Source: Streptococcus hillyeri (GTDB taxonomy: Bacteria > Bacillota > Bacilli > Lactobacillales > Streptococcaceae). From it: a stretch of DNA of 64,000 bases. The notes under the pieces are model-generated. The model saw only the letters and a list, made by a program, of their open reading frames with translations, did no database searches and was not told the DNA's origin. A program made the translations under genes and the position numbers. The DNA lies in NCBI RefSeq assembly GCF_003686955.1, contig NZ_RCVM01000007.1, positions 1-64,000 on the forward strand, in the 5' to 3' direction. Shown here in pieces: positions 1 through 64,000 of this stretch; the stretch's first letter is position 1; each line of letters starts with the position of its first letter.

Positions 1-1
1 T

Positions 2-154
2 GAGAATCATAATAGACTCATCCGGCGTTGGTTGCCTAAGGGAAGCAAAAATGCGACTCAACAACAAGTCGCATTTATTGAAAACTGGATTAACAACTAT
101 CCAAAGAAACTATTCAATTATAAATCTTCTATAGAGTTTTTACAGACTGCCTAA
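2..154 (+). CDS. IS30-family-like transposase, C-terminal end only (cut by window start)
   Basis: An open frame enters from the left edge and ends with TAA at 152-154, giving 50 residues. It contains RLIRRWLPKG and QVAFIENWINNYPKK, which I recognise as the C-terminal end of streptococcal IS30-type transposases (the tail after the DDE catalytic core). The catalytic residues lie outside the window, so whether the element is intact cannot be judged here. No terminal inverted repeat is obvious before the tRNA promoter at 218. The element sits directly upstream of a tRNA gene, a common landing area for insertion sequences. Family assignment is from remembered motifs, not a search. Confidence 0.7.
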   Translation, partial: ENHNRLIRRWLPKGSKNATQQQVAFIENWINNYPKKLFNYKSSIEFLQTA

Positions 155-217
155 CTTGAACTTGAAATTTGGCCTCAAAAATTTTTTTGAAAATATGAAA
201 AAAATTTCAAAAATCTA

Positions 218-247
218 TTGACAGGGTGGTGGTATCTCTGCTATAAT
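218..247 (+). promoter_or_regulatory. Promoter of tRNA-Leu
   Basis: TTGACA at 218-223 and TATAAT at 242-247 are perfect consensus hexamers separated by 18 bp. The tRNA begins 16 bases after the -10, as expected for a stable RNA promoter. Confidence 0.85.
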
Positions 248-262
248 TTATTATGTTGCCAA

Positions 263-348
263 GCGGGGATGGCGGAATTGGCAGACGCGCAGGACTAAGG
301 ATCCTGTGGCCGCTTTAGGCCGTGTGGGTTCAAGTCCCACTCTCCGCA
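263..348 (+). tRNA. tRNA-Leu (anticodon AAG)
   Basis: The 86-nt sequence folds as a class II tRNA. The acceptor stem GCGGGGA pairs with TCTCCGC, followed by discriminator A. The anticodon stem CAGGA/TCCTG closes the loop CTAAGGA, giving anticodon AAG, which reads CUU and CUC. A long variable arm (GTGGCCGCTTTAGGCC region) identifies a Leu-type tRNA, and the T arm carries GGTTCAAGTCC. CCA is not encoded, so it must be added after transcription. A consensus promoter precedes it and a terminator follows, so it is a single-gene unit. Confidence 0.95.
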
Positions 349-354
349 GATTAG

Positions 355-378
355 ACCAGTCGTAGGACTGGTTTTTTT
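355..378 (+). terminator. Intrinsic terminator of tRNA-Leu
   Basis: A 7-bp stem ACCAGTC/GACTGGT with a 4-nt loop is followed by a run of seven T. Confidence 0.85.
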
Positions 379-390
379 GTTTATCTTGAT

Positions 391-420
391 AAAAAAAGCC
401 TATCGCTCTGATAGGTTTTT
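391..420. terminator. Second, possibly bidirectional, hairpin terminator
   Basis: The stem CCTATC/GATAGG (399-404 and 410-415) is flanked by an A run upstream and a T run downstream. It could stop transcripts from either side and insulates the binding-protein gene from the tRNA unit. Confidence 0.6.
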
Positions 421-481
421 AATATTATACAAAGGCATGTCGTCGTGGTATCATAGTTTTATTATCTTTAGGAGGATTAAT

Positions 482-1333
482 ATGAAAAAATTAACATTTG
501 GAATCGTTGCGCTTGCATCAACAGTATTGCTTGCAGCATGTGGTTCAAGTGAAAAAACTGAGAAAGCAGCAGATTCAGCAAAATCAGAAAAAGAAAAAGT
601 AGTTCTTGCAACTGTAGGGACAACAAAACCTTTCTCATTTGAAAAAGATGGCAATTTGACTGGTTATGACGTCGAAGTTGCTAAAGCGGTCTTCAAAGGT
701 TCTGATAAATACGAAGTTGAGTACAAAAAAACAGCTTGGTCATCAATCTTTACAGGACTCGACGCTGGTAAATTCCAAATGGCTGGTAACAACTTCTCTT
801 ACAGTGAGGAACGTGCAGCTAAATACCTTTACTCAGCACCAACAGCGACTAACCCACTTGTACTTGCTGTAAATAAAGATAGTGGTATTAAATCAATCAA
901 GGATATCGCTGGTAAAAAGACTCAAGTTGTAGCTGGAACGTCAACTGCCTCAATGCTTGACAAATACAACCAAGCTAATGCTGATAAAGCAACTGAAATT
1001 AACTACACTAACGAAGACATTACACAAATGTTGACAAGTGTTGATGGTGGTAAATTTGACTACAAGATTTTTGAAACACAATCTGTGAAAACTATCATTG
1101 AAGATCAAGGTCTTAACAATGTTGAATTGATTGAATTTGATGCAGCTGACCTTGGTGCAGATACAAACCCATACGTTTACTTCATCTTTGCAGATGGTCA
1201 AGACGACTTACAAAAATTTGTAAACACACGTATTGCGGAGTTGTATGAAGATGGCACACTTGAAAAATTGTCTAACGAATTCCTAGGTGGAACATACTTA
1301 CCAGAAGAAAAAGACGTTAAAGAAGCAAAATAA
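482..1333 (+). CDS. Amino acid ABC transporter substrate-binding lipoprotein
   Basis: This is a 283-residue extracellular solute-binding protein of the family 3 (polar amino acid) type. It would capture an amino acid, possibly cystine or another polar one, for an ABC importer. The start at 482 is fixed by AGGAGG at 470-475; an upstream in-frame ATG at 377 lacks a site and lies in the terminator hairpins. The signal peptide ends in a lipobox, LLAAC, with Cys20 as the predicted lipidated residue. A linker rich in K, E and S follows, then the bilobed domain starting TKPFSFEKDGNLTGYDVEVAK, with WSSIFTGLDAGKFQM and VAGTSTASM typical of the family. No permease or ATPase gene adjoins it, so it is an orphan component serving a transporter encoded elsewhere. 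Substrate is not determinable from sequence alone. Confidence 0.9.
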   Translation: MKKLTFGIVALASTVLLAACGSSEKTEKAADSAKSEKEKVVLATVGTTKPFSFEKDGNLTGYDVEVAKAVFKGSDKYEVEYKKTAWSSIFTGLDAGKFQMAGNNFSYSEERAAKYLYSAPTATNPLVLAVNKDSGIKSIKDIAGKKTQVVAGTSTASMLDKYNQANADKATEINYTNEDITQMLTSVDGGKFDYKIFETQSVKTIIEDQGLNNVELIEFDAADLGADTNPYVYFIFADGQDDLQKFVNTRIAELYEDGTLEKLSNEFLGGTYLPEEKDVKEAK

Positions 1334-1342
1334 ACAGGAAAT

Positions 1343-1374
1343 GGGATGAGAAGCTGAGCTTTCTCGTCCTTTTT
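1343..1374 (+). terminator. Intrinsic terminator after the binding-protein gene
   Basis: The stem GGATGAGAA/TTCTCGTCC (1344-1352 and 1361-1369, one G-T pair) has additional GC pairing in the loop and is followed by TTTTT. Confidence 0.8.
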
Positions 1375-1382
1375 GTTATAAT
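1374..1382 (+). promoter_or_regulatory. Extended -10 promoter of recG
   Basis: TGT-TATAAT occupies 1374-1382 and overlaps the end of the preceding T run. The recG ATG is at 1389, which is about where transcription should begin, so the mRNA may be leaderless. No -35 hexamer is recognisable. Confidence 0.55.
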
Positions 1383-1388
1383 GAAACT

Positions 1389-3404
1389 ATGTTATTAGAT
1401 CAACCGATTGCAACACTCAAAGGTTTTGGTCCCAAGTCTGCGGAGAAGTTTCAGAAGCTTGGACTTTATACCATCGAGGATTTGTTGCTTTATTACCCTT
1501 TTCGTTATGAAGACTTTAAGAGTAAGTCTGTTTTTGAGTTACTAGATGGCGAAAAAGCTGTTATTACAGGGACAGTGGTGACGCCAGCCAATGTCCAGTA
1601 CTACGGTTTTAAGCGGAACCGTCTTTCCTTTAAAATAAAGCAGGGCGAAGCCGTTGTTGCTGTTTCGTTTTTCAATCAGCCTTATCTTGCTGAGAAGATT
1701 GAGCTTGGGACTGAGGTAGCTATTTTTGGGAAATGGGAAGAGAAAAAGTCTGCGGTGACAGGGATGAAAATTCTGGCTCAGGTGGAAGATGACATGCAGC
1801 CAGTTTATCATGTTGCTCAAGGAATCTCGCAGACTGCCCTTGTCAAAGCTATTAAAGCAGCTTTTGAGAGCGGTGCCTTAGAAGAAATTAAAGAGAATCT
1901 ACCAGATGTTTTTCTGATGAATTATCGTCTACTGGGACGCCAGGAAGCGGTGCGTGCCATGCATTTTCCCAAAGATTTGGCAGAATACAAACAGGCTCTA
2001 CGTCGCATCAAATTTAAAGAACTCTTTTATTTCCAAATGCGTTTGCAGGTTTTAAAGGCTGAAAACAAATCTGAGACAAATGGACTAGCTATTTCCTATG
2101 ACAAGCAGAAAGTGGCTGATAAGATTGCTGCTCTGCCATTTCCTTTAACCAAAGCTCAGGAACGGAGTTTGTCTGAAATTTTAGCCGATATGGCGTCAGG
2201 TGCCCATATGAATCGTCTCTTGCAGGGAGATGTGGGATCAGGTAAGACAGTCATTGCCAGTCTTGCCATGTACGCTGCTCATACGGCTGGACTTCAGTCT
2301 GCTCTTATGGTTCCAACGGAGATTTTAGTCGAGCAACATTTTGAGAGCTTAACCAATTTATTTCCAGAGCTCAATGTCGCTCTTTTGACCTCTGGGATGA
2401 AAGCGGCAGTGAAAAAGGCGGCTCTAGCTGGTATTGCGGATGGTTCGGTGGAGATGATTGTGGGGACGCATTCGCTGATTCAGGACGCTGTGACCTACCA
2501 CAATCTTGGTTTGGTTATCACCGATGAACAGCATCGTTTTGGGGTGAATCAACGCCGTATTTTCCGTGAAAAGGGGAACAATCCTGATGTACTCATGATG
2601 ACAGCAACGCCAATTCCAAGGACCCTTGCCATTACAGCCTTTGGAGAGATGGATGTGTCCATCATTGATGAACTCCCTGCTGGGCGCAAGCCTATTGTCA
2701 CCAGATGGGTCAAGCACCAGCAATTAGAGACGGTTTTGGACTGGTTAAAAGGTGAATTAGCCAAAGGCTCTCAAGCCTACTTTATCTCTCCTCTTATCGA
2801 GGAGTCTGAGGCGATGGATTTGAAAAATGCGGTGGCTCTGCACGAAGAATTGACCGCATATTTTAGTGATACCGCCACAGTCGCCCTTATGCACGGTCGT
2901 ATGAAAAATGATGATAAAGATCAAATCATGCAGGACTTTAAAGCGAAAAAGTCACAAATTTTAGTATCAACGACCGTCATTGAAGTAGGGGTTAACGTTC
3001 CAAATGCTACAGTGATGGTCATCATGGATGCCGACCGTTTTGGGCTCAGTCAACTTCATCAGCTGCGTGGACGTGTCGGACGTGGCGATAAGCAGTCCTA
3101 CTGTGTCCTAGTGGCCAATCCTAAAAATGAAGTCGGTAAAAAGAGAATGTATGCTATGGTTGAGACAACAGATGGCTTTGTCTTGGCGGAAGAGGACCTC
3201 AAAATGCGTGGTTCAGGTGAAATCTTTGGGACACGCCAATCAGGTATTCCAGAATTTAAAACGGCTGACATTGTCGAAGACTACCATATCTTGGAAGAGG
3301 CTAGACGCGTCGCTTCGGAAATCGTCACCGATAACAACTGGAAACAAGATCCTCGCTGGACAGCTATTGTTAACAATGTAGAGGTCAAAGGTGAGTTTGA
3401 TTAG
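1389..3404 (+). CDS. recG: ATP-dependent DNA helicase RecG
   Basis: RecG is a superfamily 2 helicase that regresses stalled replication forks and branch-migrates Holliday junctions. The 671-residue length is normal. The N-terminal wedge/OB domain starts MLLDQPIATLKGFGPKSAEK; YYGFKRNRLSF lies near residue 77. The helicase core shows Walker A GDVGSGKT at 280-287, the DEQH box at 379-382, motif III TATPIPRT at 405-412, and motif VI QLRGRVGRG near 558. A C-terminal RecG segment with EDLKMRGSGEIFGTRQSG follows. The ATG at 1389 matches the N-terminus of other streptococcal RecG proteins, yet there is no Shine-Dalgarno sequence and an extended -10 box lies immediately upstream, so translation may be leaderless. 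It is monocistronic by appearance; an ABC transporter pair follows after 129 bp. Confidence 0.98.
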   Translation: MLLDQPIATLKGFGPKSAEKFQKLGLYTIEDLLLYYPFRYEDFKSKSVFELLDGEKAVITGTVVTPANVQYYGFKRNRLSFKIKQGEAVVAVSFFNQPYLAEKIELGTEVAIFGKWEEKKSAVTGMKILAQVEDDMQPVYHVAQGISQTALVKAIKAAFESGALEEIKENLPDVFLMNYRLLGRQEAVRAMHFPKDLAEYKQALRRIKFKELFYFQMRLQVLKAENKSETNGLAISYDKQKVADKIAALPFPLTKAQERSLSEILADMASGAHMNRLLQGDVGSGKTVIASLAMYAAHTAGLQSALMVPTEILVEQHFESLTNLFPELNVALLTSGMKAAVKKAALAGIADGSVEMIVGTHSLIQDAVTYHNLGLVITDEQHRFGVNQRRIFREKGNNPDVLMMTATPIPRTLAITAFGEMDVSIIDELPAGRKPIVTRWVKHQQLETVLDWLKGELAKGSQAYFISPLIEESEAMDLKNAVALHEELTAYFSDTATVALMHGRMKNDDKDQIMQDFKAKKSQILVSTTVIEVGVNVPNATVMVIMDADRFGLSQLHQLRGRVGRGDKQSYCVLVANPKNEVGKKRMYAMVETTDGFVLAEEDLKMRGSGEIFGTRQSGIPEFKTADIVEDYHILEEARRVASEIVTDNNWKQDPRWTAIVNNVEVKGEFD

Positions 3405-3466
3405 GGATTGTTAGTCAAGACTATCTAATATAATATATAAAGAGAAGTAACAACTTTAAAAAGTTT

Positions 3467-3501
3467 GTTATACTAAGTATAACAAGTGTTGACTTAACAC
3501 T
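3467..3501. promoter_or_regulatory. Two adjacent palindromes upstream of the ABC transporter
   Basis: GTTATAC-TAA-GTATAAC (3467-3483) is a perfect palindrome overlapping a TATACT -10-like hexamer (3469-3474). It is followed at once by AGTGTT-GACTT-AACACT (3485-3501). The ATPase gene starts at 3534 behind AAGGAG. The arrangement suggests an operator for a regulator not encoded next to it. Confidence 0.45.
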
Positions 3502-3533
3502 CAACACTCATATCAATAGTAAGGAGTAAGGTT

Positions 3534-4268
3534 ATGGAATCTGTTGCCATTGAAGTCACTCATTTATCTCAGACGTTTGAACTAAATAAAGGTAAGAAAT
3601 TACCCATTTTGAAAGACATTAGTTTTTCGTCGAGTTATGGAGAATTTATCTCAATATTGGGAGTTAGTGGTTCGGGAAAATCAACATTGTTGAAAGCTAT
3701 AGCTAGTCTGTTAAAACCAACTTCTGGAGAAGTCTATATAAACGGCATCAATCCTTATAAGTTAAATAGTAATAAATTAGCTGCCTTTAGACGTGAAGAA
3801 GTATCGCTTATTTTCCAATCCTACAACCTAGTTCCAGCCCTGCCTGTTTTTGAAAATATTGTACTTCCTTTACGTTTGGGGCATAAACCAATCAATAGGC
3901 AAGAAGTGATTAACTTGCTTCAACAAATGAATTTTGAGGCAGATATCAATGCTAAGGTAGAAAATTTATCTGGTGGTGAACAACAAAAAGTAGCGATTGC
4001 TAGAGCCATTTTATCTAATAGTCGTATTATTTTAGCGGATGAACCGACCGGTGCTTTAGATAGTAACTCTCGACAAGCTATTTTTGAATTACTGCGAGAG
4101 CTGACACACCAAGGAAAATGTGTCTTGATGGTGACGCATGATTTAGAGCTGGCATCATATACCGATAAATCTCTTATTTTAAAAGATGGTCTGATAGCAC
4201 AAATTATTGAAACTCCTTCTGCCTCAGAGCTTTATCAAGCTTTGGAAGTCGGTACGACTGGAAAGTAG
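3534..4268 (+). CDS. ABC transporter ATP-binding protein (MacB/LolD-like class)
   Basis: This is a 244-residue ATPase that energises the permease encoded 9 bp downstream. Walker A is GVSGSGKST (residues 43-51), the Q-loop is in LIFQSYNLVPALPVFENI, the signature is LSGGEQQKVAIARAI (from about 145), and Walker B is IILADEPTGALD, followed by the switch-histidine segment VLMVTHD. ADEPTGALD and the NLVPALPVFENI stretch are typical of the class that works with FtsX-type permeases in export, peptide resistance or mechanotransmission rather than nutrient import. A strong AAGGAG precedes the start and two palindromes lie upstream. There is no adjacent two-component system, so the regulated signal cannot be read from context. 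Confidence 0.92.
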   Translation: MESVAIEVTHLSQTFELNKGKKLPILKDISFSSSYGEFISILGVSGSGKSTLLKAIASLLKPTSGEVYINGINPYKLNSNKLAAFRREEVSLIFQSYNLVPALPVFENIVLPLRLGHKPINRQEVINLLQQMNFEADINAKVENLSGGEQQKVAIARAILSNSRIILADEPTGALDSNSRQAIFELLRELTHQGKCVLMVTHDLELASYTDKSLILKDGLIAQIIETPSASELYQALEVGTTGK

Positions 4269-4277
4269 GGTGAGAAG

Positions 4278-5603
4278 ATGCTGAGATTGATTTATTACCA
4301 ATTTTTATATTCTAAGAAACAGTGGCTAGGAACGATTCCTCTGTTGTTGGTTTCAAGTCTTCTTGTTGGAATGTCTGTTATTGGGATTAGAAGTACATTA
4401 GGAGTATCCTACAATGGTGAGATGCTTTTCAAGATGTTCATTTTTTTTGGTGGAGTTACCTTATTTTTACTGGTTTCTAATTTGATGACATTTTTGATTG
4501 AACTTTTTAAAAAAGATTATCAACTTTGGTCAATTTTAGGGGCTAGCGATATCCAGCTATCCTTATTAATGGGAGCCCAACTTTTTGTAATTGCTTTTTT
4601 GGTCAGTGTAGTTGGTCTGGGACTTGGAACGGTCAGTGTTGGTCCTTATTATCAGCTGATGCAATTGTTGATTGGCAAGGAAGAGTTGCCAGATGTGGCG
4701 ATTGTTGTTAATCTTCTTGATTTAATAGTAGGTTCGCTACTGGTTCCAGTGATAGCTGGGCTTGCGGGTTGTTTCTATGCTTATAAAGTCATCAAGCAAG
4801 GCAGTTTATTTACCATGAAATTTGTGAAGACATCACGGTTATCAAAAGTTATTTCTACTGTGAAGATTATTTCCATTTTAGGAACATGGCTGGCGCTTGT
4901 CTATTTCCTATTAGCCATGAATGACATTCAATCAAAAGATAACTTGATTAGAAATTCAAGTATGACATTAGTTCTTCTACTTTTGAATTTATTAGTCATA
5001 CAAGTGGTGACACCAAGATTACAAATATTTTTTATTCGTTTGAGCCAATTATTACCCTATCCAAAAAGTTTTGGTGATATTATTAGCGGGTGGCAACTAC
5101 TCCATTATCCTCTCTATTTAAAAACGCTACAGTCATCCATGGCTATGGGATTGACCTTGGTTTCGGGATTTATTCTCATTACTCAAAATCTATCTGCTAG
5201 AAATGCTTCCGACAGCGTTAGGGAAAGTATCGTCTCTTTTATTGCTTATTTATTGACACCAATTCTATTGATTTTAGCCAATGCTATTTCAATTACAATC
5301 CTGTCAAGTAGTCAGGAAAAAAGAGATATTCAGCAATTACAAATTTTAGGAGTTTCTAAGAGCCAGCTGTTGGTTATCCATGTTTGGGAGGGGATTAGAC
5401 AGTCGATGCTTGTTGTGCTGGTCTCATTACTTTTCAATGGACTGATGTTTTTGATTGTTGAAAAAATTGCAGAGACAATCAATGGTGAGATACGAAGTAT
5501 TGTTGGAATGTGGCTCCCTACAGTTATTTTTATTCTTTTAATATTTTTCGTTATCCTGTTGACTAAGATGCTTAGTGGAAGGCAGAGTGAGGAAAGAACA
5601 TAA
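4278..5603 (+). CDS. ABC transporter permease, FtsX-like, function unknown
   Basis: This 441-residue membrane protein has roughly eight to ten hydrophobic segments. The first begins near residue 17 (TIPLLLVSSLLVGMSVIGI); further pairs lie around 45-65, 95-120, 140-165 and 190-215, and there is a C-terminal group from about 315 onward ending in VIFILLIFFVILL. The segment QLQILGVSKSQLLVIHVWEG resembles the coupling helix region of FtsX-domain permeases. It is co-transcribed with the ATPase upstream (9-bp gap, start preceded by GGGTGAG). A terminator follows. The partner pair resembles bacteriocin or peptide efflux and sensing transporters, but no substrate can be assigned. Confidence 0.85.
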   Translation: MLRLIYYQFLYSKKQWLGTIPLLLVSSLLVGMSVIGIRSTLGVSYNGEMLFKMFIFFGGVTLFLLVSNLMTFLIELFKKDYQLWSILGASDIQLSLLMGAQLFVIAFLVSVVGLGLGTVSVGPYYQLMQLLIGKEELPDVAIVVNLLDLIVGSLLVPVIAGLAGCFYAYKVIKQGSLFTMKFVKTSRLSKVISTVKIISILGTWLALVYFLLAMNDIQSKDNLIRNSSMTLVLLLLNLLVIQVVTPRLQIFFIRLSQLLPYPKSFGDIISGWQLLHYPLYLKTLQSSMAMGLTLVSGFILITQNLSARNASDSVRESIVSFIAYLLTPILLILANAISITILSSSQEKRDIQQLQILGVSKSQLLVIHVWEGIRQSMLVVLVSLLFNGLMFLIVEKIAETINGEIRSIVGMWLPTVIFILLIFFVILLTKMLSGRQSEERT

Positions 5604-5614
5604 GACTGATGTTT

Positions 5615-5641
5615 ACGCCTGAACCATTCTCAGGCGTTTTT
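5615..5641 (+). terminator. Intrinsic terminator
   Basis: The stem ACGCCTGA/TCAGGCGT (5615-5622 and 5630-5637) is followed by TTTTT. Confidence 0.88.
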
Positions 5642-5662
5642 AGCTATCATGAAATGATTTTC

Positions 5663-5724
5663 TTTGAAAAAGCTTTCAAAAAAACAGGAAAAATATTGGC
5701 AAACGGTTTCAAAAATGATAAAAT
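5663..5724 (+). promoter_or_regulatory. Promoter and operator-like sites of the LacI-family regulator gene
   Basis: TTGGCA (5696-5701) and TAAAAT (5719-5724) are 17 bp apart, with TGA before the -10. The spacer contains GCAAACGGTTTCAA (5699-5712), a degenerate copy of the perfect operators found before the permease operon and also cre-like. Upstream lies TTTGAAA-N4-TTTCAAA (5663-5680). The layout predicts autoregulation, with possible CcpA input. Confidence 0.6.
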
Positions 5725-5758
5725 GATGAAAACTAATTGGGGAAAGGAGAAATTTAAC

Positions 5759-6748
5759 ATGGTACCTGTCAAAAAATCAATTACGATGAAAGATGTCGCT
5801 AAGTTAGCCGGGGTTAGTGTGGGAACAGTTTCGCGCGTGATTAATAATGAAAATGGAATCAAGGAGCTAACCTTAACAAAAGTCAAATCAGCTATTGAAG
5901 AACTCAATTATATTCCAGATGCTTATGCGCGTGGGATGAAAAAAAATAAGACTGAGACAGTTGCCTTGATTATTCCCACAATTTGGCATCCCTTCTTTGC
6001 GGAGTTTGCCTACTTTGTAGAAAATGAGCTGAGCAATCAGAATTATAAAATGCTGCTCTGCAATATTTCCGGATCTAAAAAGGAAATCGAATACATCACC
6101 ATGCTCCAGCAAAATAAGGTGGATGGGATTATTGCGATTACCTATAGCCCAATCGAAGATTATTTAACAACCAATATTCCATTTGTGAGTATTGACCGTA
6201 CTTATGACAATAAAAACATTGCCTGCGTGACTTCAGATAATAAGGCGGGTGGCTGTCTAGCGGCAAAAATGCTACTTGAAAAAGGGTGTCAACAGTTAGC
6301 TTTTATTGGTGGACATAATCAGACGACCAATGAAACCAAAAATCGTCACAGGTATTTTAAGCAGTCCCTTGAAGAGTTAGGAAAAAACTGTCATGTTTTA
6401 GACTACGATGAGGATATGGGAGATACCAAAGAACAAGTTAGAGCTTTCTTGGAAGAGCATCCAGCTATTGATGGCATTTTCACGATTAATGACTTCTTGG
6501 CATTGGATGTTATTGAAATTCTAAGACAGTTGGGAAAACGTGTCCCAGAAGATGTTCAAGTCATTGGTTATGACGGCATTCGTTTAGCGATGGAGCGAAA
6601 AAATCCAGTGAGTACGATTAAGCAACCCTTAGAGGATATGGCAAAAGAAGCTGTTCAAATTTTACTAAGTATTATTGATGGCGTTCCTCACAAAATGCAG
6701 TCAATTTTACCCATTTCCTTTATCGAAGGTCCAACGACAAAAAATTAA
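5759..6748 (+). CDS. LacI-family sugar-responsive repressor (SusR-like)
   Basis: This is a 329-residue regulator. The N-terminal helix-turn-helix (residues about 9-28, TMKDVAKLAGVSVGTVSRVIN) and the hinge with YIPDAYARGMKK are classical LacI/GalR features; the periplasmic-binding-protein-like effector domain follows, with VDGIIAITYS and DVQVIGYDG. The start at 5759 is chosen because AAAGGAG lies at 5744-5750; longer in-frame extensions run through the terminator. It precedes an oligosaccharide uptake and hydrolysis operon whose promoter carries two perfect TTGAAACGTTTCAA operators, so it is very likely the local repressor, released by a fructose-containing sugar. The same arrangement occurs in the pneumococcal sus/fus locus (recalled, not searched). 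A similar half-degenerate site in its own promoter suggests autoregulation. Confidence 0.93.
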   Translation: MVPVKKSITMKDVAKLAGVSVGTVSRVINNENGIKELTLTKVKSAIEELNYIPDAYARGMKKNKTETVALIIPTIWHPFFAEFAYFVENELSNQNYKMLLCNISGSKKEIEYITMLQQNKVDGIIAITYSPIEDYLTTNIPFVSIDRTYDNKNIACVTSDNKAGGCLAAKMLLEKGCQQLAFIGGHNQTTNETKNRHRYFKQSLEELGKNCHVLDYDEDMGDTKEQVRAFLEEHPAIDGIFTINDFLALDVIEILRQLGKRVPEDVQVIGYDGIRLAMERKNPVSTIKQPLEDMAKEAVQILLSIIDGVPHKMQSILPISFIEGPTTKN

Positions 6749-6767
6749 AATTTTTTTGCAAAAACGG

Positions 6768-6796
6768 TTGACAGAAATCGCTTACAATGATAAGAT
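6768..6796 (+). promoter_or_regulatory. Promoter of the oligosaccharide operon with a cre-like site
   Basis: TTGACA (6768-6773) is followed after 17 bp by TAAGAT (6791-6796) with TGA directly before it (extended -10). AGAAATCGCTTACA (6773-6786) in the spacer matches 12 of 14 positions of the cre consensus, so CcpA repression is plausible. Confidence 0.65.
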
Positions 6797-6837
6797 GTTA
6801 CTGTAATCAAAAGATACAATTTTTATTTAACAAAAAA

Positions 6838-6851
6838 TTGAAACGTTTCAA
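6838..6851. promoter_or_regulatory. LacI-family operator O1
   Basis: TTGAAACGTTTCAA is a perfect 14-bp palindrome with the central CG typical of LacI/GalR operators. It lies downstream of the predicted transcription start. Confidence 0.85.
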
Positions 6852-6891
6852 AGGTTTTTGGAAGCAAAGGCCTTTGCCTATTCTTTAAAAA

Positions 6892-6905
6892 TTGAAACGT
6901 TTCAA
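6892..6905. promoter_or_regulatory. LacI-family operator O2
   Basis: This is an identical copy of O1, 54 bp further along, ending just before the AAGGAGGAG ribosome binding site of the first permease. Two identical sites five helical turns apart suit looping or cooperative roadblock repression. Confidence 0.85.
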
Positions 6906-6917
6906 AAAGGAGGAGCT

Positions 6918-7838
6918 ATGGCTGTTGCTAGTGTGAAAAAGACTGGTTTATGGGAACGCATTAAAAGACAACGTTTCTTGCTTTTGATGATTTTACCGGG
7001 ACTTTTACTAACCTTTGTCTTTCGCTATATTCCCATGTATGGGGTCTTGATTGCCTTCAAAGATTTCAATCCTTTAAAGGGAGTCTGGGGAAGTGAGTGG
7101 GTTTGGTTTGAAGAGTTCTCAAAATTCTTATCATCACCTAATTTCATGGTTTTATTAGGCAATACTTTGAAATTGAGTGTTTATGGTTTGGTTTTAGGCT
7201 TCTTCCCGCCAATTATCTTGGCGATTATGCTCAATCTCTTGATTAGTGATAAGGCTAAGAAACGTATTCAATTGATTCTCTATGCGCCAAACTTTATTTC
7301 TGTTATCGTTATTGTCGGTATGATTTTCCTTTTCTTCTCAGCAGAAGGTCCTGTAAATGGCATCCTATCGCACTTTGGTCTTAAGACAAACTTTATGACA
7401 GAGCCAGACTACTTTAGACCTTTGTATATCTTTAGTGGTATTTGGCAAGGGATGGGTTGGGCTTCAACGCTTTACACAGCAACTTTGGTCAATGTGGACA
7501 CATCACTCATTGAAGCAGCTCAGCTTGATGGGGCAAATATTTTCCAACGTATTCGTCACATTGATTTACCAGCTTTGAAACCAATCATTGTCATTCAATT
7601 TATCTTGGCGGCTGGTAACATCATGAGTGTTGGTTATGAAAAAGCCTTCTTGATGCAAACCAGCTTGAACTTAACCGCTTCTGAAATCATTTCAACCTAT
7701 GTCTACAAGGTCGGTCTTGTTTCAGGAGATTACTCATACTCAACAGCGGTTGGTTTGTTTAACTCAGTCATTAACATGATCTTGCTCTTCTCAGTGAATA
7801 AAATTGTTGAACGTCTCAATGATGGTGAAGGGCTCTAG
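6918..7838 (+). CDS. Carbohydrate ABC transporter permease 1 (LplB/SusT1-like)
   Basis: This is a 306-residue inner-membrane permease with six predicted helices, of the family that pairs with large lipoprotein binding proteins. The start at 6918 follows AAGGAGGAG and lies after the second operator; an upstream in-frame start at 6858 would run through the operator. The N-terminus has a first helix FLLLMILPGLLLTFVF; the EAA loop that contacts the ATPase is visible as EAAQLDGANIFQRIRHIDLPAL. It forms a heterodimer with the next gene product (9-bp gap). No ATPase is encoded in this operon, so a shared MsmK-type ATPase is expected to energise it. The likely substrates are fructo-oligosaccharides or sucrose, judged from the linked GH32 enzyme. 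Confidence 0.94.
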   Translation: MAVASVKKTGLWERIKRQRFLLLMILPGLLLTFVFRYIPMYGVLIAFKDFNPLKGVWGSEWVWFEEFSKFLSSPNFMVLLGNTLKLSVYGLVLGFFPPIILAIMLNLLISDKAKKRIQLILYAPNFISVIVIVGMIFLFFSAEGPVNGILSHFGLKTNFMTEPDYFRPLYIFSGIWQGMGWASTLYTATLVNVDTSLIEAAQLDGANIFQRIRHIDLPALKPIIVIQFILAAGNIMSVGYEKAFLMQTSLNLTASEIISTYVYKVGLVSGDYSYSTAVGLFNSVINMILLFSVNKIVERLNDGEGL

Positions 7839-7847
7839 GAGGTAGTT

Positions 7848-8735
7848 ATGAATACAAAATTATATACCGACTTTGATAGAAAAATTTTATTGCTGAATAA
7901 GATTTTGATTGCTGGGTTGGTCTTGATTACAGTTGTACCGATGGTTTATATCTTAGTGGCTTCCTTTATGGACCCGCAAGTTTTAGCGGTTAAAGGAATT
8001 AGTTTTAATCCAGATGATTGGACTGTCCAAGGCTATCAAAAAGTATTTGGTGATGATTCGATTTTACGTGGATTCATCAACTCACTGATTTACTCAACAG
8101 GTTTTGCGATTTTAACTGTTGCGATTTCAGTTTTGACTGCTTATCCCTTGTCTCGCAAGGACTTGGTTGGTCGTAAATGGATCAATTACTTCCTTATCTT
8201 CACCATGTTCTTCGGTGGTGGTTTGGTTCCAACTTACTTGCTCATTAAAAATTTGGGCATGCTCAATACCGTTTGGGCAATTATCGTTCCAGGTGCCGTC
8301 AATGTATGGAATATCATCTTAGCTAGAACCTACTTCCAAGGAATTCCTGAAGAATTGGTAGAGGCTGCCGTTATTGATGGGGCAAATGACTTCCAAATCT
8401 TTGTGAAGATCATGTTGCCACTGGCAAAACCAATCATGTTTGTTCTTTTCCTCTACGCCTTTGTCGGTCAATGGAATTCATATTTCGATGCGATGATTTA
8501 CATCAAGGATCCAGACCTTGCACCGCTACAATTGGTTCTTCGCAATATCTTGATTCAAAATGAAGTCAGTGCCAATATGATTGGTGCGCAAGCAGCCATG
8601 AATGAATTGAAGAAAATTGCTGAAATGGTTAAATACGCAACCATCATCATTTCAAGTTTACCACTTATTGTGATGTACCCATTCTTCCAAAAATACTTCG
8701 ACAAGGGTATTATGTCTGGTTCACTCAAAGGGTAA
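7848..8735 (+). CDS. Carbohydrate ABC transporter permease 2 (YtcP/SusT2-like)
   Basis: This is a 295-residue permease and the second half of the transport channel. Six hydrophobic segments can be placed, starting with LILIAGLVLITVVPMVYILVAS-like sequence near residue 20 and ending with IIISSLPLIVMYPFFQ. The EAA loop reads EAAVIDGANDFQIFVKIMLP. The C-terminus FDKGIMSGSLKG is characteristic of this permease subfamily. AGGAGG at about 7837-7842 overlaps the end of the upstream gene, suggesting translational coupling. The next gene, after 53 bp, encodes the binding protein. Confidence 0.94.
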   Translation: MNTKLYTDFDRKILLLNKILIAGLVLITVVPMVYILVASFMDPQVLAVKGISFNPDDWTVQGYQKVFGDDSILRGFINSLIYSTGFAILTVAISVLTAYPLSRKDLVGRKWINYFLIFTMFFGGGLVPTYLLIKNLGMLNTVWAIIVPGAVNVWNIILARTYFQGIPEELVEAAVIDGANDFQIFVKIMLPLAKPIMFVLFLYAFVGQWNSYFDAMIYIKDPDLAPLQLVLRNILIQNEVSANMIGAQAAMNELKKIAEMVKYATIIISSLPLIVMYPFFQKYFDKGIMSGSLKG

Positions 8736-8788
8736 TCCCTTTCCAAAACATTGTGATTTAATATTGAAAAAAATAAAGGAGTTTTCTC

Positions 8789-10411
8789 ATGAAAAACAAA
8801 TGGATGACACGTTCAATGCTTATCGTTGCAACAGCTGCAGCAGGTTTGGCTCTTACAGCTTGTGGGTCTAAGGACACCGCTGCAAGCCCAGATTACAAAT
8901 TGGAGAATGTTAAATTCCCACTTAAAGACAAAGTGACATTGAAATTCATCACTGGTAGCTCAACGTTGGCACCAGAGGACCCTAACGATAAATTGATTTT
9001 CCAACGTATGGAAGAAAAAACTGGCGTTCATGTTGAATGGACAAACTATCAAGCGGACTTTGCTGAAAAACGTAACTTGGACATTTCATCTGGTGACCTT
9101 CCTGATGCTATCCACAATGATGGTGCGTCTGACGTTGAGTTGATGTCTTGGGCAAAACAAGGGGTTATCGTTCCTGTTGAAGATTTGATTGACAAACACA
9201 TGCCAAATCTTAAGAAAATCTTGGATGAGCACCCAGAGTACCGTTCACTGATCACAGCTCCAGACGGACACATTTACTCATTCCCATGGATTGAAGAACT
9301 TGGTGAAGGTAAAGAATCTATCCACAGTGTTAATGACATGGCTTGGATTAATACTGACTGGTTGAAAAAATTGAATCTTCAAATGCCACAAACAACAGAT
9401 GAGTTGGTAAAAGTTCTCGAAGCCTTTAAAACACAAGACCCTAACGGTAATGGCAAGGCAGATGAAATTCCAATGTCATTCATCAACAATGGTGGAAATG
9501 AAGAATTCAAGATTCTCTTTGGTGCCTTTGGTGAAGGGGACAATGATGACCACCTTGTCGTAAGTAATGATGGTAAAGTTGATTTTACAGCTGACAATGA
9601 CAGCTATAAAGAAGGTGTGAAATTCATGCGCAGCCTTTATGAAAAAGGACTTCTTGATACAGAAGCCTTTGAACAAGACTGGAACAGCTACATTGCCAAA
9701 GGTGGGGAAAACCAATACGGTGTTTACTTCACTTGGGATAAGGCTAATGTTTCTGGTATGAACGACAGCTATGATGTTCTTCCAGTTCTAGCAGGTCCAA
9801 GCGGTAAGAAAAATGTCACTCGTACAAACAACATCGGTTTCTCTCGTGACCGCATGGTAATCACAAGTGCTAACCAAAACTTAGAATTGACTGCTAAATG
9901 GATTGATGAACAATATGCACCAGTACAATCAGTTCAAAACAACTGGGGTACTTATGGTGATGATAAACAACAAAATATCTTTGAATTTGATGAAGCAACA
10001 CAAAGTTTGAAACACTTGCCACTTGAAGGTACAGCGCCAGCTGAACTTCGTCAAAAAACAGAGGTTGGTGGACCACTTGCTATCTTAGATAGCTACTATG
10101 GTAAAGTGACTACAAAACCAGACGATGCTGCTTGGCGTTTAGATTTGATTAAAAAACACTACGTGCCTTACATGAGCAATGACATGATTTACCCACGCGT
10201 CTTTATGGAAGAAGAGGACTTGGATAAATTGGCACAAGTTGAAGCAGATATGATGGACTTTGTCGCTCGTAAACGTGCCGAATGGATTACTAAAGGTGGC
10301 GTTGATGCAGAATGGGATAGCTACAAGGCTGAGCTTGAAAAATATGGTCTTTCAGATTGGATGAAAATTAAACAAGATTACCTTGATAACTACCTCAAAT
10401 CACAGGAGTAA
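8789..10411 (+). CDS. Extracellular sugar-binding lipoprotein (SusX/FusA-like)
   Basis: This 540-residue substrate-binding lipoprotein is the large (LipO-type) class that goes with the two preceding permeases. The signal peptide ends in LALTAC with Cys25 as lipid attachment site. The mature part contains LKFITGSSTLAPEDPNDK and a calcium-site-like loop DPNGNGKADEIP near residues 214-225, a feature of this family. It is anchored on the outer face of the membrane and would capture oligosaccharides. It is followed after 3 bp by the GH32 hydrolase, so both are in one transcript. From memory, the pneumococcal counterpart binds fructo-oligosaccharides; substrate here is inferred from this context only. 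Confidence 0.93.
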   Translation: MKNKWMTRSMLIVATAAAGLALTACGSKDTAASPDYKLENVKFPLKDKVTLKFITGSSTLAPEDPNDKLIFQRMEEKTGVHVEWTNYQADFAEKRNLDISSGDLPDAIHNDGASDVELMSWAKQGVIVPVEDLIDKHMPNLKKILDEHPEYRSLITAPDGHIYSFPWIEELGEGKESIHSVNDMAWINTDWLKKLNLQMPQTTDELVKVLEAFKTQDPNGNGKADEIPMSFINNGGNEEFKILFGAFGEGDNDDHLVVSNDGKVDFTADNDSYKEGVKFMRSLYEKGLLDTEAFEQDWNSYIAKGGENQYGVYFTWDKANVSGMNDSYDVLPVLAGPSGKKNVTRTNNIGFSRDRMVITSANQNLELTAKWIDEQYAPVQSVQNNWGTYGDDKQQNIFEFDEATQSLKHLPLEGTAPAELRQKTEVGGPLAILDSYYGKVTTKPDDAAWRLDLIKKHYVPYMSNDMIYPRVFMEEEDLDKLAQVEADMMDFVARKRAEWITKGGVDAEWDSYKAELEKYGLSDWMKIKQDYLDNYLKSQE

Positions 10412-10414
10412 GTT

Positions 10415-11785
10415 ATGACAGAACATTTTACTGTGGAAAGGGCTAATGCTTATATTGCAGCACCTACAGAGGCTCTTGACACAACGTTTAAACCCGAAAA
10501 ACATTTTTCAGCACCGATTGGCTGGATCAATGACCCAAATGGTTTTGTGTATTTCCGTGGAGAGTATCACCTCTTTTACCAATTTTACCCTTACGATAGT
10601 GTGTGGGGGCCAATGCACTGGGGCCATGCCAAGTCAAAAGATTTGGTCAATTGGGAGCATTTACCAGTTGCTTTAGCACCAGATCAAGAATATGATAAGG
10701 ATGGATGCTTCTCAGGCTCTGCCATTGTCAAAGACGATACCCTCTGGTTGATGTACACTGGTCATAATGTGGATCCAGATGGAAGCGTTCGTCAAATCCA
10801 AAACATGGCCTACTCAACAGACGGTGTGACCTTTACTAAGATTAAGGAAAATCCAGTAGCGACTGGTGATATTCTACCAGAAGAGTTGGTGGCAGCAGAT
10901 TTTCGTGACCCTAAACTTTTTGAAAAAGATGGTCGTTATTATGCGGTAGTTGCTGCTAAGCATAAAGATAATGTCGGAACCATTGTTCTATTGGGTTCAG
11001 ATGATTTGGTGGACTGGAGCTTTGAATCCATCTTCCTTAAAGGTGAAGCTGACCAAGGCTTTATGTGGGAATGTCCAGATTACTTTAGTCTAGGTGGCCA
11101 AGATGTCCTTGTCTTCTCTCCAATGGGTTATCCAAAAGCTGGTAATGACTTTGCAAATCTTAACTCATCTGTGGCAGTTCTTGGTACGGTTGATTGGGAA
11201 ACTAAAACATTTAAGTTAGAATCTGTTCAAGAAATTGATCACGGTCATGACTTTTATGCACCTCAAAGCCTAGAGGATGGTCAAGGACGTCGTATCATGA
11301 TTGGATGGGAGCATACATGGGGGCGTACCGTTATCCCTCATGAGTTGCGCCACGGATGGGCAGGTAGCATGACCCTCCCTCGTCAATTGACGATTGTTAA
11401 TGGACGTGTGAAGCAGACAGTTCTTTCTGAAAGCATAGCAGAGCTTCCAAAAGTAGCTTTAGGAGATGTAGTAGAAAGCGCAGCCTATCTTGAACTTTCT
11501 CTGGAAGCTAGCCGTCATTTCCGAATTGGTTCGGCAGAAGATTTTGTGACCTTTGGTTACGATGCTGATCGTGAAGAAGTCTACATTGACCGTAGCAAAC
11601 TCGCTTATCAATTAGTTGGTGAAGAAAAATGGGAAACTACTCGCCGAGCAGTAACCGTAAAAGCAACACGCTTGCAAGTTGTGATTGATAAGAACTCTCT
11701 TGAAATATTTGTCAATGGTGGTCAAGAAAGCTTAACTAGTGTAGTCTATCTGACACAAGAAAGATATTTGGAAGAACTTAAATAG
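10415..11785 (+). CDS. Intracellular GH32 fructosidase (sucrose/fructo-oligosaccharide hydrolase, SusH-like)
   Basis: This 456-residue glycoside hydrolase family 32 enzyme cleaves terminal beta-fructosyl bonds. The three active-site motifs are present: WINDPNG with nucleophile Asp40, FRDPK with Asp165 as transition-state stabiliser, and WECPD with Glu219 as acid/base. A five-bladed propeller is followed by a C-terminal beta-sandwich containing SLEIFVNGGQESLTSVVY. No signal peptide is present, so hydrolysis happens in the cytoplasm after import by the upstream ABC system. It is the last gene of the operon, and a strong terminator follows. It could act on phosphorylated sucrose (ScrB-like), but linkage to an ABC importer rather than a PTS favours unphosphorylated substrates. 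Confidence 0.95.
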   Translation: MTEHFTVERANAYIAAPTEALDTTFKPEKHFSAPIGWINDPNGFVYFRGEYHLFYQFYPYDSVWGPMHWGHAKSKDLVNWEHLPVALAPDQEYDKDGCFSGSAIVKDDTLWLMYTGHNVDPDGSVRQIQNMAYSTDGVTFTKIKENPVATGDILPEELVAADFRDPKLFEKDGRYYAVVAAKHKDNVGTIVLLGSDDLVDWSFESIFLKGEADQGFMWECPDYFSLGGQDVLVFSPMGYPKAGNDFANLNSSVAVLGTVDWETKTFKLESVQEIDHGHDFYAPQSLEDGQGRRIMIGWEHTWGRTVIPHELRHGWAGSMTLPRQLTIVNGRVKQTVLSESIAELPKVALGDVVESAAYLELSLEASRHFRIGSAEDFVTFGYDADREEVYIDRSKLAYQLVGEEKWETTRRAVTVKATRLQVVIDKNSLEIFVNGGQESLTSVVYLTQERYLEELK

Positions 11786-11790
11786 TAAGA

Positions 11791-11824
11791 AAACCTAGGA
11801 TTCGGATGAAATCCTAGGTTTTTC
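11791..11824 (+). terminator. Intrinsic terminator of the oligosaccharide operon
   Basis: A perfect 11-bp stem AACCTAGGATT/AATCCTAGGTT is followed by TTTTT. Confidence 0.92.
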
Positions 11825-11883
11825 GTTTTTAAGTAGAAATAAATGCAGATATGGAGGAATTATCCCAAATTTTCAGAAAAGTC

Positions 11884-11911
11884 TTGCAATATTGGGTGAA
11901 AGGCATATAAT
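11884..11911 (+). promoter_or_regulatory. Promoter of pepC
   Basis: TTGCAA (11884-11889) and TATAAT (11906-11911) are 16 bp apart; AAGGAG and the ATG at 11942 follow. Confidence 0.8.
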
Positions 11912-11941
11912 GGGACTGTAATAAGAAAAAAGGAGTATTTT

Positions 11942-13270
11942 ATGTCAACATTAACGAATGACTTTACGGAAAAATTATATGCTGACTACCTAGCTAATCC
12001 TAAGTATCAAGCTGTTGAAAATGCTGTGACCAATAATGGTTTGCTCAAATCTCTTCGAACACGTCAATCTGCAATTGATAATGACTTTACCTTTTCAATT
12101 GATTTGACGAAAGATGCTGTCTCTAATCAAAAAGCTTCAGGGCGTTGCTGGATGTTTGCAGCGTTGAATACGTTTCGTCATAAACTCATCAACCAATTCA
12201 AATTAGAAAACTTTGAATTGTCGCAAGCTCATACTTTCTTCTGGGATAAATACGAAAAATCAAACTGGTTTTTGGAACAAATTATTGCGACAGCAGACCA
12301 AGAATTGGGAAGTCGTAAGGTGAAGTTTCTCCTTGATGTGCCACAACAAGATGGTGGTCAATGGGATATGGTGGTAGCACTTTTTGAAAAATACGGGGTT
12401 GTGCCAAAGTCAGTTTATCCAGAATCCGTGTCATCTAGCAATAGCCGTGAGCTCAACCAATACTTGAACAAATTGCTTCGTCAAGATGCCCAAATTCTTC
12501 GTGAAGCTGTTCAAAGTGGTGAGGATGTCCAAGCCAAGAAAGAAGCTCTCTTACAAGAGATTTTCAATTTTCTAGCGGTTAATCTAGGTTTGCCACCACG
12601 CCAATTTGATTTCTCTTACCGTGACAAGGACAATAATTTCCACACGGAAAAGCAAATCACTCCTCAAGATTTCTTTGACAAATATGTCGGTTTGAAATTA
12701 TCAGATTATGTTTCTGTCATCAATGCGCCAACAGCTGATAAGCCTTATGGCAAATCTTACACCGTTGAGTTGCTTGGAAATGTCGTCGGAGCACCTGCGG
12801 TTCGTTACCTTAATCTTGGGATGGAGCGTTTCAAAGAGCTTGCAATTGCCCAAATGAAGGCAGGAGAAACGGTCTGGTTTGGTTCTGATGTTGGTCAAGT
12901 GTCAGACCGTCAAGCAGGTATCATGGCGACAAATACCTATGATTTTGATGCAGCTTTGGATATTAGCTTGACTCAGGATAAGGCTGGGCGTCTCGATTAT
13001 AGTGAAAGTCTGATGACGCATGCGATGGTCTTGACTGGAGTTGATTTGGATGACAATGGCAAACCACTTAAATGGAAAGTCGAAAATTCATGGGGAGATA
13101 AAGTCGGTGAGAAAGGCTACTTTGTCGCTTCAGATGCCTGGATGGACGAATATACTTATCAAATCGTTGTCCGCAAAGAATTCCTCACCGAAGAAGAATT
13201 AGCTGCCTATGAAGCAGAACCGCAAGTTTTAGCCCCTTGGGACCCAATGGGAGCCTTGGCAGGCAAATAA
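11942..13270 (+). CDS. pepC: Aminopeptidase C (bleomycin hydrolase family)
   Basis: PepC is a cytoplasmic papain-like (C1B) cysteine aminopeptidase, usually hexameric, that releases N-terminal residues from peptides taken up by the cell. The length of 442 residues is standard. The catalytic Cys69 lies in QKASGRCWMFAALN, His360 in MTHAMVLTGV, and Asn382 in VENSWGDK. The C-terminus reaches into the active site in this family and ends here in ALAGK. It has its own promoter and terminator, so it is a single-gene unit. It contributes to peptide-based amino acid nutrition, in keeping with the amino acid genes elsewhere in the window. Confidence 0.98.
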   Translation: MSTLTNDFTEKLYADYLANPKYQAVENAVTNNGLLKSLRTRQSAIDNDFTFSIDLTKDAVSNQKASGRCWMFAALNTFRHKLINQFKLENFELSQAHTFFWDKYEKSNWFLEQIIATADQELGSRKVKFLLDVPQQDGGQWDMVVALFEKYGVVPKSVYPESVSSSNSRELNQYLNKLLRQDAQILREAVQSGEDVQAKKEALLQEIFNFLAVNLGLPPRQFDFSYRDKDNNFHTEKQITPQDFFDKYVGLKLSDYVSVINAPTADKPYGKSYTVELLGNVVGAPAVRYLNLGMERFKELAIAQMKAGETVWFGSDVGQVSDRQAGIMATNTYDFDAALDISLTQDKAGRLDYSESLMTHAMVLTGVDLDDNGKPLKWKVENSWGDKVGEKGYFVASDAWMDEYTYQIVVRKEFLTEEELAAYEAEPQVLAPWDPMGALAGK

Positions 13271-13305
13271 GCGTTATTATATTTTATTGAAAAAGCATTT
13301 TAACA

Positions 13306-13337
13306 AAGAATCCTTTACATTTAAGGGATTCTTTTTT
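13306..13337 (+). terminator. Intrinsic terminator of pepC
   Basis: The stem AAGAATCC/GGATTCTT, with extra A-T pairs in the loop, is followed by TTTTTT. Confidence 0.85.
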
Positions 13338-13356
13338 ATTTCAAAAAATAAAAAAT

Positions 13357-13428
13357 TATCAAAAAACGATAAAAAGTTGTTGACAAAGATATTTTTGTGT
13401 TGTAATATAAATATATCGAAATACGGTA
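13357..13428 (+). promoter_or_regulatory. Promoter of the membrane operon, flanked by two similar inverted repeats
   Basis: TTGACA (13380-13385) and TAATAT (13403-13408) are 17 bp apart. A 15-bp inverted repeat TATCAAAAAACGATA (13357-13371) lies upstream of the -35, and a related one, TATCGAAATACGGTA (13414-13428), covers the predicted start site. Both fit the pattern TATC-N7-(G/C)(A/G)TA and could be a two-site operator, perhaps for the HTH protein encoded at the end of the operon. Confidence 0.6.
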
Positions 13429-13535
13429 ACAAATAAATTAAAAACAACAAATCGTCATCGAAAAGAAGAAAAAGTTAAGAGCTCAGCTATTTTCCCTAAA
13501 AACTAAAATGAATTATAAACAAAGGAACTATTATC

Positions 13536-13985
13536 ATGAAAACAATCAAAACTATCGCAACAGTAACCCTCTCAGCAATTATCGCCGTTCTTGTTCTTCA
13601 AGTGAGTGCCGCAGCCCTTCTTCAAATCTTATCTCTCAACCCCGAGCAGTTCTTGCCAAAAGGTGCAGTCATGGTCGGAGAACTCGGCTGGACAAATGTT
13701 ATCGCACTCTTTGCACATCACAGCTTGATGATTTATGCCTTAATGGCTCTCAAAAAACTGATCAAAGGCTTTACCAAAGAAACCTTGATGTCAGCAGCCT
13801 TTGGTAAAACCCTCACTCAAGTTGGTATCGTGGCAGTTATCGCAGACTTGATTTCTAGCTACACTATGTCTCAAATGCTAGGCTACATTCATGTGAATGT
13901 TCAACTTGGTGTTTACCTTATCCTAGCGGGCTTTGCCTGTGAATACGCACGCCGCTACATGGTTAAAAAAGGATTGACTTTCTAA
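13536..13985 (+). CDS. Small four-helix membrane protein, possibly DUF2975-related
   Basis: This is a 149-residue integral membrane protein with hydrophobic segments near residues 7-29, 53-70, 88-107 and 118-134. The loop LKKLIKGFTKETLMSAAFGKTL resembles the conserved F-x-K-G/F-T segment between helices of DUF2975 proteins, but the match is weak. AAAGGA precedes the ATG. It is the first gene of an operon that continues through an ABC pair and three anchored paralogs and closes with a second membrane protein of similar style and an HTH regulator. The start at 13536 is preferred over an overlapping reading frame at 13508, which has no membrane or coding character. Function unknown. Confidence 0.75.
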   Translation: MKTIKTIATVTLSAIIAVLVLQVSAAALLQILSLNPEQFLPKGAVMVGELGWTNVIALFAHHSLMIYALMALKKLIKGFTKETLMSAAFGKTLTQVGIVAVIADLISSYTMSQMLGYIHVNVQLGVYLILAGFACEYARRYMVKKGLTF

Positions 13986-14007
13986 GGCATTTAAAAGGAA
14001 AAAACGC

Positions 14008-14877
14008 ATGAAAAACTTATTAACGATAACTAACATTAGCAAGCACTACGGCAAACAAAAAGCACTAGACAAGGTGAGTTTTACCATCAAAAAAGGTGAG
14101 ATTCTAGGATTCGTTGGTCAAAATGGAGCTGGTAAAACAACGCTTATCCGAGTCCTATCCGGTCTCATCACCAAAGATGAGGGTGAGGTTATTCAAGAAA
14201 CTGCCTATAAAATCGGTGCCATTATTGAATCACCAGTTCTTTATCCAAATATGTCAGCATTTGATAATTTAATGTACTCAGCCCTGCAAATTGGGATTGC
14301 AGATACTGAGAAACGTATTGATGAGGTGCTGAAATTGGTTGGTCTATCTGACGTGGATCCGAAGAAAAAGGTCAAAGACTTCTCACTCGGGATGCGTCAG
14401 CGGATGGCGATTGCGCTTGCTATCCTTGATTTTCCAGATTTCCTGATTTTGGATGAGCCCGTCAATGGCCTCGACCCATCTGGTATCAAGGAGATGCGAG
14501 ACATTATCCACAACCTCCGAGACCGCTACGGCATTACCATCCTCATCTCCAGCCACATTTTGTCAGAGCTTGAGCTGGTCGTTGACCGTTTCGTCATCAT
14601 GCACAAGGGCAAGGTCATCAAGGATATTGCCAAAAACGACCTGTATGCAGAGGTCGAGGAAAAGATTGTTGTAAGGACGACGAACAATAAGCTGGCGCAA
14701 CAAACGCTTAATGAGTTGGGCTTAAAGCCAGTTGCCCAAGGGGACAAGTTAGTCCTGTCGCCTGACCAATCTGTTCAGGAGCTTATCCTAGCACTTCTTG
14801 AGAAGAAAATTGAAATTACCGATATTTACCATGCGGGTGGTAACTTTGAAGACTACTACCTAAGCCTCTTAGATTAG
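14008..14877 (+). CDS. ABC transporter ATP-binding protein (BcrA/lantibiotic-protection type)
   Basis: This 289-residue ATPase of the drug and bacteriocin resistance class has Walker A GQNGAGKTT (residues 37-45), a signature region FSLGMRQRMAIALAI, Walker B FLILDEPVNGLDPSG, and the switch histidine in ILISSHILSELE. A C-terminal extension of about 80 residues after the core, including VVRTTNNKLAQQTLNELGL, is typical of BcrA-type proteins. It pairs with the permease encoded 13 bp downstream. The role is most likely export of, or protection from, a membrane-active compound, but the substrate is not shown by the sequence. Confidence 0.93.
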   Translation: MKNLLTITNISKHYGKQKALDKVSFTIKKGEILGFVGQNGAGKTTLIRVLSGLITKDEGEVIQETAYKIGAIIESPVLYPNMSAFDNLMYSALQIGIADTEKRIDEVLKLVGLSDVDPKKKVKDFSLGMRQRMAIALAILDFPDFLILDEPVNGLDPSGIKEMRDIIHNLRDRYGITILISSHILSELELVVDRFVIMHKGKVIKDIAKNDLYAEVEEKIVVRTTNNKLAQQTLNELGLKPVAQGDKLVLSPDQSVQELILALLEKKIEITDIYHAGGNFEDYYLSLLD

Positions 14878-14890
14878 AAAGAAGAACCTG

Positions 14891-15598
14891 ATGTTAAATT
14901 ATGTCAAAGCAGATATTTACCGTATTCGTAAGGAGCACCTGTCTTTTGTATCACTTGGTTTACTCCTTGTTTTTGGCAGTTTATTTGCCTATATTTACCG
15001 TGAAGACCATTCAACAGAAGTGGCTAGAAATCTTGTGATGACCTGGCCAACCTTGTTACCACTTTTCTTTGTCACACCAGCCAAGATTTTCCTAGGAGAA
15101 GATTTGACCAACCGCACCATTAACAACATGCTTATCAAAAGTCAAAATCGTCTGAAGGTATTTAGCTATAAATGGGTCATGACGGTACTTGCTACTTGGC
15201 TATATGCGCTTGTAGCGCTGATGATGACAGGCCTTGTCCATCATTTAGTGACAGGAATGGCCTCTTATCAGACCATCTTGACTTACCTTTTCTACCAGTT
15301 ACCACTTTATACGGTGATTGCCAGCCTCTGTGCTTTTATCTTTGCCTTCTTTGACCGCATTTATCAGTCTTATATGGTTTATATCATTATTGTGCTGTTA
15401 TTTGACCAACTGGCGAGTCTCATGATGGGCATGCTGTTTAAGACCGATGCGTTAGCACCTTACATGATGTTTAATCAGCTGAGTCAGGTTGATATTTCAG
15501 GAAATTATCTGACAAATACCGTTCTTGTGGCTATACTGTTTAGCCTTGTTTATGCCCTTGTGAGTTACCTCATGTTTGCCAAACGTGAATTTAAGTAG
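14891..15598 (+). CDS. ABC transporter permease of the BcrA-type pair
   Basis: This is a 235-residue membrane protein with about six helices: residues 18-36, 53-68, 93-118, 135-155, 160-180 and 207-228. The pattern is an ABC-2-like permease such as BcrB or LanE/G immunity subunits, with a cytoplasmic start MLNYVKADIYRIRKEHL and the characteristic external loop after the first helix. It follows the ATPase by 13 bp and precedes the first anchored paralog by 6 bp, so all are translated from one message. It forms the membrane channel of the transporter. Confidence 0.88.
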   Translation: MLNYVKADIYRIRKEHLSFVSLGLLLVFGSLFAYIYREDHSTEVARNLVMTWPTLLPLFFVTPAKIFLGEDLTNRTINNMLIKSQNRLKVFSYKWVMTVLATWLYALVALMMTGLVHHLVTGMASYQTILTYLFYQLPLYTVIASLCAFIFAFFDRIYQSYMVYIIIVLLFDQLASLMMGMLFKTDALAPYMMFNQLSQVDISGNYLTNTVLVAILFSLVYALVSYLMFAKREFK

Positions 15599-15604
15599 GA
15601 GATT

Positions 15605-16174
15605 ATGATGAAACGTAAGATTTTAATAGGATTAGCAGCCTTTTTAGTGATTGGCCTTGCTGGGCTTGTCTGGACTGGTGTTCAAAATGATAAGACCGAT
15701 GTTTCTTATGATAAGACATTTACCGTACCAGCCAAGAACATCAATGTCATCCATGTGTCTAGTTTGGAACAACCTGCCAAAGTGGTGGTCAAAGAAAGTG
15801 AGCAAGCAAAGACAAGTGTTCATATCACGGGGCAAATGGCTCAAAATAATATCGCTGCTATGGAGAAACAATTTGGCATTGATGAGGAGGGCGATTTGAT
15901 GATTTCCTTTGCGGAGGATGGCTTGACCCTGACTGTTATGAGAGATAAACCGACGGTGACCATTGAGATTACCCTTGCCAAAGACGTGACGTTTAACGAT
16001 TTTCGTCTTTTTAGTAGCAATGGCGGAGCAGATATTACCTTGCCGAAGAGCTTTGATGGTCGCTATAAAATCACCAGCCAGAGTAACAAGATCACCAAAC
16101 CACAAAATGGGACTAATAAGAAACGCCAAGCAAGCATTGAAACCCCAGGTGATGTGAATGTAGTGCTGGAGTAG
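15605..16174 (+). CDS. Membrane-anchored DUF4097-like protein, paralog 1 of 3
   Basis: This 189-residue protein has an N-terminal transmembrane anchor (residues 4-23, ILIGLAAFLVIGLAGLVWTG) and an outside beta-rich domain. It is related to the two following genes: all share a short anchor, a segment like I-x-x-I-x-V-x-x-x-x-Q-P, a G-x-(M/V)-(A/P) turn, a V-T-I-x-(I/V)-x-L strand, then a hydrophobic strand ending in LPK-x-F or VPEDF and Y-x-(I/L). This pattern resembles the repeat-strand adhesin-like fold of DUF4097/YvlB-type proteins, though that is inference. The gene lies 6 bp after the ABC permease. Function unknown; it may sense or protect the envelope together with the transporter. Confidence 0.8.
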   Translation: MMKRKILIGLAAFLVIGLAGLVWTGVQNDKTDVSYDKTFTVPAKNINVIHVSSLEQPAKVVVKESEQAKTSVHITGQMAQNNIAAMEKQFGIDEEGDLMISFAEDGLTLTVMRDKPTVTIEITLAKDVTFNDFRLFSSNGGADITLPKSFDGRYKITSQSNKITKPQNGTNKKRQASIETPGDVNVVLE

Positions 16175-16190
16175 GGAAGAAGAGATTTAC

Positions 16191-16763
16191 ATGAGAAAAA
16201 TTTGGGCAGTTATTGGTCTCATAATCTTTGTTCTTGTAGGATTTGTTTTCGCCGTATTCCATAGTGTCGAAAACGGTCAAACTGATCAGAAAATTCATCG
16301 AGAGTGGGATTTAGCTGAACATGTTCAAAAAATAGAATTTTACGGCACTCAGCAACCTGTGACCATTCTTGTGGAAACAGGACATGAAGCAAATCGTTTG
16401 ATTGTAGATGGTCTGGTGCCAAAGGAAAGTTTACAAACTTTGGCTTACGATAGCAAAGCTTCTTTAGAAGAACTGTACTTACCTTTCTCAAAACATGGGT
16501 TTAAATTAGCTGTTTCTCAATCCCATAAGGATGAACTTATGGTTACATTAGAGCTTATCGAGGCAAAAAGTTTGGAAGAATTCGTTATGGATACCTGGAC
16601 AGGAGATGTTGTCCTTCAAGTACCAGAGGACTTTGCAGCACGTTATGACCTAGATACTAACAGAAGTGGCAAAATCACCTCAGAAGTTAAAAGTGATGAG
16701 AACAGCTCTGCTATTATCACTATAAATACCTATGGTAATATTACCGTAAAAAATAGAAAGTAG
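16191..16763 (+). CDS. Membrane-anchored DUF4097-like protein, paralog 2 of 3
   Basis: This is a 190-residue protein with one N-terminal helix (residues 5-23, WAVIGLIIFVLVGFVFAVF). The exposed domain contains KIEFYGTQQPVTILVE, VDGLVPKESLQTL, MVTLELIEAKSLEEFVM and LQVPEDFAARYDL, aligning with the neighbours on both sides. The Q-P-V-(T/N)-(I/L)-(L/V)-(V/I)-E core is closest to paralog 3. It starts 16 bp after paralog 1 and stops 4 bp before paralog 3. The three copies have diverged widely in sequence, so this is an old tandem duplication rather than a recent amplification. Function unknown. Confidence 0.8.
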   Translation: MRKIWAVIGLIIFVLVGFVFAVFHSVENGQTDQKIHREWDLAEHVQKIEFYGTQQPVTILVETGHEANRLIVDGLVPKESLQTLAYDSKASLEELYLPFSKHGFKLAVSQSHKDELMVTLELIEAKSLEEFVMDTWTGDVVLQVPEDFAARYDLDTNRSGKITSEVKSDENSSAIITINTYGNITVKNRK

Positions 16764-16767
16764 AGAA

Positions 16768-17358
16768 ATGAAGAAAAAATATGCTTTTGGAGGCTTTATC
16801 CTTATGATGATTGGCCTTCTGCTGACAGGTGTTTTTGCTTTTGCAAGTCAAGAAAATACGACAGAAGAAATTGATAAAAGATGGATTTTGACTGGCCAAA
16901 CCATTGATGAGATTTATATGGCAGGGATGAATCAGCCGGTGAATCTAGTCATTGAGCGCTCTGAAAAAAGAAATACTGAGGTAATTGTTACAGGAAAAGT
17001 TCCTGAGCGAAGTTTGAAATCACTGTCAGATAAACAATATACGAAACAATCGGATACTTTCCTGAGCTTGGCTTTTGAAGAGTTGAAGACTGGTTTAGGT
17101 ACCCATCACATCAATATCAATGAAAATGCTCGTAAGCCTGTTACTATAAAGGTGTCTCTTGGTAAAGAGACTATTTTGAAGACGTTACATCTTGATTCTA
17201 CGGGTGGCGCTGTTCATCTGCAACTTCCGAAAGATTTTCAAGCAAACTATCATTTAACAGCTGTTGATGGCGAAGTCAAGAACACTCCTCAGTCCGTCAA
17301 TGGAACTCAAACTAACATTAAGGTGACCAATTACTATGCCAATATTATTGTTGATTAG
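16768..17358 (+). CDS. Membrane-anchored DUF4097-like protein, paralog 3 of 3
   Basis: This is a 196-residue protein with an N-terminal helix (residues 6-26, FGGFILMMIGLLLTGVFAFAS). Its outer domain has IDEIYMAGMNQPVNLVIE, VTGKVPERSLKSL, VTIKVSLGKETILKTLHLD and LQLPKDFQANYHL. The duplicated architecture with paralogs 1 and 2 is clear. It ends in NIIVD, matching the final strand of paralog 2 (NITVKNRK). The next gene begins after 64 bp that hold a TATAAT box at 17392-17397, so the last two genes of the cluster may also be transcribed separately. Confidence 0.8.
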   Translation: MKKKYAFGGFILMMIGLLLTGVFAFASQENTTEEIDKRWILTGQTIDEIYMAGMNQPVNLVIERSEKRNTEVIVTGKVPERSLKSLSDKQYTKQSDTFLSLAFEELKTGLGTHHININENARKPVTIKVSLGKETILKTLHLDSTGGAVHLQLPKDFQANYHLTAVDGEVKNTPQSVNGTQTNIKVTNYYANIIVD

Positions 17359-17391
17359 ATAAATATTGTCGCTAAGCAGAAAAAACTGGTG

Positions 17392-17397
17392 TATAAT
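17392..17397 (+). promoter_or_regulatory. Possible internal promoter (-10 box only)
   Basis: TATAAT lies 26 bp before the next start codon, with AAAAGGAG between. The best -35 candidate, TTGTCG at 17366, is 20 bp away, so this is a weak call. Confidence 0.35.
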
Positions 17398-17422
17398 AGA
17401 AGAAATAAAAAGGAGAAATCGT

Positions 17423-18055
17423 ATGACTTTCGTTTTAAATACTATTGTAGCGCTAATCGTTTTGAGTTTAGTAGCTGTAGTTATTCTACAAATCCATAAA
17501 AAAAATAAGCCTCTTCCAAAGAGGGAGTTTGGATACCTCAAGTGGGTTATCTATTTACTTAATCTGCTTATTGTTGGGTTAGGGCTTGGGGCTATCTTGG
17601 GTATTATTGGATTAATCCTCAACCTTTTTGGACTTCTAGATGTTTTACAAGAGTTCCTTAATGTCAGTGGTGGTCAAAATGGCTTCAGTTTTTCATTTGA
17701 AATGGTTAATCAGTCGCCATTTGCGACAATTGTAGATATGATCAATATGATCTCTGTTCTAGGAATCTTAATCTGCATGCGTGCTTTTATGAAAAATATT
17801 ATTTTGGAAGAGATTTTCATTCCAAATAATGTGAGACTAGCACGTTTATCAACGATTTTCTTAGTGCTAGGATCATTGATTCGATCAGGTGTTGATACTT
17901 CAAGTATTGTCATGCATGGGCAATATGCAGAGAAGACCTATGAGTATAGTTTCTTTAGCTTAAATTACTTGTTAGCGGCAGTATTGGTATGGACCATGTC
18001 AATCATCTTGGAAAAAGCTATCGCTATTGCTGAAGAAAATGAATTCACCATCTGA
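17423..18055 (+). CDS. DUF2975-type integral membrane protein
   Basis: This is a 210-residue membrane protein with four or five helices (residues about 5-24, 38-70, 96-116, 140-158 and 178-200). The loop AFMKNIILEEIFIPNNVRLARL matches the conserved segment of DUF2975 proteins. The start at 17423 is set by AAAAGGAG, ruling out a longer in-frame start at 17366. DUF2975 genes are commonly paired with a small YozG-like HTH gene, exactly as seen here (14 bp downstream). The pair probably works as a membrane-linked regulatory unit, but no function has been established that I can cite. Confidence 0.85.
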   Translation: MTFVLNTIVALIVLSLVAVVILQIHKKNKPLPKREFGYLKWVIYLLNLLIVGLGLGAILGIIGLILNLFGLLDVLQEFLNVSGGQNGFSFSFEMVNQSPFATIVDMINMISVLGILICMRAFMKNIILEEIFIPNNVRLARLSTIFLVLGSLIRSGVDTSSIVMHGQYAEKTYEYSFFSLNYLLAAVLVWTMSIILEKAIAIAEENEFTI

Positions 18056-18069
18056 TTGGAGGTAGGGAC

Positions 18070-18276
18070 ATGATTATCGTCAATTTAGATGTGGAACTGG
18101 CAAAGAAAAAAATGAAATCAGGTGACTTGGCGGAGCGTATTGGCATTACACCAGCCAATCTTTCCATTTTGAAAACAGGTAAGGCAAAGGCTATTCGTTT
18201 TTCCACTTTAGAAGCCATCTGTAAGGAGCTTGGCTGCCAACCAGGAGATATTTTGGAATATCGTGAAGATGACTAG
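18070..18276 (+). CDS. Small Cro/CI-type HTH regulator (YozG-like)
   Basis: This 68-residue protein is one helix-turn-helix domain: MKSGDLAERIGITPANLSILKTGKAKAIRF contains the turn, and LEAICKELGCQPGDILEY is the standard C-terminal helix of this small family. GGAGG (18058-18062) lies before the ATG. It is coupled to the DUF2975 gene and closes the operon; a terminator follows. It is the only DNA-binding protein in the cluster and is therefore the natural candidate for the inverted repeats at 13357-13428, which is inference. Confidence 0.92.
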   Translation: MIIVNLDVELAKKKMKSGDLAERIGITPANLSILKTGKAKAIRFSTLEAICKELGCQPGDILEYREDD

Positions 18277-18306
18277 TTGTTGCCCTTGGGGCAGACAAAT
18301 AGTAAG

Positions 18307-18331
18307 AAAGAGGGAGAAAATCCCTCTTTTT
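18307..18331 (+). terminator. Intrinsic terminator
   Basis: The stem AAAGAGGGA/TCCCTCTTT with loop GAAAA is followed by T residues. Confidence 0.9.
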
Positions 18332-18343
18332 AAGGTTAAAATA

Positions 18344-18371
18344 AGTAATCGTTTTCATTTTTTGGTATACT
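18344..18371 (+). promoter_or_regulatory. Extended -10 promoter with cre-like site
   Basis: TGG-TATACT (18363-18371) precedes the aldo/keto reductase gene. AGTAATCGTTTTCA (18344-18357) matches 12 of 14 cre positions and sits where a -35 would be, which suggests catabolite control. Confidence 0.5.
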
Positions 18372-18398
18372 AAAACCATAAAAACAAAGGAGAGAAAC

Positions 18399-19313
18399 AT
18401 GAAACAAGTTATTGGACAGACAGGTGTGGAAGGGTCACGTATTTCGCTTGGGTGTATGCGAATGGCTGCGCTAGAAGTGGCTGACGCTGAAAAGGTGATT
18501 GCGACCAGTCTTGAAGCAGGTATCAACTTTATTGACCATGCCGATATTTATGGTGGTGGTCAGTCTGAGGAACGCTTCCGTGATGCGGTGAAAAATCTAG
18601 GCATTGCGCGTGAGGATCTGATTTTACAATCTAAATGCGGTATTCAGCGTGGCTATTTTGATTTTTCAAAAGACCATATCCTTAATTCTGTTGATGGGAT
18701 TTTGAAACGTTTGGATACAGATTACCTTGATTTTCTAGTCTTGCACCGACCAGATATTTTGGTCGAACCAGAAGAAGTTGCGGAAGCTTTTAGTCAATTA
18801 AAACAATCTGGTAAAGTCAAACACTTCGGTGTCAGCAATCAAAACCGCTACCAAATGGAACTCTTGCAGTCTTATCTCGATGAGCCATTAGCAGTAAATC
18901 AATTGCAGCTATCCCCAGCACACACACCAATGTTTGATTTTGGGGTTAATGTCAACATGCGTAACGACGCTGGTGTTAACCGTGATAGTGGCATTGTGGA
19001 ATACTGCCGTTTGAACAAGGTGACGATTCAGGCTTGGTCACCATTCCAAATTGATCTTGGGAAAGGCCTTTTCTCAGGAAATCCAGATTACAAAGAATTA
19101 AACGAAACAATCAGCCGTTACGCTGAACAATACGGTGTGTCTGATGAAGCGATTATCATTGCATGGATTTTACGCCATCCAGCTAAAATGCAAGCTATCA
19201 TCGGCTCAATGAATCCAGACCGCATTGCCAAAATCGCTAAGGCGACTGAGGTTAATCTGACGCGTCCAGAATGGTATGACATTTACCGCAGCGCAGGAAA
19301 TGTGTTGCCGTAA
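18399..19313 (+). CDS. Aldo/keto reductase (YdhF-like)
   Basis: This is a 304-residue NAD(P)H-dependent oxidoreductase of the AKR superfamily. The catalytic tetrad is visible: Asp and Tyr in FIDHADIYGGGQSEERF, Lys in ILQSKCGI, and His in LVLHRPD. The TIM-barrel strand FGVSNQNRYQMELL and the cofactor-binding end WILRHPAKMQAIIGSMNPDRI are typical. It resembles the YdhF/YcsN group. It is preceded by GGAGAG and its own promoter, and convergent to asparaginase across a shared terminator. Substrate unknown. Confidence 0.93.
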   Translation: MKQVIGQTGVEGSRISLGCMRMAALEVADAEKVIATSLEAGINFIDHADIYGGGQSEERFRDAVKNLGIAREDLILQSKCGIQRGYFDFSKDHILNSVDGILKRLDTDYLDFLVLHRPDILVEPEEVAEAFSQLKQSGKVKHFGVSNQNRYQMELLQSYLDEPLAVNQLQLSPAHTPMFDFGVNVNMRNDAGVNRDSGIVEYCRLNKVTIQAWSPFQIDLGKGLFSGNPDYKELNETISRYAEQYGVSDEAIIIAWILRHPAKMQAIIGSMNPDRIAKIAKATEVNLTRPEWYDIYRSAGNVLP

Positions 19314-19330
19314 GCGGCTGATTTAAACAA

Positions 19331-19367
19331 AAAAACGACTGTCTTCATCAGATGAGCAGTCGTTTTT
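19331..19367. terminator. Bidirectional terminator between convergent genes
   Basis: A perfect 11-bp stem AAAAACGACTG/CAGTCGTTTTT, with further pairing TCATC/GATGA in the loop, has A and T runs on both sides. It serves the aldo/keto reductase on the plus strand and asparaginase on the minus strand. Confidence 0.9.
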
Positions 19368-19380
19368 GAGTGTTATCAGA

Positions 19381-20346
19381 TTACCCTTCAATGTAATCAA
19401 CCAATTCTTTTCCTTTTAATCCTGCATTGAGTGCAATCAGCAATTTCAATCTTGCCTTGGGTGCGTTGAGTTCTTTGACAAACATGACGCCCATTTCTTG
19501 AAGGGTTACGCCACCACCGTCATAAGCGTAAACAGGCTCAGCAATGCCATTGAAGCAACGTGAGACAAGGACGACAGGAACTCCTTGGTCAATCAGGTTT
19601 TTGAGTTCCAAAGCTGCGCTAGGCGGAATATTTCCAGCACCAAGAGCCTCGATGACCACCCCATCAATATTGTCAGGGCTGAGCAGACTAATGATACTGC
19701 CATCACCCATACCAGCGTAGGCTTTGATAATAGGAACAGTCCCTGAAATCTTATTCAAATCAAATCGTACACGAGGCTCGGCTGTTTTGAAAAAGAGAAT
19801 ATCGTGTTTCATGATGATGCCAAGTGGTCCGTGTGTAGGCGTTTGGAAGGTCGAAACATTGGTCGTGTGGGTTTTTGTCACGTATTTAGCAGCGTGGATT
19901 TCATCATTCATCACCACAAGAACACCCTTATCAGCAGCCTTGTCGTGACTGGCGACACGTAGGGCAGAGAGGTAGTTATACACCCCATCGCTTCCCAATT
20001 CATTTGAAGACCTCATGGCACCTGTGAGGACGATGGGAATTTCTGGGATAGCCATGGTATCCAAAAAGTAGGCTGTTTCTTCTAAAGTATCTGTGCCGTG
20101 AGTGATAACAATGCCGTCAAATTGCCCAGCTGTTTCACGGATTTTGTGGTAAAGAGCCAGCATGTGGCTTGGTTTGATATGTGGACTAGGAAGATTTAGA
20201 AAATCAACGACAGTCAGGTCTAAATGTTTCCAGTCAATATCAATCTGTGTCATGGGATTATTTTCGGTAGGATTCACATTTCCAGTATCATCAGCTGTCA
20301 TGGAAATGGTACCACCAGTATGGAGAACTAAGATTTTTTTAGTCAT
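19381..20346 (-). CDS. L-asparaginase, cytoplasmic type I
   Basis: This is a 321-residue asparaginase converting asparagine to aspartate and ammonia. The two threonine motifs are clear: LHTGGTISM near residue 8 and THGTDTLEETAYFL near residue 83, both part of the catalytic site. No signal peptide is present, so it is the intracellular, AnsA-like enzyme. The ATG at 20346 is preferred: upstream in-frame sequence to 20427 overlaps the promoter. On the minus strand AAAGG lies a few bases before it. Its promoter overlaps that of the divergent HAD gene. The gene would feed aspartate and ammonium metabolism. Confidence 0.95.
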   Translation of the reverse strand: MTKKILVLHTGGTISMTADDTGNVNPTENNPMTQIDIDWKHLDLTVVDFLNLPSPHIKPSHMLALYHKIRETAGQFDGIVITHGTDTLEETAYFLDTMAIPEIPIVLTGAMRSSNELGSDGVYNYLSALRVASHDKAADKGVLVVMNDEIHAAKYVTKTHTTNVSTFQTPTHGPLGIIMKHDILFFKTAEPRVRFDLNKISGTVPIIKAYAGMGDGSIISLLSPDNIDGVVIEALGAGNIPPSAALELKNLIDQGVPVVLVSRCFNGIAEPVYAYDGGGVTLQEMGVMFVKELNAPKARLKLLIALNAGLKGKELVDYIEG

Positions 20347-20373
20347 AAATGAAAGCCTTTCTGAAAATGAATA

Positions 20374-20408
20374 TGATATAATATAAGTATTGTAACACAT
20401 TTCTGTAA
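20374..20408. promoter_or_regulatory. Overlapping divergent promoters (asparaginase / HAD gene)
   Basis: On the minus strand TTACAG (20408-20403) and TATATT (20385-20380) are 17 bp apart and drive asparaginase. On the plus strand TGA-TATAAT (20374-20382) is an extended -10 for the HAD gene. The two -10 boxes share bases 20380-20382. Confidence 0.6.
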
Positions 20409-20489
20409 GGGAATGAAGGAGACGCACGCTAGGAGAGATTTTCTTGCAGTGTAAGGTGTAAAAAATGATAGGTGAAAGGAGCAGTTTGT

Positions 20490-21884
20490 ATGGCAGTCAA
20501 AGCAGTCTTTTTTGATATTGACGGGACACTGTTAAATGATATGAAAAAAGTGCAGCGATCAACCCAAAAGGCTATTTCTGAGATGAAAAAGCAAGGGATT
20601 TTAGTTGGTCTTGCGACTGGCCGTGGTCCAGGATTTGTCGCTCCTTTCATGGAAAATTTGGGGTTAGATTTTGCAGTTACTTATAACGGTCAGTACATTA
20701 TTACGCGTGATAAGATTCTTTACCAAAACCAACTGCCAAAATCATTGATTTATAAGGCAATCAAATTTGCGTCAAGTAACCGCATGGAGATTTCCTTGGG
20801 ATCAGCTGACGGTCTCCTTGGTTCTAATATCATCAATATGGGGACGAGCCCCGTTGGTCAAGTGATCAGCCGATTGGTTCCTAAAAAATGGACAAAATCA
20901 GTTGAGAGGGGCTTTAAATATTTGGTGCGCCGTGTGAAACCCCAAAATAGTCAGTACCTCCTCACGATGATGCGTCAGCCTGTTTACCAAATTGTCTTGA
21001 TTACTACTAAAACCCAACTGCTTAGGGAAGAATTTCCAACTGCAACTGTGACGAGAAGTAGCCCCTACTCAGCGGATGTCATTTCTCAAGGGCAATCTAA
21101 GATAAAAGGAATTGCCCGTGTCGGTGAGGTCTTTGGCTTTGATTTGTCTGAGGTTATGGCTTTTGGTGATTCGGACAATGATATGGAGATGCTATCTGGA
21201 GTTGGTGTCGCAGTAGCGATGGGTAATGCCAATGAAGAGGTAAAAGCTGTTGCTCACTATGTCACAGAAACCAATAATAAAGATGGTATTGCGCAAGCTT
21301 TGGCCCACTTTGGACTAATCCATGTTGAGCAAGAAAAAGTCTTCGGTAGCCGTGACGACAACTTCAACCGAGTTAAGGACTTTCACCAGCTTATGGACGG
21401 TGAGACTTGCGAGAAGCCTAGAGTTTATGATTTAGAGGAAGCAGGTCACCGTTCAGGCTTTAAAGCAGAAGAGATTGTTGAATTTCTCTACGCAACCAGC
21501 GGTGGCAATACAGACTTGTTTAAAAACGCTGTGGAAGACCTTCATCAGGCTGTGGATAAAGCGGTGCAGAAAGTGGAGGCAAAAGGAGAGCCTGTTGATA
21601 ACCCTTTGGTGGGGCAAGTCGATGCCCTGACAGACCTTCTCTATTTTACCTATGGCTCGTTTGTATTGATGGGGGTTGACCCGAAACCATTCTTTGACAC
21701 CGTGCATGAAGCTAATATGGGGAAAATTTTCCCAGACGGAAAAGCGCATTTTGACCCAATTACCCATAAAATCTTGAAACCAGATGACTGGGAAAAACGC
21801 TTTGCCCCTGAACCAGCCATCAAACGAGAACTGGATAGACAGATCCAAAAAGCGAAAATGAAACAAAGGAAAAAAGAAATCTGA
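20490..21884 (+). CDS. Cof-type HAD-IIB phosphatase fused to a MazG-like pyrophosphohydrolase domain
   Basis: This 464-residue protein has two parts. Residues 1-275 are a Cof/HAD-IIB phosphatase: nucleophile motif FFDIDGTLLND, and AFGDSDNDMEML as the metal-binding C-terminal motif. Residues about 290-440 look like an all-alpha NTP pyrophosphohydrolase (MazG/HisE-like): KAEEIVEFLYATSGG supplies acidic helix residues and DALTDLLYFTYGSF a second E/D helix, followed by NMGKIFPDGKAHFDP. The tail is very basic (KAKMKQRKKEI). The fused form would dephosphorylate sugar phosphates or nucleotides and possibly clean abnormal nucleotides. The ATG at 20490 follows AAAGGA; a GTG at 20472 lies upstream of it. 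Confidence 0.9.
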   Translation: MAVKAVFFDIDGTLLNDMKKVQRSTQKAISEMKKQGILVGLATGRGPGFVAPFMENLGLDFAVTYNGQYIITRDKILYQNQLPKSLIYKAIKFASSNRMEISLGSADGLLGSNIINMGTSPVGQVISRLVPKKWTKSVERGFKYLVRRVKPQNSQYLLTMMRQPVYQIVLITTKTQLLREEFPTATVTRSSPYSADVISQGQSKIKGIARVGEVFGFDLSEVMAFGDSDNDMEMLSGVGVAVAMGNANEEVKAVAHYVTETNNKDGIAQALAHFGLIHVEQEKVFGSRDDNFNRVKDFHQLMDGETCEKPRVYDLEEAGHRSGFKAEEIVEFLYATSGGNTDLFKNAVEDLHQAVDKAVQKVEAKGEPVDNPLVGQVDALTDLLYFTYGSFVLMGVDPKPFFDTVHEANMGKIFPDGKAHFDPITHKILKPDDWEKRFAPEPAIKRELDRQIQKAKMKQRKKEI

Positions 21885-21885
21885 T

Positions 21886-21907
21886 AAAAGCTCCGTTGGA
21901 GCTTTTT
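21886..21907 (+). terminator. Intrinsic terminator
   Basis: The stem AAAAGCTCC/GGAGCTTTT has a 3-nt loop and starts right after the HAD stop codon. Confidence 0.88.
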
Positions 21908-21933
21908 ACATGACATCAGAATTGACTTCTTCT

Positions 21934-21961
21934 TTTCATTTAAATGATTTTGCGCTATAAT
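21934..21961 (+). promoter_or_regulatory. Promoter of the aminotransferase gene
   Basis: TTTCAT (21934-21939) and TATAAT (21956-21961) are 16 bp apart. Confidence 0.55.
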
Positions 21962-22014
21962 AAGGAACGTGATTGAAAGGGGGACTGCCCAGTTGTCGTC
22001 CCAGGTATTTGATA

Positions 22015-23229
22015 ATGAAAGAATTTAATAAATCCTCAAAACTTGAACATGTCGCTTATGATATTCGTGGACCAATCTTGGATGAAGCTGAGCGCATGAT
22101 TGCCAATGGAGAAAAAATTCTACGCCTTAATACTGGAAATCCGGCGGAGTTTGGTTTTACAGCACCAGATGAGGTGATTCGTGATCTTATTTTGAATGCT
22201 CGTAACAGTGAAGGCTATTCTAATAGTAAAGGGATTTTCTCTGCTAGAAAAGCAATTATGCAGTATTGTCAGACCAAGGGCATTCAAGGTGTGGATATTG
22301 ACGATATCTACATTGGTAATGGTGTTTCTGAGATGATTTCCATCTCTATGCAGGCGCTTTTGGACAATGGTGATGAAGTGCTAGTGCCAATGCCTGACTA
22401 CCCCCTTTGGACAGCTTGTGTGAGTCTCGCTGGGGGAAATGCGGTGCATTACCTTTGTGATGAATCTGCCAATTGGTATCCAGATATTGATGACATCAAG
22501 TCTAAAATTACTTCTAAGACGAAGGCGATTGTTATCATTAACCCAAATAACCCAACGGGAGCTCTTTATCCAAAAGAACTTTTAGAAGAAATCGTTGAGG
22601 TTGCTCGTCAAAATGATTTGATTATCTTTGCGGATGAAATTTATGACCGTATGGTTATGGATGGTAAAAAACATATTGCCATTGCTAGCCTAGCACCAGA
22701 TGTGTTCTGTGTGTCAATGAATGGGCTGTCAAAATCTCATCGTATCTGTGGTTTCCGTGTGGGCTGGATGGTGCTCTCTGGACCTAAAAAACATGTTAAG
22801 GGCTACATTGAAGGGCTTAATATGTTGTCAAATATGCGCCTTTGTTCAAATGTCTTAGCCCAGCATGTGGTTCAAACTTCTCTAGGTGGTTATCAGTCTG
22901 TTGATGAATTGTTAATTCCTGGCGGACGCCTTTATGAGCAACGTGAATTTATCACCAAAGCAGTCAATGATATCCCAGGCTTATCAGCTGTTAAGCCAGA
23001 GGCGGGGCTCTATATTTTCCCAAAAATTGACCGTGAGATGTACCGTATTGATGATGACGAGGAATTCTGTTTGCAACTGTTAAAACAAGAAAAGGTCATG
23101 TTGGTACCTGGTAAGGGCTTCAACTGGAAAGAACCAGACCACTTTCGTATCGTCTATCTCCCTCGAGTGGAAGAATTGGCAACCTTGCAAACAAAATTAA
23201 CACGTGTTCTTAATCAATACAAACGTTAA
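22015..23229 (+). CDS. PLP-dependent aminotransferase (AlaT-like)
   Basis: This 404-residue fold-type I aminotransferase probably makes alanine from pyruvate and glutamate. The family features are YSNSKGIFSARKAI, GNGVSEMISISMQALL, PMPDYPLWTA, INPNNPTGALY, FADEIYDRM, and the PLP lysine in SMNGLSKSHRICGFRVGWM. Streptococcal AlaT proteins start MKEFNKSSKLEHVAYDIRGP, which is why the ATG at 22015 is chosen. Yet its Shine-Dalgarno is weak (AGG at about 22003), while a strong AAAGGGGG at 21976-21983 lies too far upstream; that stretch can fold with TCCC at 21999-22002. The gene has its own promoter and terminator. Confidence 0.93.
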   Translation: MKEFNKSSKLEHVAYDIRGPILDEAERMIANGEKILRLNTGNPAEFGFTAPDEVIRDLILNARNSEGYSNSKGIFSARKAIMQYCQTKGIQGVDIDDIYIGNGVSEMISISMQALLDNGDEVLVPMPDYPLWTACVSLAGGNAVHYLCDESANWYPDIDDIKSKITSKTKAIVIINPNNPTGALYPKELLEEIVEVARQNDLIIFADEIYDRMVMDGKKHIAIASLAPDVFCVSMNGLSKSHRICGFRVGWMVLSGPKKHVKGYIEGLNMLSNMRLCSNVLAQHVVQTSLGGYQSVDELLIPGGRLYEQREFITKAVNDIPGLSAVKPEAGLYIFPKIDREMYRIDDDEEFCLQLLKQEKVMLVPGKGFNWKEPDHFRIVYLPRVEELATLQTKLTRVLNQYKR

Positions 23230-23251
23230 GGGTTAATCCTGATAAACATTG

Positions 23252-23284
23252 GAGGCTGGGCAAAAACTCGTCCAGTCTCTTTAT
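23252..23284 (+). terminator. Intrinsic terminator
   Basis: GAGGCTGG (23252-23259) pairs with CCAGTCTC (23272-23279), with one G-T pair, and a T-rich tract follows. Confidence 0.7.
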
Positions 23285-23375
23285 TTTAGTTTTAAAATAT
23301 CGTAAAACCCCTTGTTTCTAGTTCTAAAAAGGACTAAAATAGTAAAGGTAAACATTCAGAAATGGAGAAAAATCA

Positions 23376-25010
23376 GTGTTGCTAAATTGGCAGGATATTG
23401 TTTTTAATTTTATTGGTGGACTTGGTCTGTTCCTCTTCAGTATTAAATACATGGGAGATGGGCTTCAACAGGCAGCGGGTGACCGATTACGGTACTACAT
23501 TGATCGTTACACAAGTAACCCGTTTTTAGGGATATTAGTAGGTTTGGCAATGTCGGCGCTCATTCAGTCGTCGTCTGGGGTGACGGTTATCACAGTTGGT
23601 TTAGTATCGGCGGGTCTGCTTAATCTTAGACAGGCAATAGGAATTGTCATGGGGGCTAATATCGGAACGACCGTGACTTCTTTCATGATTGGTTTCAAGT
23701 TGGGAGATTATGCCCTTCCGATGATTGCGCTCGGAGCAGCTCTGCTCTTTTTCACTTCAAATAAAAAACTGAATAATTTAGGTCGAGTTATTTTTGGTGT
23801 TGGGGGGATCTTTTTCTCTCTCAATCTGATGGGAGATGCCGTTGATCCTTTAAAATCAGTTGATGCTTTTCGTGATTATTTGGCAACCTTGGGCGATAAA
23901 CCGTTGATGTGGGTTCTTATCGGTACTGTTTTGACCATGATGGTTCAGGCCTCATCAGCTATTATCGGAATTGTTCAGGGTTTGCATGGTAGTGACTTAT
24001 TGGACTTGCAAGGTGCTATTCCGATTCTTTTAGGGTCGAATATTGGGACCTGTATCACAGCGGTTTTAGCCTCTATCGGTTCAACCATTGCTGCGAAGCG
24101 TGTGGCTTGGGCGCATGTGCTCTTTAATGTGATTGGTACTCTTATTTTTATGATATTGTTAGTACCTTTTACAGGTTTTATTGATTTGTTGCAAGGGCAC
24201 TTACATTTGACACCTGAAATGACGATAGCCTTTGCTCACGGTGCATTTAATATTACCAACACGATTATTCTTTTACCTTTCATTGGTGTACTTGCATTTT
24301 TGGTTACTAAACTCATTCCGGGTCAAGAAGAGTCAGTTACTAAGTACGAGGCGCTTTATCTTGATAAAATTTTAATCACTCAGGCGCCAGCTATTGCCCT
24401 TGGTAATGCTAAAAAAGAATTGATTCACTTGGCGTCATATGCCATTCAATCTTTAGAGGCTTCCTATAGCTATCTAAAAACTGCTGATGAAAAGTATTCG
24501 GATTATGTTCACCGTTATGAAAAAGCGGTAAATACGATTGATGAGGAGTTGACCAACTATCTCATCGCCATCTCAAATGAGGCTCTCAATCCTTCTGAAA
24601 ATGAGGTTTTAGCGGGAATCTTAGATGCTTCTCGTGATTTGGAACGCATTGGTGACCATTCTGAAGCCTTAGTGGTCTTAATTGATCATATGTTCAGTAA
24701 AGAAGCTCATTTTTCGGAAGAAGCAGATAGAGAATTACGTGAGATGTACCATAAGGCACACCGTATGATTTTAGACAGTATTCGAGCGATTACAGACGGA
24801 GATAAGGTCTTGTCTGAGGAGTTGCTAGAACGCCATAGTGACATTCAGCGTATGGAACGTCAAATCCGAAAAAATCATATCCGTCGTCTCAATAATGGCG
24901 AATGCTCAGCTCAAGCTGGTTTGAACTTTGTGGATATCTTATCACACTATACCCGCATGTCAGATCACGCAGCTAATCTTGCTGAAAAAGTGATTGAAAA
25001 TCAATTATAA
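23376..25010 (+). CDS. Na+/phosphate cotransporter with C-terminal PhoU domain
   Basis: This 544-residue protein of the NptA/PNaS family moves inorganic phosphate with sodium. The duplicated transport motif appears twice: SALIQSSSGVTVITVGLV near residue 60 and MMVQASSAIIGIVQGLHG near residue 190, each followed by a GANIGT or GSNIGT signature. About nine membrane helices span residues 1-310. From 330 onward the protein is soluble and alpha-helical, with RDLERIGDHSEALV and HYTRMSDHAANLAEKV, the PhoU repeats that sense or regulate phosphate uptake. Translation starts at GTG (23376) after ATGGAG. It stands alone between two terminators. Confidence 0.94.
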   Translation: MLLNWQDIVFNFIGGLGLFLFSIKYMGDGLQQAAGDRLRYYIDRYTSNPFLGILVGLAMSALIQSSSGVTVITVGLVSAGLLNLRQAIGIVMGANIGTTVTSFMIGFKLGDYALPMIALGAALLFFTSNKKLNNLGRVIFGVGGIFFSLNLMGDAVDPLKSVDAFRDYLATLGDKPLMWVLIGTVLTMMVQASSAIIGIVQGLHGSDLLDLQGAIPILLGSNIGTCITAVLASIGSTIAAKRVAWAHVLFNVIGTLIFMILLVPFTGFIDLLQGHLHLTPEMTIAFAHGAFNITNTIILLPFIGVLAFLVTKLIPGQEESVTKYEALYLDKILITQAPAIALGNAKKELIHLASYAIQSLEASYSYLKTADEKYSDYVHRYEKAVNTIDEELTNYLIAISNEALNPSENEVLAGILDASRDLERIGDHSEALVVLIDHMFSKEAHFSEEADRELREMYHKAHRMILDSIRAITDGDKVLSEELLERHSDIQRMERQIRKNHIRRLNNGECSAQAGLNFVDILSHYTRMSDHAANLAEKVIENQL

Positions 25011-25023
25011 TCTTGATTAGAAG

Positions 25024-25048
25024 AAGTGGGACTATTCTCGCTTTTTTT
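25024..25048 (+). terminator. Intrinsic terminator
   Basis: The stem AGTGGGA/TCTCGCT (two G-T pairs) with loop CTAT is followed by seven T. The same T run forms the start of the next promoter. Confidence 0.75.
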
Positions 25049-25077
25049 GTTTACAAATTTCCAAAAAAATCTTACAA
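25049..25077 (+). promoter_or_regulatory. Promoter of nagA
   Basis: TTTACA (25049-25054) and TACAAT (25072-25077) are 17 bp apart. Confidence 0.7.
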
Positions 25078-25105
25078 TATTAATATATTAACCGAGGTGA
25101 AAATT

Positions 25106-26257
25106 ATGACAAGTAAGTTTATTAAAGCAGATACATTCTATTTTGCAGATGAAACAAAATCTGGTGGCTATTTGGCTTTAGTGGATGGTCGTTTTGGAGA
25201 ATGGCAGAGCGATATTCCAGAAGGAGCAGAGGTTTTAGATTACACAGGCTATGCTATTGCACCAGGTTTGGTAGATACCCATATTCATGGTTACGGTGGT
25301 GCAGATGTTATGGATGCAGATCCTGAAGGTGTATTGCATATGAGTGAAGCGTTGCTATCAACGGGAGTGACTTCATTTTTACCGACGACTTTGACCTCTT
25401 CTTTTGAACAATTGGAAAAAGCGTCAGCTGCTATTGCCAGTGTAGCTGGCAGTGAAAAGGGAGCTAAAATTCAAGGTATTTACTTTGAAGGACCATATTT
25501 TACAGAAGAATACAAAGGAGCCCAAAACCCAATCTATATGTCCAATCCAAATCTAGCAGATTTTGACGCTTGGCAAAAGGCAGCCAATGGCCTTATCAAA
25601 AAAATCGCCTTGGCACCAGAGCGCAAAGGTGTAGCTGAGTTTGTAACGGCTATGAAAGAACGTGGTGTAACAGTTGCTCTAGGACATTCTAATGCGACTT
25701 ATGCTCAGGCAAAGGCAGCTGTTGAATCTGGTGCGTCTGTCTGGGTGCATGTCTATAATGGGATGCGTGGTTTAACGCACCGTGAACTCGGTATGGTTGG
25801 CTCTGCTTATCACATTCCAAACACTTATGCAGAGTGGATTTGTGACGGACATCACTCAGTACCTGAAGCTGGTGATATCCTCATGAAACAAAAAGGTTAT
25901 GACCATGTTGCTCTCATTACAGACTGTATGCGTGCGGGCGGTTGCCCAGATGGCGATTATATGCTCGGTGAATTTCCGGTTATTGTGGAAAATGGCACAG
26001 CTAGGCTCAAGTCAAATGGTAGCTTAGCAGGTTCTATCTTGAAATTAAAAGATGGGCTTAAAAATGTTGTCAAATGGGGTCTGGCAACACCAGCAGACGC
26101 CATCAAAATGGCAAGTCTTGTTCCTGCAAAATCAGTAAATATCGACAATGTTTGTGGTCAGTTAACCGCGGGATATGCCGCAGACTTTATTGTCCTTGAT
26201 AAAGAGTTAAACTTAGTTGCAACCTATATTGATGGTGAAAAACGATTTGAAGCCTAG
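25106..26257 (+). CDS. nagA: N-acetylglucosamine-6-phosphate deacetylase
   Basis: NagA removes acetate from GlcNAc-6-P, giving glucosamine-6-P for glycolysis or wall synthesis. The 383-residue amidohydrolase shows DTHIHGYGGADVMD (metal site), YFEGPYF (Glu ligand), ALGHSNATYAQ and VHVYNGMRGL (His ligands), and LITDCMRAGG (catalytic Asp). The start at 25106 follows GAGGTGA; the longer in-frame frame from 25013 would cross the promoter and terminator. The gene is flanked by terminators, so it is monocistronic. Confidence 0.97.
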   Translation: MTSKFIKADTFYFADETKSGGYLALVDGRFGEWQSDIPEGAEVLDYTGYAIAPGLVDTHIHGYGGADVMDADPEGVLHMSEALLSTGVTSFLPTTLTSSFEQLEKASAAIASVAGSEKGAKIQGIYFEGPYFTEEYKGAQNPIYMSNPNLADFDAWQKAANGLIKKIALAPERKGVAEFVTAMKERGVTVALGHSNATYAQAKAAVESGASVWVHVYNGMRGLTHRELGMVGSAYHIPNTYAEWICDGHHSVPEAGDILMKQKGYDHVALITDCMRAGGCPDGDYMLGEFPVIVENGTARLKSNGSLAGSILKLKDGLKNVVKWGLATPADAIKMASLVPAKSVNIDNVCGQLTAGYAADFIVLDKELNLVATYIDGEKRFEA

Positions 26258-26265
26258 ATGTGATG

Positions 26266-26289
26266 AAAAGGGGGGATTTCCCCTTTTTT
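26266..26289 (+). terminator. Intrinsic terminator of nagA
   Basis: The stem AAAAGGGG/CCCCTTTT is followed by more T. Confidence 0.88.
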
Positions 26290-26291
26290 AC

Positions 26292-26322
26292 TTGACTTAG
26301 ACCTAGTCTAAGGTGTTAGGAT
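26292..26322 (+). promoter_or_regulatory. MerR-type promoter of the aldo/keto reductase gene
   Basis: TTGACT (26292-26297) and TAGGAT (26317-26322) are 19 bp apart, the over-long spacer that MerR activators need. The spacer holds a perfect dyad CTTAGAC-CTA-GTCTAAG (26296-26312). The matching element at 27356 makes the MerR gene downstream the probable regulator. Confidence 0.85.
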
Positions 26323-26350
26323 AGGAAGAAAACAAACTAAGGAGAATGTT

Positions 26351-27334
26351 ATGAAGTATAGACCATTAGGGACGACAGATATGTCAATTAGTTCCGTTAG
26401 TTTTGGGACTTGGGCGCTCGGTGGTGATTGGGGCGATGTCACTGAGGAAAATGCCAAATCTGCTCTTAACCATGCAATTGATAGAGGTGTCAATTTTTTT
26501 GATACTGCAGATGTTTACGGTGGCGGACGGAGTGAGAAAATTATTGGTCAGGTCTTGAAAGAGCGTAGCGAACGTGTTTATGTAGCCACAAAATTTGGAC
26601 GTCGTGATGATTTTACTAATCCTGAAAATTATACTTATGAAAAGGTTCGCCAGTATGCGGAAGAAAGCTTGCGTAATCTTCAGATGGATGCGATAGACCT
26701 CTATCAAATTCATTGTCCCACAACCGAGATTCTTACCCAATCGGATGTTTTTACAGTGCTTGAAGATTTGAAAAAAGAAGGACTCATTCGCTACTATGGG
26801 GTCAGTGTTGAGACAGATGACCAAGGAAAATTTGTCCTTGAAAATACAAATGCTAGCAGTTTACAAGTCATTGTGAATTTGCTTCGCCAAAAACCAGTGA
26901 AGGAAATGATTGCACTAGCCAAAGATAAACATGTTGGTGTTTTAGCACGTGTCCCACTTGCCAGCGGACTTCTAACAGGAAAATACAGTAAAAACTCTAC
27001 CTTCCCAGAAAATGATCATCGTCATTATAATCGTGATGGCGCGGCTTTCAATGTTGGTGAAACCTTTGGTGGTCTTCCTTTTGACAAGGCGATTGAACTG
27101 GTTGACCAAGTACAATGGATTGGTAAAGAGCACGGTGGTTTAGCGACAGCATCACTCAAATGGCTCTTGCAACAAGAAGGGATTACAGCCGTTATCCCAG
27201 GTTTTAAGAGTATTAAGCAGGTTGATAATAATCTTGAAAGCCTAGAAGCTCTGCCATTTAGCCCGCAAGAGTTAGAACGATTGTCAGACTTCTATTGGAA
27301 AGAAGTCCATTCTCACATTCGTGGTGCTTACTAA
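26351..27334 (+). CDS. Aldo/keto reductase under MerR control
   Basis: This 327-residue AKR has the full tetrad: Asp and Tyr in FFDTADVYGGGRSEKIIG, Lys in YVATKFGRRDD and His in LYQIHCPTTE. LLQQEGITAVIPGFKSIKQVDNNLESL is the cofactor-binding end. AAGGAG precedes the ATG. The promoter is a MerR-type one, shared in design with that of the MerR gene 95 bp downstream, so expression probably rises on carbonyl, aldehyde or thiol stress. It belongs to the group with YdbC/YhdN-type sequences; the physiological substrate is unknown. Confidence 0.94.
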   Translation: MKYRPLGTTDMSISSVSFGTWALGGDWGDVTEENAKSALNHAIDRGVNFFDTADVYGGGRSEKIIGQVLKERSERVYVATKFGRRDDFTNPENYTYEKVRQYAEESLRNLQMDAIDLYQIHCPTTEILTQSDVFTVLEDLKKEGLIRYYGVSVETDDQGKFVLENTNASSLQVIVNLLRQKPVKEMIALAKDKHVGVLARVPLASGLLTGKYSKNSTFPENDHRHYNRDGAAFNVGETFGGLPFDKAIELVDQVQWIGKEHGGLATASLKWLLQQEGITAVIPGFKSIKQVDNNLESLEALPFSPQELERLSDFYWKEVHSHIRGAY

Positions 27335-27355
27335 GGAGAAGAACTAGGTTCTTTC

Positions 27356-27386
27356 TTGACTTAGACTTACTCTAAAGTGGTATGAT
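27356..27386 (+). promoter_or_regulatory. MerR-type promoter of the merR-dxs-AKR operon
   Basis: TTGACT (27356-27361) and TATGAT (27381-27386) are again 19 bp apart, with dyad CTTAGA-N5-TCTAAAG between them. The close match to the site at 26292 implies autoregulation. Confidence 0.85.
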
Positions 27387-27429
27387 GGGGACAAGAAAAT
27401 TATTGAAAAACAATTGAGAGGAGGCTAGC

Positions 27430-27861
27430 GTGATTAGCATCAAAACGATTTCAGAGCAATTAGGAATCTCTGCGCATGCCATTCGTTTCTATGAAAAAGA
27501 GGGAATGGTCGACATTCCAAGAAATGACCGTGGCTTTCGTGAATTTGATGAGCGTAGCGTTGACCGCTTAAAAGCTATTGCCCATTACCGCCGTGTTGGT
27601 ATGTCTTTAGAAGATATTCGTAAGATTTTGGCGGAATTTCATAATCACACACTATCAACAGAGTTACTTGAAAAAACAAAGCGCGATTTAGAGCAGCAAA
27701 TCCACGATTTACAGGAAACACACCATTATTTAGTTGAAAAAATTAAAATTCATCGTCGGTTATCTGAGCTTGAAAATCAAGGACTAACAGAAAAAGAACG
27801 TACAGATGCCTATTATGATATTAGGCGTAAGGAAGGACAAGAAAATGACAGTGTTGGATAA
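27430..27861 (+). CDS. MerR-family regulator (NmlR/AdhR-like)
   Basis: This 143-residue activator has the N-terminal winged HTH: SIKTISEQLGISAHAIRFYEKEGMVDIPRNDRGFREF, then a long dimerisation coiled coil. It lacks cysteines in the C-terminal part, so it is not a metal sensor of the classic type and resembles aldehyde-responsive or NmlR-like members; no cysteine is visible anywhere in the protein, which argues against thiol sensing too. Translation starts at GTG 27430 behind GAGGAGG. Its last 17 bases overlap the start of the dxs-like gene, giving translational coupling. Two 19-bp-spaced promoters in its neighbourhood are the probable targets. Confidence 0.93.
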   Translation: MISIKTISEQLGISAHAIRFYEKEGMVDIPRNDRGFREFDERSVDRLKAIAHYRRVGMSLEDIRKILAEFHNHTLSTELLEKTKRDLEQQIHDLQETHHYLVEKIKIHRRLSELENQGLTEKERTDAYYDIRRKEGQENDSVG

Positions 27862-29590
27862 AGTCAATAATCCTTCTGATGTCAAAAAGCTCAGCCTTTC
27901 GGAACTAGAAGACTTAGCCAATGATATCAGAGAACTTTTAGTGAATAAAGTCAGTAAAGTTGGTGGACACTTTGGCCCCAATCTCGGTGTTGTTGAGATG
28001 ACCATTGCTCTCCACAAGGTTTTCAATGCTCCTGTGGATAAAATTGTCTGGGATGTCAGTCATCAGTCTTATCCTCATAAAATCTTAACAGGAAGAAAAC
28101 AAGGTTTTGTGGACGGTCACTTCCATGATATCACTCCCTATACAGACCAAGAAGAAAGTGAGCATGATTTTTTCACCATTGGTCACACCTCTACATCCAT
28201 TGCCCTAGCAGAAGGACTTGCCAAAGCGCGTGATATAAAGGGAGAAAAAGGGAATATCATCGCAGTTATTGGTGACGGTTCTATGTCAGGTGGTTTGGCA
28301 TTTGAAGGACTTAATAATGCTGCGGAATTGAACAGTAACCTCATTGTGATCCTCAATGATAATGAAATGTCTATTGCTAAAAATTACGGCGGTCTTTACC
28401 CGCATTTAGCTGAACTTCGTGCAACCAATGGTCAAGCTAACAATAACCTCTTTAAAGCCTTTGGTTTTGACTATCATTATTTAGAAAATGGACATAGCAT
28501 AGCAGATTTAATTGGTTTGTTTGAAGAAGTTAAAGATGCCAATCATCCTGTATTGCTCCATATTCACACCGAAAAAGGACACGGTGTGGACTGGGCTTTG
28601 AAAGATAAGCAGACCAATCACTGGCGTTCTCCATTCAATGTTGAAACTGGAGAACCTCTGAAACAATCACCAGCTAAGCCGACTTTTGAATCAACCATCG
28701 TGGATTTTCTTGAGGAAGAAATCGAAGCTGGTAAGCCTGTTCTTGCTATGAATGCGGCGATTCCAGGTGCCTTTGGTCTAGGTCGTATCGAAGCCAAATA
28801 TCCTGATCATTATTGGGACTCAGGCATTGCAGAGCAACATAATATCAGTATGGCGACTGGATTTGCCACTGCTGGGGCTAAACCTTATATTTTTCACAGT
28901 GCCACGTTTTTACAGCGTGCTTATGACCAGATTTCTCACGATTTAGCGATTAATAAGGTTCCAGCAGTTCTGATTGTACGTGGTTCTACCATTACCAACA
29001 GTGACCGTACGCACCAAGGAACTTTTGAACGTGCTATGTTGGCAACCATCCCAAATCTCATTTATCTAGCGCCAGCCCATGTTGCTGAATTGAAAGAAAT
29101 GCTGCGCTTTGCTAGTCAACAGACTGAAAATCCAGTCGTCATTTCCATTCCAGCACAACAAGATATGGAGGAGCAGCATGTCAAAAAAGAATTTGCCACT
29201 CCAAACTATGATATTGTTCAAAAAGGGAGTCGTGTAGCCATTCTTGGCCTAGGTGGATTCCTGCAATTAGGAAAAGAAGTCGCAACAGAACTTGAAAAAT
29301 CTGGTATTACTGCCACTATCATCAATCCACGCTTTATTGCAAGTCTTGATGAAAAAACTCTGGAAAGCTTGAAAGACAACCATGAACTCGTGGTGACACT
29401 TGAAGATGGCTCAATAGACGGTGGTTTTGGTCAGCGTATTGCAGGCTTCTTTGGTCCGACAGAGGTGAAAGTTTTAGTCAAAGGCTCCCTTCGTGAATTT
29501 ACAGAAGTTGTGCCACAAGCCGAACTTTATGATAGATACCGTCTCAATAAAGAACAAATTGTAGCAGATATCTTAGATATTTTAAAATAG
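27845..29590 (+). CDS. dxs: 1-deoxy-D-xylulose-5-phosphate synthase-like transketolase
   Basis: This 581-residue TPP enzyme has DXS architecture. The N-terminal part shows GGHFGPNLGVVEMTIALHKV, VWDVSHQSYPHKILTGR and the TPP site GDGSMSGGLAFEGLNNA with ILNDNEMSIAKNYGG. The middle pyrimidine domain includes HSATFLQRAYDQISHDLA, and the C-terminal domain LEDGSIDGGFGQRI. It is somewhat shorter than the usual 620 or so, and the segment GADGPTHHG of typical DXS is replaced by NSDRTHQG, so it is a divergent member. Streptococci make isoprenoids through mevalonate, so the product, if DXP, more likely serves thiamine or PLP synthesis, or this is another acyloin-forming enzyme. The ATG at 27845 follows AAGGA inside the merR end. 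Confidence 0.85.
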   Translation: MTVLDKVNNPSDVKKLSLSELEDLANDIRELLVNKVSKVGGHFGPNLGVVEMTIALHKVFNAPVDKIVWDVSHQSYPHKILTGRKQGFVDGHFHDITPYTDQEESEHDFFTIGHTSTSIALAEGLAKARDIKGEKGNIIAVIGDGSMSGGLAFEGLNNAAELNSNLIVILNDNEMSIAKNYGGLYPHLAELRATNGQANNNLFKAFGFDYHYLENGHSIADLIGLFEEVKDANHPVLLHIHTEKGHGVDWALKDKQTNHWRSPFNVETGEPLKQSPAKPTFESTIVDFLEEEIEAGKPVLAMNAAIPGAFGLGRIEAKYPDHYWDSGIAEQHNISMATGFATAGAKPYIFHSATFLQRAYDQISHDLAINKVPAVLIVRGSTITNSDRTHQGTFERAMLATIPNLIYLAPAHVAELKEMLRFASQQTENPVVISIPAQQDMEEQHVKKEFATPNYDIVQKGSRVAILGLGGFLQLGKEVATELEKSGITATIINPRFIASLDEKTLESLKDNHELVVTLEDGSIDGGFGQRIAGFFGPTEVKVLVKGSLREFTEVVPQAELYDRYRLNKEQIVADILDILK

Positions 29591-29602
29591 GAGAATTAAA
29601 TC

Positions 29603-30442
29603 ATGACAACAGTATTTAACTTAAATGACGGACATAAAATTCCAGCCCTTGGCTTTGGAACCTTTAAAGCTGCTGATGGCAACGAAGCTTACCAATCAAC
29701 ACTAGACGCCCTCAAAGCTGGTTACCGTCACATTGACACGGCCGCTATCTACGGCAATGAAGAAAGTGTTGGCCGTGCCATTAAAGACAGCGGTATTCCA
29801 CGTGAGGAACTCTACATCACAACAAAATTATGGAATGATTCCCATTCTTATGATTTGGCAAAAGCTGCGCTAGCAACGTCACTGAAAAAACTAGACTTAG
29901 ATTATATTGACTTGTACCTTATCCATTGGCCAAATCCAAAAGCTTTCCGTGACAATTGGGAAGAAGCCAATGCAGAAGCATGGCGCTACATGGAAGAAGC
30001 CAAAGAAGCAGGTCTTGTCAAATCAATCGGAGTCAGCAACTTCCTTGTTCATCACTTAGAAGCACTAGCAAAAACAGCTAAAGTGACTCCGTCTGTCAAC
30101 CAAATTCGTTTAGCACCAGGATGCTACCAAGGGGAAGTTGTTGAATATTGCCGTAAGCATGATATTGTCATCGAAGCTTGGGGACCTCTTGGACAGGGAG
30201 AACTTTTTGGGAATACTGACATGAAAGCCTTGGCTGAAAAATATGGCAAAACCATTGCCCAAGTGGCTCTTGCTTGGTCATGGCACGAAGGCTTCTTGCC
30301 ATTACCAAAATCCGTTCATGAAGCACGGATCAAAGAAAACATGGACTTTGCAGACATCGAACTCAGTCAAGAAGATGCAGAGTTTATCAAAAACATCTCA
30401 GGCCTGACAACAGCACCAGACCCAGACAATGCTAATTTCTAA
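29603..30442 (+). CDS. Aldo/keto reductase (2,5-diketo-D-gluconate reductase-like)
   Basis: This is a 279-residue AKR5-type enzyme. The tetrad is in HIDTAAIYGNEESVGRAI (Asp, Tyr), ITTKLWNDSH (Lys) and LYLIHWPNP (His); the family signature GVSNFLVHHLEAL and the C-terminal FLPLPKSVHEARIKENMDFA follow. It begins 12 bp after the dxs-like gene and completes a merR - dxs - AKR operon, ending at a terminator. Two AKRs under the same MerR regulator suggest detoxification of reactive carbonyls. Substrate unknown. Confidence 0.94.
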   Translation: MTTVFNLNDGHKIPALGFGTFKAADGNEAYQSTLDALKAGYRHIDTAAIYGNEESVGRAIKDSGIPREELYITTKLWNDSHSYDLAKAALATSLKKLDLDYIDLYLIHWPNPKAFRDNWEEANAEAWRYMEEAKEAGLVKSIGVSNFLVHHLEALAKTAKVTPSVNQIRLAPGCYQGEVVEYCRKHDIVIEAWGPLGQGELFGNTDMKALAEKYGKTIAQVALAWSWHEGFLPLPKSVHEARIKENMDFADIELSQEDAEFIKNISGLTTAPDPDNANF

Positions 30443-30447
30443 CATTA

Positions 30448-30468
30448 GGAGAGCTTAGGCTCTCTTTT
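30448..30468 (+). terminator. Intrinsic terminator
   Basis: The stem GAGAGC/GCTCTC with loop TTAG is followed by TTTT. Confidence 0.85.
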
Positions 30469-30512
30469 AAATTTTGAGCATAAAAAAGCAAGAATATTTT
30501 AAAGGAGTTAAC

Positions 30513-30530
30513 ATGAGACTAGATTTATGA
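30513..30530 (+). other. Possible five-codon minigene MRLDL upstream of the fba promoter
   Basis: AAAGGAG (30501-30507) is followed 5 bp later by ATG and four more sense codons, then TGA. No upstream transcript is expected to reach it, because a terminator precedes it and the fba -10 lies after it, so this may be chance. Confidence 0.2.
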
Positions 30531-30539
30531 GAGGATTTG

Positions 30540-30548
30540 TGATAAAAT
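30540..30548 (+). promoter_or_regulatory. Extended -10 promoter of fba
   Basis: TGA-TAAAAT occupies 30540-30548, 45 bp before the ATG of fba. No clear -35 hexamer is present. Confidence 0.55.
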
Positions 30549-30593
30549 AAACGAGTAATGGGCGTGACCCAAAAAAATATTAGGAGGCTCGAA

Positions 30594-31475
30594 ATGCCAT
30601 TAGTTTCAGCAGAAAAATTTGTCCAAGCAGCTCGTGAAAACGGCTACGCTGTCGGCGGATTTAACACAAACAACCTTGAGTGGACACAAGCTATCTTGCG
30701 TGCCGCTGAAGCAAAACAAGCTCCAGTTCTTATCCAAACTTCTATGGGTGCTGCTAAATACATGGGTGGTTACAAAGTGTGTCAATCACTTATCGCTAAC
30801 CTTGTAGAATCAATGAACATCACTGTTCCAGTTGCTATTCACCTTGACCATGGTCACTACGAAGACGTTCTTGAGTGTATCGAAGTTGGTTACACTTCAG
30901 TAATGTTTGATGGATCACACCTTCCAGTAGAAGAAAACCTTCGCTTGGCTAAAGATGTTGTTGAAAAAGCTCACGCTAAAGGTATTTCAGTTGAGGCTGA
31001 AGTTGGTACTATCGGTGGTGAAGAAGATGGAATCATTGGTAAAGGTGAACTTGCTCCAATCGAAGATGCAGTAGCAATGGTTGAAACTGGAATTGACTTC
31101 CTTGCAGCTGGTATCGGTAACATCCACGGTCCATACCCAGAAAACTGGGAAGGTCTTGCTCTTGATCACCTTGAAAAATTGGCTGCCGCTATCCCAGGTT
31201 TCCCAATCGTTCTTCACGGTGGTTCAGGTATTCCTGATGAGCAAATCGTTGCAGCAATCAAACTTGGTGTTGCAAAAATCAACGTAAACACTGAGAGCCA
31301 AATCGCATTCTCAAACGCAACTCGTGAATTTGCACGTAACTACGATGCAAACGAAGCAGAATACGACAAGAAAAAACTCTTCGACCCACGTAAATTCTTG
31401 GCACCAGGTATCAAAGCTGTTCAAGGTGCTGTTGAAGAACGTATCGACGTATTCGGTTCAGCAAACAAGGCATAA
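30594..31475 (+). CDS. fba: Class II fructose-bisphosphate aldolase
   Basis: The zinc-dependent aldolase of glycolysis splits fructose-1,6-bisphosphate into DHAP and glyceraldehyde-3-phosphate. Its 293 residues carry the metal ligands and active site in HLDHGHYEDV, EAEVGTIGGEEDGI, GNIHGPYPENW and LHGGSGIPDEQI. The ATG at 30594 follows AGGAGG (30582-30587); an earlier in-frame start at 30558 would include the leader. Codon choice is strongly biased to the preferred streptococcal codons (CTT, GGT, GAA, AAA), as in highly expressed genes. Its tail is echoed by two intergenic repeat copies. Confidence 0.98.
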   Translation: MPLVSAEKFVQAARENGYAVGGFNTNNLEWTQAILRAAEAKQAPVLIQTSMGAAKYMGGYKVCQSLIANLVESMNITVPVAIHLDHGHYEDVLECIEVGYTSVMFDGSHLPVEENLRLAKDVVEKAHAKGISVEAEVGTIGGEEDGIIGKGELAPIEDAVAMVETGIDFLAAGIGNIHGPYPENWEGLALDHLEKLAAAIPGFPIVLHGGSGIPDEQIVAAIKLGVAKINVNTESQIAFSNATREFARNYDANEAEYDKKKLFDPRKFLAPGIKAVQGAVEERIDVFGSANKA

Positions 31476-31479
31476 AAAA

Positions 31480-31561
31480 CTGCGATATAATCTCTGATTA
31501 CGAGCAAATAAAGCATAAGAATCTGCGAACAAATCTTTGATTTGGAGCAAACAAAGCTTAA
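31480..31561 (+). repeat. Two imperfect 39-bp direct repeats after fba
   Basis: Copies begin CTGCGA at 31480 and 31523 (period 43 bp) and end with AGCAAA(T/C)AAAGC(A/T)TAA. The last 18 bases also resemble the end of the fba gene itself (AGCAAACAAGGCATAA at 31460-31475), so the array may be a degenerate amplification of the fba 3' end. Confidence 0.6.
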
Positions 31562-31581
31562 TCTAACGTTGAATAAAAAAT

Positions 31582-31613
31582 AAAAGGATTTCCGATTAGG
31601 GAGTCCTTTTCTT
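31582..31613 (+). terminator. Intrinsic terminator of fba
   Basis: AAAAGGA (31582-31588) pairs with TCCTTTT (31604-31610), with inner TCC/GGG pairing. Confidence 0.75.
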
Positions 31614-31984
31614 ATTTGGGGAGGATTTTTTGAATCTGGATTCACAGGAATAGGTCACATGCTCAAAAAATAGGCATTAGATTTTATCCTTTTTTTGAAA
31701 GTTAAAAAACCGATAATGAGAAAAATGTCTATTTAAAGGGATTGAAAATCAGAATGAAAACAGTCTGGGACTGGCATCTGGAGGGATATAGAATTTATTT
31801 TCTATAAGAAATAAAATTGAGAATCATCATGTAAAGGAATTAACTTGAAACACATGGATTGTCTTCAAGTGATATAATGTAGTGATGGTTTTAATAGATT
31901 AAAACATACTAAGATTAGAAGTGGTAAAGGAGGGAAAATAAATCTTTTAGAGCTATATATTAAAAATAGGAGGATAATAAACTT
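31614..31984. other. AT-rich intergenic region before the large adhesin gene
   Basis: No gene of convincing quality is visible. There is a T/A-rich imperfect hairpin near 31792-31814, and an extended -10 box TGA-TATAAT at 31870-31878 that would start a long leader (over 100 nt) for the signal-peptide ORF and the adhesin. No -35 hexamer is clear. Confidence 0.5.
31870..31878 (+). promoter_or_regulatory. Putative promoter of the adhesin transcript
   Basis: The extended -10 box TGA-TATAAT lies about 107 bp before the small ORF at 31985 and 257 bp before the adhesin gene. Confidence 0.5.
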
Positions 31985-32122
31985 ATGATTAAAAAAGTTT
32001 ATAGATGGCTTAGTTTAATAGTCCTTTTACTGAGCCGATTGACAGGTTTGCTAACGGTGGCGATTTCAGCCGAGAAGGGCGATAACTGCTATATTTGGTG
32101 GACAAATACAGAGATGGTTTAG
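31985..32122 (+). CDS. Short ORF (45 aa) with signal-peptide-like sequence upstream of the adhesin
   Basis: AGGAGG (31970-31975) precedes an ATG opening 45 codons. The product has a basic start MIKKVYRW, a hydrophobic core LSLIVLLLSRLTGLLTVAISA and a short polar tail ending at TAG 32120-32122. The stop overlaps the AGGAG of the adhesin gene (32121-32125), so ribosomes finishing it could restart there. It looks like the signal peptide of a surface protein without its body, either a decayed first gene or a translational leader. No similarity assignment is possible from the sequence. Confidence 0.45.
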   Translation: MIKKVYRWLSLIVLLLSRLTGLLTVAISAEKGDNCYIWWTNTEMV

Positions 32123-32134
32123 GAGTAGAGAGAA

Positions 32135-35100
32135 ATGAATAGTTTAAAAAATAAACTGTTGGCACTATTAGGGCTAGTTGTTTTCATAGTGTCGGGTGGT
32201 CACTGTTTTAACTGGACCTCAGTTCAAGCTGAAAGTGGATCGTCACAATATGCAGGTCGTTATCAAGCTTACAGTTCAGCGACAGCTGATGGAGTTTACA
32301 AGATTGATATTGCCAAAATTGGCAACGATGGGAAATTATCGGAAGAAATGGTCGCTTACTGTTTACAGTATGCCTACGCCTTTCCAGGCTCTGTGAACAA
32401 TGAGCTGAGACCGGCTATTTATGATAAAACTGATTTAACGAATACTGATATTGACAATTTTGACAGTAAAAAAGATAAGTTAAATGCTATTCTTTACTAT
32501 GGTTACCCAACGGACGGCAACCATTATGTGGAAGATAAGGTTATCAGTGCGACTCGTTTGCGAGCCTTAACCCAGTATGCCATCTGGAATGTTACGGATG
32601 GAAAAACTGCCAAGGACTTCCACTTATCTGGTAAGGAAGAAGAGATTTTTAATAAGTTGATTTCTGGTGACTTGACAGCACCTGCTGATTTTAAACCAGT
32701 TTTCTTTAAAAATGATCGGACCCTTCAGGCGAGTCCGACTGCTCTAAAAAACAAGAAATATTATCAGCACTTAATAGCTAGTGAAAAAGCGCCAGTCAGT
32801 TACAAGGTGTTTGCTCAGAAACGTTGGTCAACCGCACCAAATCCTTTAGCTGAAACAACAGTTACTTTCAAGCTAGTGAATAAAGATGGTAGCAAAGCTG
32901 AGGAGATTAGTGATGGAGATGCTGAAAAAGTATTGACAACAAAAGCTAAGGAAACAGCTTCTAATGTGGTAACTTGGGAAAATCTACCAAAGCATGCTAG
33001 CAATTATAAAATCATTGAAGTTGGCAAAAAAGAAGGCTTTATGGCAGGTCCTTTAACTGGAACAGGTCGTGAGGACTCACCTTATACGATAACAAATGAT
33101 AAAACAGATACTTTATCTATTCCAAATATTGAAGTTACAAAAAAATGGGAAGACAAAGCAGTAGATGCAGATAATATCTATTTTGGAATCTATCGTATTT
33201 CTGAAGATGGCAGTGAGACGTTAGTGACACAAGAGCAGATTGATTATCCTCAAGCTAAGGCTACTTTTATCAATCCTAAAAAATTAGAACGGAATCGAGT
33301 TGACTGGAAGCAAATTCAACTTTCTTTGTACAAAGTACCTGGTGACAGTACTAGTGAACGTTACCGATATGTAGTAAAGGAACTTCGTAAAGTAGAAGGT
33401 GATAAATTCATTGACTGGAGTTATCCGGGTTATGAAACAAGTTATAAAGTCACTTATACAGCCCAAGGCTCTATGACTGTTGTTACAACCAACAAGCAAA
33501 CCAATAAATTCCGCTATCAATTTGGTAAAGTTGGTACAGATGCGAAAGAAAAGCAATTAGAAAATGCGGAACTACGCATTGTAAAAGTTACTAAAGAAGG
33601 TGAAAAAGAAACGACTTCAACAGTAGATAGCTGGACAACAGATGGGTCATTGCATGAAACTACCTTGGAGGCTGGAACATATCGCCTAATTGAAGACAAG
33701 GCGCCAGAAGGTTATGATGTAGCAACTATTTCTGAGTTTACAGTTTCAAGTGAGGGGGCACTGGAGTTTACAAAAAATAAAGATAATGTTGAAGTAGATC
33801 AGGATAAGACTACGGTTCAACTCATTAACAAAAAAGAAGTGGAAACTTCTGTGACCTTTAAAAAACAAGATTCAAAAGGTCAAGCATTGGCAGGTGCGAC
33901 ATTGGTTATCACAAATCCGAACACCAAAGAGACTGTAGCTGCTTTCAAGACAACTGATAAGGAACGTACGCTCACGCTTCAACCAGGTACATATACTGTA
34001 TCGGAAGAAGAAGCACCAGCTAATTATGTAGCGGTTAAACAGTTTAATTTTACGGTTAATGGGCAAGGGGGAGTTGGTGATTTAAAGAAAACATATGAAG
34101 CAGATATGATCACACTTGCTAATCAAACGATTACTATTGTTGATAAAGATGCTCAGAGATTGGTTTTGAAAGCTCAGAAAGACTGGGTCAACAAGCCAGA
34201 AAATACACCAGATGTATACTTCCAATTGATTCGAAAAGCTGGTGATTCTGATACAGAATTTGTAGAGAAGAAGAAACTTGAAAAAGGACAAACAACTGTA
34301 GAATTTACAAACCTAGATACTCATGGTAAGAATGGAATTCCTTATGTTTATAATATTTTGGAAGTTAATAGCGAAGGAAATACTTGGCAGTATGAAAATT
34401 ACACTTCTAAAGTTATAAAAGAAGTTGATAATGCGCAGGCGTATGGCGAAGGCAATGATACTTGGATTTGGGAAAACACTTACACTGCACCAATTATTAA
34501 AGTTGAAAAAATAGTTCGTTTCAGTAAAGTTGCGGTTAACGGGACTAAAGAGCTTGAAAACGCTCATTTGAAAGTTGTTGAAGGGGCTAATGCCGAAGGA
34601 CAAATCGCTGTTGATTCTAAAACTAAAAAAGAATTGACTTGGGTTTCAGGTAAGAATCAAAAAGAATTTACACTAGAAGCTGGCACCTATACAATGGTGG
34701 AAACACAAGCTCCAGACGGATTCTTGATCGCGGAGCACATCACTTTCACAATTGATGAAAATGGTGGTATTACCCGCACAGATAAAGAAACTGTGGCAAA
34801 CGACACTATTGTGATGAAAGATGAATACAAGCGTTACGACATAGAAATCAGTAAACAAAACATCGCTGGTAATATTCTTGAAAATGCAAAAGTCACTGTC
34901 CGCAACAAAGCAACAGGTGAAGTTGTTTCTGATGTGAATGGTGTCAAACTTGAAAACTATGTGACAACTAAAGAAAACATGAAAGTGAAGTTGGAAGCAG
35001 GTGAGTACACATTTGAAGAAAATGCGGCACCAGCTGGTTACGATGTAGTAACAACGTTCACATTCACAGTAGACAAGAATGGTAAGGTGACAACAACAAG

Positions 35101-37648
35101 TACAGAGGCGAAAGCTAAGGATTCTGTCTTGACTGTCATTGACCAAGCTACAAAATACAACATCGAAATTAGTAAACAAAATCTTGGTGGTGAAGAATTA
35201 GAAAAAGCCGAAATTGAAATCTTTAAAGCCACAGCTGATGGTAACAGAGTACATGTTACTAAGTGGGTTTCTAAAAAAGAAGTTCATAAATTAACCCTTG
35301 AAGCAGGCGATTACATTTTTGTCGAAAATGCAGCTCCAGCAGGTTACGAAAAAGTTTCAGAAATTCACTTCACAGTCACAACCGATGGTAAGGTCAAAGT
35401 TACTAAAGTTGGTGATTCGAAAGAAGAATCTGAAATTTCTAAGACAGCTAAAGTAGAGGCAGCTAATGAAAATAAACTAGTTGTCATCGACCAAGCTACC
35501 AAGCATGACATCGAAATTAGTAAACAAAACATCGCTGGTGACATTCTTGAAAATGCAACAGTTACTGTTCGCAATAAGAAAACAAATGATGTTGTTTCTG
35601 ATGTGAATGGTGCCAAACTTGAAAACTATGTCACAACGAAAGACAACATGAAAGTGAAGTTGGAAGCAGGTGAATACACATTTGAAGAAAATGCGGCACC
35701 CGCTGGCTACGATGTAGTAACAACTTTCACATTCACAGTAGATAAAGATGGCAAGGTGACAACAACAAGTACAGAGGCGAAAGTTAAGGATTCTGTCTTG
35801 ACTGTCATTGACCAAGCTACAAAATACAACATCGAAATTAGTAAACAAAATCTTGGTGGTGAAGAATTAGAAAAAGCCGAAATCGAAATCTTCAAAGCCA
35901 CAGCTGATGGTAACAGAGTACATGTTACTAAGTGGGTTTCTAAAAAAGAAGTTCATAAATTAACCCTTGAAGCGGGCGATTACATCTTTGTCGAAAATGC
36001 AGCGCCAGCGGGTTATGAAAAAGTTACAGATATTCATTTTACGGTAACCGTAGATGGTAAAGTGAACGTCACAAAAGTTGGTGATTCAACTAAACAAGAT
36101 GACATGTCTAAGACAGCTAAAGTAGATGCTGAGAAAGCGAATAAGCTCATCGTCATTGACCAAGCTACGAAACACGATGTTGTCATCAGTAAAGTTAACC
36201 TAGATGGCAAAGAGCTTGAAGGTGCTGAGATTGAAATTTCAAAAGACGGTAAAGTCGTAGAATCATGGAAATCAGAAAAAACGGCTAAAACAATCAAGTT
36301 AACAGCTGGAGATTATATCTTCCATGAGAAAGCAGCACCAAAAGGCTATAAAGTTGTGACTGACATTACTTTCAATGTTTCAGAAGAAGGTAAAGTCACA
36401 GTAGTTAAGACGACAACAAGCGGTAAAGCTGAAGTTGTAGACAATAAATTAGTTGTAACCGATGAAGCCGAAGAGCCTAAAGCCCAAGAAGTAATTATCA
36501 GCAAAGTTGATATTGCAGGTCAAGAGGTAGAAGGCGCTTTTATCACTATCTATAATGAGTTAGGGCATATTGCAGATAATCGCATAAGAGAGCATGACCC
36601 AGCAGAATGGACTTCTAAAAAAGGTCAAGTCTTTAAGTTAAAATTACTTCCAGGTACATACACCTTTGAAGAAAAGGTTGCACCAAAAGGATTACAAAAA
36701 GTTACGAAGTTGAAATTCACAGTTGATGCTCAAGGAAAAGTAGCTGTTGTATCTAAAGGTGTTAATGATGATGCTACAGAGGCGAAATCAGAAGTAAAAG
36801 ATGACAATAAGCTCATCGTTACAGATATGCCAGAAACTAAAGATGTTGTCATCAGTAAAGTTAACTTGGGTGGTGAAGAACTTGAAGGTGCGGAAATTGA
36901 AATTTCTAAAGACGGTAAAGTCGTAGAGAAATGGACATCAGAAAAAACAGCTAAGACAATTAAGTTAGAGGCTGGGGACTATATCTTCCATGAAAAAGTA
37001 GCGCCAAATGGTTACTTGAAAGTAACCGACATCACTTTCACAGTAAGTGAAGATGGTCAAGTAACTGTTAAAGATGCAGCTGGCAATAAAGTAGATTCTA
37101 CAGATAACAAGTTAGTTGTTACAGACCAAGTTGCTCCAACTACAGAAACAAGCACTACAGCAAGTGAAACAACGACTGAAGCGATTGCAAGTGAAACAAC
37201 AGTAAGCGAAACGACAACAGAAGCGATCACAAGTGAAACAACAGTGAGTGAAACAACAGTGAGTGAAACGACAACAGAAGCGATCACAAGTGAGACAACA
37301 GTAAGCGAAACGACAACTGAAGCAATCACAAGTGAAACAACAGCAAGTGAAACGACAACAGAAGCAATCACAAGTGAAACAACGGTTAGTGAGACTACAA
37401 CTGGTGTAAGTACAAACACTACAGCAGCAAGCGAAATATCTTCTACTGAAGCAAGTACAGGTAACACAACAGAAAAAACAGATCGTGGCAATAAAGGTGA
37501 AAAAACCAAAGCTGGGTCTAAAAAATCTCAATCTATTTTGCCAAGAACGGGTGAACAAGTAGTATTGTGGATGAGTGTTGCTGGATCAATTCTTCTTGTA
37601 GCACTAGCTGCGTTCATGTACCTAAAAATTAAAAATCATAATTTGTAA
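32135..37648 (+). CDS. Thioester-domain, multi-Cna-B LPXTG surface adhesin
   Basis: This 1837-residue cell-wall-anchored adhesin has a signal peptide (to about residue 32), then a thioester domain: Cys76 in VAYCLQYAYAFPG and Gln147 in the TQxA-type motif LTQYAIWNVTDG. Such domains bind host proteins covalently. Two or three Cna-B-like domains follow (from about 222 and 330; a third near 665, KAQKDWVNKPENTPDVYF), then about ten SpaA-type Cna-B modules each ending in L-x-(A/P)-G-x-Y-x-x-x-E-x-x-A-P-x-G-(Y/F), which are expected to carry Lys-Asn isopeptide bonds. A Ser/Thr/Glu repeat wall-spanning part precedes LPRTG (1802-1806), a hydrophobic helix and tail KIKNHNL. Anchoring is by housekeeping sortase A; no dedicated sortase adjoins. 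Residues about 900-1350 contain two near-identical 223-residue units. Confidence 0.93.
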   Translation: MNSLKNKLLALLGLVVFIVSGGHCFNWTSVQAESGSSQYAGRYQAYSSATADGVYKIDIAKIGNDGKLSEEMVAYCLQYAYAFPGSVNNELRPAIYDKTDLTNTDIDNFDSKKDKLNAILYYGYPTDGNHYVEDKVISATRLRALTQYAIWNVTDGKTAKDFHLSGKEEEIFNKLISGDLTAPADFKPVFFKNDRTLQASPTALKNKKYYQHLIASEKAPVSYKVFAQKRWSTAPNPLAETTVTFKLVNKDGSKAEEISDGDAEKVLTTKAKETASNVVTWENLPKHASNYKIIEVGKKEGFMAGPLTGTGREDSPYTITNDKTDTLSIPNIEVTKKWEDKAVDADNIYFGIYRISEDGSETLVTQEQIDYPQAKATFINPKKLERNRVDWKQIQLSLYKVPGDSTSERYRYVVKELRKVEGDKFIDWSYPGYETSYKVTYTAQGSMTVVTTNKQTNKFRYQFGKVGTDAKEKQLENAELRIVKVTKEGEKETTSTVDSWTTDGSLHETTLEAGTYRLIEDKAPEGYDVATISEFTVSSEGALEFTKNKDNVEVDQDKTTVQLINKKEVETSVTFKKQDSKGQALAGATLVITNPNTKETVAAFKTTDKERTLTLQPGTYTVSEEEAPANYVAVKQFNFTVNGQGGVGDLKKTYEADMITLANQTITIVDKDAQRLVLKAQKDWVNKPENTPDVYFQLIRKAGDSDTEFVEKKKLEKGQTTVEFTNLDTHGKNGIPYVYNILEVNSEGNTWQYENYTSKVIKEVDNAQAYGEGNDTWIWENTYTAPIIKVEKIVRFSKVAVNGTKELENAHLKVVEGANAEGQIAVDSKTKKELTWVSGKNQKEFTLEAGTYTMVETQAPDGFLIAEHITFTIDENGGITRTDKETVANDTIVMKDEYKRYDIEISKQNIAGNILENAKVTVRNKATGEVVSDVNGVKLENYVTTKENMKVKLEAGEYTFEENAAPAGYDVVTTFTFTVDKNGKVTTTSTEAKAKDSVLTVIDQATKYNIEISKQNLGGEELEKAEIEIFKATADGNRVHVTKWVSKKEVHKLTLEAGDYIFVENAAPAGYEKVSEIHFTVTTDGKVKVTKVGDSKEESEISKTAKVEAANENKLVVIDQATKHDIEISKQNIAGDILENATVTVRNKKTNDVVSDVNGAKLENYVTTKDNMKVKLEAGEYTFEENAAPAGYDVVTTFTFTVDKDGKVTTTSTEAKVKDSVLTVIDQATKYNIEISKQNLGGEELEKAEIEIFKATADGNRVHVTKWVSKKEVHKLTLEAGDYIFVENAAPAGYEKVTDIHFTVTVDGKVNVTKVGDSTKQDDMSKTAKVDAEKANKLIVIDQATKHDVVISKVNLDGKELEGAEIEISKDGKVVESWKSEKTAKTIKLTAGDYIFHEKAAPKGYKVVTDITFNVSEEGKVTVVKTTTSGKAEVVDNKLVVTDEAEEPKAQEVIISKVDIAGQEVEGAFITIYNELGHIADNRIREHDPAEWTSKKGQVFKLKLLPGTYTFEEKVAPKGLQKVTKLKFTVDAQGKVAVVSKGVNDDATEAKSEVKDDNKLIVTDMPETKDVVISKVNLGGEELEGAEIEISKDGKVVEKWTSEKTAKTIKLEAGDYIFHEKVAPNGYLKVTDITFTVSEDGQVTVKDAAGNKVDSTDNKLVVTDQVAPTTETSTTASETTTEAIASETTVSETTTEAITSETTVSETTVSETTTEAITSETTVSETTTEAITSETTASETTTEAITSETTVSETTTGVSTNTTAASEISSTEASTGNTTEKTDRGNKGEKTKAGSKKSQSILPRTGEQVVLWMSVAGSILLVALAAFMYLKIKNHNL
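34838..36175 (+). repeat. Two near-identical 669-bp tandem repeats inside the adhesin gene
   Basis: Copy 1 is 34838-35506 and copy 2 is 35507-36175. Each encodes two SpaA/Cna-B modules (ISKQNIAGxILENA... and ISKQNLGGEELEKAEIEIFKATADG). Long stretches are identical at the DNA level, with few substitutions, so the pair looks recently duplicated or homogenised. A third start of the same register at 36176 is diverged. Confidence 0.9.
37159..37410 (+). repeat. Low-complexity SETT(V/T)xE repeats in the wall-spanning region
   Basis: Runs of SETTVSETTTEAIT-type units are encoded by AGTGAAACAACA-like repeats of 12 to 42 bp. They form an extended stalk and could change in number by slippage or recombination. 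The reading frame on the opposite strand here is only a shadow of this repeat. Confidence 0.85.
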
Positions 37649-37748
37649 AAATGATTAGTAGTATTAGAGTTAGTAGTGTAAACTCTTGATACCTAGTTAT
37701 AAATTAGACTCTTTACCAGCTTGTACTGGGGGTGAAGATCTAAGTTTG

Positions 37749-37781
37749 AGAGAAGGCTAAATATTTGGTCTTCTCTTTTTC
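37749..37781 (+). terminator. Intrinsic terminator of the adhesin gene
   Basis: AGAGAAGG pairs with TCTTCTCT (37769-37776) around a 12-nt loop, and T residues follow. Confidence 0.8.
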
Positions 37782-37989
37782 TTTTTTAATATTTCGATTT
37801 GATTTTTGCGAGTATAAAGAGTTATTTAAGCTATTTTCTTCTTGCCTCCTTTAGTCCAATCAATATCTATACCTAAAATATGGCTCAGAAATGTTGTTTA
37901 TAAAAATCATGAAGTATAAAATCATTATTGTTTGAATTTTAGGTAAATTTACAGTTTGCAGTATTGTTCGGATATGGTTGCAATTGACC
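37782..37989. other. Intergenic DNA between adhesin and permease genes
   Basis: AT-rich sequence with no coding or structural signal that I can support, up to the permease promoter. Confidence 0.5.
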
Positions 37990-38018
37990 TTGTTCAAGTC
38001 TTCTTTTTAAGCTATAAT
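37990..38018 (+). promoter_or_regulatory. Promoter of the amino acid permease gene
   Basis: TTGTTC (37990-37995) and TATAAT (38013-38018) are 17 bp apart; a 110-nt leader without obvious structure precedes the ATG. Confidence 0.6.
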
Positions 38019-38135
38019 GGTTAAAGTTAGTATAGAAAGTTAAACTAAAAATTCGCAAACTATTTGCTGAGTGGTTTAACGTCAATTTTTATTTTGAAAT
38101 GAATGAGTAGTATGTTAAGGGGGACATCGCACTAG

Positions 38136-39476
38136 ATGAAAAATCAAGATAGACAAGTTTATGGATTATCGACAGCAATCGCCTTAATTGTTGGGGTTGT
38201 TATAGGATCAGGGATTTATTTTAAGGTTGATGACATTCTATCCTATGCGGGTGGAAATGTTGGACTGGGGATGTTGATTATCGTTCTAGGGTCATTTTCC
38301 ATCGTATTTGGAGCTCTGAGTTTGTCAGAATTAGCGACGAGAAATGATGATGAAGGTGGTATTTTTTCTTACTATATGACCTACCTCCATCCAGGCTTGG
38401 CCGCCTCACTTGGCTTGTTTTCAGCCTACGTCTATCTTCCTGCCCTAAATGCGGTCGTAGCTTGGGTAGCGGCTAGCTTTACATTAGGAAGCGGCTCTAA
38501 GCTAGAATATCAGATTCTCCTAGCGGCAGTCTACCTGATTCTCCTAGCTCTTATGAACCTGTTTTCTCGTATTTTGGCGGGGCGCTTTCAATCGTTATCG
38601 ACAGTGCTCAAAATCATTCCTCTTTTAGCGATTGCCCTTGTAGGGCTTTCTTGGGGAAAAGCGGTGCCTGAAATTCCGCAAGGCCTGACACCAATTGAAC
38701 CGCGTGAAGTGGGGCTGGGATGGTTATCTGGACTAATGCCTCTCTACTTTGCTTATGATGGCTGGACAGTCGTGGCAAGTATTGCACCTGAATTGAAAAA
38801 TCCTAAGAAAAATCTTGCCAAAGCCTTTATTATTGGACCACTTGTGATTCTTACTCTGTATCTGGTATTTTTCTATGGCTTAAGTCGTATTTTAGGACCT
38901 AGCTTTATTATGACAACAGGAAATGATGCTGTACTTCATGCGACAAAAATGATTTACGGTGAAACCATCAGTAAGTTGCTCTTGGTGATTATCATCATTG
39001 CTGTGCTCGGGGTGTCAAATGGTTTGATGCTGTCTAATATGAGGCTTCCACAGGCCTTTGCTGCACGTGGTTGGATTAAAAATAAACAGTTTGCAAAAGT
39101 TGACCGTCGCTACCAACTCTCAATCTCAGCTAGTTTATCAACCGTTGCTGTGACCTTGCTTTGGTTAGGTATCCATTACTTAGCGACAAAATATCATCTG
39201 CTTCCAGGAAGTGATATTAGTGAAGTAGCTATCGTTTTCAACAATATGTCCTTTATTCTCCTTTATGTGGCAGTAATTGGCTTGTACCGAAAGGGAGAAA
39301 TTACCAACAAATTAACGGGGCTCTTTTCTCCAATTTTTGCGATTTTATCTATTATTGCACTTTTTGTAGGTAGTCTTTTGACAAACTTTGTGATGGCAAC
39401 CTCATTTATGCTCTTTTGCCTCCTTTTCTGTTTGGGAAGCTTTGCCCTTTACCGAAAAAATACAGGTCAGAAGTAA
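38136..39476 (+). CDS. APC-superfamily amino acid permease
   Basis: This 446-residue transporter has twelve predicted helices and begins MKNQDRQVYGLSTAIALIVGVVIGSGIYFKVDDIL, with the G-S-G-I-Y motif of the first APC helix that binds the amino acid carboxylate. LYFAYDGWTVVASIAPELKNPKKNLAKA is the conserved helix-6/loop region. It resembles the SteT/serine-threonine or LAT-like subgroup, but the substrate cannot be fixed from sequence. GGGGGAC is the ribosome site. No terminator is evident before rpmB, which has its own promoter. Confidence 0.92.
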   Translation: MKNQDRQVYGLSTAIALIVGVVIGSGIYFKVDDILSYAGGNVGLGMLIIVLGSFSIVFGALSLSELATRNDDEGGIFSYYMTYLHPGLAASLGLFSAYVYLPALNAVVAWVAASFTLGSGSKLEYQILLAAVYLILLALMNLFSRILAGRFQSLSTVLKIIPLLAIALVGLSWGKAVPEIPQGLTPIEPREVGLGWLSGLMPLYFAYDGWTVVASIAPELKNPKKNLAKAFIIGPLVILTLYLVFFYGLSRILGPSFIMTTGNDAVLHATKMIYGETISKLLLVIIIIAVLGVSNGLMLSNMRLPQAFAARGWIKNKQFAKVDRRYQLSISASLSTVAVTLLWLGIHYLATKYHLLPGSDISEVAIVFNNMSFILLYVAVIGLYRKGEITNKLTGLFSPIFAILSIIALFVGSLLTNFVMATSFMLFCLLFCLGSFALYRKNTGQK

Positions 39477-39533
39477 AGGATGCTTTAGCGAGAGCGTTAT
39501 GAAACAATCTGAATAAAAAAATGAAGAAATGCC

Positions 39534-39562
39534 TTGCGCTAGTCACCGAATTATGATAGAAT
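39534..39562 (+). promoter_or_regulatory. Promoter of rpmB
   Basis: TTGCGC (39534-39539) and TAGAAT (39557-39562) are 17 bp apart, with TGA before the -10. Confidence 0.65.
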
Positions 39563-39620
39563 ATTCAAGTATGTGGTGCTAGCACATCCGAACATATTCT
39601 ACCTAGGAGGAAAAAACGAA

Positions 39621-39809
39621 ATGGCTAAAGTATGTTATTTCACAGGACGTAAAACAGTTTCTGGTAACAACCGTTCACACGCGATGAACCAAACAAAACG
39701 TACAGTTAAACCAAACCTTCAAAAAGTTACAGTTCTTATCGACGGTAAACCTAAAAAAGTTTGGGCTTCAGCTCGTGCTCTTAAATCTGGTAAAGTTGAA
39801 CGCGTTTAA
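39621..39809 (+). CDS. rpmB: Ribosomal protein bL28
   Basis: The 62-residue large-subunit protein bL28 has the start [28 protein letters not shown] and ends [12 protein letters not shown], the full-length streptococcal form. It has a single cysteine in VCYFTG, so it is the version without a zinc site. AGGAGG (39605-39610) sets the ATG at 39621; a longer frame from 39573 would include the leader. Gene and terminator are tight, and the product binds 23S rRNA near the L1 stalk. Confidence 0.98.
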
Positions 39810-39813
39810 TTAA

Positions 39814-39839
39814 AAATCGACCAACTTGGTCGTTTTTTT
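39814..39839 (+). terminator. Intrinsic terminator of rpmB
   Basis: The stem CGACCA/TGGTCG is followed by TTTTTTT. Confidence 0.9.
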
Positions 39840-39868
39840 GTGCCTAAAAATCGAAAAACTTCTATTTT

Positions 39869-39897
39869 TTTACAAGACTTGGTAAATATGGTAGAAT
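39869..39897 (+). promoter_or_regulatory. Promoter of asp23-fakA
   Basis: TTTACA (39869-39874) and TAGAAT (39892-39897) are 17 bp apart, with TGG before the -10 (extended). A 90-nt leader with a possible MKKN stop minigene (ATG at 39951) precedes the asp23 start. Confidence 0.65.
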
Positions 39898-39992
39898 AAA
39901 GTGATAGAAACTTTTGAAATATAGAAAGGAACTAAACCGTTCAAAGAGCTATGAAGAAAAACTAACTTTACGAGCGGACTTGGTATCTTATT

Positions 39993-40355
39993 ATGACTGT
40001 AAAAATCAATACAAAAGATGGTCAAATCGAACTTGCTGATGATGTTATCGCTACTGTTGTAGGCGGTGCGACAACAGAAATTTTCGGTGTTGTTGGTATG
40101 GCGAGCAAGAGTGCGATTAAGGATAATTTCCAAGCACTTCTAGGAAAAGAAAATTATGCCAAAGGTGTCGTTGTCAAATCAACAGAAGACGGCATTGCAG
40201 TTGATGTTTACACTGTTATGAGTTACGGTGTTAAAATCAGCGAAGTCTCAAAAAATATTCAAGAACGTGTTAAATTCAATTTGGAAAGTCAATTAGGGAT
40301 TTCTGCAAGTGCAGTGAATGTCTATATCCAAAATGTGAAGGTCGAGGGAGAATAA
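39993..40355 (+). CDS. Asp23/Gls24-family envelope stress protein
   Basis: This is a 120-residue protein of the Asp23/YloU family, starting MTVKINTKDGQIELADDVIATVVGGATTEIFGVVGMASK, with a central alpha/beta fold and QLGISASAVNVYIQNVKVE at the end. Members act at the cell envelope or with fatty acid metabolism; it pairs with the FakA-like gene 2 bp downstream, as in many Firmicutes (YloU-YloV). The Shine-Dalgarno before ATG 39993 is poor, so initiation may rely on the leader or on coupling. Confidence 0.93.
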   Translation: MTVKINTKDGQIELADDVIATVVGGATTEIFGVVGMASKSAIKDNFQALLGKENYAKGVVVKSTEDGIAVDVYTVMSYGVKISEVSKNIQERVKFNLESQLGISASAVNVYIQNVKVEGE

Positions 40356-40357
40356 TC

Positions 40358-42019
40358 GTGTCTACAATTACAACAAGTTTATTACAAGAAATGGTACAGG
40401 CGGCAGCTAGTCGTCTTGGAAGCCAAGCAGAGTATGTTAACTCATTGAATGTCTTCCCTGTGCCAGACGGTGATACTGGGACAAACATGAGTATGACCAT
40501 GGATAATGGTGCTAAAGAAGTTGCTGATAAGCCTGCCAATACCGTTGGTGAAGTGGGGCAGATTCTTTCAAAAGGTCTTCTTATGGGGGCTCGTGGAAAC
40601 TCTGGTGTTATCACATCACAACTTTTCCGTGGTTTTGGTAATGCTATTAAAGGTAAAACAGAGCTTGATGGTAAAGATTTAGCGGCAGCTTTCCAATCAG
40701 GTGTTGAAGTGGCTTATAAAGCTGTTATGAAACCAGTTGAGGGAACGATTCTTACCGTTTCTCGTGGTGGTGCAACTGGAGCACTTAAAAAAGCAGAAGA
40801 AACTGATGATGCCATTGAAGTCATGCGCGCAGCTCTTGAAGGGGCAAAACGTGCCTTGGCTAAGACACCTGAAATGCTTCCAGTTCTCAAAGAGGTTGGC
40901 GTTGTTGACTCAGGTGGTCAAGGTCTTGTCTACATCTACGAAGGCTTCCTATCAGCTTTGACAGGTGAGTACATTGCATCAGAAGATTTCAAAGCAACTC
41001 CAGCTGTGATGTCTGAAATGATCAATGCAGAGCATCACAAATCAGTAGCTGGTCATGTGGCAACAGAAGACATTACCTTTGGTTACTGTACTGAGATCAT
41101 GGTGGCTCTTGGACAAGGTCCTACCTATGTTAAAGAATTTAACTATGAAGAATTCCAAGGATACCTATCAGGGCTTGGAGACTCTCTTCTCGTTGTCAAT
41201 GACGATGAAATTGTTAAAGTGCACGTCCACACAGAAGACCCAGGTCTTGTCATGCAAGAAGGATTGAAATACGGTGCGCTTGTCAAAGTTAAAGTTGACA
41301 ATATGCGTGGTCAGCACGAAGCACAACTTGAAAAAGCAGCTGCGCCTGTTAAACAAGAAGCAAAAGAATACGGTTTGATTGCAGTTGTTGCTGGTGATGG
41401 TTTGGCAAACATCTTCACATCACAAGGTGTTGACTACATCATCTCTGGTGGTCAAACAATGAACCCATCAACAGAAGACATTGTCAAAGCAATCGAAGCA
41501 GTTAACGCTAAGAATGTGATCATCTTGCCAAATAACAAGAATATCTTTATGGCTGCGCAATCAGCGGCAGAGGTAGCAGAAGTCAACGCAGCCGTGGTTG
41601 AAACGCGTACCGTATCACAAGGTTTCACTAGTCTATTAGCTTTTGATGAAAGCAAAGCTTTGGAAGAAAACGTCGAAGCCATGACTGCAAGTTTGGCTGA
41701 TGTTGTTAGCGGAAGTGTGACCCTTGCTGTGCGTGACACAACAATTGACGGCCTTGAAATCCATGAAAATGATATTCTAGGAATGGTTGATGGTAAAATT
41801 CTTGTCTCAACACCAAATATGGTTGACGCTTTAAAAGAAACATTTGCGAAAATGATTGATGAAGATAGCGAAATTGTAACCATCTACGTTGGTGAAGAAG
41901 GGTCACAAGAAGTAGCTAGTGAAATCGCAGAATTCCTCGAAGACACCTATGAAGATGTCGAAGTAGAAATTCACCAAGGTGATCAACCAGTATATCCATA
42001 TTTGATGAGTGTGGAATAA
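40358..42019 (+). CDS. fakA: Fatty acid kinase subunit FakA (DAK2/YloV family)
   Basis: FakA phosphorylates exogenous fatty acids bound to FakB for incorporation into phospholipid. The N-terminal DAK2 nucleotide domain shows the Mg-ATP motif FPVPDGDTGTNMSMTM and MGARGNSGVITSQLFRG, then VDSGGQGLVYIYEGF. The middle and C-terminal parts (from about residue 240) are the YloV-type domains that contact FakB. The length, 553 residues, is standard. It starts at GTG 40358 after GAGGGAG, 2 bp behind asp23, so the two are coupled. A terminator follows. Confidence 0.95.
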   Translation: MSTITTSLLQEMVQAAASRLGSQAEYVNSLNVFPVPDGDTGTNMSMTMDNGAKEVADKPANTVGEVGQILSKGLLMGARGNSGVITSQLFRGFGNAIKGKTELDGKDLAAAFQSGVEVAYKAVMKPVEGTILTVSRGGATGALKKAEETDDAIEVMRAALEGAKRALAKTPEMLPVLKEVGVVDSGGQGLVYIYEGFLSALTGEYIASEDFKATPAVMSEMINAEHHKSVAGHVATEDITFGYCTEIMVALGQGPTYVKEFNYEEFQGYLSGLGDSLLVVNDDEIVKVHVHTEDPGLVMQEGLKYGALVKVKVDNMRGQHEAQLEKAAAPVKQEAKEYGLIAVVAGDGLANIFTSQGVDYIISGGQTMNPSTEDIVKAIEAVNAKNVIILPNNKNIFMAAQSAAEVAEVNAAVVETRTVSQGFTSLLAFDESKALEENVEAMTASLADVVSGSVTLAVRDTTIDGLEIHENDILGMVDGKILVSTPNMVDALKETFAKMIDEDSEIVTIYVGEEGSQEVASEIAEFLEDTYEDVEVEIHQGDQPVYPYLMSVE

Positions 42020-42026
42020 AGATGAG

Positions 42027-42056
42027 TCGTTACAGGATTTCCTGTAACGATTTTTT
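42027..42056 (+). terminator. Intrinsic terminator of asp23-fakA
   Basis: The perfect stem TCGTTACAGG/CCTGTAACGA is followed by TTTTTT. Confidence 0.92.
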
Positions 42057-42196
42057 GCTAGGAAAAGAGAAGAAAAATGACAGAACGTAATTTCATACTC
42101 ATCCAAAATCAAAATTATCAGTTTAAGTAAAATCAAGAAGCAATAAATGGCTTGATTTACCAGAGCTTCTTTCGCCATGGTGGTATTCTTATTAGT
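42057..42196. other. Intergenic DNA with a small ORF remnant and hairpin
   Basis: A 17-codon frame (ATG 42077 to TAA 42130, MTERNFILIQNQNYQFK) may be the broken start of a lost gene. GTAAAATCAAG near 42127 can pair with CTTGATTTAC near 42152. Confidence 0.35.
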
Positions 42197-42354
42197 GAAA
42201 CTGTCCAGTGAACAGTTTCAGCCTGAGCTTAGAAACCAGAGAGCGAAGGAGACCTAGGCTTGCCAAGAAGGAATGGAACTCTGTAGGAGGGGAGGTTCTG
42301 ACACTGACTTCGTCAGCTTCATTTCCCACCTCAAAAGGTCTCCCAGACCTTTTG
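42197..42354 (+). repeat. Streptococcal intergenic repeat element, 5' side of ilvBNC
   Basis: GAAACTGT/ACAGTTTC (42197-42204 and 42212-42219) is a perfect hairpin around GTCCAGTG, then GCCTGAGCTTAGAAACCAGA and GAGCGAAGG, which match the 50-bp units found after ilvC. A second perfect hairpin CAAAAGGTCT/AGACCTTTTG (42332-42341 and 42345-42354) follows. Confidence 0.75.
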
Positions 42355-42458
42355 AGCGCCCCACATCACATTAGGAGAAGTGCTAAAAAAATACTAAATA
42401 AAAATTAATTGCCAATAAAAATTAATTGACTTTAACTAAAAATTGTTGCGATTTTATC

Positions 42459-42486
42459 TTGCAATCTTATGTAAAAATGGTATCAT
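42459..42486 (+). promoter_or_regulatory. Promoter of ilvBNC
   Basis: TTGCAA (42459-42464) and TATCAT (42481-42486) are 16 bp apart, with TGG before the -10. Confidence 0.7.
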
Positions 42487-42496
42487 AGTAAGAAAG

Positions 42497-42523
42497 TTTT
42501 TGAATTTTTTGACAATTCAAAAA
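42497..42523. promoter_or_regulatory. CodY-like box inside a perfect inverted repeat
   Basis: TTTTTGAATT-N7-AATTCAAAAA is a 10-bp perfect dyad. Its centre AATTTTTTGACAATT (42503-42517) matches 13 of 15 bases of the CodY consensus AATTTTCWGAAAATT. It lies just after the predicted transcription start, so CodY with branched-chain amino acids would block elongation. No T-box features were seen. Confidence 0.65.
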
Positions 42524-42679
42524 TCAGAAATGTACGAATGATGCTAGACTATTGATTGACAGGGTATTGTTTGAATGCTCTCGCGTCAAACTTCTTGAAA
42601 AAGAGGTTGCTTTGAGTTATAAAATGCTTTGGTTGATGCATTGGCCTGTTTCGGTAATTTTTTAGGAAAGGGAGATCTT

Positions 42680-44386
42680 GTGGAAAAAATAACGTTAGAT
42701 AGACCTAAATCAGGTTCGGAATTAGTGCTCGATACGCTTTTAACGCTCGGTATTGATAGGATATTTGGTTATCCAGGTGGGGCGGTCTTACCGCTCTATG
42801 ACACGCTTTATCATTATCAAGATAGAGTAGTACATGTGCTTGCACGTCATGAGCAGGGAGCGGTCCATGAAGCAGAAGGTTTTGCTAAGTCAACTGGACA
42901 AATTGGTGTTGCTCTAGTGACTTCTGGACCTGGTGCAACGAATGCTATTACAGGAATTGCAGATGCGATGGGAGATAGTGTTCCTCTTTTAGTCTTCACT
43001 GGTCAAGTAGCTACCGCAGGTATTGGTAAAGATGCTTTTCAAGAAGCGGATATGATTGGGATGACCATGCCGATTACTAAATACAATTATCAGGTGCGCC
43101 ATACTGAGGATATTCCTCGGATCATCACAGAAGCGGTTCATATTGCAACGACTGGTAGACCGGGACCGGTTGTCATTGATTTACCAAAAGATATTTCAGC
43201 CAATGAAGTTGATTTTTATTATGAGACGACGGTTCATTTGCCAAGTTACCAACCAACGGTTGAACCAAATGGCTTGCAGGTTAAAAAATTATTAGCCCAG
43301 CTTAGTCAATCTACACGCCCAGTCATTCTAGCGGGGGGTGGGATTGCTTACGCCAATGCTGGCGCAGAATTAATTCAATTTGCAGAACGGTATCAGATTC
43401 CAGTCGTTTCAACACTACTAGGGTTAGGAACGATGCCCATTACCCACGAGCTTTCACTGGGGATGGGAGGAATGCATGGCTCTTATGCTTCTAATATGGC
43501 CTTGACTGATGCGGATTTTATTATTAATATTGGGGCACGATTTGATGACCGTTTGACAGGAAATGTTGCTCAGTTTGCGACAAATGCTGTGGTCGCTCAT
43601 GTTGATGTAGATCCCGCTGAAATTGGTAAAGTCATTAAAACAGCTATTCCAGTTGTAGGTGATGCTAAGAAGACCTTGGAAATGTTGTTGAGTTTTGACA
43701 CGGTTGCTACTAATCATGCTGACTGGACTAGTCAGGTTTTACACAACAAGACTAGAGCACCATTTAGCTATGAAAAAGATGATACTTTTATTAAGCCGCA
43801 AGAAGTGATTGAAGTGATCGGAGAATTGACTAAGGGTGAGGCAATTATTGTCACGGATGTCGGGCAACACCAAATGTGGGCTGCTCAGTTTTACCCTTAC
43901 CAGTTTGGACGTCAGCTCATCACATCAGGTGGTATGGGAACCATGGGATTTGGTATTCCAGCAGCAATTGGTGCGAAATTAGCAAATCCTGATAAGGAAG
44001 TTATCCTTTTTGTCGGTGACGGTGGTTTTCAAATGACCAATCAAGAGTTAGCTATTTTAAATGGCTATGGTGTCCCAATCAAGGTAGTTCTTATCAATAA
44101 CCATTCCTTGGGGATGGTTCGCCAGTGGCAGGAATCTTTCTATGATGAGAGACGAAGTCAATCGACCTTTGATGACGAACCGAATTTCCAATTGCTAGCG
44201 CAAGCCTATGGCATTGCGTCTTACCACCTGATAAATCCAGCGACTTTGAGAGAAGACTTACAAGTTATCTTGGAAAATAAACCGATGCTGATTGAAGTGA
44301 GTATTTCAAATCGAGAGCATGTGTTACCAATGGTTCCAGCAGGTAAGGCAAATCATGAAATGTTGGGGGTGACCTTCAATGCGTAG
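42680..44386 (+). CDS. ilvB: Acetolactate synthase large subunit
   Basis: IlvB is the TPP-dependent catalytic subunit of acetohydroxyacid synthase, joining two pyruvates or pyruvate and 2-oxobutyrate for valine, leucine and isoleucine. The 568-residue form starts with GTG 42680 behind AAGGGAG, matching other streptococcal IlvB (MEKI...PKSGSELVLDTL). FGYPGGAVLPLYD, the catalytic Glu in ARHEQGAVHEAEG, the FAD-site segment and the TPP motif GDGGFQMTNQELAILN are all present. An upstream ATG or GTG reading to 42629 would overlap the leader and has no ribosome site. It overlaps ilvN by 8 bp. Confidence 0.97.
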   Translation: MEKITLDRPKSGSELVLDTLLTLGIDRIFGYPGGAVLPLYDTLYHYQDRVVHVLARHEQGAVHEAEGFAKSTGQIGVALVTSGPGATNAITGIADAMGDSVPLLVFTGQVATAGIGKDAFQEADMIGMTMPITKYNYQVRHTEDIPRIITEAVHIATTGRPGPVVIDLPKDISANEVDFYYETTVHLPSYQPTVEPNGLQVKKLLAQLSQSTRPVILAGGGIAYANAGAELIQFAERYQIPVVSTLLGLGTMPITHELSLGMGGMHGSYASNMALTDADFIINIGARFDDRLTGNVAQFATNAVVAHVDVDPAEIGKVIKTAIPVVGDAKKTLEMLLSFDTVATNHADWTSQVLHNKTRAPFSYEKDDTFIKPQEVIEVIGELTKGEAIIVTDVGQHQMWAAQFYPYQFGRQLITSGGMGTMGFGIPAAIGAKLANPDKEVILFVGDGGFQMTNQELAILNGYGVPIKVVLINNHSLGMVRQWQESFYDERRSQSTFDDEPNFQLLAQAYGIASYHLINPATLREDLQVILENKPMLIEVSISNREHVLPMVPAGKANHEMLGVTFNA

Positions 44387-44861
44387 AATGTTAACAGCAA
44401 AATTGCAAAATTCGACAGGTGTCCTTAACCGTTTCACAGGTGTTTTATCCCGTCGTCAGGTTAATATTGAGTCCATTTCAGTTGGTCCAACGGATGATCC
44501 TCATATTTCTAGGATTACCATTATTATTGACGTGGCGACTTTGGATGAAGCCGACCAAATCATCAAGCAGCTCAATCGTTTGATTGATGTGGTTAGGGTT
44601 CGTGATATTACTGACCTTCCTCATTTGGAGCGTGAAGTTCTTTTGGTAAAAATTGCTGCGCCTGCAAACAAGCGAGCGGAGATTTTAGCTATTATTCAAC
44701 CCTTTAGAGCTAGCGTTGTTGATGTGGCAACAAAATCCATTACCATTCAGATGACAGGTGACGCGGATAAAATTGAAGCCCTTCTTCGTGTCATTACCCC
44801 TTATGGCATTAAAAATATTGCTCGGACAGGGGCAACGGGCTTCACCAGAGATTTATCATAA
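44379..44861 (+). CDS. ilvN: Acetolactate synthase small subunit
   Basis: This 160-residue regulatory subunit of acetohydroxyacid synthase has an N-terminal ACT domain (MLTAKLQNSTGVLNRFTGVLSRRQVNIESISVG) that binds valine for feedback inhibition, and a C-terminal domain ending FTRDLS. The ATG at 44379 lies inside the end of ilvB; a second ATG at 44388 is possible but MRRM is the usual start. Translational coupling should keep the two subunits in balance. Confidence 0.97.
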   Translation: MRRMLTAKLQNSTGVLNRFTGVLSRRQVNIESISVGPTDDPHISRITIIIDVATLDEADQIIKQLNRLIDVVRVRDITDLPHLEREVLLVKIAAPANKRAEILAIIQPFRASVVDVATKSITIQMTGDADKIEALLRVITPYGIKNIARTGATGFTRDLS

Positions 44862-45917
<1,056 letters not shown>

Positions 45918-45921
45918 AATA

Positions 45922-46218
45922 GTCCAGTGGACTATTTTAGGTCCGAGCTTGAAAATAGCAAGGCGAGGAAGCGGTAATCCCGCGATTTAGGTCTGAGCTT
46001 TGAAACCAGAGAGCGAGGAAGTCAGGTGGACTATTTTAGGTCCGAGCTTGAAAATAGCAAGGCGAGGAAGCGGTAATCCCGCGATTTAGGTCTGAGCTTT
46101 GAAACCAGAGAGCGAGGAAGTCCAGTGGACTATTTTAGGTCCGAGCTTGAAAATAGCAAGGCGAGGAAGCGGTAATCCCATGATTTAGGCCTGAGCTTTG
46201 AAATAAGAAAGTGGGATG
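45922..46218 (+). repeat. Three tandem 99-bp repeats after ilvC
   Basis: Copies start GTCCAGTGGACTATTTTAGG-like at 45922, 46021 and 46120; the third is diverged toward its end. Each copy has two related half-units of about 50 bp containing TTTAGGTC(C/T)GAGCTT and (A/G)GCGAGGAAG, so the array is nested. The same half-unit occurs before ilvB at 42205. No spacers of unique sequence are present, so it is not a CRISPR array. Confidence 0.9.
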
Positions 46219-46303
46219 TTTTAGGTAGGCGCTTAAAAATGAAGAGAGGTCTAGTTTAAGACTTCGATTAGTTATTGCGTCAATCTGTTATTACTATTAA
46301 AAA

Positions 46304-46340
46304 GAGAAGGTTGAGATAATTATGTCCCAACCTCTTTATT
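46304..46340 (+). terminator. Terminator-like hairpin before the S41 gene
   Basis: AGGTTG (46308-46313) pairs with CAACCT (46328-46333), with GATAATTATGTC as a partly paired loop and T-rich sequence after. Confidence 0.55.
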
Positions 46341-46358
46341 CCATTCTGGAGAATTGCG

Positions 46359-47624
46359 ATGCAAAAAATTGATATTTTTGACCAAGTTGTTTTGACAGCT
46401 CAAAATGACTCATCAGCTAAGAAAGATAAAATGGGTGCAAATCCTTTACCATTTAGAAAGCAAATTTCGGAAGAAATGTCAGATGATGATTTTGTCTTTC
46501 TAGTTAATAATTATCTGGCTTCGTTTGGGGTGCTTAGTCATCTCACCTTCTATAAGCCTTCTGATAATCGACCGGTAGGTTTTCGCTTGCGCTATCAGGA
46601 TAAAAAACTCTATGTGATTACAGCAAGAGAGGAGACAGGTCTTGAAAAGGGAGATATTATCATTGCTTTAGATAAGGTGGAGACCAGTCAGTTTTACCAA
46701 GATAATCAAGAGTTATTTGTCTCTAAAACGCCGGAACGTCAGTACATGGATTGGGCGAAATTTTTGGTAAGAACACAGTCTGTTACTGTTTTTCGGGCTG
46801 GTAAAGAGCTTGAAGTTGTTCTTCAAAGACCAACTACTGTATCAAAGACAGAACCATTTGTTTGGAAACTTCTTGATAATGAGACGGTTTATCTCAAAAT
46901 GGAGAATTTTTCAGATGAAGGAGCTATTAGCACACTTTATCAGGAAAGTAAACAAGCTATTGAGAACAGTCCCAACCTTATTATTGATGTTAGAACTAAT
47001 CATGGTGGCTCAGATAGCCTTTATTGGCCTCTTTTTAACTACACTCTAGGTTTAGGGAAAAAGGTGAGTGATTTGCCAGAGGATGATGTTCGGCAAGAGT
47101 TCTTTTATACTGAACGAAATGTTGATTTACGTTTAGAGCAGTTTGAGAAGGATTTGAATTCACCAGATATTACTGAGGAAACGAGACGATTAATTGAGGA
47201 GTTTGCCTCTCTTTTAAGAGCCAATCGTGGTAAGGGATATGTGCCTTATGACTCTGATGAAGATAACGACGTTGATTTTTACGATTCGTATATCGGTCAA
47301 GAATTTCCTAAGAGGGTAGTTGTTTTGGCAGATGTGTATTGTGGATCATCAGGTGATAGTTTTGTGGCTATGATGAAACGGATGCCTAAGGTTACTGTCA
47401 TGGGGAGACCGACAATGGGAATCAATGATTATTCTAATTGTTGTGTCCTACCTTTGGATGATTATCGCTTCATTTTTCCGACATCTAGGTTGCTGACGAT
47501 TGATAAGGGACAGGGACAAACAGATAAAGGTATTGAGCCAGATATTTTGATACCTTGGACAGAGGAACATCTTTCTAGGGATGTTGATTTGGAAAAAGCT
47601 CTGCTATTTCTGAAAGAGCATTAA
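46359..47624 (+). CDS. S41-family serine peptidase without signal peptide
   Basis: This 421-residue protein has a C-terminal-processing-peptidase fold. The middle PDZ-like part includes LEKGDIIIALDKVETSQFYQDN, then a beta domain with IDVRTNHGGSDSLYWPLF and the nucleophile serine in VYCGSSGDSFVAMMKRMPKV, followed by GRPTMGINDYSNCC; it ends GIEPDILIPWTEEHLSRDVDLEKALLFL. Typical S41 proteases are exported and have a signal sequence, but the N-terminus MQKIDIFDQVVLTAQNDSSAKKDK is hydrophilic, so this one is cytoplasmic. GGAG lies before the ATG. It sits between ilvC and ilvA; no functional link to isoleucine synthesis is known to me. Confidence 0.82.
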   Translation: MQKIDIFDQVVLTAQNDSSAKKDKMGANPLPFRKQISEEMSDDDFVFLVNNYLASFGVLSHLTFYKPSDNRPVGFRLRYQDKKLYVITAREETGLEKGDIIIALDKVETSQFYQDNQELFVSKTPERQYMDWAKFLVRTQSVTVFRAGKELEVVLQRPTTVSKTEPFVWKLLDNETVYLKMENFSDEGAISTLYQESKQAIENSPNLIIDVRTNHGGSDSLYWPLFNYTLGLGKKVSDLPEDDVRQEFFYTERNVDLRLEQFEKDLNSPDITEETRRLIEEFASLLRANRGKGYVPYDSDEDNDVDFYDSYIGQEFPKRVVVLADVYCGSSGDSFVAMMKRMPKVTVMGRPTMGINDYSNCCVLPLDDYRFIFPTSRLLTIDKGQGQTDKGIEPDILIPWTEEHLSRDVDLEKALLFLKEH

Positions 47625-47663
47625 AAACTTATCTTGATAAAATTTGAAAAAGGGGAATGAGAG

Positions 47664-48914
47664 ATGCTTACAGCTAAGGATGTGACGGCAGCTTATGCCG
47701 TTTTGAATGGTGTTGTCGAACGTACACCGTTAGAATTTGACCGTTATTTGTCTGAAAAATATGGAGCAACGATTTATCTCAAACGTGAGAATATGCAAAA
47801 AGTTCGCTCTTTTAAAATTCGTGGTGCCTACTATGCGATTCATCAATTATCAGATGAGGAAAAGGCTCGAGGAGTTGTCTGTGCTTCAGCGGGAAATCAT
47901 GCCCAAGGTGTTGCCTATACTTGTAATGAAATGAAGATTCCTGCAACGATTTTTATGCCAGTGACAACACCTCAACAGAAAATTGGGCAGGTGCGTTTCT
48001 TTGGAGGTCAGTATGTGACCATTAAACTGGTCGGGGATACCTTTGATGCGTCAGCAAAAGCAGCGCAAGACTATACCAAGTCAGAAGGGATGACCTTTAT
48101 TGATCCCTTTGACGATGCCAATGTTCAAGCAGGGCAAGGAACAGTTGCTTATGAAATTTATGAGCAAGCTCAAGAAGAAGGGGTTCATTTTGATCAAATT
48201 CTTGTCCCAGTTGGAGGCGGGGGCTTGATTTCAGGAGTAGCGACTTATTTGAAAGATGTTTCGCCAGAAATTGAGGTTGTTGGTGTCGAGGCTTCTGGTG
48301 CGCGCTCTATGAGAGCAGCCTTTGATAAGGGACGACCGGTAGCTTTACCAGAAATTGATAAATTCGCAGACGGTATTGCCGTTGCAAAAGTTGGTAACAA
48401 TACCTATGAAGTGGCTAGGAAATACGTTGACCACCTCGTTGGTGTGGATGAAGGATTGATTTCGGAGACACTGATTGACATGTACTCAAAACAGGGTATT
48501 ATTGCTGAACCAGCTGGTGCAGCAACCATTGCAGCTTTAGAAGTCATGAAAGAGGAAATCGCTGGTAAAACCCTTGTGTGTATCATTTCGGGTGGTAATA
48601 ATGACATTAACCGTATGCAAGAGATGGAAGAACGCGCGCTTATTTATGCCGGATTGAAACACTATTTTGTGGTGAATTTCCCACAACGTCCAGGTGCGCT
48701 ACGTGAATTTGTAAATAATATCTTGGGGCCAAATGATGATATTACCCGATTTGAATACATCAAGCGAGCTAATAAAGGTAAAGGTCCTGTTTTGATTGGG
48801 ATTACCCTTGCAGAGAAAGAAGATTATCAAGCTTTTCTTGAACGTTTATCTGGATTTGACCCAACCTATATTAACTTGCATGGGAACGAAAGTCTTTACA
48901 ATATGCTTGTCTGA
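47664..48914 (+). CDS. ilvA: Threonine ammonia-lyase (threonine deaminase)
   Basis: IlvA converts threonine to 2-oxobutyrate, the first step in isoleucine synthesis, feeding IlvBN. The 416-residue form has a PLP-lysine motif KVRSFKIRGAYYAI, ASAGNHAQGVAYTC, and the PLP phosphate loop VGGGGLISGVATYL. The C-terminal regulatory part (from about 325, HYFVVNFPQRPGALREFVNNIL) is a single ACT-like domain, the short version of the feedback-regulated type. AAAAAGGGG is the ribosome site. It has no obvious promoter of its own, though repeats separate it from ilvBNC. Confidence 0.97.
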   Translation: MLTAKDVTAAYAVLNGVVERTPLEFDRYLSEKYGATIYLKRENMQKVRSFKIRGAYYAIHQLSDEEKARGVVCASAGNHAQGVAYTCNEMKIPATIFMPVTTPQQKIGQVRFFGGQYVTIKLVGDTFDASAKAAQDYTKSEGMTFIDPFDDANVQAGQGTVAYEIYEQAQEEGVHFDQILVPVGGGGLISGVATYLKDVSPEIEVVGVEASGARSMRAAFDKGRPVALPEIDKFADGIAVAKVGNNTYEVARKYVDHLVGVDEGLISETLIDMYSKQGIIAEPAGAATIAALEVMKEEIAGKTLVCIISGGNNDINRMQEMEERALIYAGLKHYFVVNFPQRPGALREFVNNILGPNDDITRFEYIKRANKGKGPVLIGITLAEKEDYQAFLERLSGFDPTYINLHGNESLYNMLV

Positions 48915-48962
48915 TTTGGTCAAATATGGTCAAAAAACCGGAAAAATACGTTATCATTTTTC

Positions 48963-48990
48963 TTGACTCCCTAAGGAAATGGGGTATAAT
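48963..48990 (+). promoter_or_regulatory. Strong promoter of a short transcript
   Basis: TTGACT (48963-48968) and TATAAT (48985-48990) are 16 bp apart. A terminator begins only 24 bp further. Confidence 0.75.
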
Positions 48991-48996
48991 TATTTT

Positions 48997-49045
48997 ATAA
49001 ATATTGAACTAGAGGAGTTTGTCGCTGTGGGGGCAGACTCTTTTG
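48997..49045 (+). ncRNA. Candidate small RNA of about 50 nt
   Basis: A consensus promoter would start transcription near 48997. A 9-bp stem GAGTTTGTC/GGCAGACTC (49015-49023 and 49032-49040) with TTTT stops it at about 49045. No ORF with a ribosome site lies between. The product would be a short hairpin RNA, or the start of an attenuated leader for the SPFH operon. Confidence 0.45.
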
Positions 49046-49059
49046 TCATATTTAAAAGT

Positions 49060-49073
49060 TTTTGACGTCAAAA
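49060..49073. promoter_or_regulatory. Palindrome TTTTGACGTCAAAA
   Basis: This perfect 14-bp palindrome is extended to AAGTTTT/AAAACTT with one extra base. It lies 13 bp upstream of the -35 of the next promoter, a position for an activator or repressor. Confidence 0.45.
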
Positions 49074-49086
49074 CTTAACTTTCTAC

Positions 49087-49115
49087 TTGACTTTTATCAA
49101 ATTTGTTCATAAAAT
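49087..49115 (+). promoter_or_regulatory. Promoter of the SPFH operon
   Basis: TTGACT (49087-49092) and TAAAAT (49110-49115) are 17 bp apart. Confidence 0.7.
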
Positions 49116-49150
49116 TATATTAAATCAACCATACAAAGAGGTGTGGAAAT

Positions 49151-49297
49151 ATGAAGACAATTTGGTTAGTCTTGTTGTGTGCGTGGGTGGCCATTTTTGG
49201 AGCCCTATGGGGAAATAATTTTAAGGAGGTCTCTTATGAACCCTGTTGTTATTGTATTGATAGCTTTACTATTTGTAGCTATACTTGTGTTTATTAG
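49151..49297 (+). CDS. Small membrane-peptide ORF overlapping the SPFH gene
   Basis: ATG 49151 follows AGAGGTG (49137-49143) and opens 48 codons to TAG 49295-49297. The peptide starts MKTIWLVLLCAWVAIFGALWG, a plausible single membrane helix, then NNFKEVSYEP and a cysteine-rich tail that runs in a different frame over the first 62 bases of the SPFH gene. It may be a small partner of the SPFH protein or only a leader that couples translation. The tail lies in another gene's frame, so only the N-terminal part is convincing. Confidence 0.4.
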   Translation: MKTIWLVLLCAWVAIFGALWGNNFKEVSYEPCCYCIDSFTICSYTCVY

Positions 49298-50126
49298 CAC
49301 TCTCTATGTGGTGCGTCAGCAGTCTGTTGCCATTATTGAGCGCTTTGGTAAATATCAGAAAACAGCGGTAAGTGGTATTCATATTCGCCTACCATTTGGT
49401 ATTGATCGTATTGCGGCGCGTGTGCAACTCCGTTTGCTCCAAAGCGAGATTGTCGTTGAAACCAAGACAAAAGATAACGTGTTTGTAACCTTGAATGTGG
49501 CAACACAGTACCGTGTTAACGAGCAAAATGTTACCGATGCTTACTACAAATTGATGAAACCTGAATCTCAAATCAAGTCTTACATCGAAGATGCTTTGCG
49601 TTCATCTGTGCCAAAATTAACCTTGGATGAATTGTTTGAGAAAAAAGATGAAATCGCCCTTGAAGTACAACACCAAGTGGCAGAAGAAATGTCAACTTAT
49701 GGTTACATCATCGTGAAAACCTTGATTACCAAGGTTGAGCCAGATGCTGAAGTGAAGCAGTCTATGAATGAAATCAATGCTGCGCAACGTAAACGTGTGG
49801 CAGCCCAAGAATTGGCTAACGCTGATAAAATTAAAATCGTTACAGCCGCAGAAGCTGAAGCTGAAAAAGATCGCCTCCATGGTGTCGGTATTGCCCAACA
49901 ACGTAAGGCTATTGTTGATGGTTTGGCAGATTCAATCGCTGAATTGAAAGAAGCTAATGTCGGTATGACAGAAGAGCAAATCATGTCAATCCTTTTGACC
50001 AACCAATACCTTGATACCCTCAATACCTTTGCGGCTAAAGGAAATCAAACCATTTTCTTGCCAAATACACCAAATGGTATTGATGACATTCGCACCCAAG
50101 TCCTATCTGCTTTGAAAGCGAAGTAA
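49236..50126 (+). CDS. SPFH/band-7 membrane protein (stomatin/QmcA-like)
   Basis: This is a 296-residue stomatin-like protein. An N-terminal helix (residues 3-27, VVIVLIALLFVAILVFISTLYVV) anchors it; the SPFH domain follows with QQSVAIIERFGKYQKTAVSGIHIRLP and DNVFVTLNVATQYRV, then a long helix rich in Ala and Glu that oligomerises, with NEINAAQRKRVAAQELANADKIK. It is likely to organise membrane microdomains or accompany proteases. AAGGAGG sets the ATG at 49236; a longer in-frame frame from 49179 has no ribosome site. Three small genes follow in the same direction. Confidence 0.93.
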   Translation: MNPVVIVLIALLFVAILVFISTLYVVRQQSVAIIERFGKYQKTAVSGIHIRLPFGIDRIAARVQLRLLQSEIVVETKTKDNVFVTLNVATQYRVNEQNVTDAYYKLMKPESQIKSYIEDALRSSVPKLTLDELFEKKDEIALEVQHQVAEEMSTYGYIIVKTLITKVEPDAEVKQSMNEINAAQRKRVAAQELANADKIKIVTAAEAEAEKDRLHGVGIAQQRKAIVDGLADSIAELKEANVGMTEEQIMSILLTNQYLDTLNTFAAKGNQTIFLPNTPNGIDDIRTQVLSALKAK

Positions 50127-50137
50127 ATGAAACGTTG

Positions 50138-50461
50138 ATGAAGAGTAAATCATTTACGCTATTTGTAATCTTTATTCTGATGGCTAATGTCCTTTTGCTT
50201 TTTACAGATCTGACCCTATCAATGAAATTTCTTTTTGGATTTGGTTTAGGAGCTTGCTTTGCCCTTGCTAAGAAATTTCAGGAAACAAGGTATGGGAAGT
50301 TGAGACAAAGTCGCATTATTGAGAGTCTTGTTATCTTTACCTTAATGTTACTAATGAACGTCTTTATACCAGACTTTGCTTGGTATTGGAAGGTGCTTGT
50401 CGCAGGTTTTATAGGTGGGGCATATGGCTGTGTGACGATTGCTATGGAAAAAAGGAGTTAG
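50138..50461 (+). CDS. Small membrane protein, unknown function
   Basis: This 107-residue protein has about four hydrophobic segments: 5-24 (FTLFVIFILMANVLLLFTDL), 28-46, 66-84 and 84-101. It is part of a compact run of small genes after the SPFH gene; its stop overlaps the AAGGAG of the zinc-ribbon gene. The start codon at 50138 lacks a good ribosome site; a TTG at 50135 is one codon earlier. I do not recognise a family. Confidence 0.7.
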   Translation: MKSKSFTLFVIFILMANVLLLFTDLTLSMKFLFGFGLGACFALAKKFQETRYGKLRQSRIIESLVIFTLMLLMNVFIPDFAWYWKVLVAGFIGGAYGCVTIAMEKRS

Positions 50462-50463
50462 TT

Positions 50464-50652
50464 ATGAATATGAAAAATTTAGTTTGTACCTACTGTGGTG
50501 GAACTGAAATGGTTCGTGGACAGCAAGATGGTCAAGGGGCCATTCGTAAGAGTGGGTGGGCATTATCCAGTCAATTTCTCTACCATGATATCTGTGCTAA
50601 GTGTGGTACGGTAGTCAGAAGTTTTGTGGAGAAACCAGAAAAATTGAGGTAA
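50464..50652 (+). CDS. Small zinc-ribbon protein
   Basis: This 62-residue protein has two cysteine knuckles: CTYCGG near residue 8 and CAKCGT near residue 46, together a four-Cys zinc site. It is otherwise polar. AAGGAG lies just before the ATG at 50464. Such ribbons often bind nucleic acid or stabilise a fold; no membrane segment is present. It sits between two small membrane proteins in a compact operon. Function unknown. Confidence 0.8.
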   Translation: MNMKNLVCTYCGGTEMVRGQQDGQGAIRKSGWALSSQFLYHDICAKCGTVVRSFVEKPEKLR

Positions 50653-50656
50653 ATAG

Positions 50657-50839
50657 ATGAGATTTTCTGCACTGATAACTTTGTTATGTATGATTGCTTA
50701 TTTGGTGGTCATTTATGTTATAAAAGGAGAGCACTGGCTTGAATTAGTTTTTCTTGTTATAGGTGTAATGTCTGTTATTTTTCACAAGCAACTTGATGAT
50801 TGGTGGGAAGAGCGGAGAAGTAAAAATAAATTGCAATAA
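50657..50839 (+). CDS. Small membrane protein with two helices, unknown function
   Basis: This 60-residue protein starts 4 bp after the zinc-ribbon gene. Hydrophobic segments are residues 3-20 (FSALITLLCMIAYLVVIY) and 27-42; the C-terminus HKQLDDWWEERRSKNKLQ is charged and cytoplasmic. TTGAGG is a weak ribosome site, consistent with coupling. I do not recognise a family. Confidence 0.65.
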   Translation: MRFSALITLLCMIAYLVVIYVIKGEHWLELVFLVIGVMSVIFHKQLDDWWEERRSKNKLQ

Positions 50840-50840
50840 A

Positions 50841-50875
50841 AAGACAACCAGCAGGCGTGTGCTTGCTGGTCTTTG
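50841..50875. terminator. Bidirectional terminator between convergent operons
   Basis: CCAGCA (50848-50853) pairs with TGCTGG (50864-50869), flanked by A-rich sequence on the left and T-rich on the right. It would end the SPFH operon and, from the other strand, glnPH-glnQ. Confidence 0.75.
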
Positions 50876-50877
50876 CT

Positions 50878-51618
50878 TTATTTCAAGAAACGTTTTAGGA
50901 ATTCTTTGGTACGGTCTTCTTGTGGGTTTTCGAAGATTTGTTGCGGTGTTCCTTGTTCTGCAATGAGTCCCTTGTCCATGAAGATGACTCGGTCAGAGAC
51001 ATCTTTGGCAAACTCCATTTCGTGGGTTACGATAATCATGGTAAGTCCTGATTTGGCAAGGTCTTGCATGGTTTTAAGAACTTCGCCAACCATTTCAGGG
51101 TCAAGGGCAGAAGTTGGTTCATCGAAGAGGATGGCTTCTGGGTCAACTGATAGTGCGCGTGCGATGGCAACACGTTGTTTTTGTCCACCTGATAATTGTT
51201 TTGGTTTAGCTGACCAGTATTGCTCGCCAAGTCCTACTTTTTCAAGGTTTTCTTTGGCAATCTTTTCAGCTTCAGAACGGTCACGTTTGAGAACGGTTGT
51301 TTGAGCAACAACGGCATTTTCTAGAACGTTTAAGTTTTCAAAGAGGTTAAAGGATTGGAAAACCATACCTAGTTTTTCACGGTAGGTGGTTAAGTCATAC
51401 CCTTTTTCAAGAACATTTTGACCGTGGTAGAGGATTTCTCCGCCACTTGGTTCTTCGAGTAGGTTGATGGAACGTAGGAAGGTTGATTTACCAGAACCTG
51501 ATGACCCAATGATAGAGATGACCTCTCCTTTTTCAACAGTTAATGAAATATCTTTGAGGACTTCGTTTTGTCCGTAAGATTTTTTAAGGTGCTTGATTTC
51601 TAAAATCGTATTAGACAT
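50878..51618 (-). CDS. glnQ: Glutamine/polar amino acid ABC transporter ATP-binding protein
   Basis: This 246-residue ATPase of the PAAT importer family has Walker [10 protein letters not shown], signature [15 protein letters not shown], Walker [15 protein letters not shown] and the switch His in [10 protein letters not shown]. The start at 51618 is set by AGGAGGT immediately upstream on the minus strand; upstream in-frame sequence lies inside glnPH. It overlaps the end of glnPH by 8 bp, so the two are coupled. It imports glutamine, most likely, with the fused protein. Confidence 0.96.
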
Positions 51619-53191
51619 GTGAGACCTCCTTGACTTGCATTTGGTTAGCGCCAGTAGTGTAAGTGTCGGTATCCATACGTTTTTCAATGTAACGCAAGAT
51701 ACGCGTAATCGTGAAGGTTAGGATAAAGTAAATCACTGCAATGATGGTAAAGGTTTGGAAATATTGGTAAGTCTGTGTGGCAACAGTTTTACCAGAGAAG
51801 TAAAGCTCAACCACTGAGATAACGTTAAGGACAGAGGTATCCTTGATGTTGATGACGAACTCATTACCAGTCGCTGGCAAGATGTTACGAACAACTTGAG
51901 GAAGAACGATCTTACGCATAGTTTGTCCGTGAGTAAATCCAAGCGCTGTTGCGGCTTCAAATTGTCCTTTATCAACAGCGAAGATACCACCACGAACAAT
52001 TTCACTCATGTAGGCACCAGTATTGATTGATACGATAACAATGGCTGCCCAGAGACGAGGAATATCGACACCGAAGGCTTGGGCTGTTCCGTAGTAGATA
52101 ACCATTGATTGTACAATCATAGGCGTACCACGGAAGATTTCAATGTAGACATTGAGGAACCAACCAAAGAGTTTTTGAAGGATGGCAATGCCTTTATTGC
52201 TTGATGTTGGAGCGGTACGGAAAATACCGATTAAGAGACCGATAAGTAAACCGAAGCAAGTACCGGTAATAGAGATGAGAAGGGTTGTTCCTGTACCGAT
52301 GAGGAATTCTTTCCAGTTGTTTTTTAGGATGCTTGTAACTTGTTGGAAGAAGTTTGGTTCAGCGGTTTCTTCACTTGGTTCTTCAACAGGTTGTTTGGTA
52401 ATCATATCATCCATGAGGGTGATACGGTCATTTTCAGAAATCTCAGATAAGGCTTGGTTAACCTGAGCGATGCGGGCATCATCTTTGCGCATGCCGACTG
52501 CAATAGCAGCATCTGATTCAGCAACTTCAAATCCTTTTTCCAGTGTTACCATTTTAAAACTGCTGTTAGCATTTTCAGCGGTTGTTCCTTCTGGGCGTTC
52601 AGAAATATAGGCATCAATAACACTAGCTTCAAGGGCTTGACGCATTTGTGAGAAGTCACCCATTGGTGTTTGAGGTTCAATGCCTGTCATTTGGCTGAGG
52701 AGATTAACATGCCAAACGCCTTGTTGGGCTGTAATTTTTGCGCCTTTAAAATCTTCAATTGATTTTGCATTGGCATATTTACTATCAGAGCGGACAACGA
52801 GAACGGGTTCACTGGTGTAGTAACTGTCAGAAAAGGCAATTTCTTTTTTGCGTTCCTCTGTTGGGCTCATACCCGCAATAATCATGTCGATTTTTCCAGA
52901 GGTAAGGGCTGGAACCAGACCGTCCCACTCGGTTTTAACGATGAGTAATTCTTTGCCGAGAGATTTTGCGACTTTCTGAGCGACTTGAACGTCGTAACCG
53001 TTGGCAAATTGTCCAGAGCCTTCAATCTTAGCAGCACCGTTTGAATCATCATTTTGGGTCCAGTTGAAGGGAGCATAGGCAGCCTCCATTCCGACACGGA
53101 GATAGTTGTCCTCCTGAACTGTGTGGGCTGTTCGTTGCCCTACGAAAAGCATTCCGAAGAAGGCTAAAAGGGTTAAAAAGATTTTTTTCAT
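51611..53191 (-). CDS. glnPH: Fused substrate-binding protein and permease of the glutamine ABC transporter
   Basis: This 526-residue single polypeptide has a signal peptide (residues 1-26), a family 3 binding domain (about 30-270: [61 protein letters not shown]) and a PAAT permease domain (about 295-515) with [21 protein letters not shown] as the EAA loop. The fusion delivers a glutamine-binding domain to each channel half, as in many lactic acid bacteria. No Shine-Dalgarno precedes the ATG at 53191. Together with glnQ it forms a two-gene operon ending at the terminator near 50841. Confidence 0.95.
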
Positions 53192-53455
53192 ATCAATAAT
53201 ATCGAGACAGTTTGAATTTTCAAAAAATTATAAAAACAAAAAATAAAAAACCTATCTGCTTTGAAGCCTGTCTCGTCATCAATTAAATGGAATTAACCGA
53301 TGAATCCTTTCTTTTAAAAGTTTGGTAAAAATGTATCTATTAAAATAAAAACTATACTGACATATTTTACAGGAAAAAGCGACGTATTTCAATAGAAATG
53401 TCTAAACTTTCAAAAGATGTGTTAAAATGGAAGAAATACAGTGGGGGTATCTGCG
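53192..53455. other. Divergent intergenic region between glnPH and the DUF2207 gene
   Basis: 264 bp, AT-rich. TGT-TAAAAT at 53420-53428 is an extended -10 for the DUF2207 gene. On the minus strand no strong promoter for glnPH could be placed. No other structure is supported. Confidence 0.5.
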
Positions 53456-55363
53456 ATGAAAAAGTTACTAGGGATACTAATGGTTTTTATAGCTCTGCTA
53501 TTTTCACAAAAGGTCAAAGCAGATGGCGAGATTGAATACCGTATCGTCTCCTATGAGGGAGACCTTCGGATTCATGAGGATAATCGTGCAACCTTTAAGC
53601 AGGAGGTGACCTATGAGTATGAATCACCTTTCAATGGTCAGTATGTGACCTTGGGGAGCGCGGGAGAAATGCCAGATGGTTTTGGTATCACTGGGGAGCC
53701 TAAAATTACGGTTGATAATAATGGTTTGCGGGTGTTTGATCCCCCCTCCTATCTGGAGGATTTAGGGGACGGCTATCGTTTGAAAATCTATAATGCTGGT
53801 ATTGGTGGAGATCGCGTGACGATTTCCGTTGTTTGGGAGCTGGTCAATATGACTTATCCTTACCAAGATGTGGCAGAGTTAAACTGGAAACCTATTAGTG
53901 ATTGGGATGAGACCATTGATTGTGTAACCTTTACCGTTGCGACGGACAAGCCAACTAAGACTAGTAACCTTTGGGGGCATAGAGGGTACTTTAAGGAAAC
54001 TCCTAGGATAGAAACAGATGGTGAGGGCGCCTATACCATGACTGCAAGAGATGTCGATGGCATTCTTGAGTTGCATGGGTATTGGGATAGTAGTGTTTTG
54101 AAACTATCGGTTCCTCATCTTTCGGAAAAAGCCCTGCCCCGTATTGAAAAAACGGAAGCAGCAATTGAAAAGAAATCGCACCTCCTGTTAGTTATCTTTG
54201 GCAGAGCTGTTCCAATTGCGATGGTATGTCTAACCGGGCTATCGTTGTGGCGGTTTGGCAAAGTCAAAAAAGCTCTTGATTGTTATAGTCCGAAATTAGG
54301 GAAAACAAGGCTTTATGAGGTACCAGAAGACTTATCTCCCTTGGTTTTGACTTCCGATGTTTACCAAGTGAGCTTTAAAGATATCGTAGAGAATCCTAAA
54401 GAGGGTGAGATTCATTTTGAACATGTCGTTCAAGCCATGATTTTAGATTTACTGGATAGAGGGATTGTGAGTGTCGATAAGGCAACCTCTGTACCGACTT
54501 TGAACATCGTAAACCTTGATCACTGTACTTCGTCTGATGTTGCCTTTTTAGACATGGCTTTTGGAAATCGCCTGTCTGTAACGTTAGACAAATTATTTGA
54601 TGATTTTCAATATGATCCAAATATTATGAAGCGTCTGAAAAAGCAATATTCAGGAAGTCAACTTGAAACAGAGGTTCGTAAAAGTTCCCAAGAGATGAAT
54701 CGTCGCATCAAAACAATGTCTTCTGCTATTGATAAAGCTGTGACCAAGGAAATGACGGCACTAGATCTTCCTAAAATTTACAGACCGATGACTTCTCAAG
54801 AAAGCAAAAAACTTCATGAGGCGAGCAGTTTGGGATGCTTTTTTAGCCTAATTACTTTTGGGGTGACCATTTATTTTGTGATGAAAGTCCATATGCTAGC
54901 TTTGCTTTATTTAGCGATAACTGTCTTTAGTTTTGGACTAATCGTTTTATTGGGACGCTTAACAAAGCCCTATACGACCTTAGGCGTCATTACTGAGGAA
55001 GGTAGGGAGCGTTTGGAAAAATGGCAGAGCTTTGAGCGGATGATTAAGGAAATTAATACTTTTAACGCTGTGGAACTTGAAGGGCTAGTGCTTTGGAATC
55101 GCCTATTAGTTTATGCCACGCTGTATGGTTATGCCAGCAAAGTTGAAGATTACCTGAAAGTCAATCATATCGCTTTGCCTGAACAATTTGGAGATATGGA
55201 CATCCGTCTCATCCGCCATCAGATGATGCTATCTACTAATCATTTTGTTTCAACTTCGGATCATGTGACGACTGCTTCAACCTTTTCCGTATCGTCTGGA
55301 GGAAGTAGTGGAGGCGGTGGCTTCTCTGGAGGTGGCGGAGGAGGCGGAGGCGGTTCCTTCTAA
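53456..55363 (+). CDS. DUF2207 membrane protein with glycine-rich tail
   Basis: This 635-residue protein has a signal-type N-terminus MKKLLGILMVFIALLFSQKVKA, an extracytoplasmic DUF2207 domain (about 23-220: IVSYEGDLRIHEDNRATFKQEVTYEYESPFNGQY), a helix near 243-260 (AVPIAMVCLTGLSLW), a cytoplasmic region, two further helices near 461-500 and a tail VSSGGSSGGGGFSGGG ending in about ten glycines, the signature end of this family. The ATG at 53456 follows GGGGGT. The family is widespread but its biochemical role is not known. Transcribed toward uppP, which has its own -10 box. Confidence 0.9.
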   Translation: MKKLLGILMVFIALLFSQKVKADGEIEYRIVSYEGDLRIHEDNRATFKQEVTYEYESPFNGQYVTLGSAGEMPDGFGITGEPKITVDNNGLRVFDPPSYLEDLGDGYRLKIYNAGIGGDRVTISVVWELVNMTYPYQDVAELNWKPISDWDETIDCVTFTVATDKPTKTSNLWGHRGYFKETPRIETDGEGAYTMTARDVDGILELHGYWDSSVLKLSVPHLSEKALPRIEKTEAAIEKKSHLLLVIFGRAVPIAMVCLTGLSLWRFGKVKKALDCYSPKLGKTRLYEVPEDLSPLVLTSDVYQVSFKDIVENPKEGEIHFEHVVQAMILDLLDRGIVSVDKATSVPTLNIVNLDHCTSSDVAFLDMAFGNRLSVTLDKLFDDFQYDPNIMKRLKKQYSGSQLETEVRKSSQEMNRRIKTMSSAIDKAVTKEMTALDLPKIYRPMTSQESKKLHEASSLGCFFSLITFGVTIYFVMKVHMLALLYLAITVFSFGLIVLLGRLTKPYTTLGVITEEGRERLEKWQSFERMIKEINTFNAVELEGLVLWNRLLVYATLYGYASKVEDYLKVNHIALPEQFGDMDIRLIRHQMMLSTNHFVSTSDHVTTASTFSVSSGGSSGGGGFSGGGGGGGGGSF

Positions 55364-55376
55364 AATTGAGAAAATC

Positions 55377-55385
55377 TGTTATAAT
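55377..55385 (+). promoter_or_regulatory. Extended -10 promoter of uppP
   Basis: TGT-TATAAT at 55377-55385 lies 25 bp before the ATG; AAGGAG lies between. Confidence 0.6.
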
Positions 55386-55410
55386 AAGGTAAAGTGAGTA
55401 AGGAGTATTT

Positions 55411-56247
55411 ATGTTTTTTGAAATGTTGAAGGCTATCTTTTTTGGGATAGTCGAAGGAATTACGGAGTGGCTTCCGATTTCTAGCACGGGACACTTGATC
55501 TTAGTCCAAGAATTTATTAATTTTAGTAATCAAAATAAAGACTTCATGGACATGTTTAATATTGTCATTCAGCTGGGAGCTATTTTGGCGGTTATTGTGA
55601 TTTATTTTAAACGCCTCAATCCTTTCCAGCCTGGAAAGAGTGCTAAAGAGGTTCAGAAGACTTGGCAACTTTGGGTCAAGGTTGCGATTGCTTGTGTACC
55701 GTCTATTTTAATCGCTCTGCCTTTGGACGATTGGTTTGAAAGTCATTTTCAAAATATGCCAACGGTAGCTTTGATGCTAATTGTCTATGGTGTTGCCTTT
55801 ATTTTACTAGAAGATTGTCAACAGATGACGCCTAAGGTTGATAGCTTGTCAAAAATGTCCTATAAAACAGCACTTTATATTGGCATGTTTCAGGTGCTCA
55901 GCATTGTGCCTGGGACGAGTCGATCTGGTGCTACAATTTTAGGTGGGATTCTTTTGGGAACAAGCAGAAGCGTCGCTGCTGATTTCACCTTTTTCCTTGC
56001 CATTCCAACCATGTTTGGTTACAGTGGCTTAAAAGCTGTCAAATTCTTTATAGATGGCAACACTCTAGTGTTTTCACAAATTGTTCTCTTACTTCTGGCA
56101 AGCCTTACAGCATTTGTGGTCAGCTATTATGCCATCCGTTTCTTGACAGACTATGTGAAGAGCCATACCTTTAAAATTTTTGGGAAATACCGTATTGTAC
56201 TGGGACTTATTCTTTTGGCCTATACAGGCTTGAGCTATATTTTTTAA
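55411..56247 (+). CDS. uppP: Undecaprenyl-diphosphatase UppP/BacA
   Basis: UppP recycles the lipid carrier for wall synthesis by removing phosphate from undecaprenyl diphosphate, and gives bacitracin tolerance. The 278-residue protein has the active-site motifs [21 protein letters not shown] (residues 13-33) and [15 protein letters not shown] (from about 167), and eight helices. Length and spacing are normal. The next genes downstream form the pilus locus; from memory the pneumococcal rlrA pilus islet also lies just after uppP and a few genes. Confidence 0.97.
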
Positions 56248-56256
56248 AGAATGATG

Positions 56257-56281
56257 GAGGTTGTCTTAGGGCAACCTTTTT
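56257..56281 (+). terminator. Intrinsic terminator of uppP
   Basis: GGTTGTC pairs with GGCAACC around a short loop, followed by TTTTTT. Confidence 0.85.
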
Positions 56282-57075
56282 TGTGTACTCTTGGTTAGGA
56301 GAAAGGGAATGTTTGTCTGTTTTTTTAAAACGATGGTGAAATGGTGTTAATAACATGTTTATCAAAAAAATCACAAACAAAAGAGTTTTTGTGAGAAAAT
56401 AAAAAAATGAAAGGTCAACTTCGTTTAGAAAGTAGAGGTAGTGAGGAGAGCCATGGATGTTTGTTCTTCAATACTTATATAACTGGTTGTAAATTAAACA
56501 GTTTTGACAAATGTGTTTTTATAAGGGATAAAAAAAGCGAAAGAATTAATCCAAGTTTTTCAGTCATTGATATGCAAGCATTTGCGGATAATGTTTGTTA
56601 TTTTTGAGTAGAATTTCTACTGAATATTTTTTAGTCATGTAAATTGTGTTAAATAATTAAGGTAAAGTGAACAGATTCTAATAATTTAAAACGATTATAA
56701 AACCATGTGATTCATTGATAAATTTAGGATGTAGCAGATATTTAGGGGTGGCTTGTTTTTGTCAAAAATGTATAAATTGATAGTCTTTACATGAGAATTA
56801 CTTATGTTGTTATAGTAATCCATATGTTTTATACTAACTAATGATAGTAACAGTAGATATTTAGAATGCTTTGAGTGTGTCATTGACTGAGTCGAAAACA
56901 TCATTAGAACGTATTCTTTTATATTTTTTGTTACGTTTTTTTGTAGGCGGATTAACTTAGTAAGAGAAAGTTTCTCGACAGGTAAGTAATCCGTTTCTTT
57001 GGGTACAAAGTAAGAAAGATAAGAAAAGCATAGAAGCAATTAACTTCTATGGAGCATGTTTTACAGGAGACATAC
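56282..57075. other. Long AT-rich intergenic region before the pilus locus
   Basis: Nearly 800 bp. No pilus regulator gene (RlrA/RofA type) is present. Frames of 66 codons (56407, plus) and 114 codons (56695-57039, minus) lack ribosome sites and look random. A weak promoter, TTTACA (56786-56791) and TATAGT (56811-56816) with a 19-bp gap, might drive the pilus genes with a long leader. Nothing else can be supported. Confidence 0.5.
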
Positions 57076-60000
57076 ATGAGAAAACTAAGAAAGATATTTC
57101 ATAAGGCAGTTGCCTGTTTGTGTTGTTTATCTCAGCTGACAGTCTTTTCTACAACTCTTACCTCAGCAGAGGTATCGCCAGCGAATCCATCGACCGGAAA
57201 GATTGTTGTTAGGGAGACAAGTGATAGTGGTACGATTTTACAAGAAGCCATATTTACCTTAACAAACCAAAAGGATGGGGCAATTGTTTCACAAAAAACG
57301 GATTCTCAAACTGGTGATATCACCTTCACAGACCTAGTTCCAGGGACATATATCCTAACAGAAACACAATCGCCAGTAGGTTATCATCCATCAAAAAAAC
57401 AGTGGCTTGTGAACGTTAAAGAGAACGGGGAGACAATAGTCAGTGGAGACGGGGTGACAGAAAGAGAAGAAGTATTATCTCCTAACTACCCACAAGAAGG
57501 CGTATATGAGGATGATAAAACGAAATATAACTTTATTCCAGTAGACGGTTCTCAAATAGGAGAACAACATAAGGCGTGGAATCCAGAACCATCTGAACGT
57601 ATAATTGACGAAGGAACTCTATCAAAGAAGATTTATAAGGTCAATGATTTAGAGGAAAATAGCTATGGTATTGAACTAACAGTTAGTGGAGAGACGACAG
57701 AAAGTGAAAAAACCACAATTGAAGAGGGAGTCATCACGGATCCAATAGGGGAGATGATTGAACTTCAATTGGGGAAAGATGGACTGTTTGATTCCACGGA
57801 CTATACTCTAAAAGGAAGTGACGGAAGCTATCTCGAAAATGGTCAAGCAATAGGAGGTCCACAAAAGGATGGTGGGGTCTTGAAGCAAGCTCAAGTGAGC
57901 TACGATGATGAGACAAAAACACTTCGGGTCACTGGTCTGACTCTAGGGACGGATGAACAAATCACTTTGACTTATAATATTCATTTGAATCCTCAATTCA
58001 CCAGTCATACGCTCTATAGCACCAACGGTCGAACGACTTTACACCCCAAGGGAGTAGAATCAGAAATAGTACGTGATTTTCCAATTCCTCAGATATGTGA
58101 TTTTTCTATTTATAAAAATCTTAACATTCGAGAGTATCCAGAAATTACAGTTCCAAAAGAGAGAAAACTTGGAAAAATTGAGTTTAGGAAATATGCTTTT
58201 GATACATCAGTAAATGATCAAGGTCAACTGTTAGAGAACAATAAAAAACTTTATCTTGAAGGTGGTCAATTTGAGTTGTGGAAGCTGAATCCTATAACTG
58301 GTCACTATGAAAAAGATAACAACCATAAAATAGAAATTTCAGCTGCCAAAACAGGAAAATTTGTCTTTGATAAGATTTCTCCAGGTCAATATCGGGTGAA
58401 AGAAATTGTTTCTCCGCCTGGTTATAAGGATACTCATGGTGCATTTGTAGCAGAGTTTACTTACACGGAGGCGGCAGAGTTTGAAAATGTCACACCTACT
58501 ACAAAAGAAATTAAAAATGTTATAGGTGGTGATGGCAAGGTTGAATTAACAAAAATGTCTAGAGAAAATGGTGTAGAAGACATCCTTCCTGGGGCAACTT
58601 TTGTCATTAAAGATAGTAAGGGAAATATTCTAGATACTCAAAAATCAGATAATACAGGGCGTCTTACGTTCAGTGAGTTGCCATATGGAATATACTACAT
58701 TGAGGAAACAAAGGCCCCTAGTGGTTATGAACGAGATAAAGAACCTTTAAGAATTTATGTTGGTCCTGATTTTGATGTTCCTAAAAATGCAGTGGGAAAA
58801 GATGTTGGAGATAAGGTTCATGCCACTTCTGGAAGTATCAAATCTTATGACTTTAATAATGATGAATTGATACACAAAGAAGTTATTCCTGGTCAGGCTG
58901 GTTACTTAAGAATTAATAGTGAATTTACTTTTGATGTTACAGCCATCAATAAAGAAATAAAACCTGGAGATTATTTCAAGGTTAAACTAAGTGAGAATTT
59001 GTCAATTGGAGGTCTGACTCCAGATGAACAAGTCGTAGATTTAGATATTGTATCTAGTGCAGGTGTCGTTGCAAAAGGTAAGTATGATAAGACTACCCAT
59101 ACACTTACCTATACATTCACAAATTATGTAGAAAATTATATTTTAAGTAAAGCTGGAACGTCACTGACAGCATATATTGATAAAAAAGTTGTTACTGATA
59201 ATCGTAAAGTTTTAATATCAAGAAGTGTACTTAAAAAAGGTGTTGAAAAAGATACCGTGTCGGCGACATTTAGTGTCGTTTATAAAGGATATGCTCGTAT
59301 AAAAGCCAAGAATTACAATCAACATTCTATTGGCTATCATCAAACTATGCTACCATCTATGGGGAGCCTAGTCACAAAAGTTGATGAAGAGAAAAATAAA
59401 TATACCGCTTATGTGTATTACAACGTTAATGGCGATTCAATTGCCTATCCTAGACTAAATTTAATAGATACAGGTGATACGATTAATCCGATTACGGAAA
59501 CTACGAGGGTAAGAATTTATCGAGTAAATGCTGGTGCTATGAAGCCAAGTTTTGGGTATTATGAAGATGCTGATGGAAATCCGCTTACTGGGCCAAATGG
59601 TCGAATGATTGGGGAAAAGGTGTACGATGGATTTCCTAAAGAAAGACAAATATTATTGGAGACGTCTAGGTATTTATATCGACATGCATATATAGTGAAG
59701 GTTGATGGGGATTTCAGTGACAATCCGGGTAATATAAAAATAGAGGCTTACGGAGATGGGCTTTCATATAACGGTTATAGATATTCTAATCGAGTAAATG
59801 CTTATGTCGTACTAAATTCGAATTCATCAGAAGCGGAGGGGGAGGTCGGTCTGAAGATTATTAATAAGCCAAATCAGATTACTTTTACTAAGACCGGTTT
59901 AGATGATAAGCCTCTCCCAGGTGCCAAGTTTGAGCTTCGTAAGAAGAATGAAAATGGTCATTTTGATAAAGTGGAAGGAAGTGAGCGTACCTCTGCGGGG

Positions 60001-60717
60001 GCCGATGGAACCTTTAATTATTCGAAATTAGCTTATGGTGAATATGAAGTTTGGGAAACGGCTGTTTCAAATCCTAACTATATCCTACCAAATAAGGCTG
60101 TGGCTACTTTTAAAGTCAATGCAGAAGGCCGCATTATTGATGTGACACCAGAGGATAACGTGATTCGAAACTCGGTTAGTTCAAAATTGAAGATTATTAA
60201 ACAGGATGCGGATGATACGAAAGTCAAATTGAAAGAGGCAGTATTTGAACTTTATAAATTAGGTGTGACTGGAGAAGAAAAGAGTCTTTCGAAAGAAGAG
60301 TTTGAAAAATTATCTGCTGATGAACAGAAAGGGTACATTTATTCTATTCAAAAAGGCGGAATTACTACGACGAAATGGACGACAAACAATAATGGTGAAG
60401 TCGTCATTGAAGGTTTAGTGGACGGTGTTTACGTTCTTAAGGAAGCCAAGGCGCCGAAGGGCTACGGTATCCGTAAGGAAACAATGGGACCAATTATCAT
60501 TGAAAATGGGAAGGTGAGAGATAGCCCGGAAAATGAGAGCAACGATATTTTTAAGATTAAATATAATGAATCAGATAGCGCAAAGAATACAATGACAGTT
60601 CATAACAGGAAGTTAAGTTACCCATCAACGGGTGGATTAGGAATTTCTGTCTTTATGATGATAGGTGGTTTCCTGATGTTTGGGTCTGTTTTTTGGTATC
60701 GGAAGCGATATCTATAA
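57076..60717 (+). CDS. rrgA: Pilus tip adhesin, RrgA-like but lacking the vWFA domain
   Basis: This is a 1213-residue sortase-anchored protein. Its start (RKLRKIFHKAVACLCCLSQL) and first 200 residues align with pneumococcal RrgA as I recall it: SpaA domain ending GTYILTETQSPVGYHP, then EGTLSKKIYKVNDL and YGIELTVSGET. RrgA continues into a von Willebrand A domain; here the text jumps after residue about 207 to EEGVITDPIGEMIELQLG and rejoins RrgA through NGRTTLHPKG and RDFPIP. Then come Cna-B modules (GQYRVKEIVSPPGY, GIYYIEETKAPSGY), a segment at 590-920 with GDYFKVKLSENL and THTLTYTFTNYV like MSCRAMM N2/N3 ligand domains, two more Cna-B modules (GVYVLKEAKAPKGY) and a YPSTG anchor (1182-1186). 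Ribosome site AGGAG precedes ATG 57076; an upstream ATG at 57049 is also possible. Confidence 0.85.
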   Translation: MRKLRKIFHKAVACLCCLSQLTVFSTTLTSAEVSPANPSTGKIVVRETSDSGTILQEAIFTLTNQKDGAIVSQKTDSQTGDITFTDLVPGTYILTETQSPVGYHPSKKQWLVNVKENGETIVSGDGVTEREEVLSPNYPQEGVYEDDKTKYNFIPVDGSQIGEQHKAWNPEPSERIIDEGTLSKKIYKVNDLEENSYGIELTVSGETTESEKTTIEEGVITDPIGEMIELQLGKDGLFDSTDYTLKGSDGSYLENGQAIGGPQKDGGVLKQAQVSYDDETKTLRVTGLTLGTDEQITLTYNIHLNPQFTSHTLYSTNGRTTLHPKGVESEIVRDFPIPQICDFSIYKNLNIREYPEITVPKERKLGKIEFRKYAFDTSVNDQGQLLENNKKLYLEGGQFELWKLNPITGHYEKDNNHKIEISAAKTGKFVFDKISPGQYRVKEIVSPPGYKDTHGAFVAEFTYTEAAEFENVTPTTKEIKNVIGGDGKVELTKMSRENGVEDILPGATFVIKDSKGNILDTQKSDNTGRLTFSELPYGIYYIEETKAPSGYERDKEPLRIYVGPDFDVPKNAVGKDVGDKVHATSGSIKSYDFNNDELIHKEVIPGQAGYLRINSEFTFDVTAINKEIKPGDYFKVKLSENLSIGGLTPDEQVVDLDIVSSAGVVAKGKYDKTTHTLTYTFTNYVENYILSKAGTSLTAYIDKKVVTDNRKVLISRSVLKKGVEKDTVSATFSVVYKGYARIKAKNYNQHSIGYHQTMLPSMGSLVTKVDEEKNKYTAYVYYNVNGDSIAYPRLNLIDTGDTINPITETTRVRIYRVNAGAMKPSFGYYEDADGNPLTGPNGRMIGEKVYDGFPKERQILLETSRYLYRHAYIVKVDGDFSDNPGNIKIEAYGDGLSYNGYRYSNRVNAYVVLNSNSSEAEGEVGLKIINKPNQITFTKTGLDDKPLPGAKFELRKKNENGHFDKVEGSERTSAGADGTFNYSKLAYGEYEVWETAVSNPNYILPNKAVATFKVNAEGRIIDVTPEDNVIRNSVSSKLKIIKQDADDTKVKLKEAVFELYKLGVTGEEKSLSKEEFEKLSADEQKGYIYSIQKGGITTTKWTTNNNGEVVIEGLVDGVYVLKEAKAPKGYGIRKETMGPIIIENGKVRDSPENESNDIFKIKYNESDSAKNTMTVHNRKLSYPSTGGLGISVFMMIGGFLMFGSVFWYRKRYL

Positions 60718-60816
60718 AATATAGCCTGCTATTTGAAAGGGGGAATGCTTATCGCTTTTAACTGTTTAAAGAAAAGTAGTAGCATAAAAAATTATATAAA
60801 GAAGGAAAGAGGAATA

Positions 60817-62802
60817 ATGGTAAAAAAATTAATAAAAATCTTAGCCCTAGTGGCTTTGTTATTCAGTTATCTTGTACCAGTCGTACAGGTTGTGAGGGCG
60901 GAAGAGGCAAAAACAACGAATGTAACGATTCATAAAATCAAGTTGGATAATTTGGCGAAGTGGAAAATGTTGAAACCACAGGAGGATGGAACATATGTAG
61001 GTGATGATGGAAGTATTTATAATGGCAATAAGCTTCAAAATATTGACCAGTATTTTGGCGCTGGTGCAGAAGAACTATCAGGTGTAACATTTACATATTG
61101 GTTAGTAAAAAATCGTACTCAATATGAAAAAATGGTAAAAAATCCTGGTCAATACGATACTGTTGAGAAAGTTAAGCAGGAATTGCAAGAAGAAGGTTTG
61201 GAAACACAGCCAACAGGACAATCGGGAGTTGAAGTCGAATTATTGCCTGGCTTATACTGGGTTGTTGAAAACTTTGGATCTTACATTGGACCGAATGGTG
61301 AAACATTATCTGATTCGGCAGCAGTTCCCTTTGGATTAGAGTTACCAGCTTTTAACAAAGATGGTAATCCGATTGAAAATCTCCACGTTTATCCCAAAAA
61401 TACTATTACAAAACCAAAAATTGATAAAGACTTTAAAGGGAAGGCTAACGCAGAAAAACCGAACAAGGACAAAGAATTAAGAAGTCAAACGGTTGGTGAT
61501 ATAGTAGCGTATGATATTGAAACCCTTATTCCTGTTGGTACACGATATGCGACATCTAAATGGTCTGATCAAATGACGGAAGGTTTGACTTTAAATAAAG
61601 ATAGTTTTGAAGTGTCAATTGGCGGAGGTCCAGTTAGTAAAACAGATTATAAGTTGACTACAACAGAGACTGGTTTTGAATTGGAGCTTACTAAAGAGGG
61701 ATTAAATAAAGTCAATGGTCAAGTTAAAGAAACTAAGATTAAAATCTCTTACTCGGCTACTGTCAATAAAAAGGTCATTGTAGATATTCCAGAAAGTAAT
61801 GATGTGACTTTCCACTACGGAAATAATCCAGCACATGGAAATTCACCTATTCCTACTAAACCAAATAATAAACAGATTATAGTTGAAAAACAATTTAGTG
61901 ATGGGAAATTCCCAGAAGATGTTGACGTACAAGTTACATTATATAATGCTCAAACAGGCAAAGCAGTAGAGCCGCGACAAGTAGCTACATTGACTAAACA
62001 GCAACCAACTCATACATTTATTGGACTTGATAACGATACAGAGTATAAGGTTATTGAAACAAATCTATCAGGCTATTCAGCAGAATATAAAAAAGTAAAC
62101 CAGAATGGTCAAATTATTATTGTTAACTGGAAAGACAATAATCCACCGCCATTAACTCCAGAAGAACCTAAAATAGTGACAGGTGGTCAACGTTTTAGAA
62201 AAGTTGATAAGGTACATGATAATAAGGCTTTAAAAGGTGCTGAATTTGTTGTTAAAAATAAAGCAGGGAAATATTTAGCGCGTAAAGACGCTACTAAACG
62301 TAATGAAGATCAGAACCAATATGATGATGCAGAGAAGAAATATCAAGATTTAGTTAAAGTTGCTAGTACTTCTAATGGTCAGGAACTTATGGCAGCTAAG
62401 GAAGCGCGTGATAATGCCTATAAGACAGCTAAGTCAGAATGGAAATGGGTTGAACAAGAAAAAGATGCCTATATTTTTATCTCAGGTGAGAATGGCTATT
62501 TCCATGTTTCAGGTTTGGTATATGAAGCGTATGAATTAGTGGAAATAAAGGCACCAACTGGCTATGCTAAATTAATTACTCCTATTTCATTTGTAGTAGG
62601 TCCGGGATCTATGGACGGTGTAGAAATAGAGTCTCCTGAGAAACTTGATATTAGATTAAAGATTATTGACAACAAAAAAATCACTATCCCACAAACAGGT
62701 GGTATTGGTACAATTATCTTTGCTGTAGGTGGTGCTGCGATTATGGCTGCTGCACTTTACGCTTATTTCAAAAACAACAAGGATGAGGATCAACTTGCAT
62801 AA
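60817..62802 (+). CDS. rrgB: Pilus backbone (major) pilin, RrgB-like
   Basis: This 661-residue major pilin is polymerised by class C sortases. The signal peptide ends near VVRAEE. The pilin motif is NLHVYPKNTI with Lys194 as the crosslinking residue, followed by TKPKIDKDFKGKAN, VPESNDVTFHYGNNP-like sequence and a final SpaA domain with E-box YEAYELVEIKAPTGYAKL. The sorting signal is IPQTG (624-628), then a helix and the tail NNKDEDQLA, matching pneumococcal RrgB from memory. The D3 domain (VTLYNAQTGKAVEPRQVATL) and a helical insertion near 505-550 (QYDDAEKKYQDLVKVAS) also fit. AAGAGG precedes the ATG at 60817; it lies 99 bp after the tip gene with no terminator. Confidence 0.93.
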   Translation: MVKKLIKILALVALLFSYLVPVVQVVRAEEAKTTNVTIHKIKLDNLAKWKMLKPQEDGTYVGDDGSIYNGNKLQNIDQYFGAGAEELSGVTFTYWLVKNRTQYEKMVKNPGQYDTVEKVKQELQEEGLETQPTGQSGVEVELLPGLYWVVENFGSYIGPNGETLSDSAAVPFGLELPAFNKDGNPIENLHVYPKNTITKPKIDKDFKGKANAEKPNKDKELRSQTVGDIVAYDIETLIPVGTRYATSKWSDQMTEGLTLNKDSFEVSIGGGPVSKTDYKLTTTETGFELELTKEGLNKVNGQVKETKIKISYSATVNKKVIVDIPESNDVTFHYGNNPAHGNSPIPTKPNNKQIIVEKQFSDGKFPEDVDVQVTLYNAQTGKAVEPRQVATLTKQQPTHTFIGLDNDTEYKVIETNLSGYSAEYKKVNQNGQIIIVNWKDNNPPPLTPEEPKIVTGGQRFRKVDKVHDNKALKGAEFVVKNKAGKYLARKDATKRNEDQNQYDDAEKKYQDLVKVASTSNGQELMAAKEARDNAYKTAKSEWKWVEQEKDAYIFISGENGYFHVSGLVYEAYELVEIKAPTGYAKLITPISFVVGPGSMDGVEIESPEKLDIRLKIIDNKKITIPQTGGIGTIIFAVGGAAIMAAALYAYFKNNKDEDQLA

Positions 62803-62826
62803 GTAAGAGAGAGAAAGGAGCCATTG

Positions 62827-64000
62827 ATGACATTACAGAAATTGATTAGTCGTATCTTCTTTGCTATGGCTCTGTGTTTTTCTCTTGTATGGGGCACCAC
62901 TGCTGTCCATGCGCAAGAAGATCACACCTTGGTCTTGCGATTGGAAAACTATCAGGAGGTGGTAGCAAAACTGCCATCTCCTGATGGTCACCGGTTGCAG
63001 GTCTGGAAGTTGGATGATTCTTATTCGCATGAGAATCGTGTGCAAATCGTGAGGGATTTGCATACATGGGATGAAGCTCAGCTTTCGTCATTTAAAACGG
63101 CATCGTTTGAGATGATTTTCGGTGACAACGAGATTCAAGTGCCACATGTGCCTAATGGGCTTTATTATGTGCGGTCTATTCTTAAGACAGAGGCGGTTTC
63201 TTATCCATCAGAATTTCTGTTTGAGATGACAGATCAAACGGTCCAGCCTTTGGTTATCGTGGCTAAGAAGTCTGATACGATTACGACAGCGGTGAAGCTG
63301 ATTAAGGTGGATCAAGATGGCAAGCCTTTGGCTGGTGTTGGGTTTACCTTAGTTTCTCTCGCAGAGGATGGTTCGGAAAAAGCGGTGCCTTTGATCGGGG
63401 AGTATCGTTACAGTGCTTCTGGTCAAGCTGGTCGAGTGCTTTATACGAATAAAAAGGGTGAGATTTCTGTGACTAATCTGCCTCTTGGAACTTATCGTTT
63501 CAAGGAGGTTGAGCCACTAGCGGGTTACGAAGTCACAAAAGGTGATACTGACTTTAAAGTACTTGGTAGTAAGCTAGTGACGGTTACGGTTGTCAATAAG
63601 AAATTGCCACGTGGAAATGCTGAGTTTATGAAGGTAGATGGTCGTACCAACCATTCCCTTCAAGGGGCTATTTTCAAAGTCATGACAGAAGATAAAGGGC
63701 AGTACACGCCAGTTCTTCAAGATGGCAAGGAAGTGGTTGTCACCTCAGAGAAAAATGGCCGTTTCCGTGTGGAAGGCTTAGAGTATGGGGACTATTACCT
63801 GTGGGAGATTCAATCGCCAAAAGGGTACGTTCAACTGGCTTCTCCTGTTGCCTTTACTGTCGGAAAGGAAGAGGCAAAAGAGGTGGTTACTGTGGTCAAA
63901 AATAACAAACGTCCACCGCTTGATGTGCCTGACACAGGGGAAGAAACCTTGTACGTCTTGATGGGATTAGCAGCTCTGCTATTTGGTAGTGGCTACTATC
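62827..64000 (+). CDS. rrgC: Pilus base (anchor) pilin, RrgC-like, cut by the window end
   Basis: The frame opens at ATG 62827 behind GAAAGGAG and remains open to the end of the window: 391 codons are visible. The signal peptide is MTLQKLISRIFFAMALCFSLVWGTTAVHAQ. The mature part DHTLVLRLENYQEVVAKLPS is followed by LRxQVWKLDDSYS-like sequence, two SpaA-type domains (GTYRFKEVEPLAGY and GDYYLWEIQSPKGY) and the sorting motif VPDTG (367-371) with the membrane helix just entering. The sequence is very close to pneumococcal RrgC as I remember it, the protein that attaches the pilus to peptidoglycan through housekeeping sortase. Only the last few residues of the tail are missing. Class C sortase genes should follow. 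Confidence 0.93.
   Translation, partial: MTLQKLISRIFFAMALCFSLVWGTTAVHAQEDHTLVLRLENYQEVVAKLPSPDGHRLQVWKLDDSYSHENRVQIVRDLHTWDEAQLSSFKTASFEMIFGDNEIQVPHVPNGLYYVRSILKTEAVSYPSEFLFEMTDQTVQPLVIVAKKSDTITTAVKLIKVDQDGKPLAGVGFTLVSLAEDGSEKAVPLIGEYRYSASGQAGRVLYTNKKGEISVTNLPLGTYRFKEVEPLAGYEVTKGDTDFKVLGSKLVTVTVVNKKLPRGNAEFMKVDGRTNHSLQGAIFKVMTEDKGQYTPVLQDGKEVVVTSEKNGRFRVEGLEYGDYYLWEIQSPKGYVQLASPVAFTVGKEEAKEVVTVVKNNKRPPLDVPDTGEETLYVLMGLAALLFGSGYY

Follow-up and report, generated by a model that had tools for sequence, protein, structure and literature searches.

An RrgA-type pilus tip pilin of Streptococcus hillyeri without the vWFA domain and with a predicted MSCRAMM N2-N3 module in its stalk

In the Gram-positive pilus tips that have been studied well, the vWFA domain with its MIDAS is one of the main adhesive parts. 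In RrgA, the tip pilin of the rlrA islet (PI-1), and in GBS104 of Streptococcus agalactiae, an insert separates the two halves of the D2 domain, Jo and In. Fibronectin is reported to be bound by D3 and D4 of RrgA (PMC7899983), and an engineered fusion of its D2 halves without vWFA (Jo-GSTPGSV-In) is described as folding and cross-linking (PMC5333627). The srtBCD locus of S. suis has been described as an rlrA homologue (PMC2797073). Modelling of SrtC-2 favours the signal YPRTG (PMC5640630), and in Actinomyces oris the tip sorting signal is reported to be enough to put other proteins at the pilus tip (PMC11389406). A different means of binding, dock-lock-latch, is associated with MSCRAMMs such as those of the staphylococcal Clf-Sdr group, in which a TYTFTDYVD-like trench motif has been described in N2 (PMC4850167, PMC3861647) and the latch, made of small uncharged residues, follows N3 at 196-216 residues from the trench in a published table.

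The tip pilin considered here is encoded in a 64,000-nucleotide stretch of an S. hillyeri contig (the window), in an ORF at 57049-60717 on the forward strand. Its start is most likely the ATG at 57076, ahead of which lies AGGAG, giving the 1213-residue product of the original prediction. At the level of sequence both its architecture and its islet context are clear (Table 1), and the YPSTG sorting signal occupies residues 1182-1186. Third-position GC is higher by 0.08 in residues 1-342 than in residues 573-928 (codon permutation p = 0.019), a weak difference that is no proof of foreign origin.

Table 1. Features of the tip pilin and the pilus islet (positions are those of the window unless given with L017)
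Feature	Position	Strand	Basis or remark
Tip pilin, signal peptide to YPSTG anchor, 1213 aa	57076..60714	+	ORF, Pfam, phmmer
Signal peptide and RrgA-type D1, residues 1-133	57076..57474	+	phmmer to RrgA 8-220; SpaA stretch; boundaries approximate
Jo half of D2, residues 134-208, K184 corresponding to RrgA Lys191	57475..57699	+	phmmer, sequence, alignment; PMC5333627
In half of D2, residues 209-342, PF21426, joined to Jo without vWFA	57700..58101	+	Pfam, phmmer
Two Cna-B/SpaA domains, residues 343-480 and 481-572	58102..58791	+	domain scan
MSCRAMM N2-like domain, residues 573-722, Big_8; trench motif TYTFTNYVE at 678-686	58792..59241	+	Pfam, motif
MSCRAMM N3-like domain, residues 723-928, SdrG_C_C; latch-like NSSEAEG at 916-922	59242..59859	+	Pfam, motif
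Two Cna-B/SpaA domains and YPSTG sorting signal, residues 929-1213	59860..60714	+	phmmer, Pfam, motif
RrgB-type backbone pilin, IPQTG	60733..62802	+	PDB 2y1v 1.4e-106; Pfam
Minor pilin, VPDTG	62824..64000, past the window to L017:8023	+	Pfam, contig beyond the window
Three class C sortases	L017 8259-10888, outside the window		after the minor pilin

The islet runs in the order tip, RrgB-type backbone, minor pilin and three SrtC enzymes, as in rlrA/PI-1, with the tip gene first. The first sortase matches PDB 2w1j at about 200 of 212 residues, as counted from the printed alignment. An rlrA-like gene is absent upstream of the tip gene, where no ORF of at least 115 aa lies between 56248 and 57048, and the sole Mga-domain match (PF05043) of the genome falls on contig 33. 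A place at the tip of the pilus is probable for the 1213-residue protein. Its YPSTG is without the Arg of the modelled YPRTG; this and the missing rlrA-like gene count against the overall reading proposed below. The same genome also encodes a large, adhesin-like thioester-domain protein (32135-37648).

The vWFA domain had been predicted to be cut out with its flanks intact, and comparison with RrgA bears this out. In phmmer searches against PDB, residues 8-220 of the RrgA chain (2ww8) match residues 1-213 of the tip pilin (6e-73) and residues 585-816 match residues 207-456 (5e-63); what is missing between the two matches is the vWFA domain, a net loss of some 371 residues relative to RrgA. The site is homologous on both sides: Jo is identical to RrgA at 46 of 74 aligned positions and In, which Pfam also recognizes as PF21426 (1.8e-27), at 88 of 134. 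IELTVSGE extends to residue 206, TTESEKTTI occupies 207-215 and EEGVITD follows from 216; with the facing ends of the Jo and In profiles at 208 and 214, there is hardly any extra linker at the joint, and the Jo/In chain 5mkc aligns to residues 135-342 with a single 8-residue gap. The Lys-Asp-Asn isopeptide triad is kept, with K184, D222 and N317 corresponding to RrgA Lys191, Asp600 and Asn695, and an isopeptide bond may thus form within D2. A single-sequence AlphaFold model of Jo-In reached a mean pLDDT of 53, too low to lend support to the fold, and its Foldseek comparison with 5mkc (TM 0.44, rmsd 16.9) gave a match driven by 64% identity. No vWFA domain turns up elsewhere in the protein: D-x-S-x-S occurs nowhere in the 1213 residues, a Pfam scan reporting matches up to E 1 lists no VWA, and with filters off a vWFA profile scores below 1 bit. 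The assembly is a draft of 83 contigs, and the fusion of two separate genes or the collapse of a repeat might in principle produce such a joint; this is scarcely credible, however, given that the joint is in frame and exactly between Jo and In, that an unbroken reading frame leads from the signal peptide to the anchor and that the islet order is intact.

The regularity with which vWFA precedes In elsewhere was surveyed in 395 genomes of the order, which yielded 127 other PF21426 matches over the cut-off, all of which were examined. A vWFA domain stands directly before In in every one of the 115 stronger matches (E 7.2e-9 or better), within the same ORF in 113 (79, 5 by Pfam, 21 and 8) and, in the remaining two, in the reading frame ahead of a frame break. 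Training of the vWFA profile used 74 of the first 80 ORFs and none of the 21 or the 8, and Pfam served as a check independent of it; PF00092 was matched in 39/40 and 38/39 of the 79 scanned ORFs, and L145 showed no VWA match. Among the first 80 ORFs the vWFA match is without D-x-S-x-S in four, of which one is truncated by the end of its contig. PF21426 is not invariably tied to vWFA, as twelve matches in eight ORFs lack it; none of these scores above 32.2 bits, and most resemble Ig-like domains of other kinds. Direct scans of six of these ORFs (all but L226 and L230) found Collagen_bind in L227, L228 and L229, DUF11 in L225 and L232, and many Cna_B domains in L231; four were without PF21426, one fell below the cut-off and L225 exceeded it. 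The sole other over-cut-off match in the genus (G137) lacks vWFA and drops below the cut-off when scanned directly. The In match of the tip pilin is strong, yet no vWFA precedes it.

These data bear on the direction of change. In a tree the tip pilin falls in a marked set of three rows (SH-aLRT 98), the nearest rows being RrgA (66%) and GBS104, both of which by phmmer hold an insert at the site where the tip pilin has none; as its nearest relatives carry vWFA, the domain was probably lost in the tip pilin. The converse, that D2 was once continuous, that vWFA was inserted later elsewhere and that the old state is kept here, would accord with the folding of Jo-In without an insert (PMC5333627), which makes an uninserted ancestor physically possible, and with the twelve weak matches in vWFA-free proteins. 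Against it, all 115 stronger matches carry vWFA at the same place, the insert is present in both nearest rows, and the scanned weak matches belong to collagen-binding, DUF11 or Cna-B domain proteins. An ancestral vWFA-less state thus seems very improbable and is rejected for now, so long as the tip pilin nests among vWFA-bearing forms.

The original prediction also placed an MSCRAMM N2/N3-like region at about residues 590-920, and domain searches agree that this part is not plain Cna-B. Pfam applied to residues 573-928 gives Big_8 (9.5e-24) and SdrG_C_C (1e-7), both over their cut-offs; SdrG_C_C was absent at E 1 from the scan of the full-length protein, the N3 match being weaker than that of N2. 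With the tip pilin alone as query, phmmer also matches the region to ClfA, SdrD and SdrG. Two adjacent IgG-like domains, N2 and N3, are thus predicted. TYTFTNYVE fits the trench pattern; when the protein was shuffled 5000 times, a trench-like pattern arose in 7 cases. The latch candidate NSSEAEG, which includes two Glu, is 229 residues away from the trench (196-216 in the listed proteins). Both stretches occupy homologous places in a profile alignment with Bbp and SdrE; since MSCRAMM-like ORFs from other genomes, two in number, went into that profile, its full-length matches do not test the tip pilin alone and the placement is not independent of the family. A single-sequence AlphaFold model of N2-N3 has a mean pLDDT of 31, too low to lend support to the predicted fold.

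The original proposal, a replacement of metal-dependent adhesion by dock-lock-latch binding, is supported in that none of its three refuting results (a vWFA or MIDAS motif elsewhere, a site not homologous to RrgA, a plain Cna-B region) turned up, but it needs two refinements. vWFA is absent, N2-N3 is predicted and the trench motif fits; the latch candidate is charged and farther from the trench than in the published table, and the module is internal, between Cna-B domains, on the shaft side of two of them and of D1-D2, not at the position of vWFA. Judged from these signatures, dock-lock-latch binding is plausible. The charged, distant latch candidate, the internal position and the weaker N3 match would also suit a module that binds glycan or collagen otherwise, or is a mere spacer; we find this unlikely, if worth weighing, given the homologous placement of trench and latch-like stretch against Bbp and SdrE, with the dependence of that profile on the family noted above. 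It is improbable that the protein is still assembled but no longer the main adhesin, the loss of vWFA having left a non-adhesive cap while the backbone or further surface proteins do the binding. The thioester-domain protein shows that the genome has one or more other large adhesin-like genes, but the intact frame and the N2-N3 signatures speak against decay.

We consider it likely that the protein is the tip subunit of a sortase-built rlrA/PI-1-type pilus, descended from an RrgA/GBS104-like tip pilin. The vWFA (MIDAS) domain would have been lost cleanly in this lineage, leaving Jo and In to meet directly and to be sealed by an isopeptide bond of their own, while a predicted staphylococcal-type N2-N3 pair, flanked by Cna-B domains, lies farther down the stalk. 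The SrtC enzymes would join the tip pilin to the RrgB-like shaft through YPSTG. By dock-lock-latch, the N2-N3 groove would most likely grip a peptide belonging to a host protein or to another surface protein. N3 and then the C-terminal Cna-B domains would pass the pulling force on to the shaft, and D1-D2 would form a rigid distal cap without MIDAS.

A broader reading, which we could as readily doubt as accept, is that this is a natural exchange of a tip cartridge, from MIDAS adhesion to a dock-lock-latch clamp with scaffold, sorting signal and sortases kept, the tips of this islet family constituting a pool of interchangeable heads and the self-closing D2 a docking point that tolerates removal of the insert. 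The swapped module suggests that such pili can exchange their host-gripping part, and that gripping chemistry may change while the assembly line stays. A close homologue without vWFA offers a natural test of the role of D1-D2 without the insert, and equating homology to RrgA with vWFA adhesion may mislead for such tips.

Among the literature matches listed, in a scope outside which most subscription journals lie, there is no RrgA-type tip without vWFA or with N2-N3 in its place. Scans of genome contigs and protein-based scans of viral contigs confirmed no named relatives, a DNA-motif scan of viral contigs and a phage search yielded none, and plasmid records gave partial matches covering at most 35% of the query. 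The tip pilin shares with RrgA the signal peptide, D1, Jo and In, the triad, Cna-B domains and a YPxTG signal, and with GBS104 (3txa) D1, Jo and In; it differs from both in lacking vWFA and the MIDAS motif and in adding N2-N3 and further Cna-B domains. Its gene heads a three-pilin, three-sortase islet like rlrA/PI-1, without the Mga-type regulator rlrA next to the tip gene. Engineered Jo and In of RrgA, in the complex 5mkc and in the Jo-GSTPGSV-In fusion, have the same closed D2 without vWFA and the same three bond residues (PMC5333627), whereas the form described here occurs in nature, belongs to a complete tip pilin and has next to no linker between the halves. As in the staphylococcal Clf-Sdr MSCRAMMs (ClfA, SdrE, Bbp, SdrG and SdrC), N2, N3, a trench and a latch-like stretch are predicted, TYTFTNYVE being one letter off the TYTFTNYVD of SdrC, but their module is N-terminal on a cell-wall protein and this one is internal in a YPSTG pilus tip.

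Tips of related islets in the genus differ too. In two other genomes, G061 (L018) and G109 (L187), the tips have Cna-B domains together with Big_8 and SdrG_C_C and lie next to sequence for class C sortases, and the best match to residues 574-1032 is the G061 module with its next Cna-B domain (32%); unlike the tip pilin, the scanned ORFs of both are without a PF21426 match at E 0.001, and in G061 the module and the remainder of the tip are in different reading frames. A degenerate vWFA suspected by eye in the first G061 tip ORF was dropped, as the profile found none. CnaA of Clostridium perfringens, likened here by description, is a predicted pilus tip with a collagen-binding domain (PMC8088525). 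The S. hillyeri tip pilin is itself a modular pilus tip.

In pneumococcal RrgA, the vWFA domain (D3) is an insertion in D2, whose halves, Jo (residues 144-220) and In (593-722), are locked together through Lys191 and Asn695, with Asp600, as described in the available part of the source (PMC5333627). In the 1213-residue S. hillyeri tip pilin, residues 1-213 match RrgA 8-220 and residues 207-456 match RrgA 585-816, so that about 371 RrgA residues are absent net. Identity over aligned positions is 46/74 for Jo and 88/134 for In, and K184, N317, and D222 are the counterparts of Lys191, Asn695, and Asp600, respectively. For residues 207-213, alignment with RrgA is possible on each side of the insert, and the Jo and In profiles have their ends at 208 and 214. 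The original prediction that the vWFA domain had been cut out between intact RrgA-type flanks is therefore upheld, as is the expected lack of a MIDAS motif: the pattern D-x-S-x-S does not occur in the tip pilin, and an unfiltered vWFA profile scores below 1 bit against it. A search of the genome with PF13519 (VWA_2), the only profile used for that purpose, gave no match at E 0.001.

The frequency of this arrangement was assessed in 284 genomes of the genus and 395 sampled genomes of the order, one per species. PF21426 (In) exceeded its cut-off in two genus genomes, the window's own among them; the other (G137; 26.9 bits, vWFA-less) fell below it when scanned directly. Within the order, 81 genomes exceeded the cut-off, with 127 places besides the window (hand count), all of which were examined. 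At all 115 strong places (E 7.2e-9 or better), vWFA directly precedes In: in the same ORF at 79 of the first 80, the 80th having it in frame before a stop; at five of five further places by Pfam and 21 of 21 in another set; and, among the last nine, in the same ORF at eight and in frame before a break at one. Training of the vWFA profile left out the 21-place and 9-place sets. PF00092 was detected in 39/40 and 38/39 of the 79 strong ORFs scanned, none of which matched Big_8 or SdrG_C_C at E 0.001; in one ORF (L145) vWFA was recognized by profile match alone, with no Pfam VWA. The 12 weak places (32.2 bits or less, in eight ORFs) have no vWFA; the six of these ORFs that were scanned encode proteins with collagen-binding, DUF11, or Cna-B domains, and one weak match, in L225, stays above the PF21426 cut-off. 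These places leave the odds as they were, because the strong matches stay uniform. At 3.2e-28 in the order search, the window's In belongs to the strong class and is its sole member there without vWFA. Two tip genes, in L217 (G599) and L101 (G361), carry their vWFA and In parts in separate open frames and seem to be pseudogenes or to have frame breaks.

In a tree of 82 In domains, based on a short alignment (129 columns) that leaves 31 of 74 inner branches open, the window lies within a starred three-row set (SH-aLRT 98), its nearest rows being RrgA (66%) and GBS104. Loss of vWFA in the window lineage is the simplest reading.

The predicted MSCRAMM N2/N3-like region before the anchor is confirmed, since residues 573-928 alone match Big_8 (N2; 9.5e-24) and SdrG_C_C (N3; 1e-7), each above its cut-off, and phmmer matches of the tip pilin include N2-N3 constructs of ClfA, SdrD, and SdrG. 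Domains follow the order D1, D2, two Cna-B, N2-N3 (shaft-side of these), two Cna-B, and anchor. A trench motif, TYTFTNYVE, lies at 678-686 (its looser pattern occurred in 7 of 5000 shuffles), and a latch-like NSSEAEG at 916-922, 229 residues from the trench. Trench and latch sequences in the literature, given with their spacings in the available portions of the sources (PMC3861647, PMC4850167), include SdrC TYTFTNYVD with GSSTANG; the latch-like segment resembles the latter but contains two Glu.

N2-N3-like matches (E up to 1e-4) were found in 30 of the 284 genus genomes, the window's own counted. Twenty wider stretches and L018 (from G061) held 12 matching ORFs, and a class C sortase sequence lies beside the G061 ORF only. 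The best match to tip pilin 574-1032 is the G061 module with its next Cna-B (32%), the module being in a different frame from the remainder of that tip. Thirteen of the 284 genomes, the window's own counted, have SrtC-3-like sortases (E up to 1e-30), and seven of nine stretches examined around these sortases contain an ORF ending in YPxTG or YPQAG. Four of these tips were scanned with Pfam: G109 has Big_8 and SdrG_C_C; G249, F5/8 type C and a weaker Big_8; G246, F5/8 type C, with Big_8 in the preceding ORF; and G015, vWFA with DUF7604. The adhesive domains differ among the four, and the islet family thus has a tip gene that is variable in this respect; in pneumococcus, rrgA and rrgB are given as the islet's most variable genes in the accessible text of PMC2576445. 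Very long ORFs with many Cna-B domains and YPxTG anchors were observed in L187 (G109; 2784 aa), L189 (G253; 2796 aa), and L191 (G249; 3248 aa, with F5/8 type C domains), each stretch carrying three class C sortases.

Features in the window, in L017 (the stretch holding the rest of the islet), and in L018 (G061)
Feature	Location	Description
Tip pilin ORF	57049-60717	first gene of pilus islet
Backbone pilin	60733-62802	second gene of islet
Minor pilin	from 62824	third gene of islet
Three sortases	L017 8259-10888	after minor pilin, beyond window
Hairpin	57029-57051	nine pairs; adjoins upstream side of tip-gene ribosome-binding site
TED protein	32135-37648 (+)	1837 aa; thioester domain (TED) and ten SpaA/Cna-B stretches
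Repeat copies	L017 11335-11442 and 11796-11903	461 bases apart, beyond window end
Split tip, G061	L018 3415-8531	one frame, Big_8 and Cna-B; next frame, N2-N3, Cna-B, LPATG
Second tip-like ORF, G061	L018 9284-12355	vWFA and DUF7604

The islet is of the rlrA/PI-1 type. It is flanked by genes that we take, by eye, to be uppP (before) and mecA (after), and the best PDB matches of its sortases are, in order, 2w1j, 3g66, and 2w1k, presumably pneumococcal SrtC-1, -2, and -3; the first shares about 200 of 212 residues with 2w1j (hand count from the alignment). The uppP-to-tip-gene interval has no regulator-sized ORF, and the genome's sole Mga-domain match maps to a different contig. The hairpin may serve as a leader or as a regulatory element. 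The TED protein is a second large adhesin-like protein, possibly binding covalently. Each L017 repeat copy encodes an identical 35-aa peptide with a hydrophobic core, and the pair resembles a type I toxin-antitoxin or holin-like peptide locus that has been duplicated. The backbone pilin matches PDB 2y1v (1.4e-106), identified as an RrgB structure (PMC7899983). Backbone and minor pilin signals, IPQTG and VPDTG, are the same as those given for RrgB and RrgC in the available text of PMC5640630, whereas the tip has YPSTG here and YPRTG in RrgA.

The pilus head has no MIDAS and is predicted to be located at the tip; D2 would close on itself through a putative isopeptide bond, and the N2-N3 pair would bind a peptide ligand, most likely gripping it by dock-lock-latch, with force running from N3 into the shaft by way of two Cna-B domains. 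In Actinomyces oris, a tip-pilin sorting signal is described as enough to put other proteins at the pilus tip (PMC11389406, in part), and because such a signal suffices for placement, the head may be exchangeable while the assembly line is kept. Modular and MSCRAMM-like pilus tips are already a known kind; the domain swap in this tip pilin is clean and testable. According to the available text of PMC5333627, RrgA Jo and In fused through a seven-residue linker fold and form their bond, and compared with that engineered protein the natural joint is tighter.
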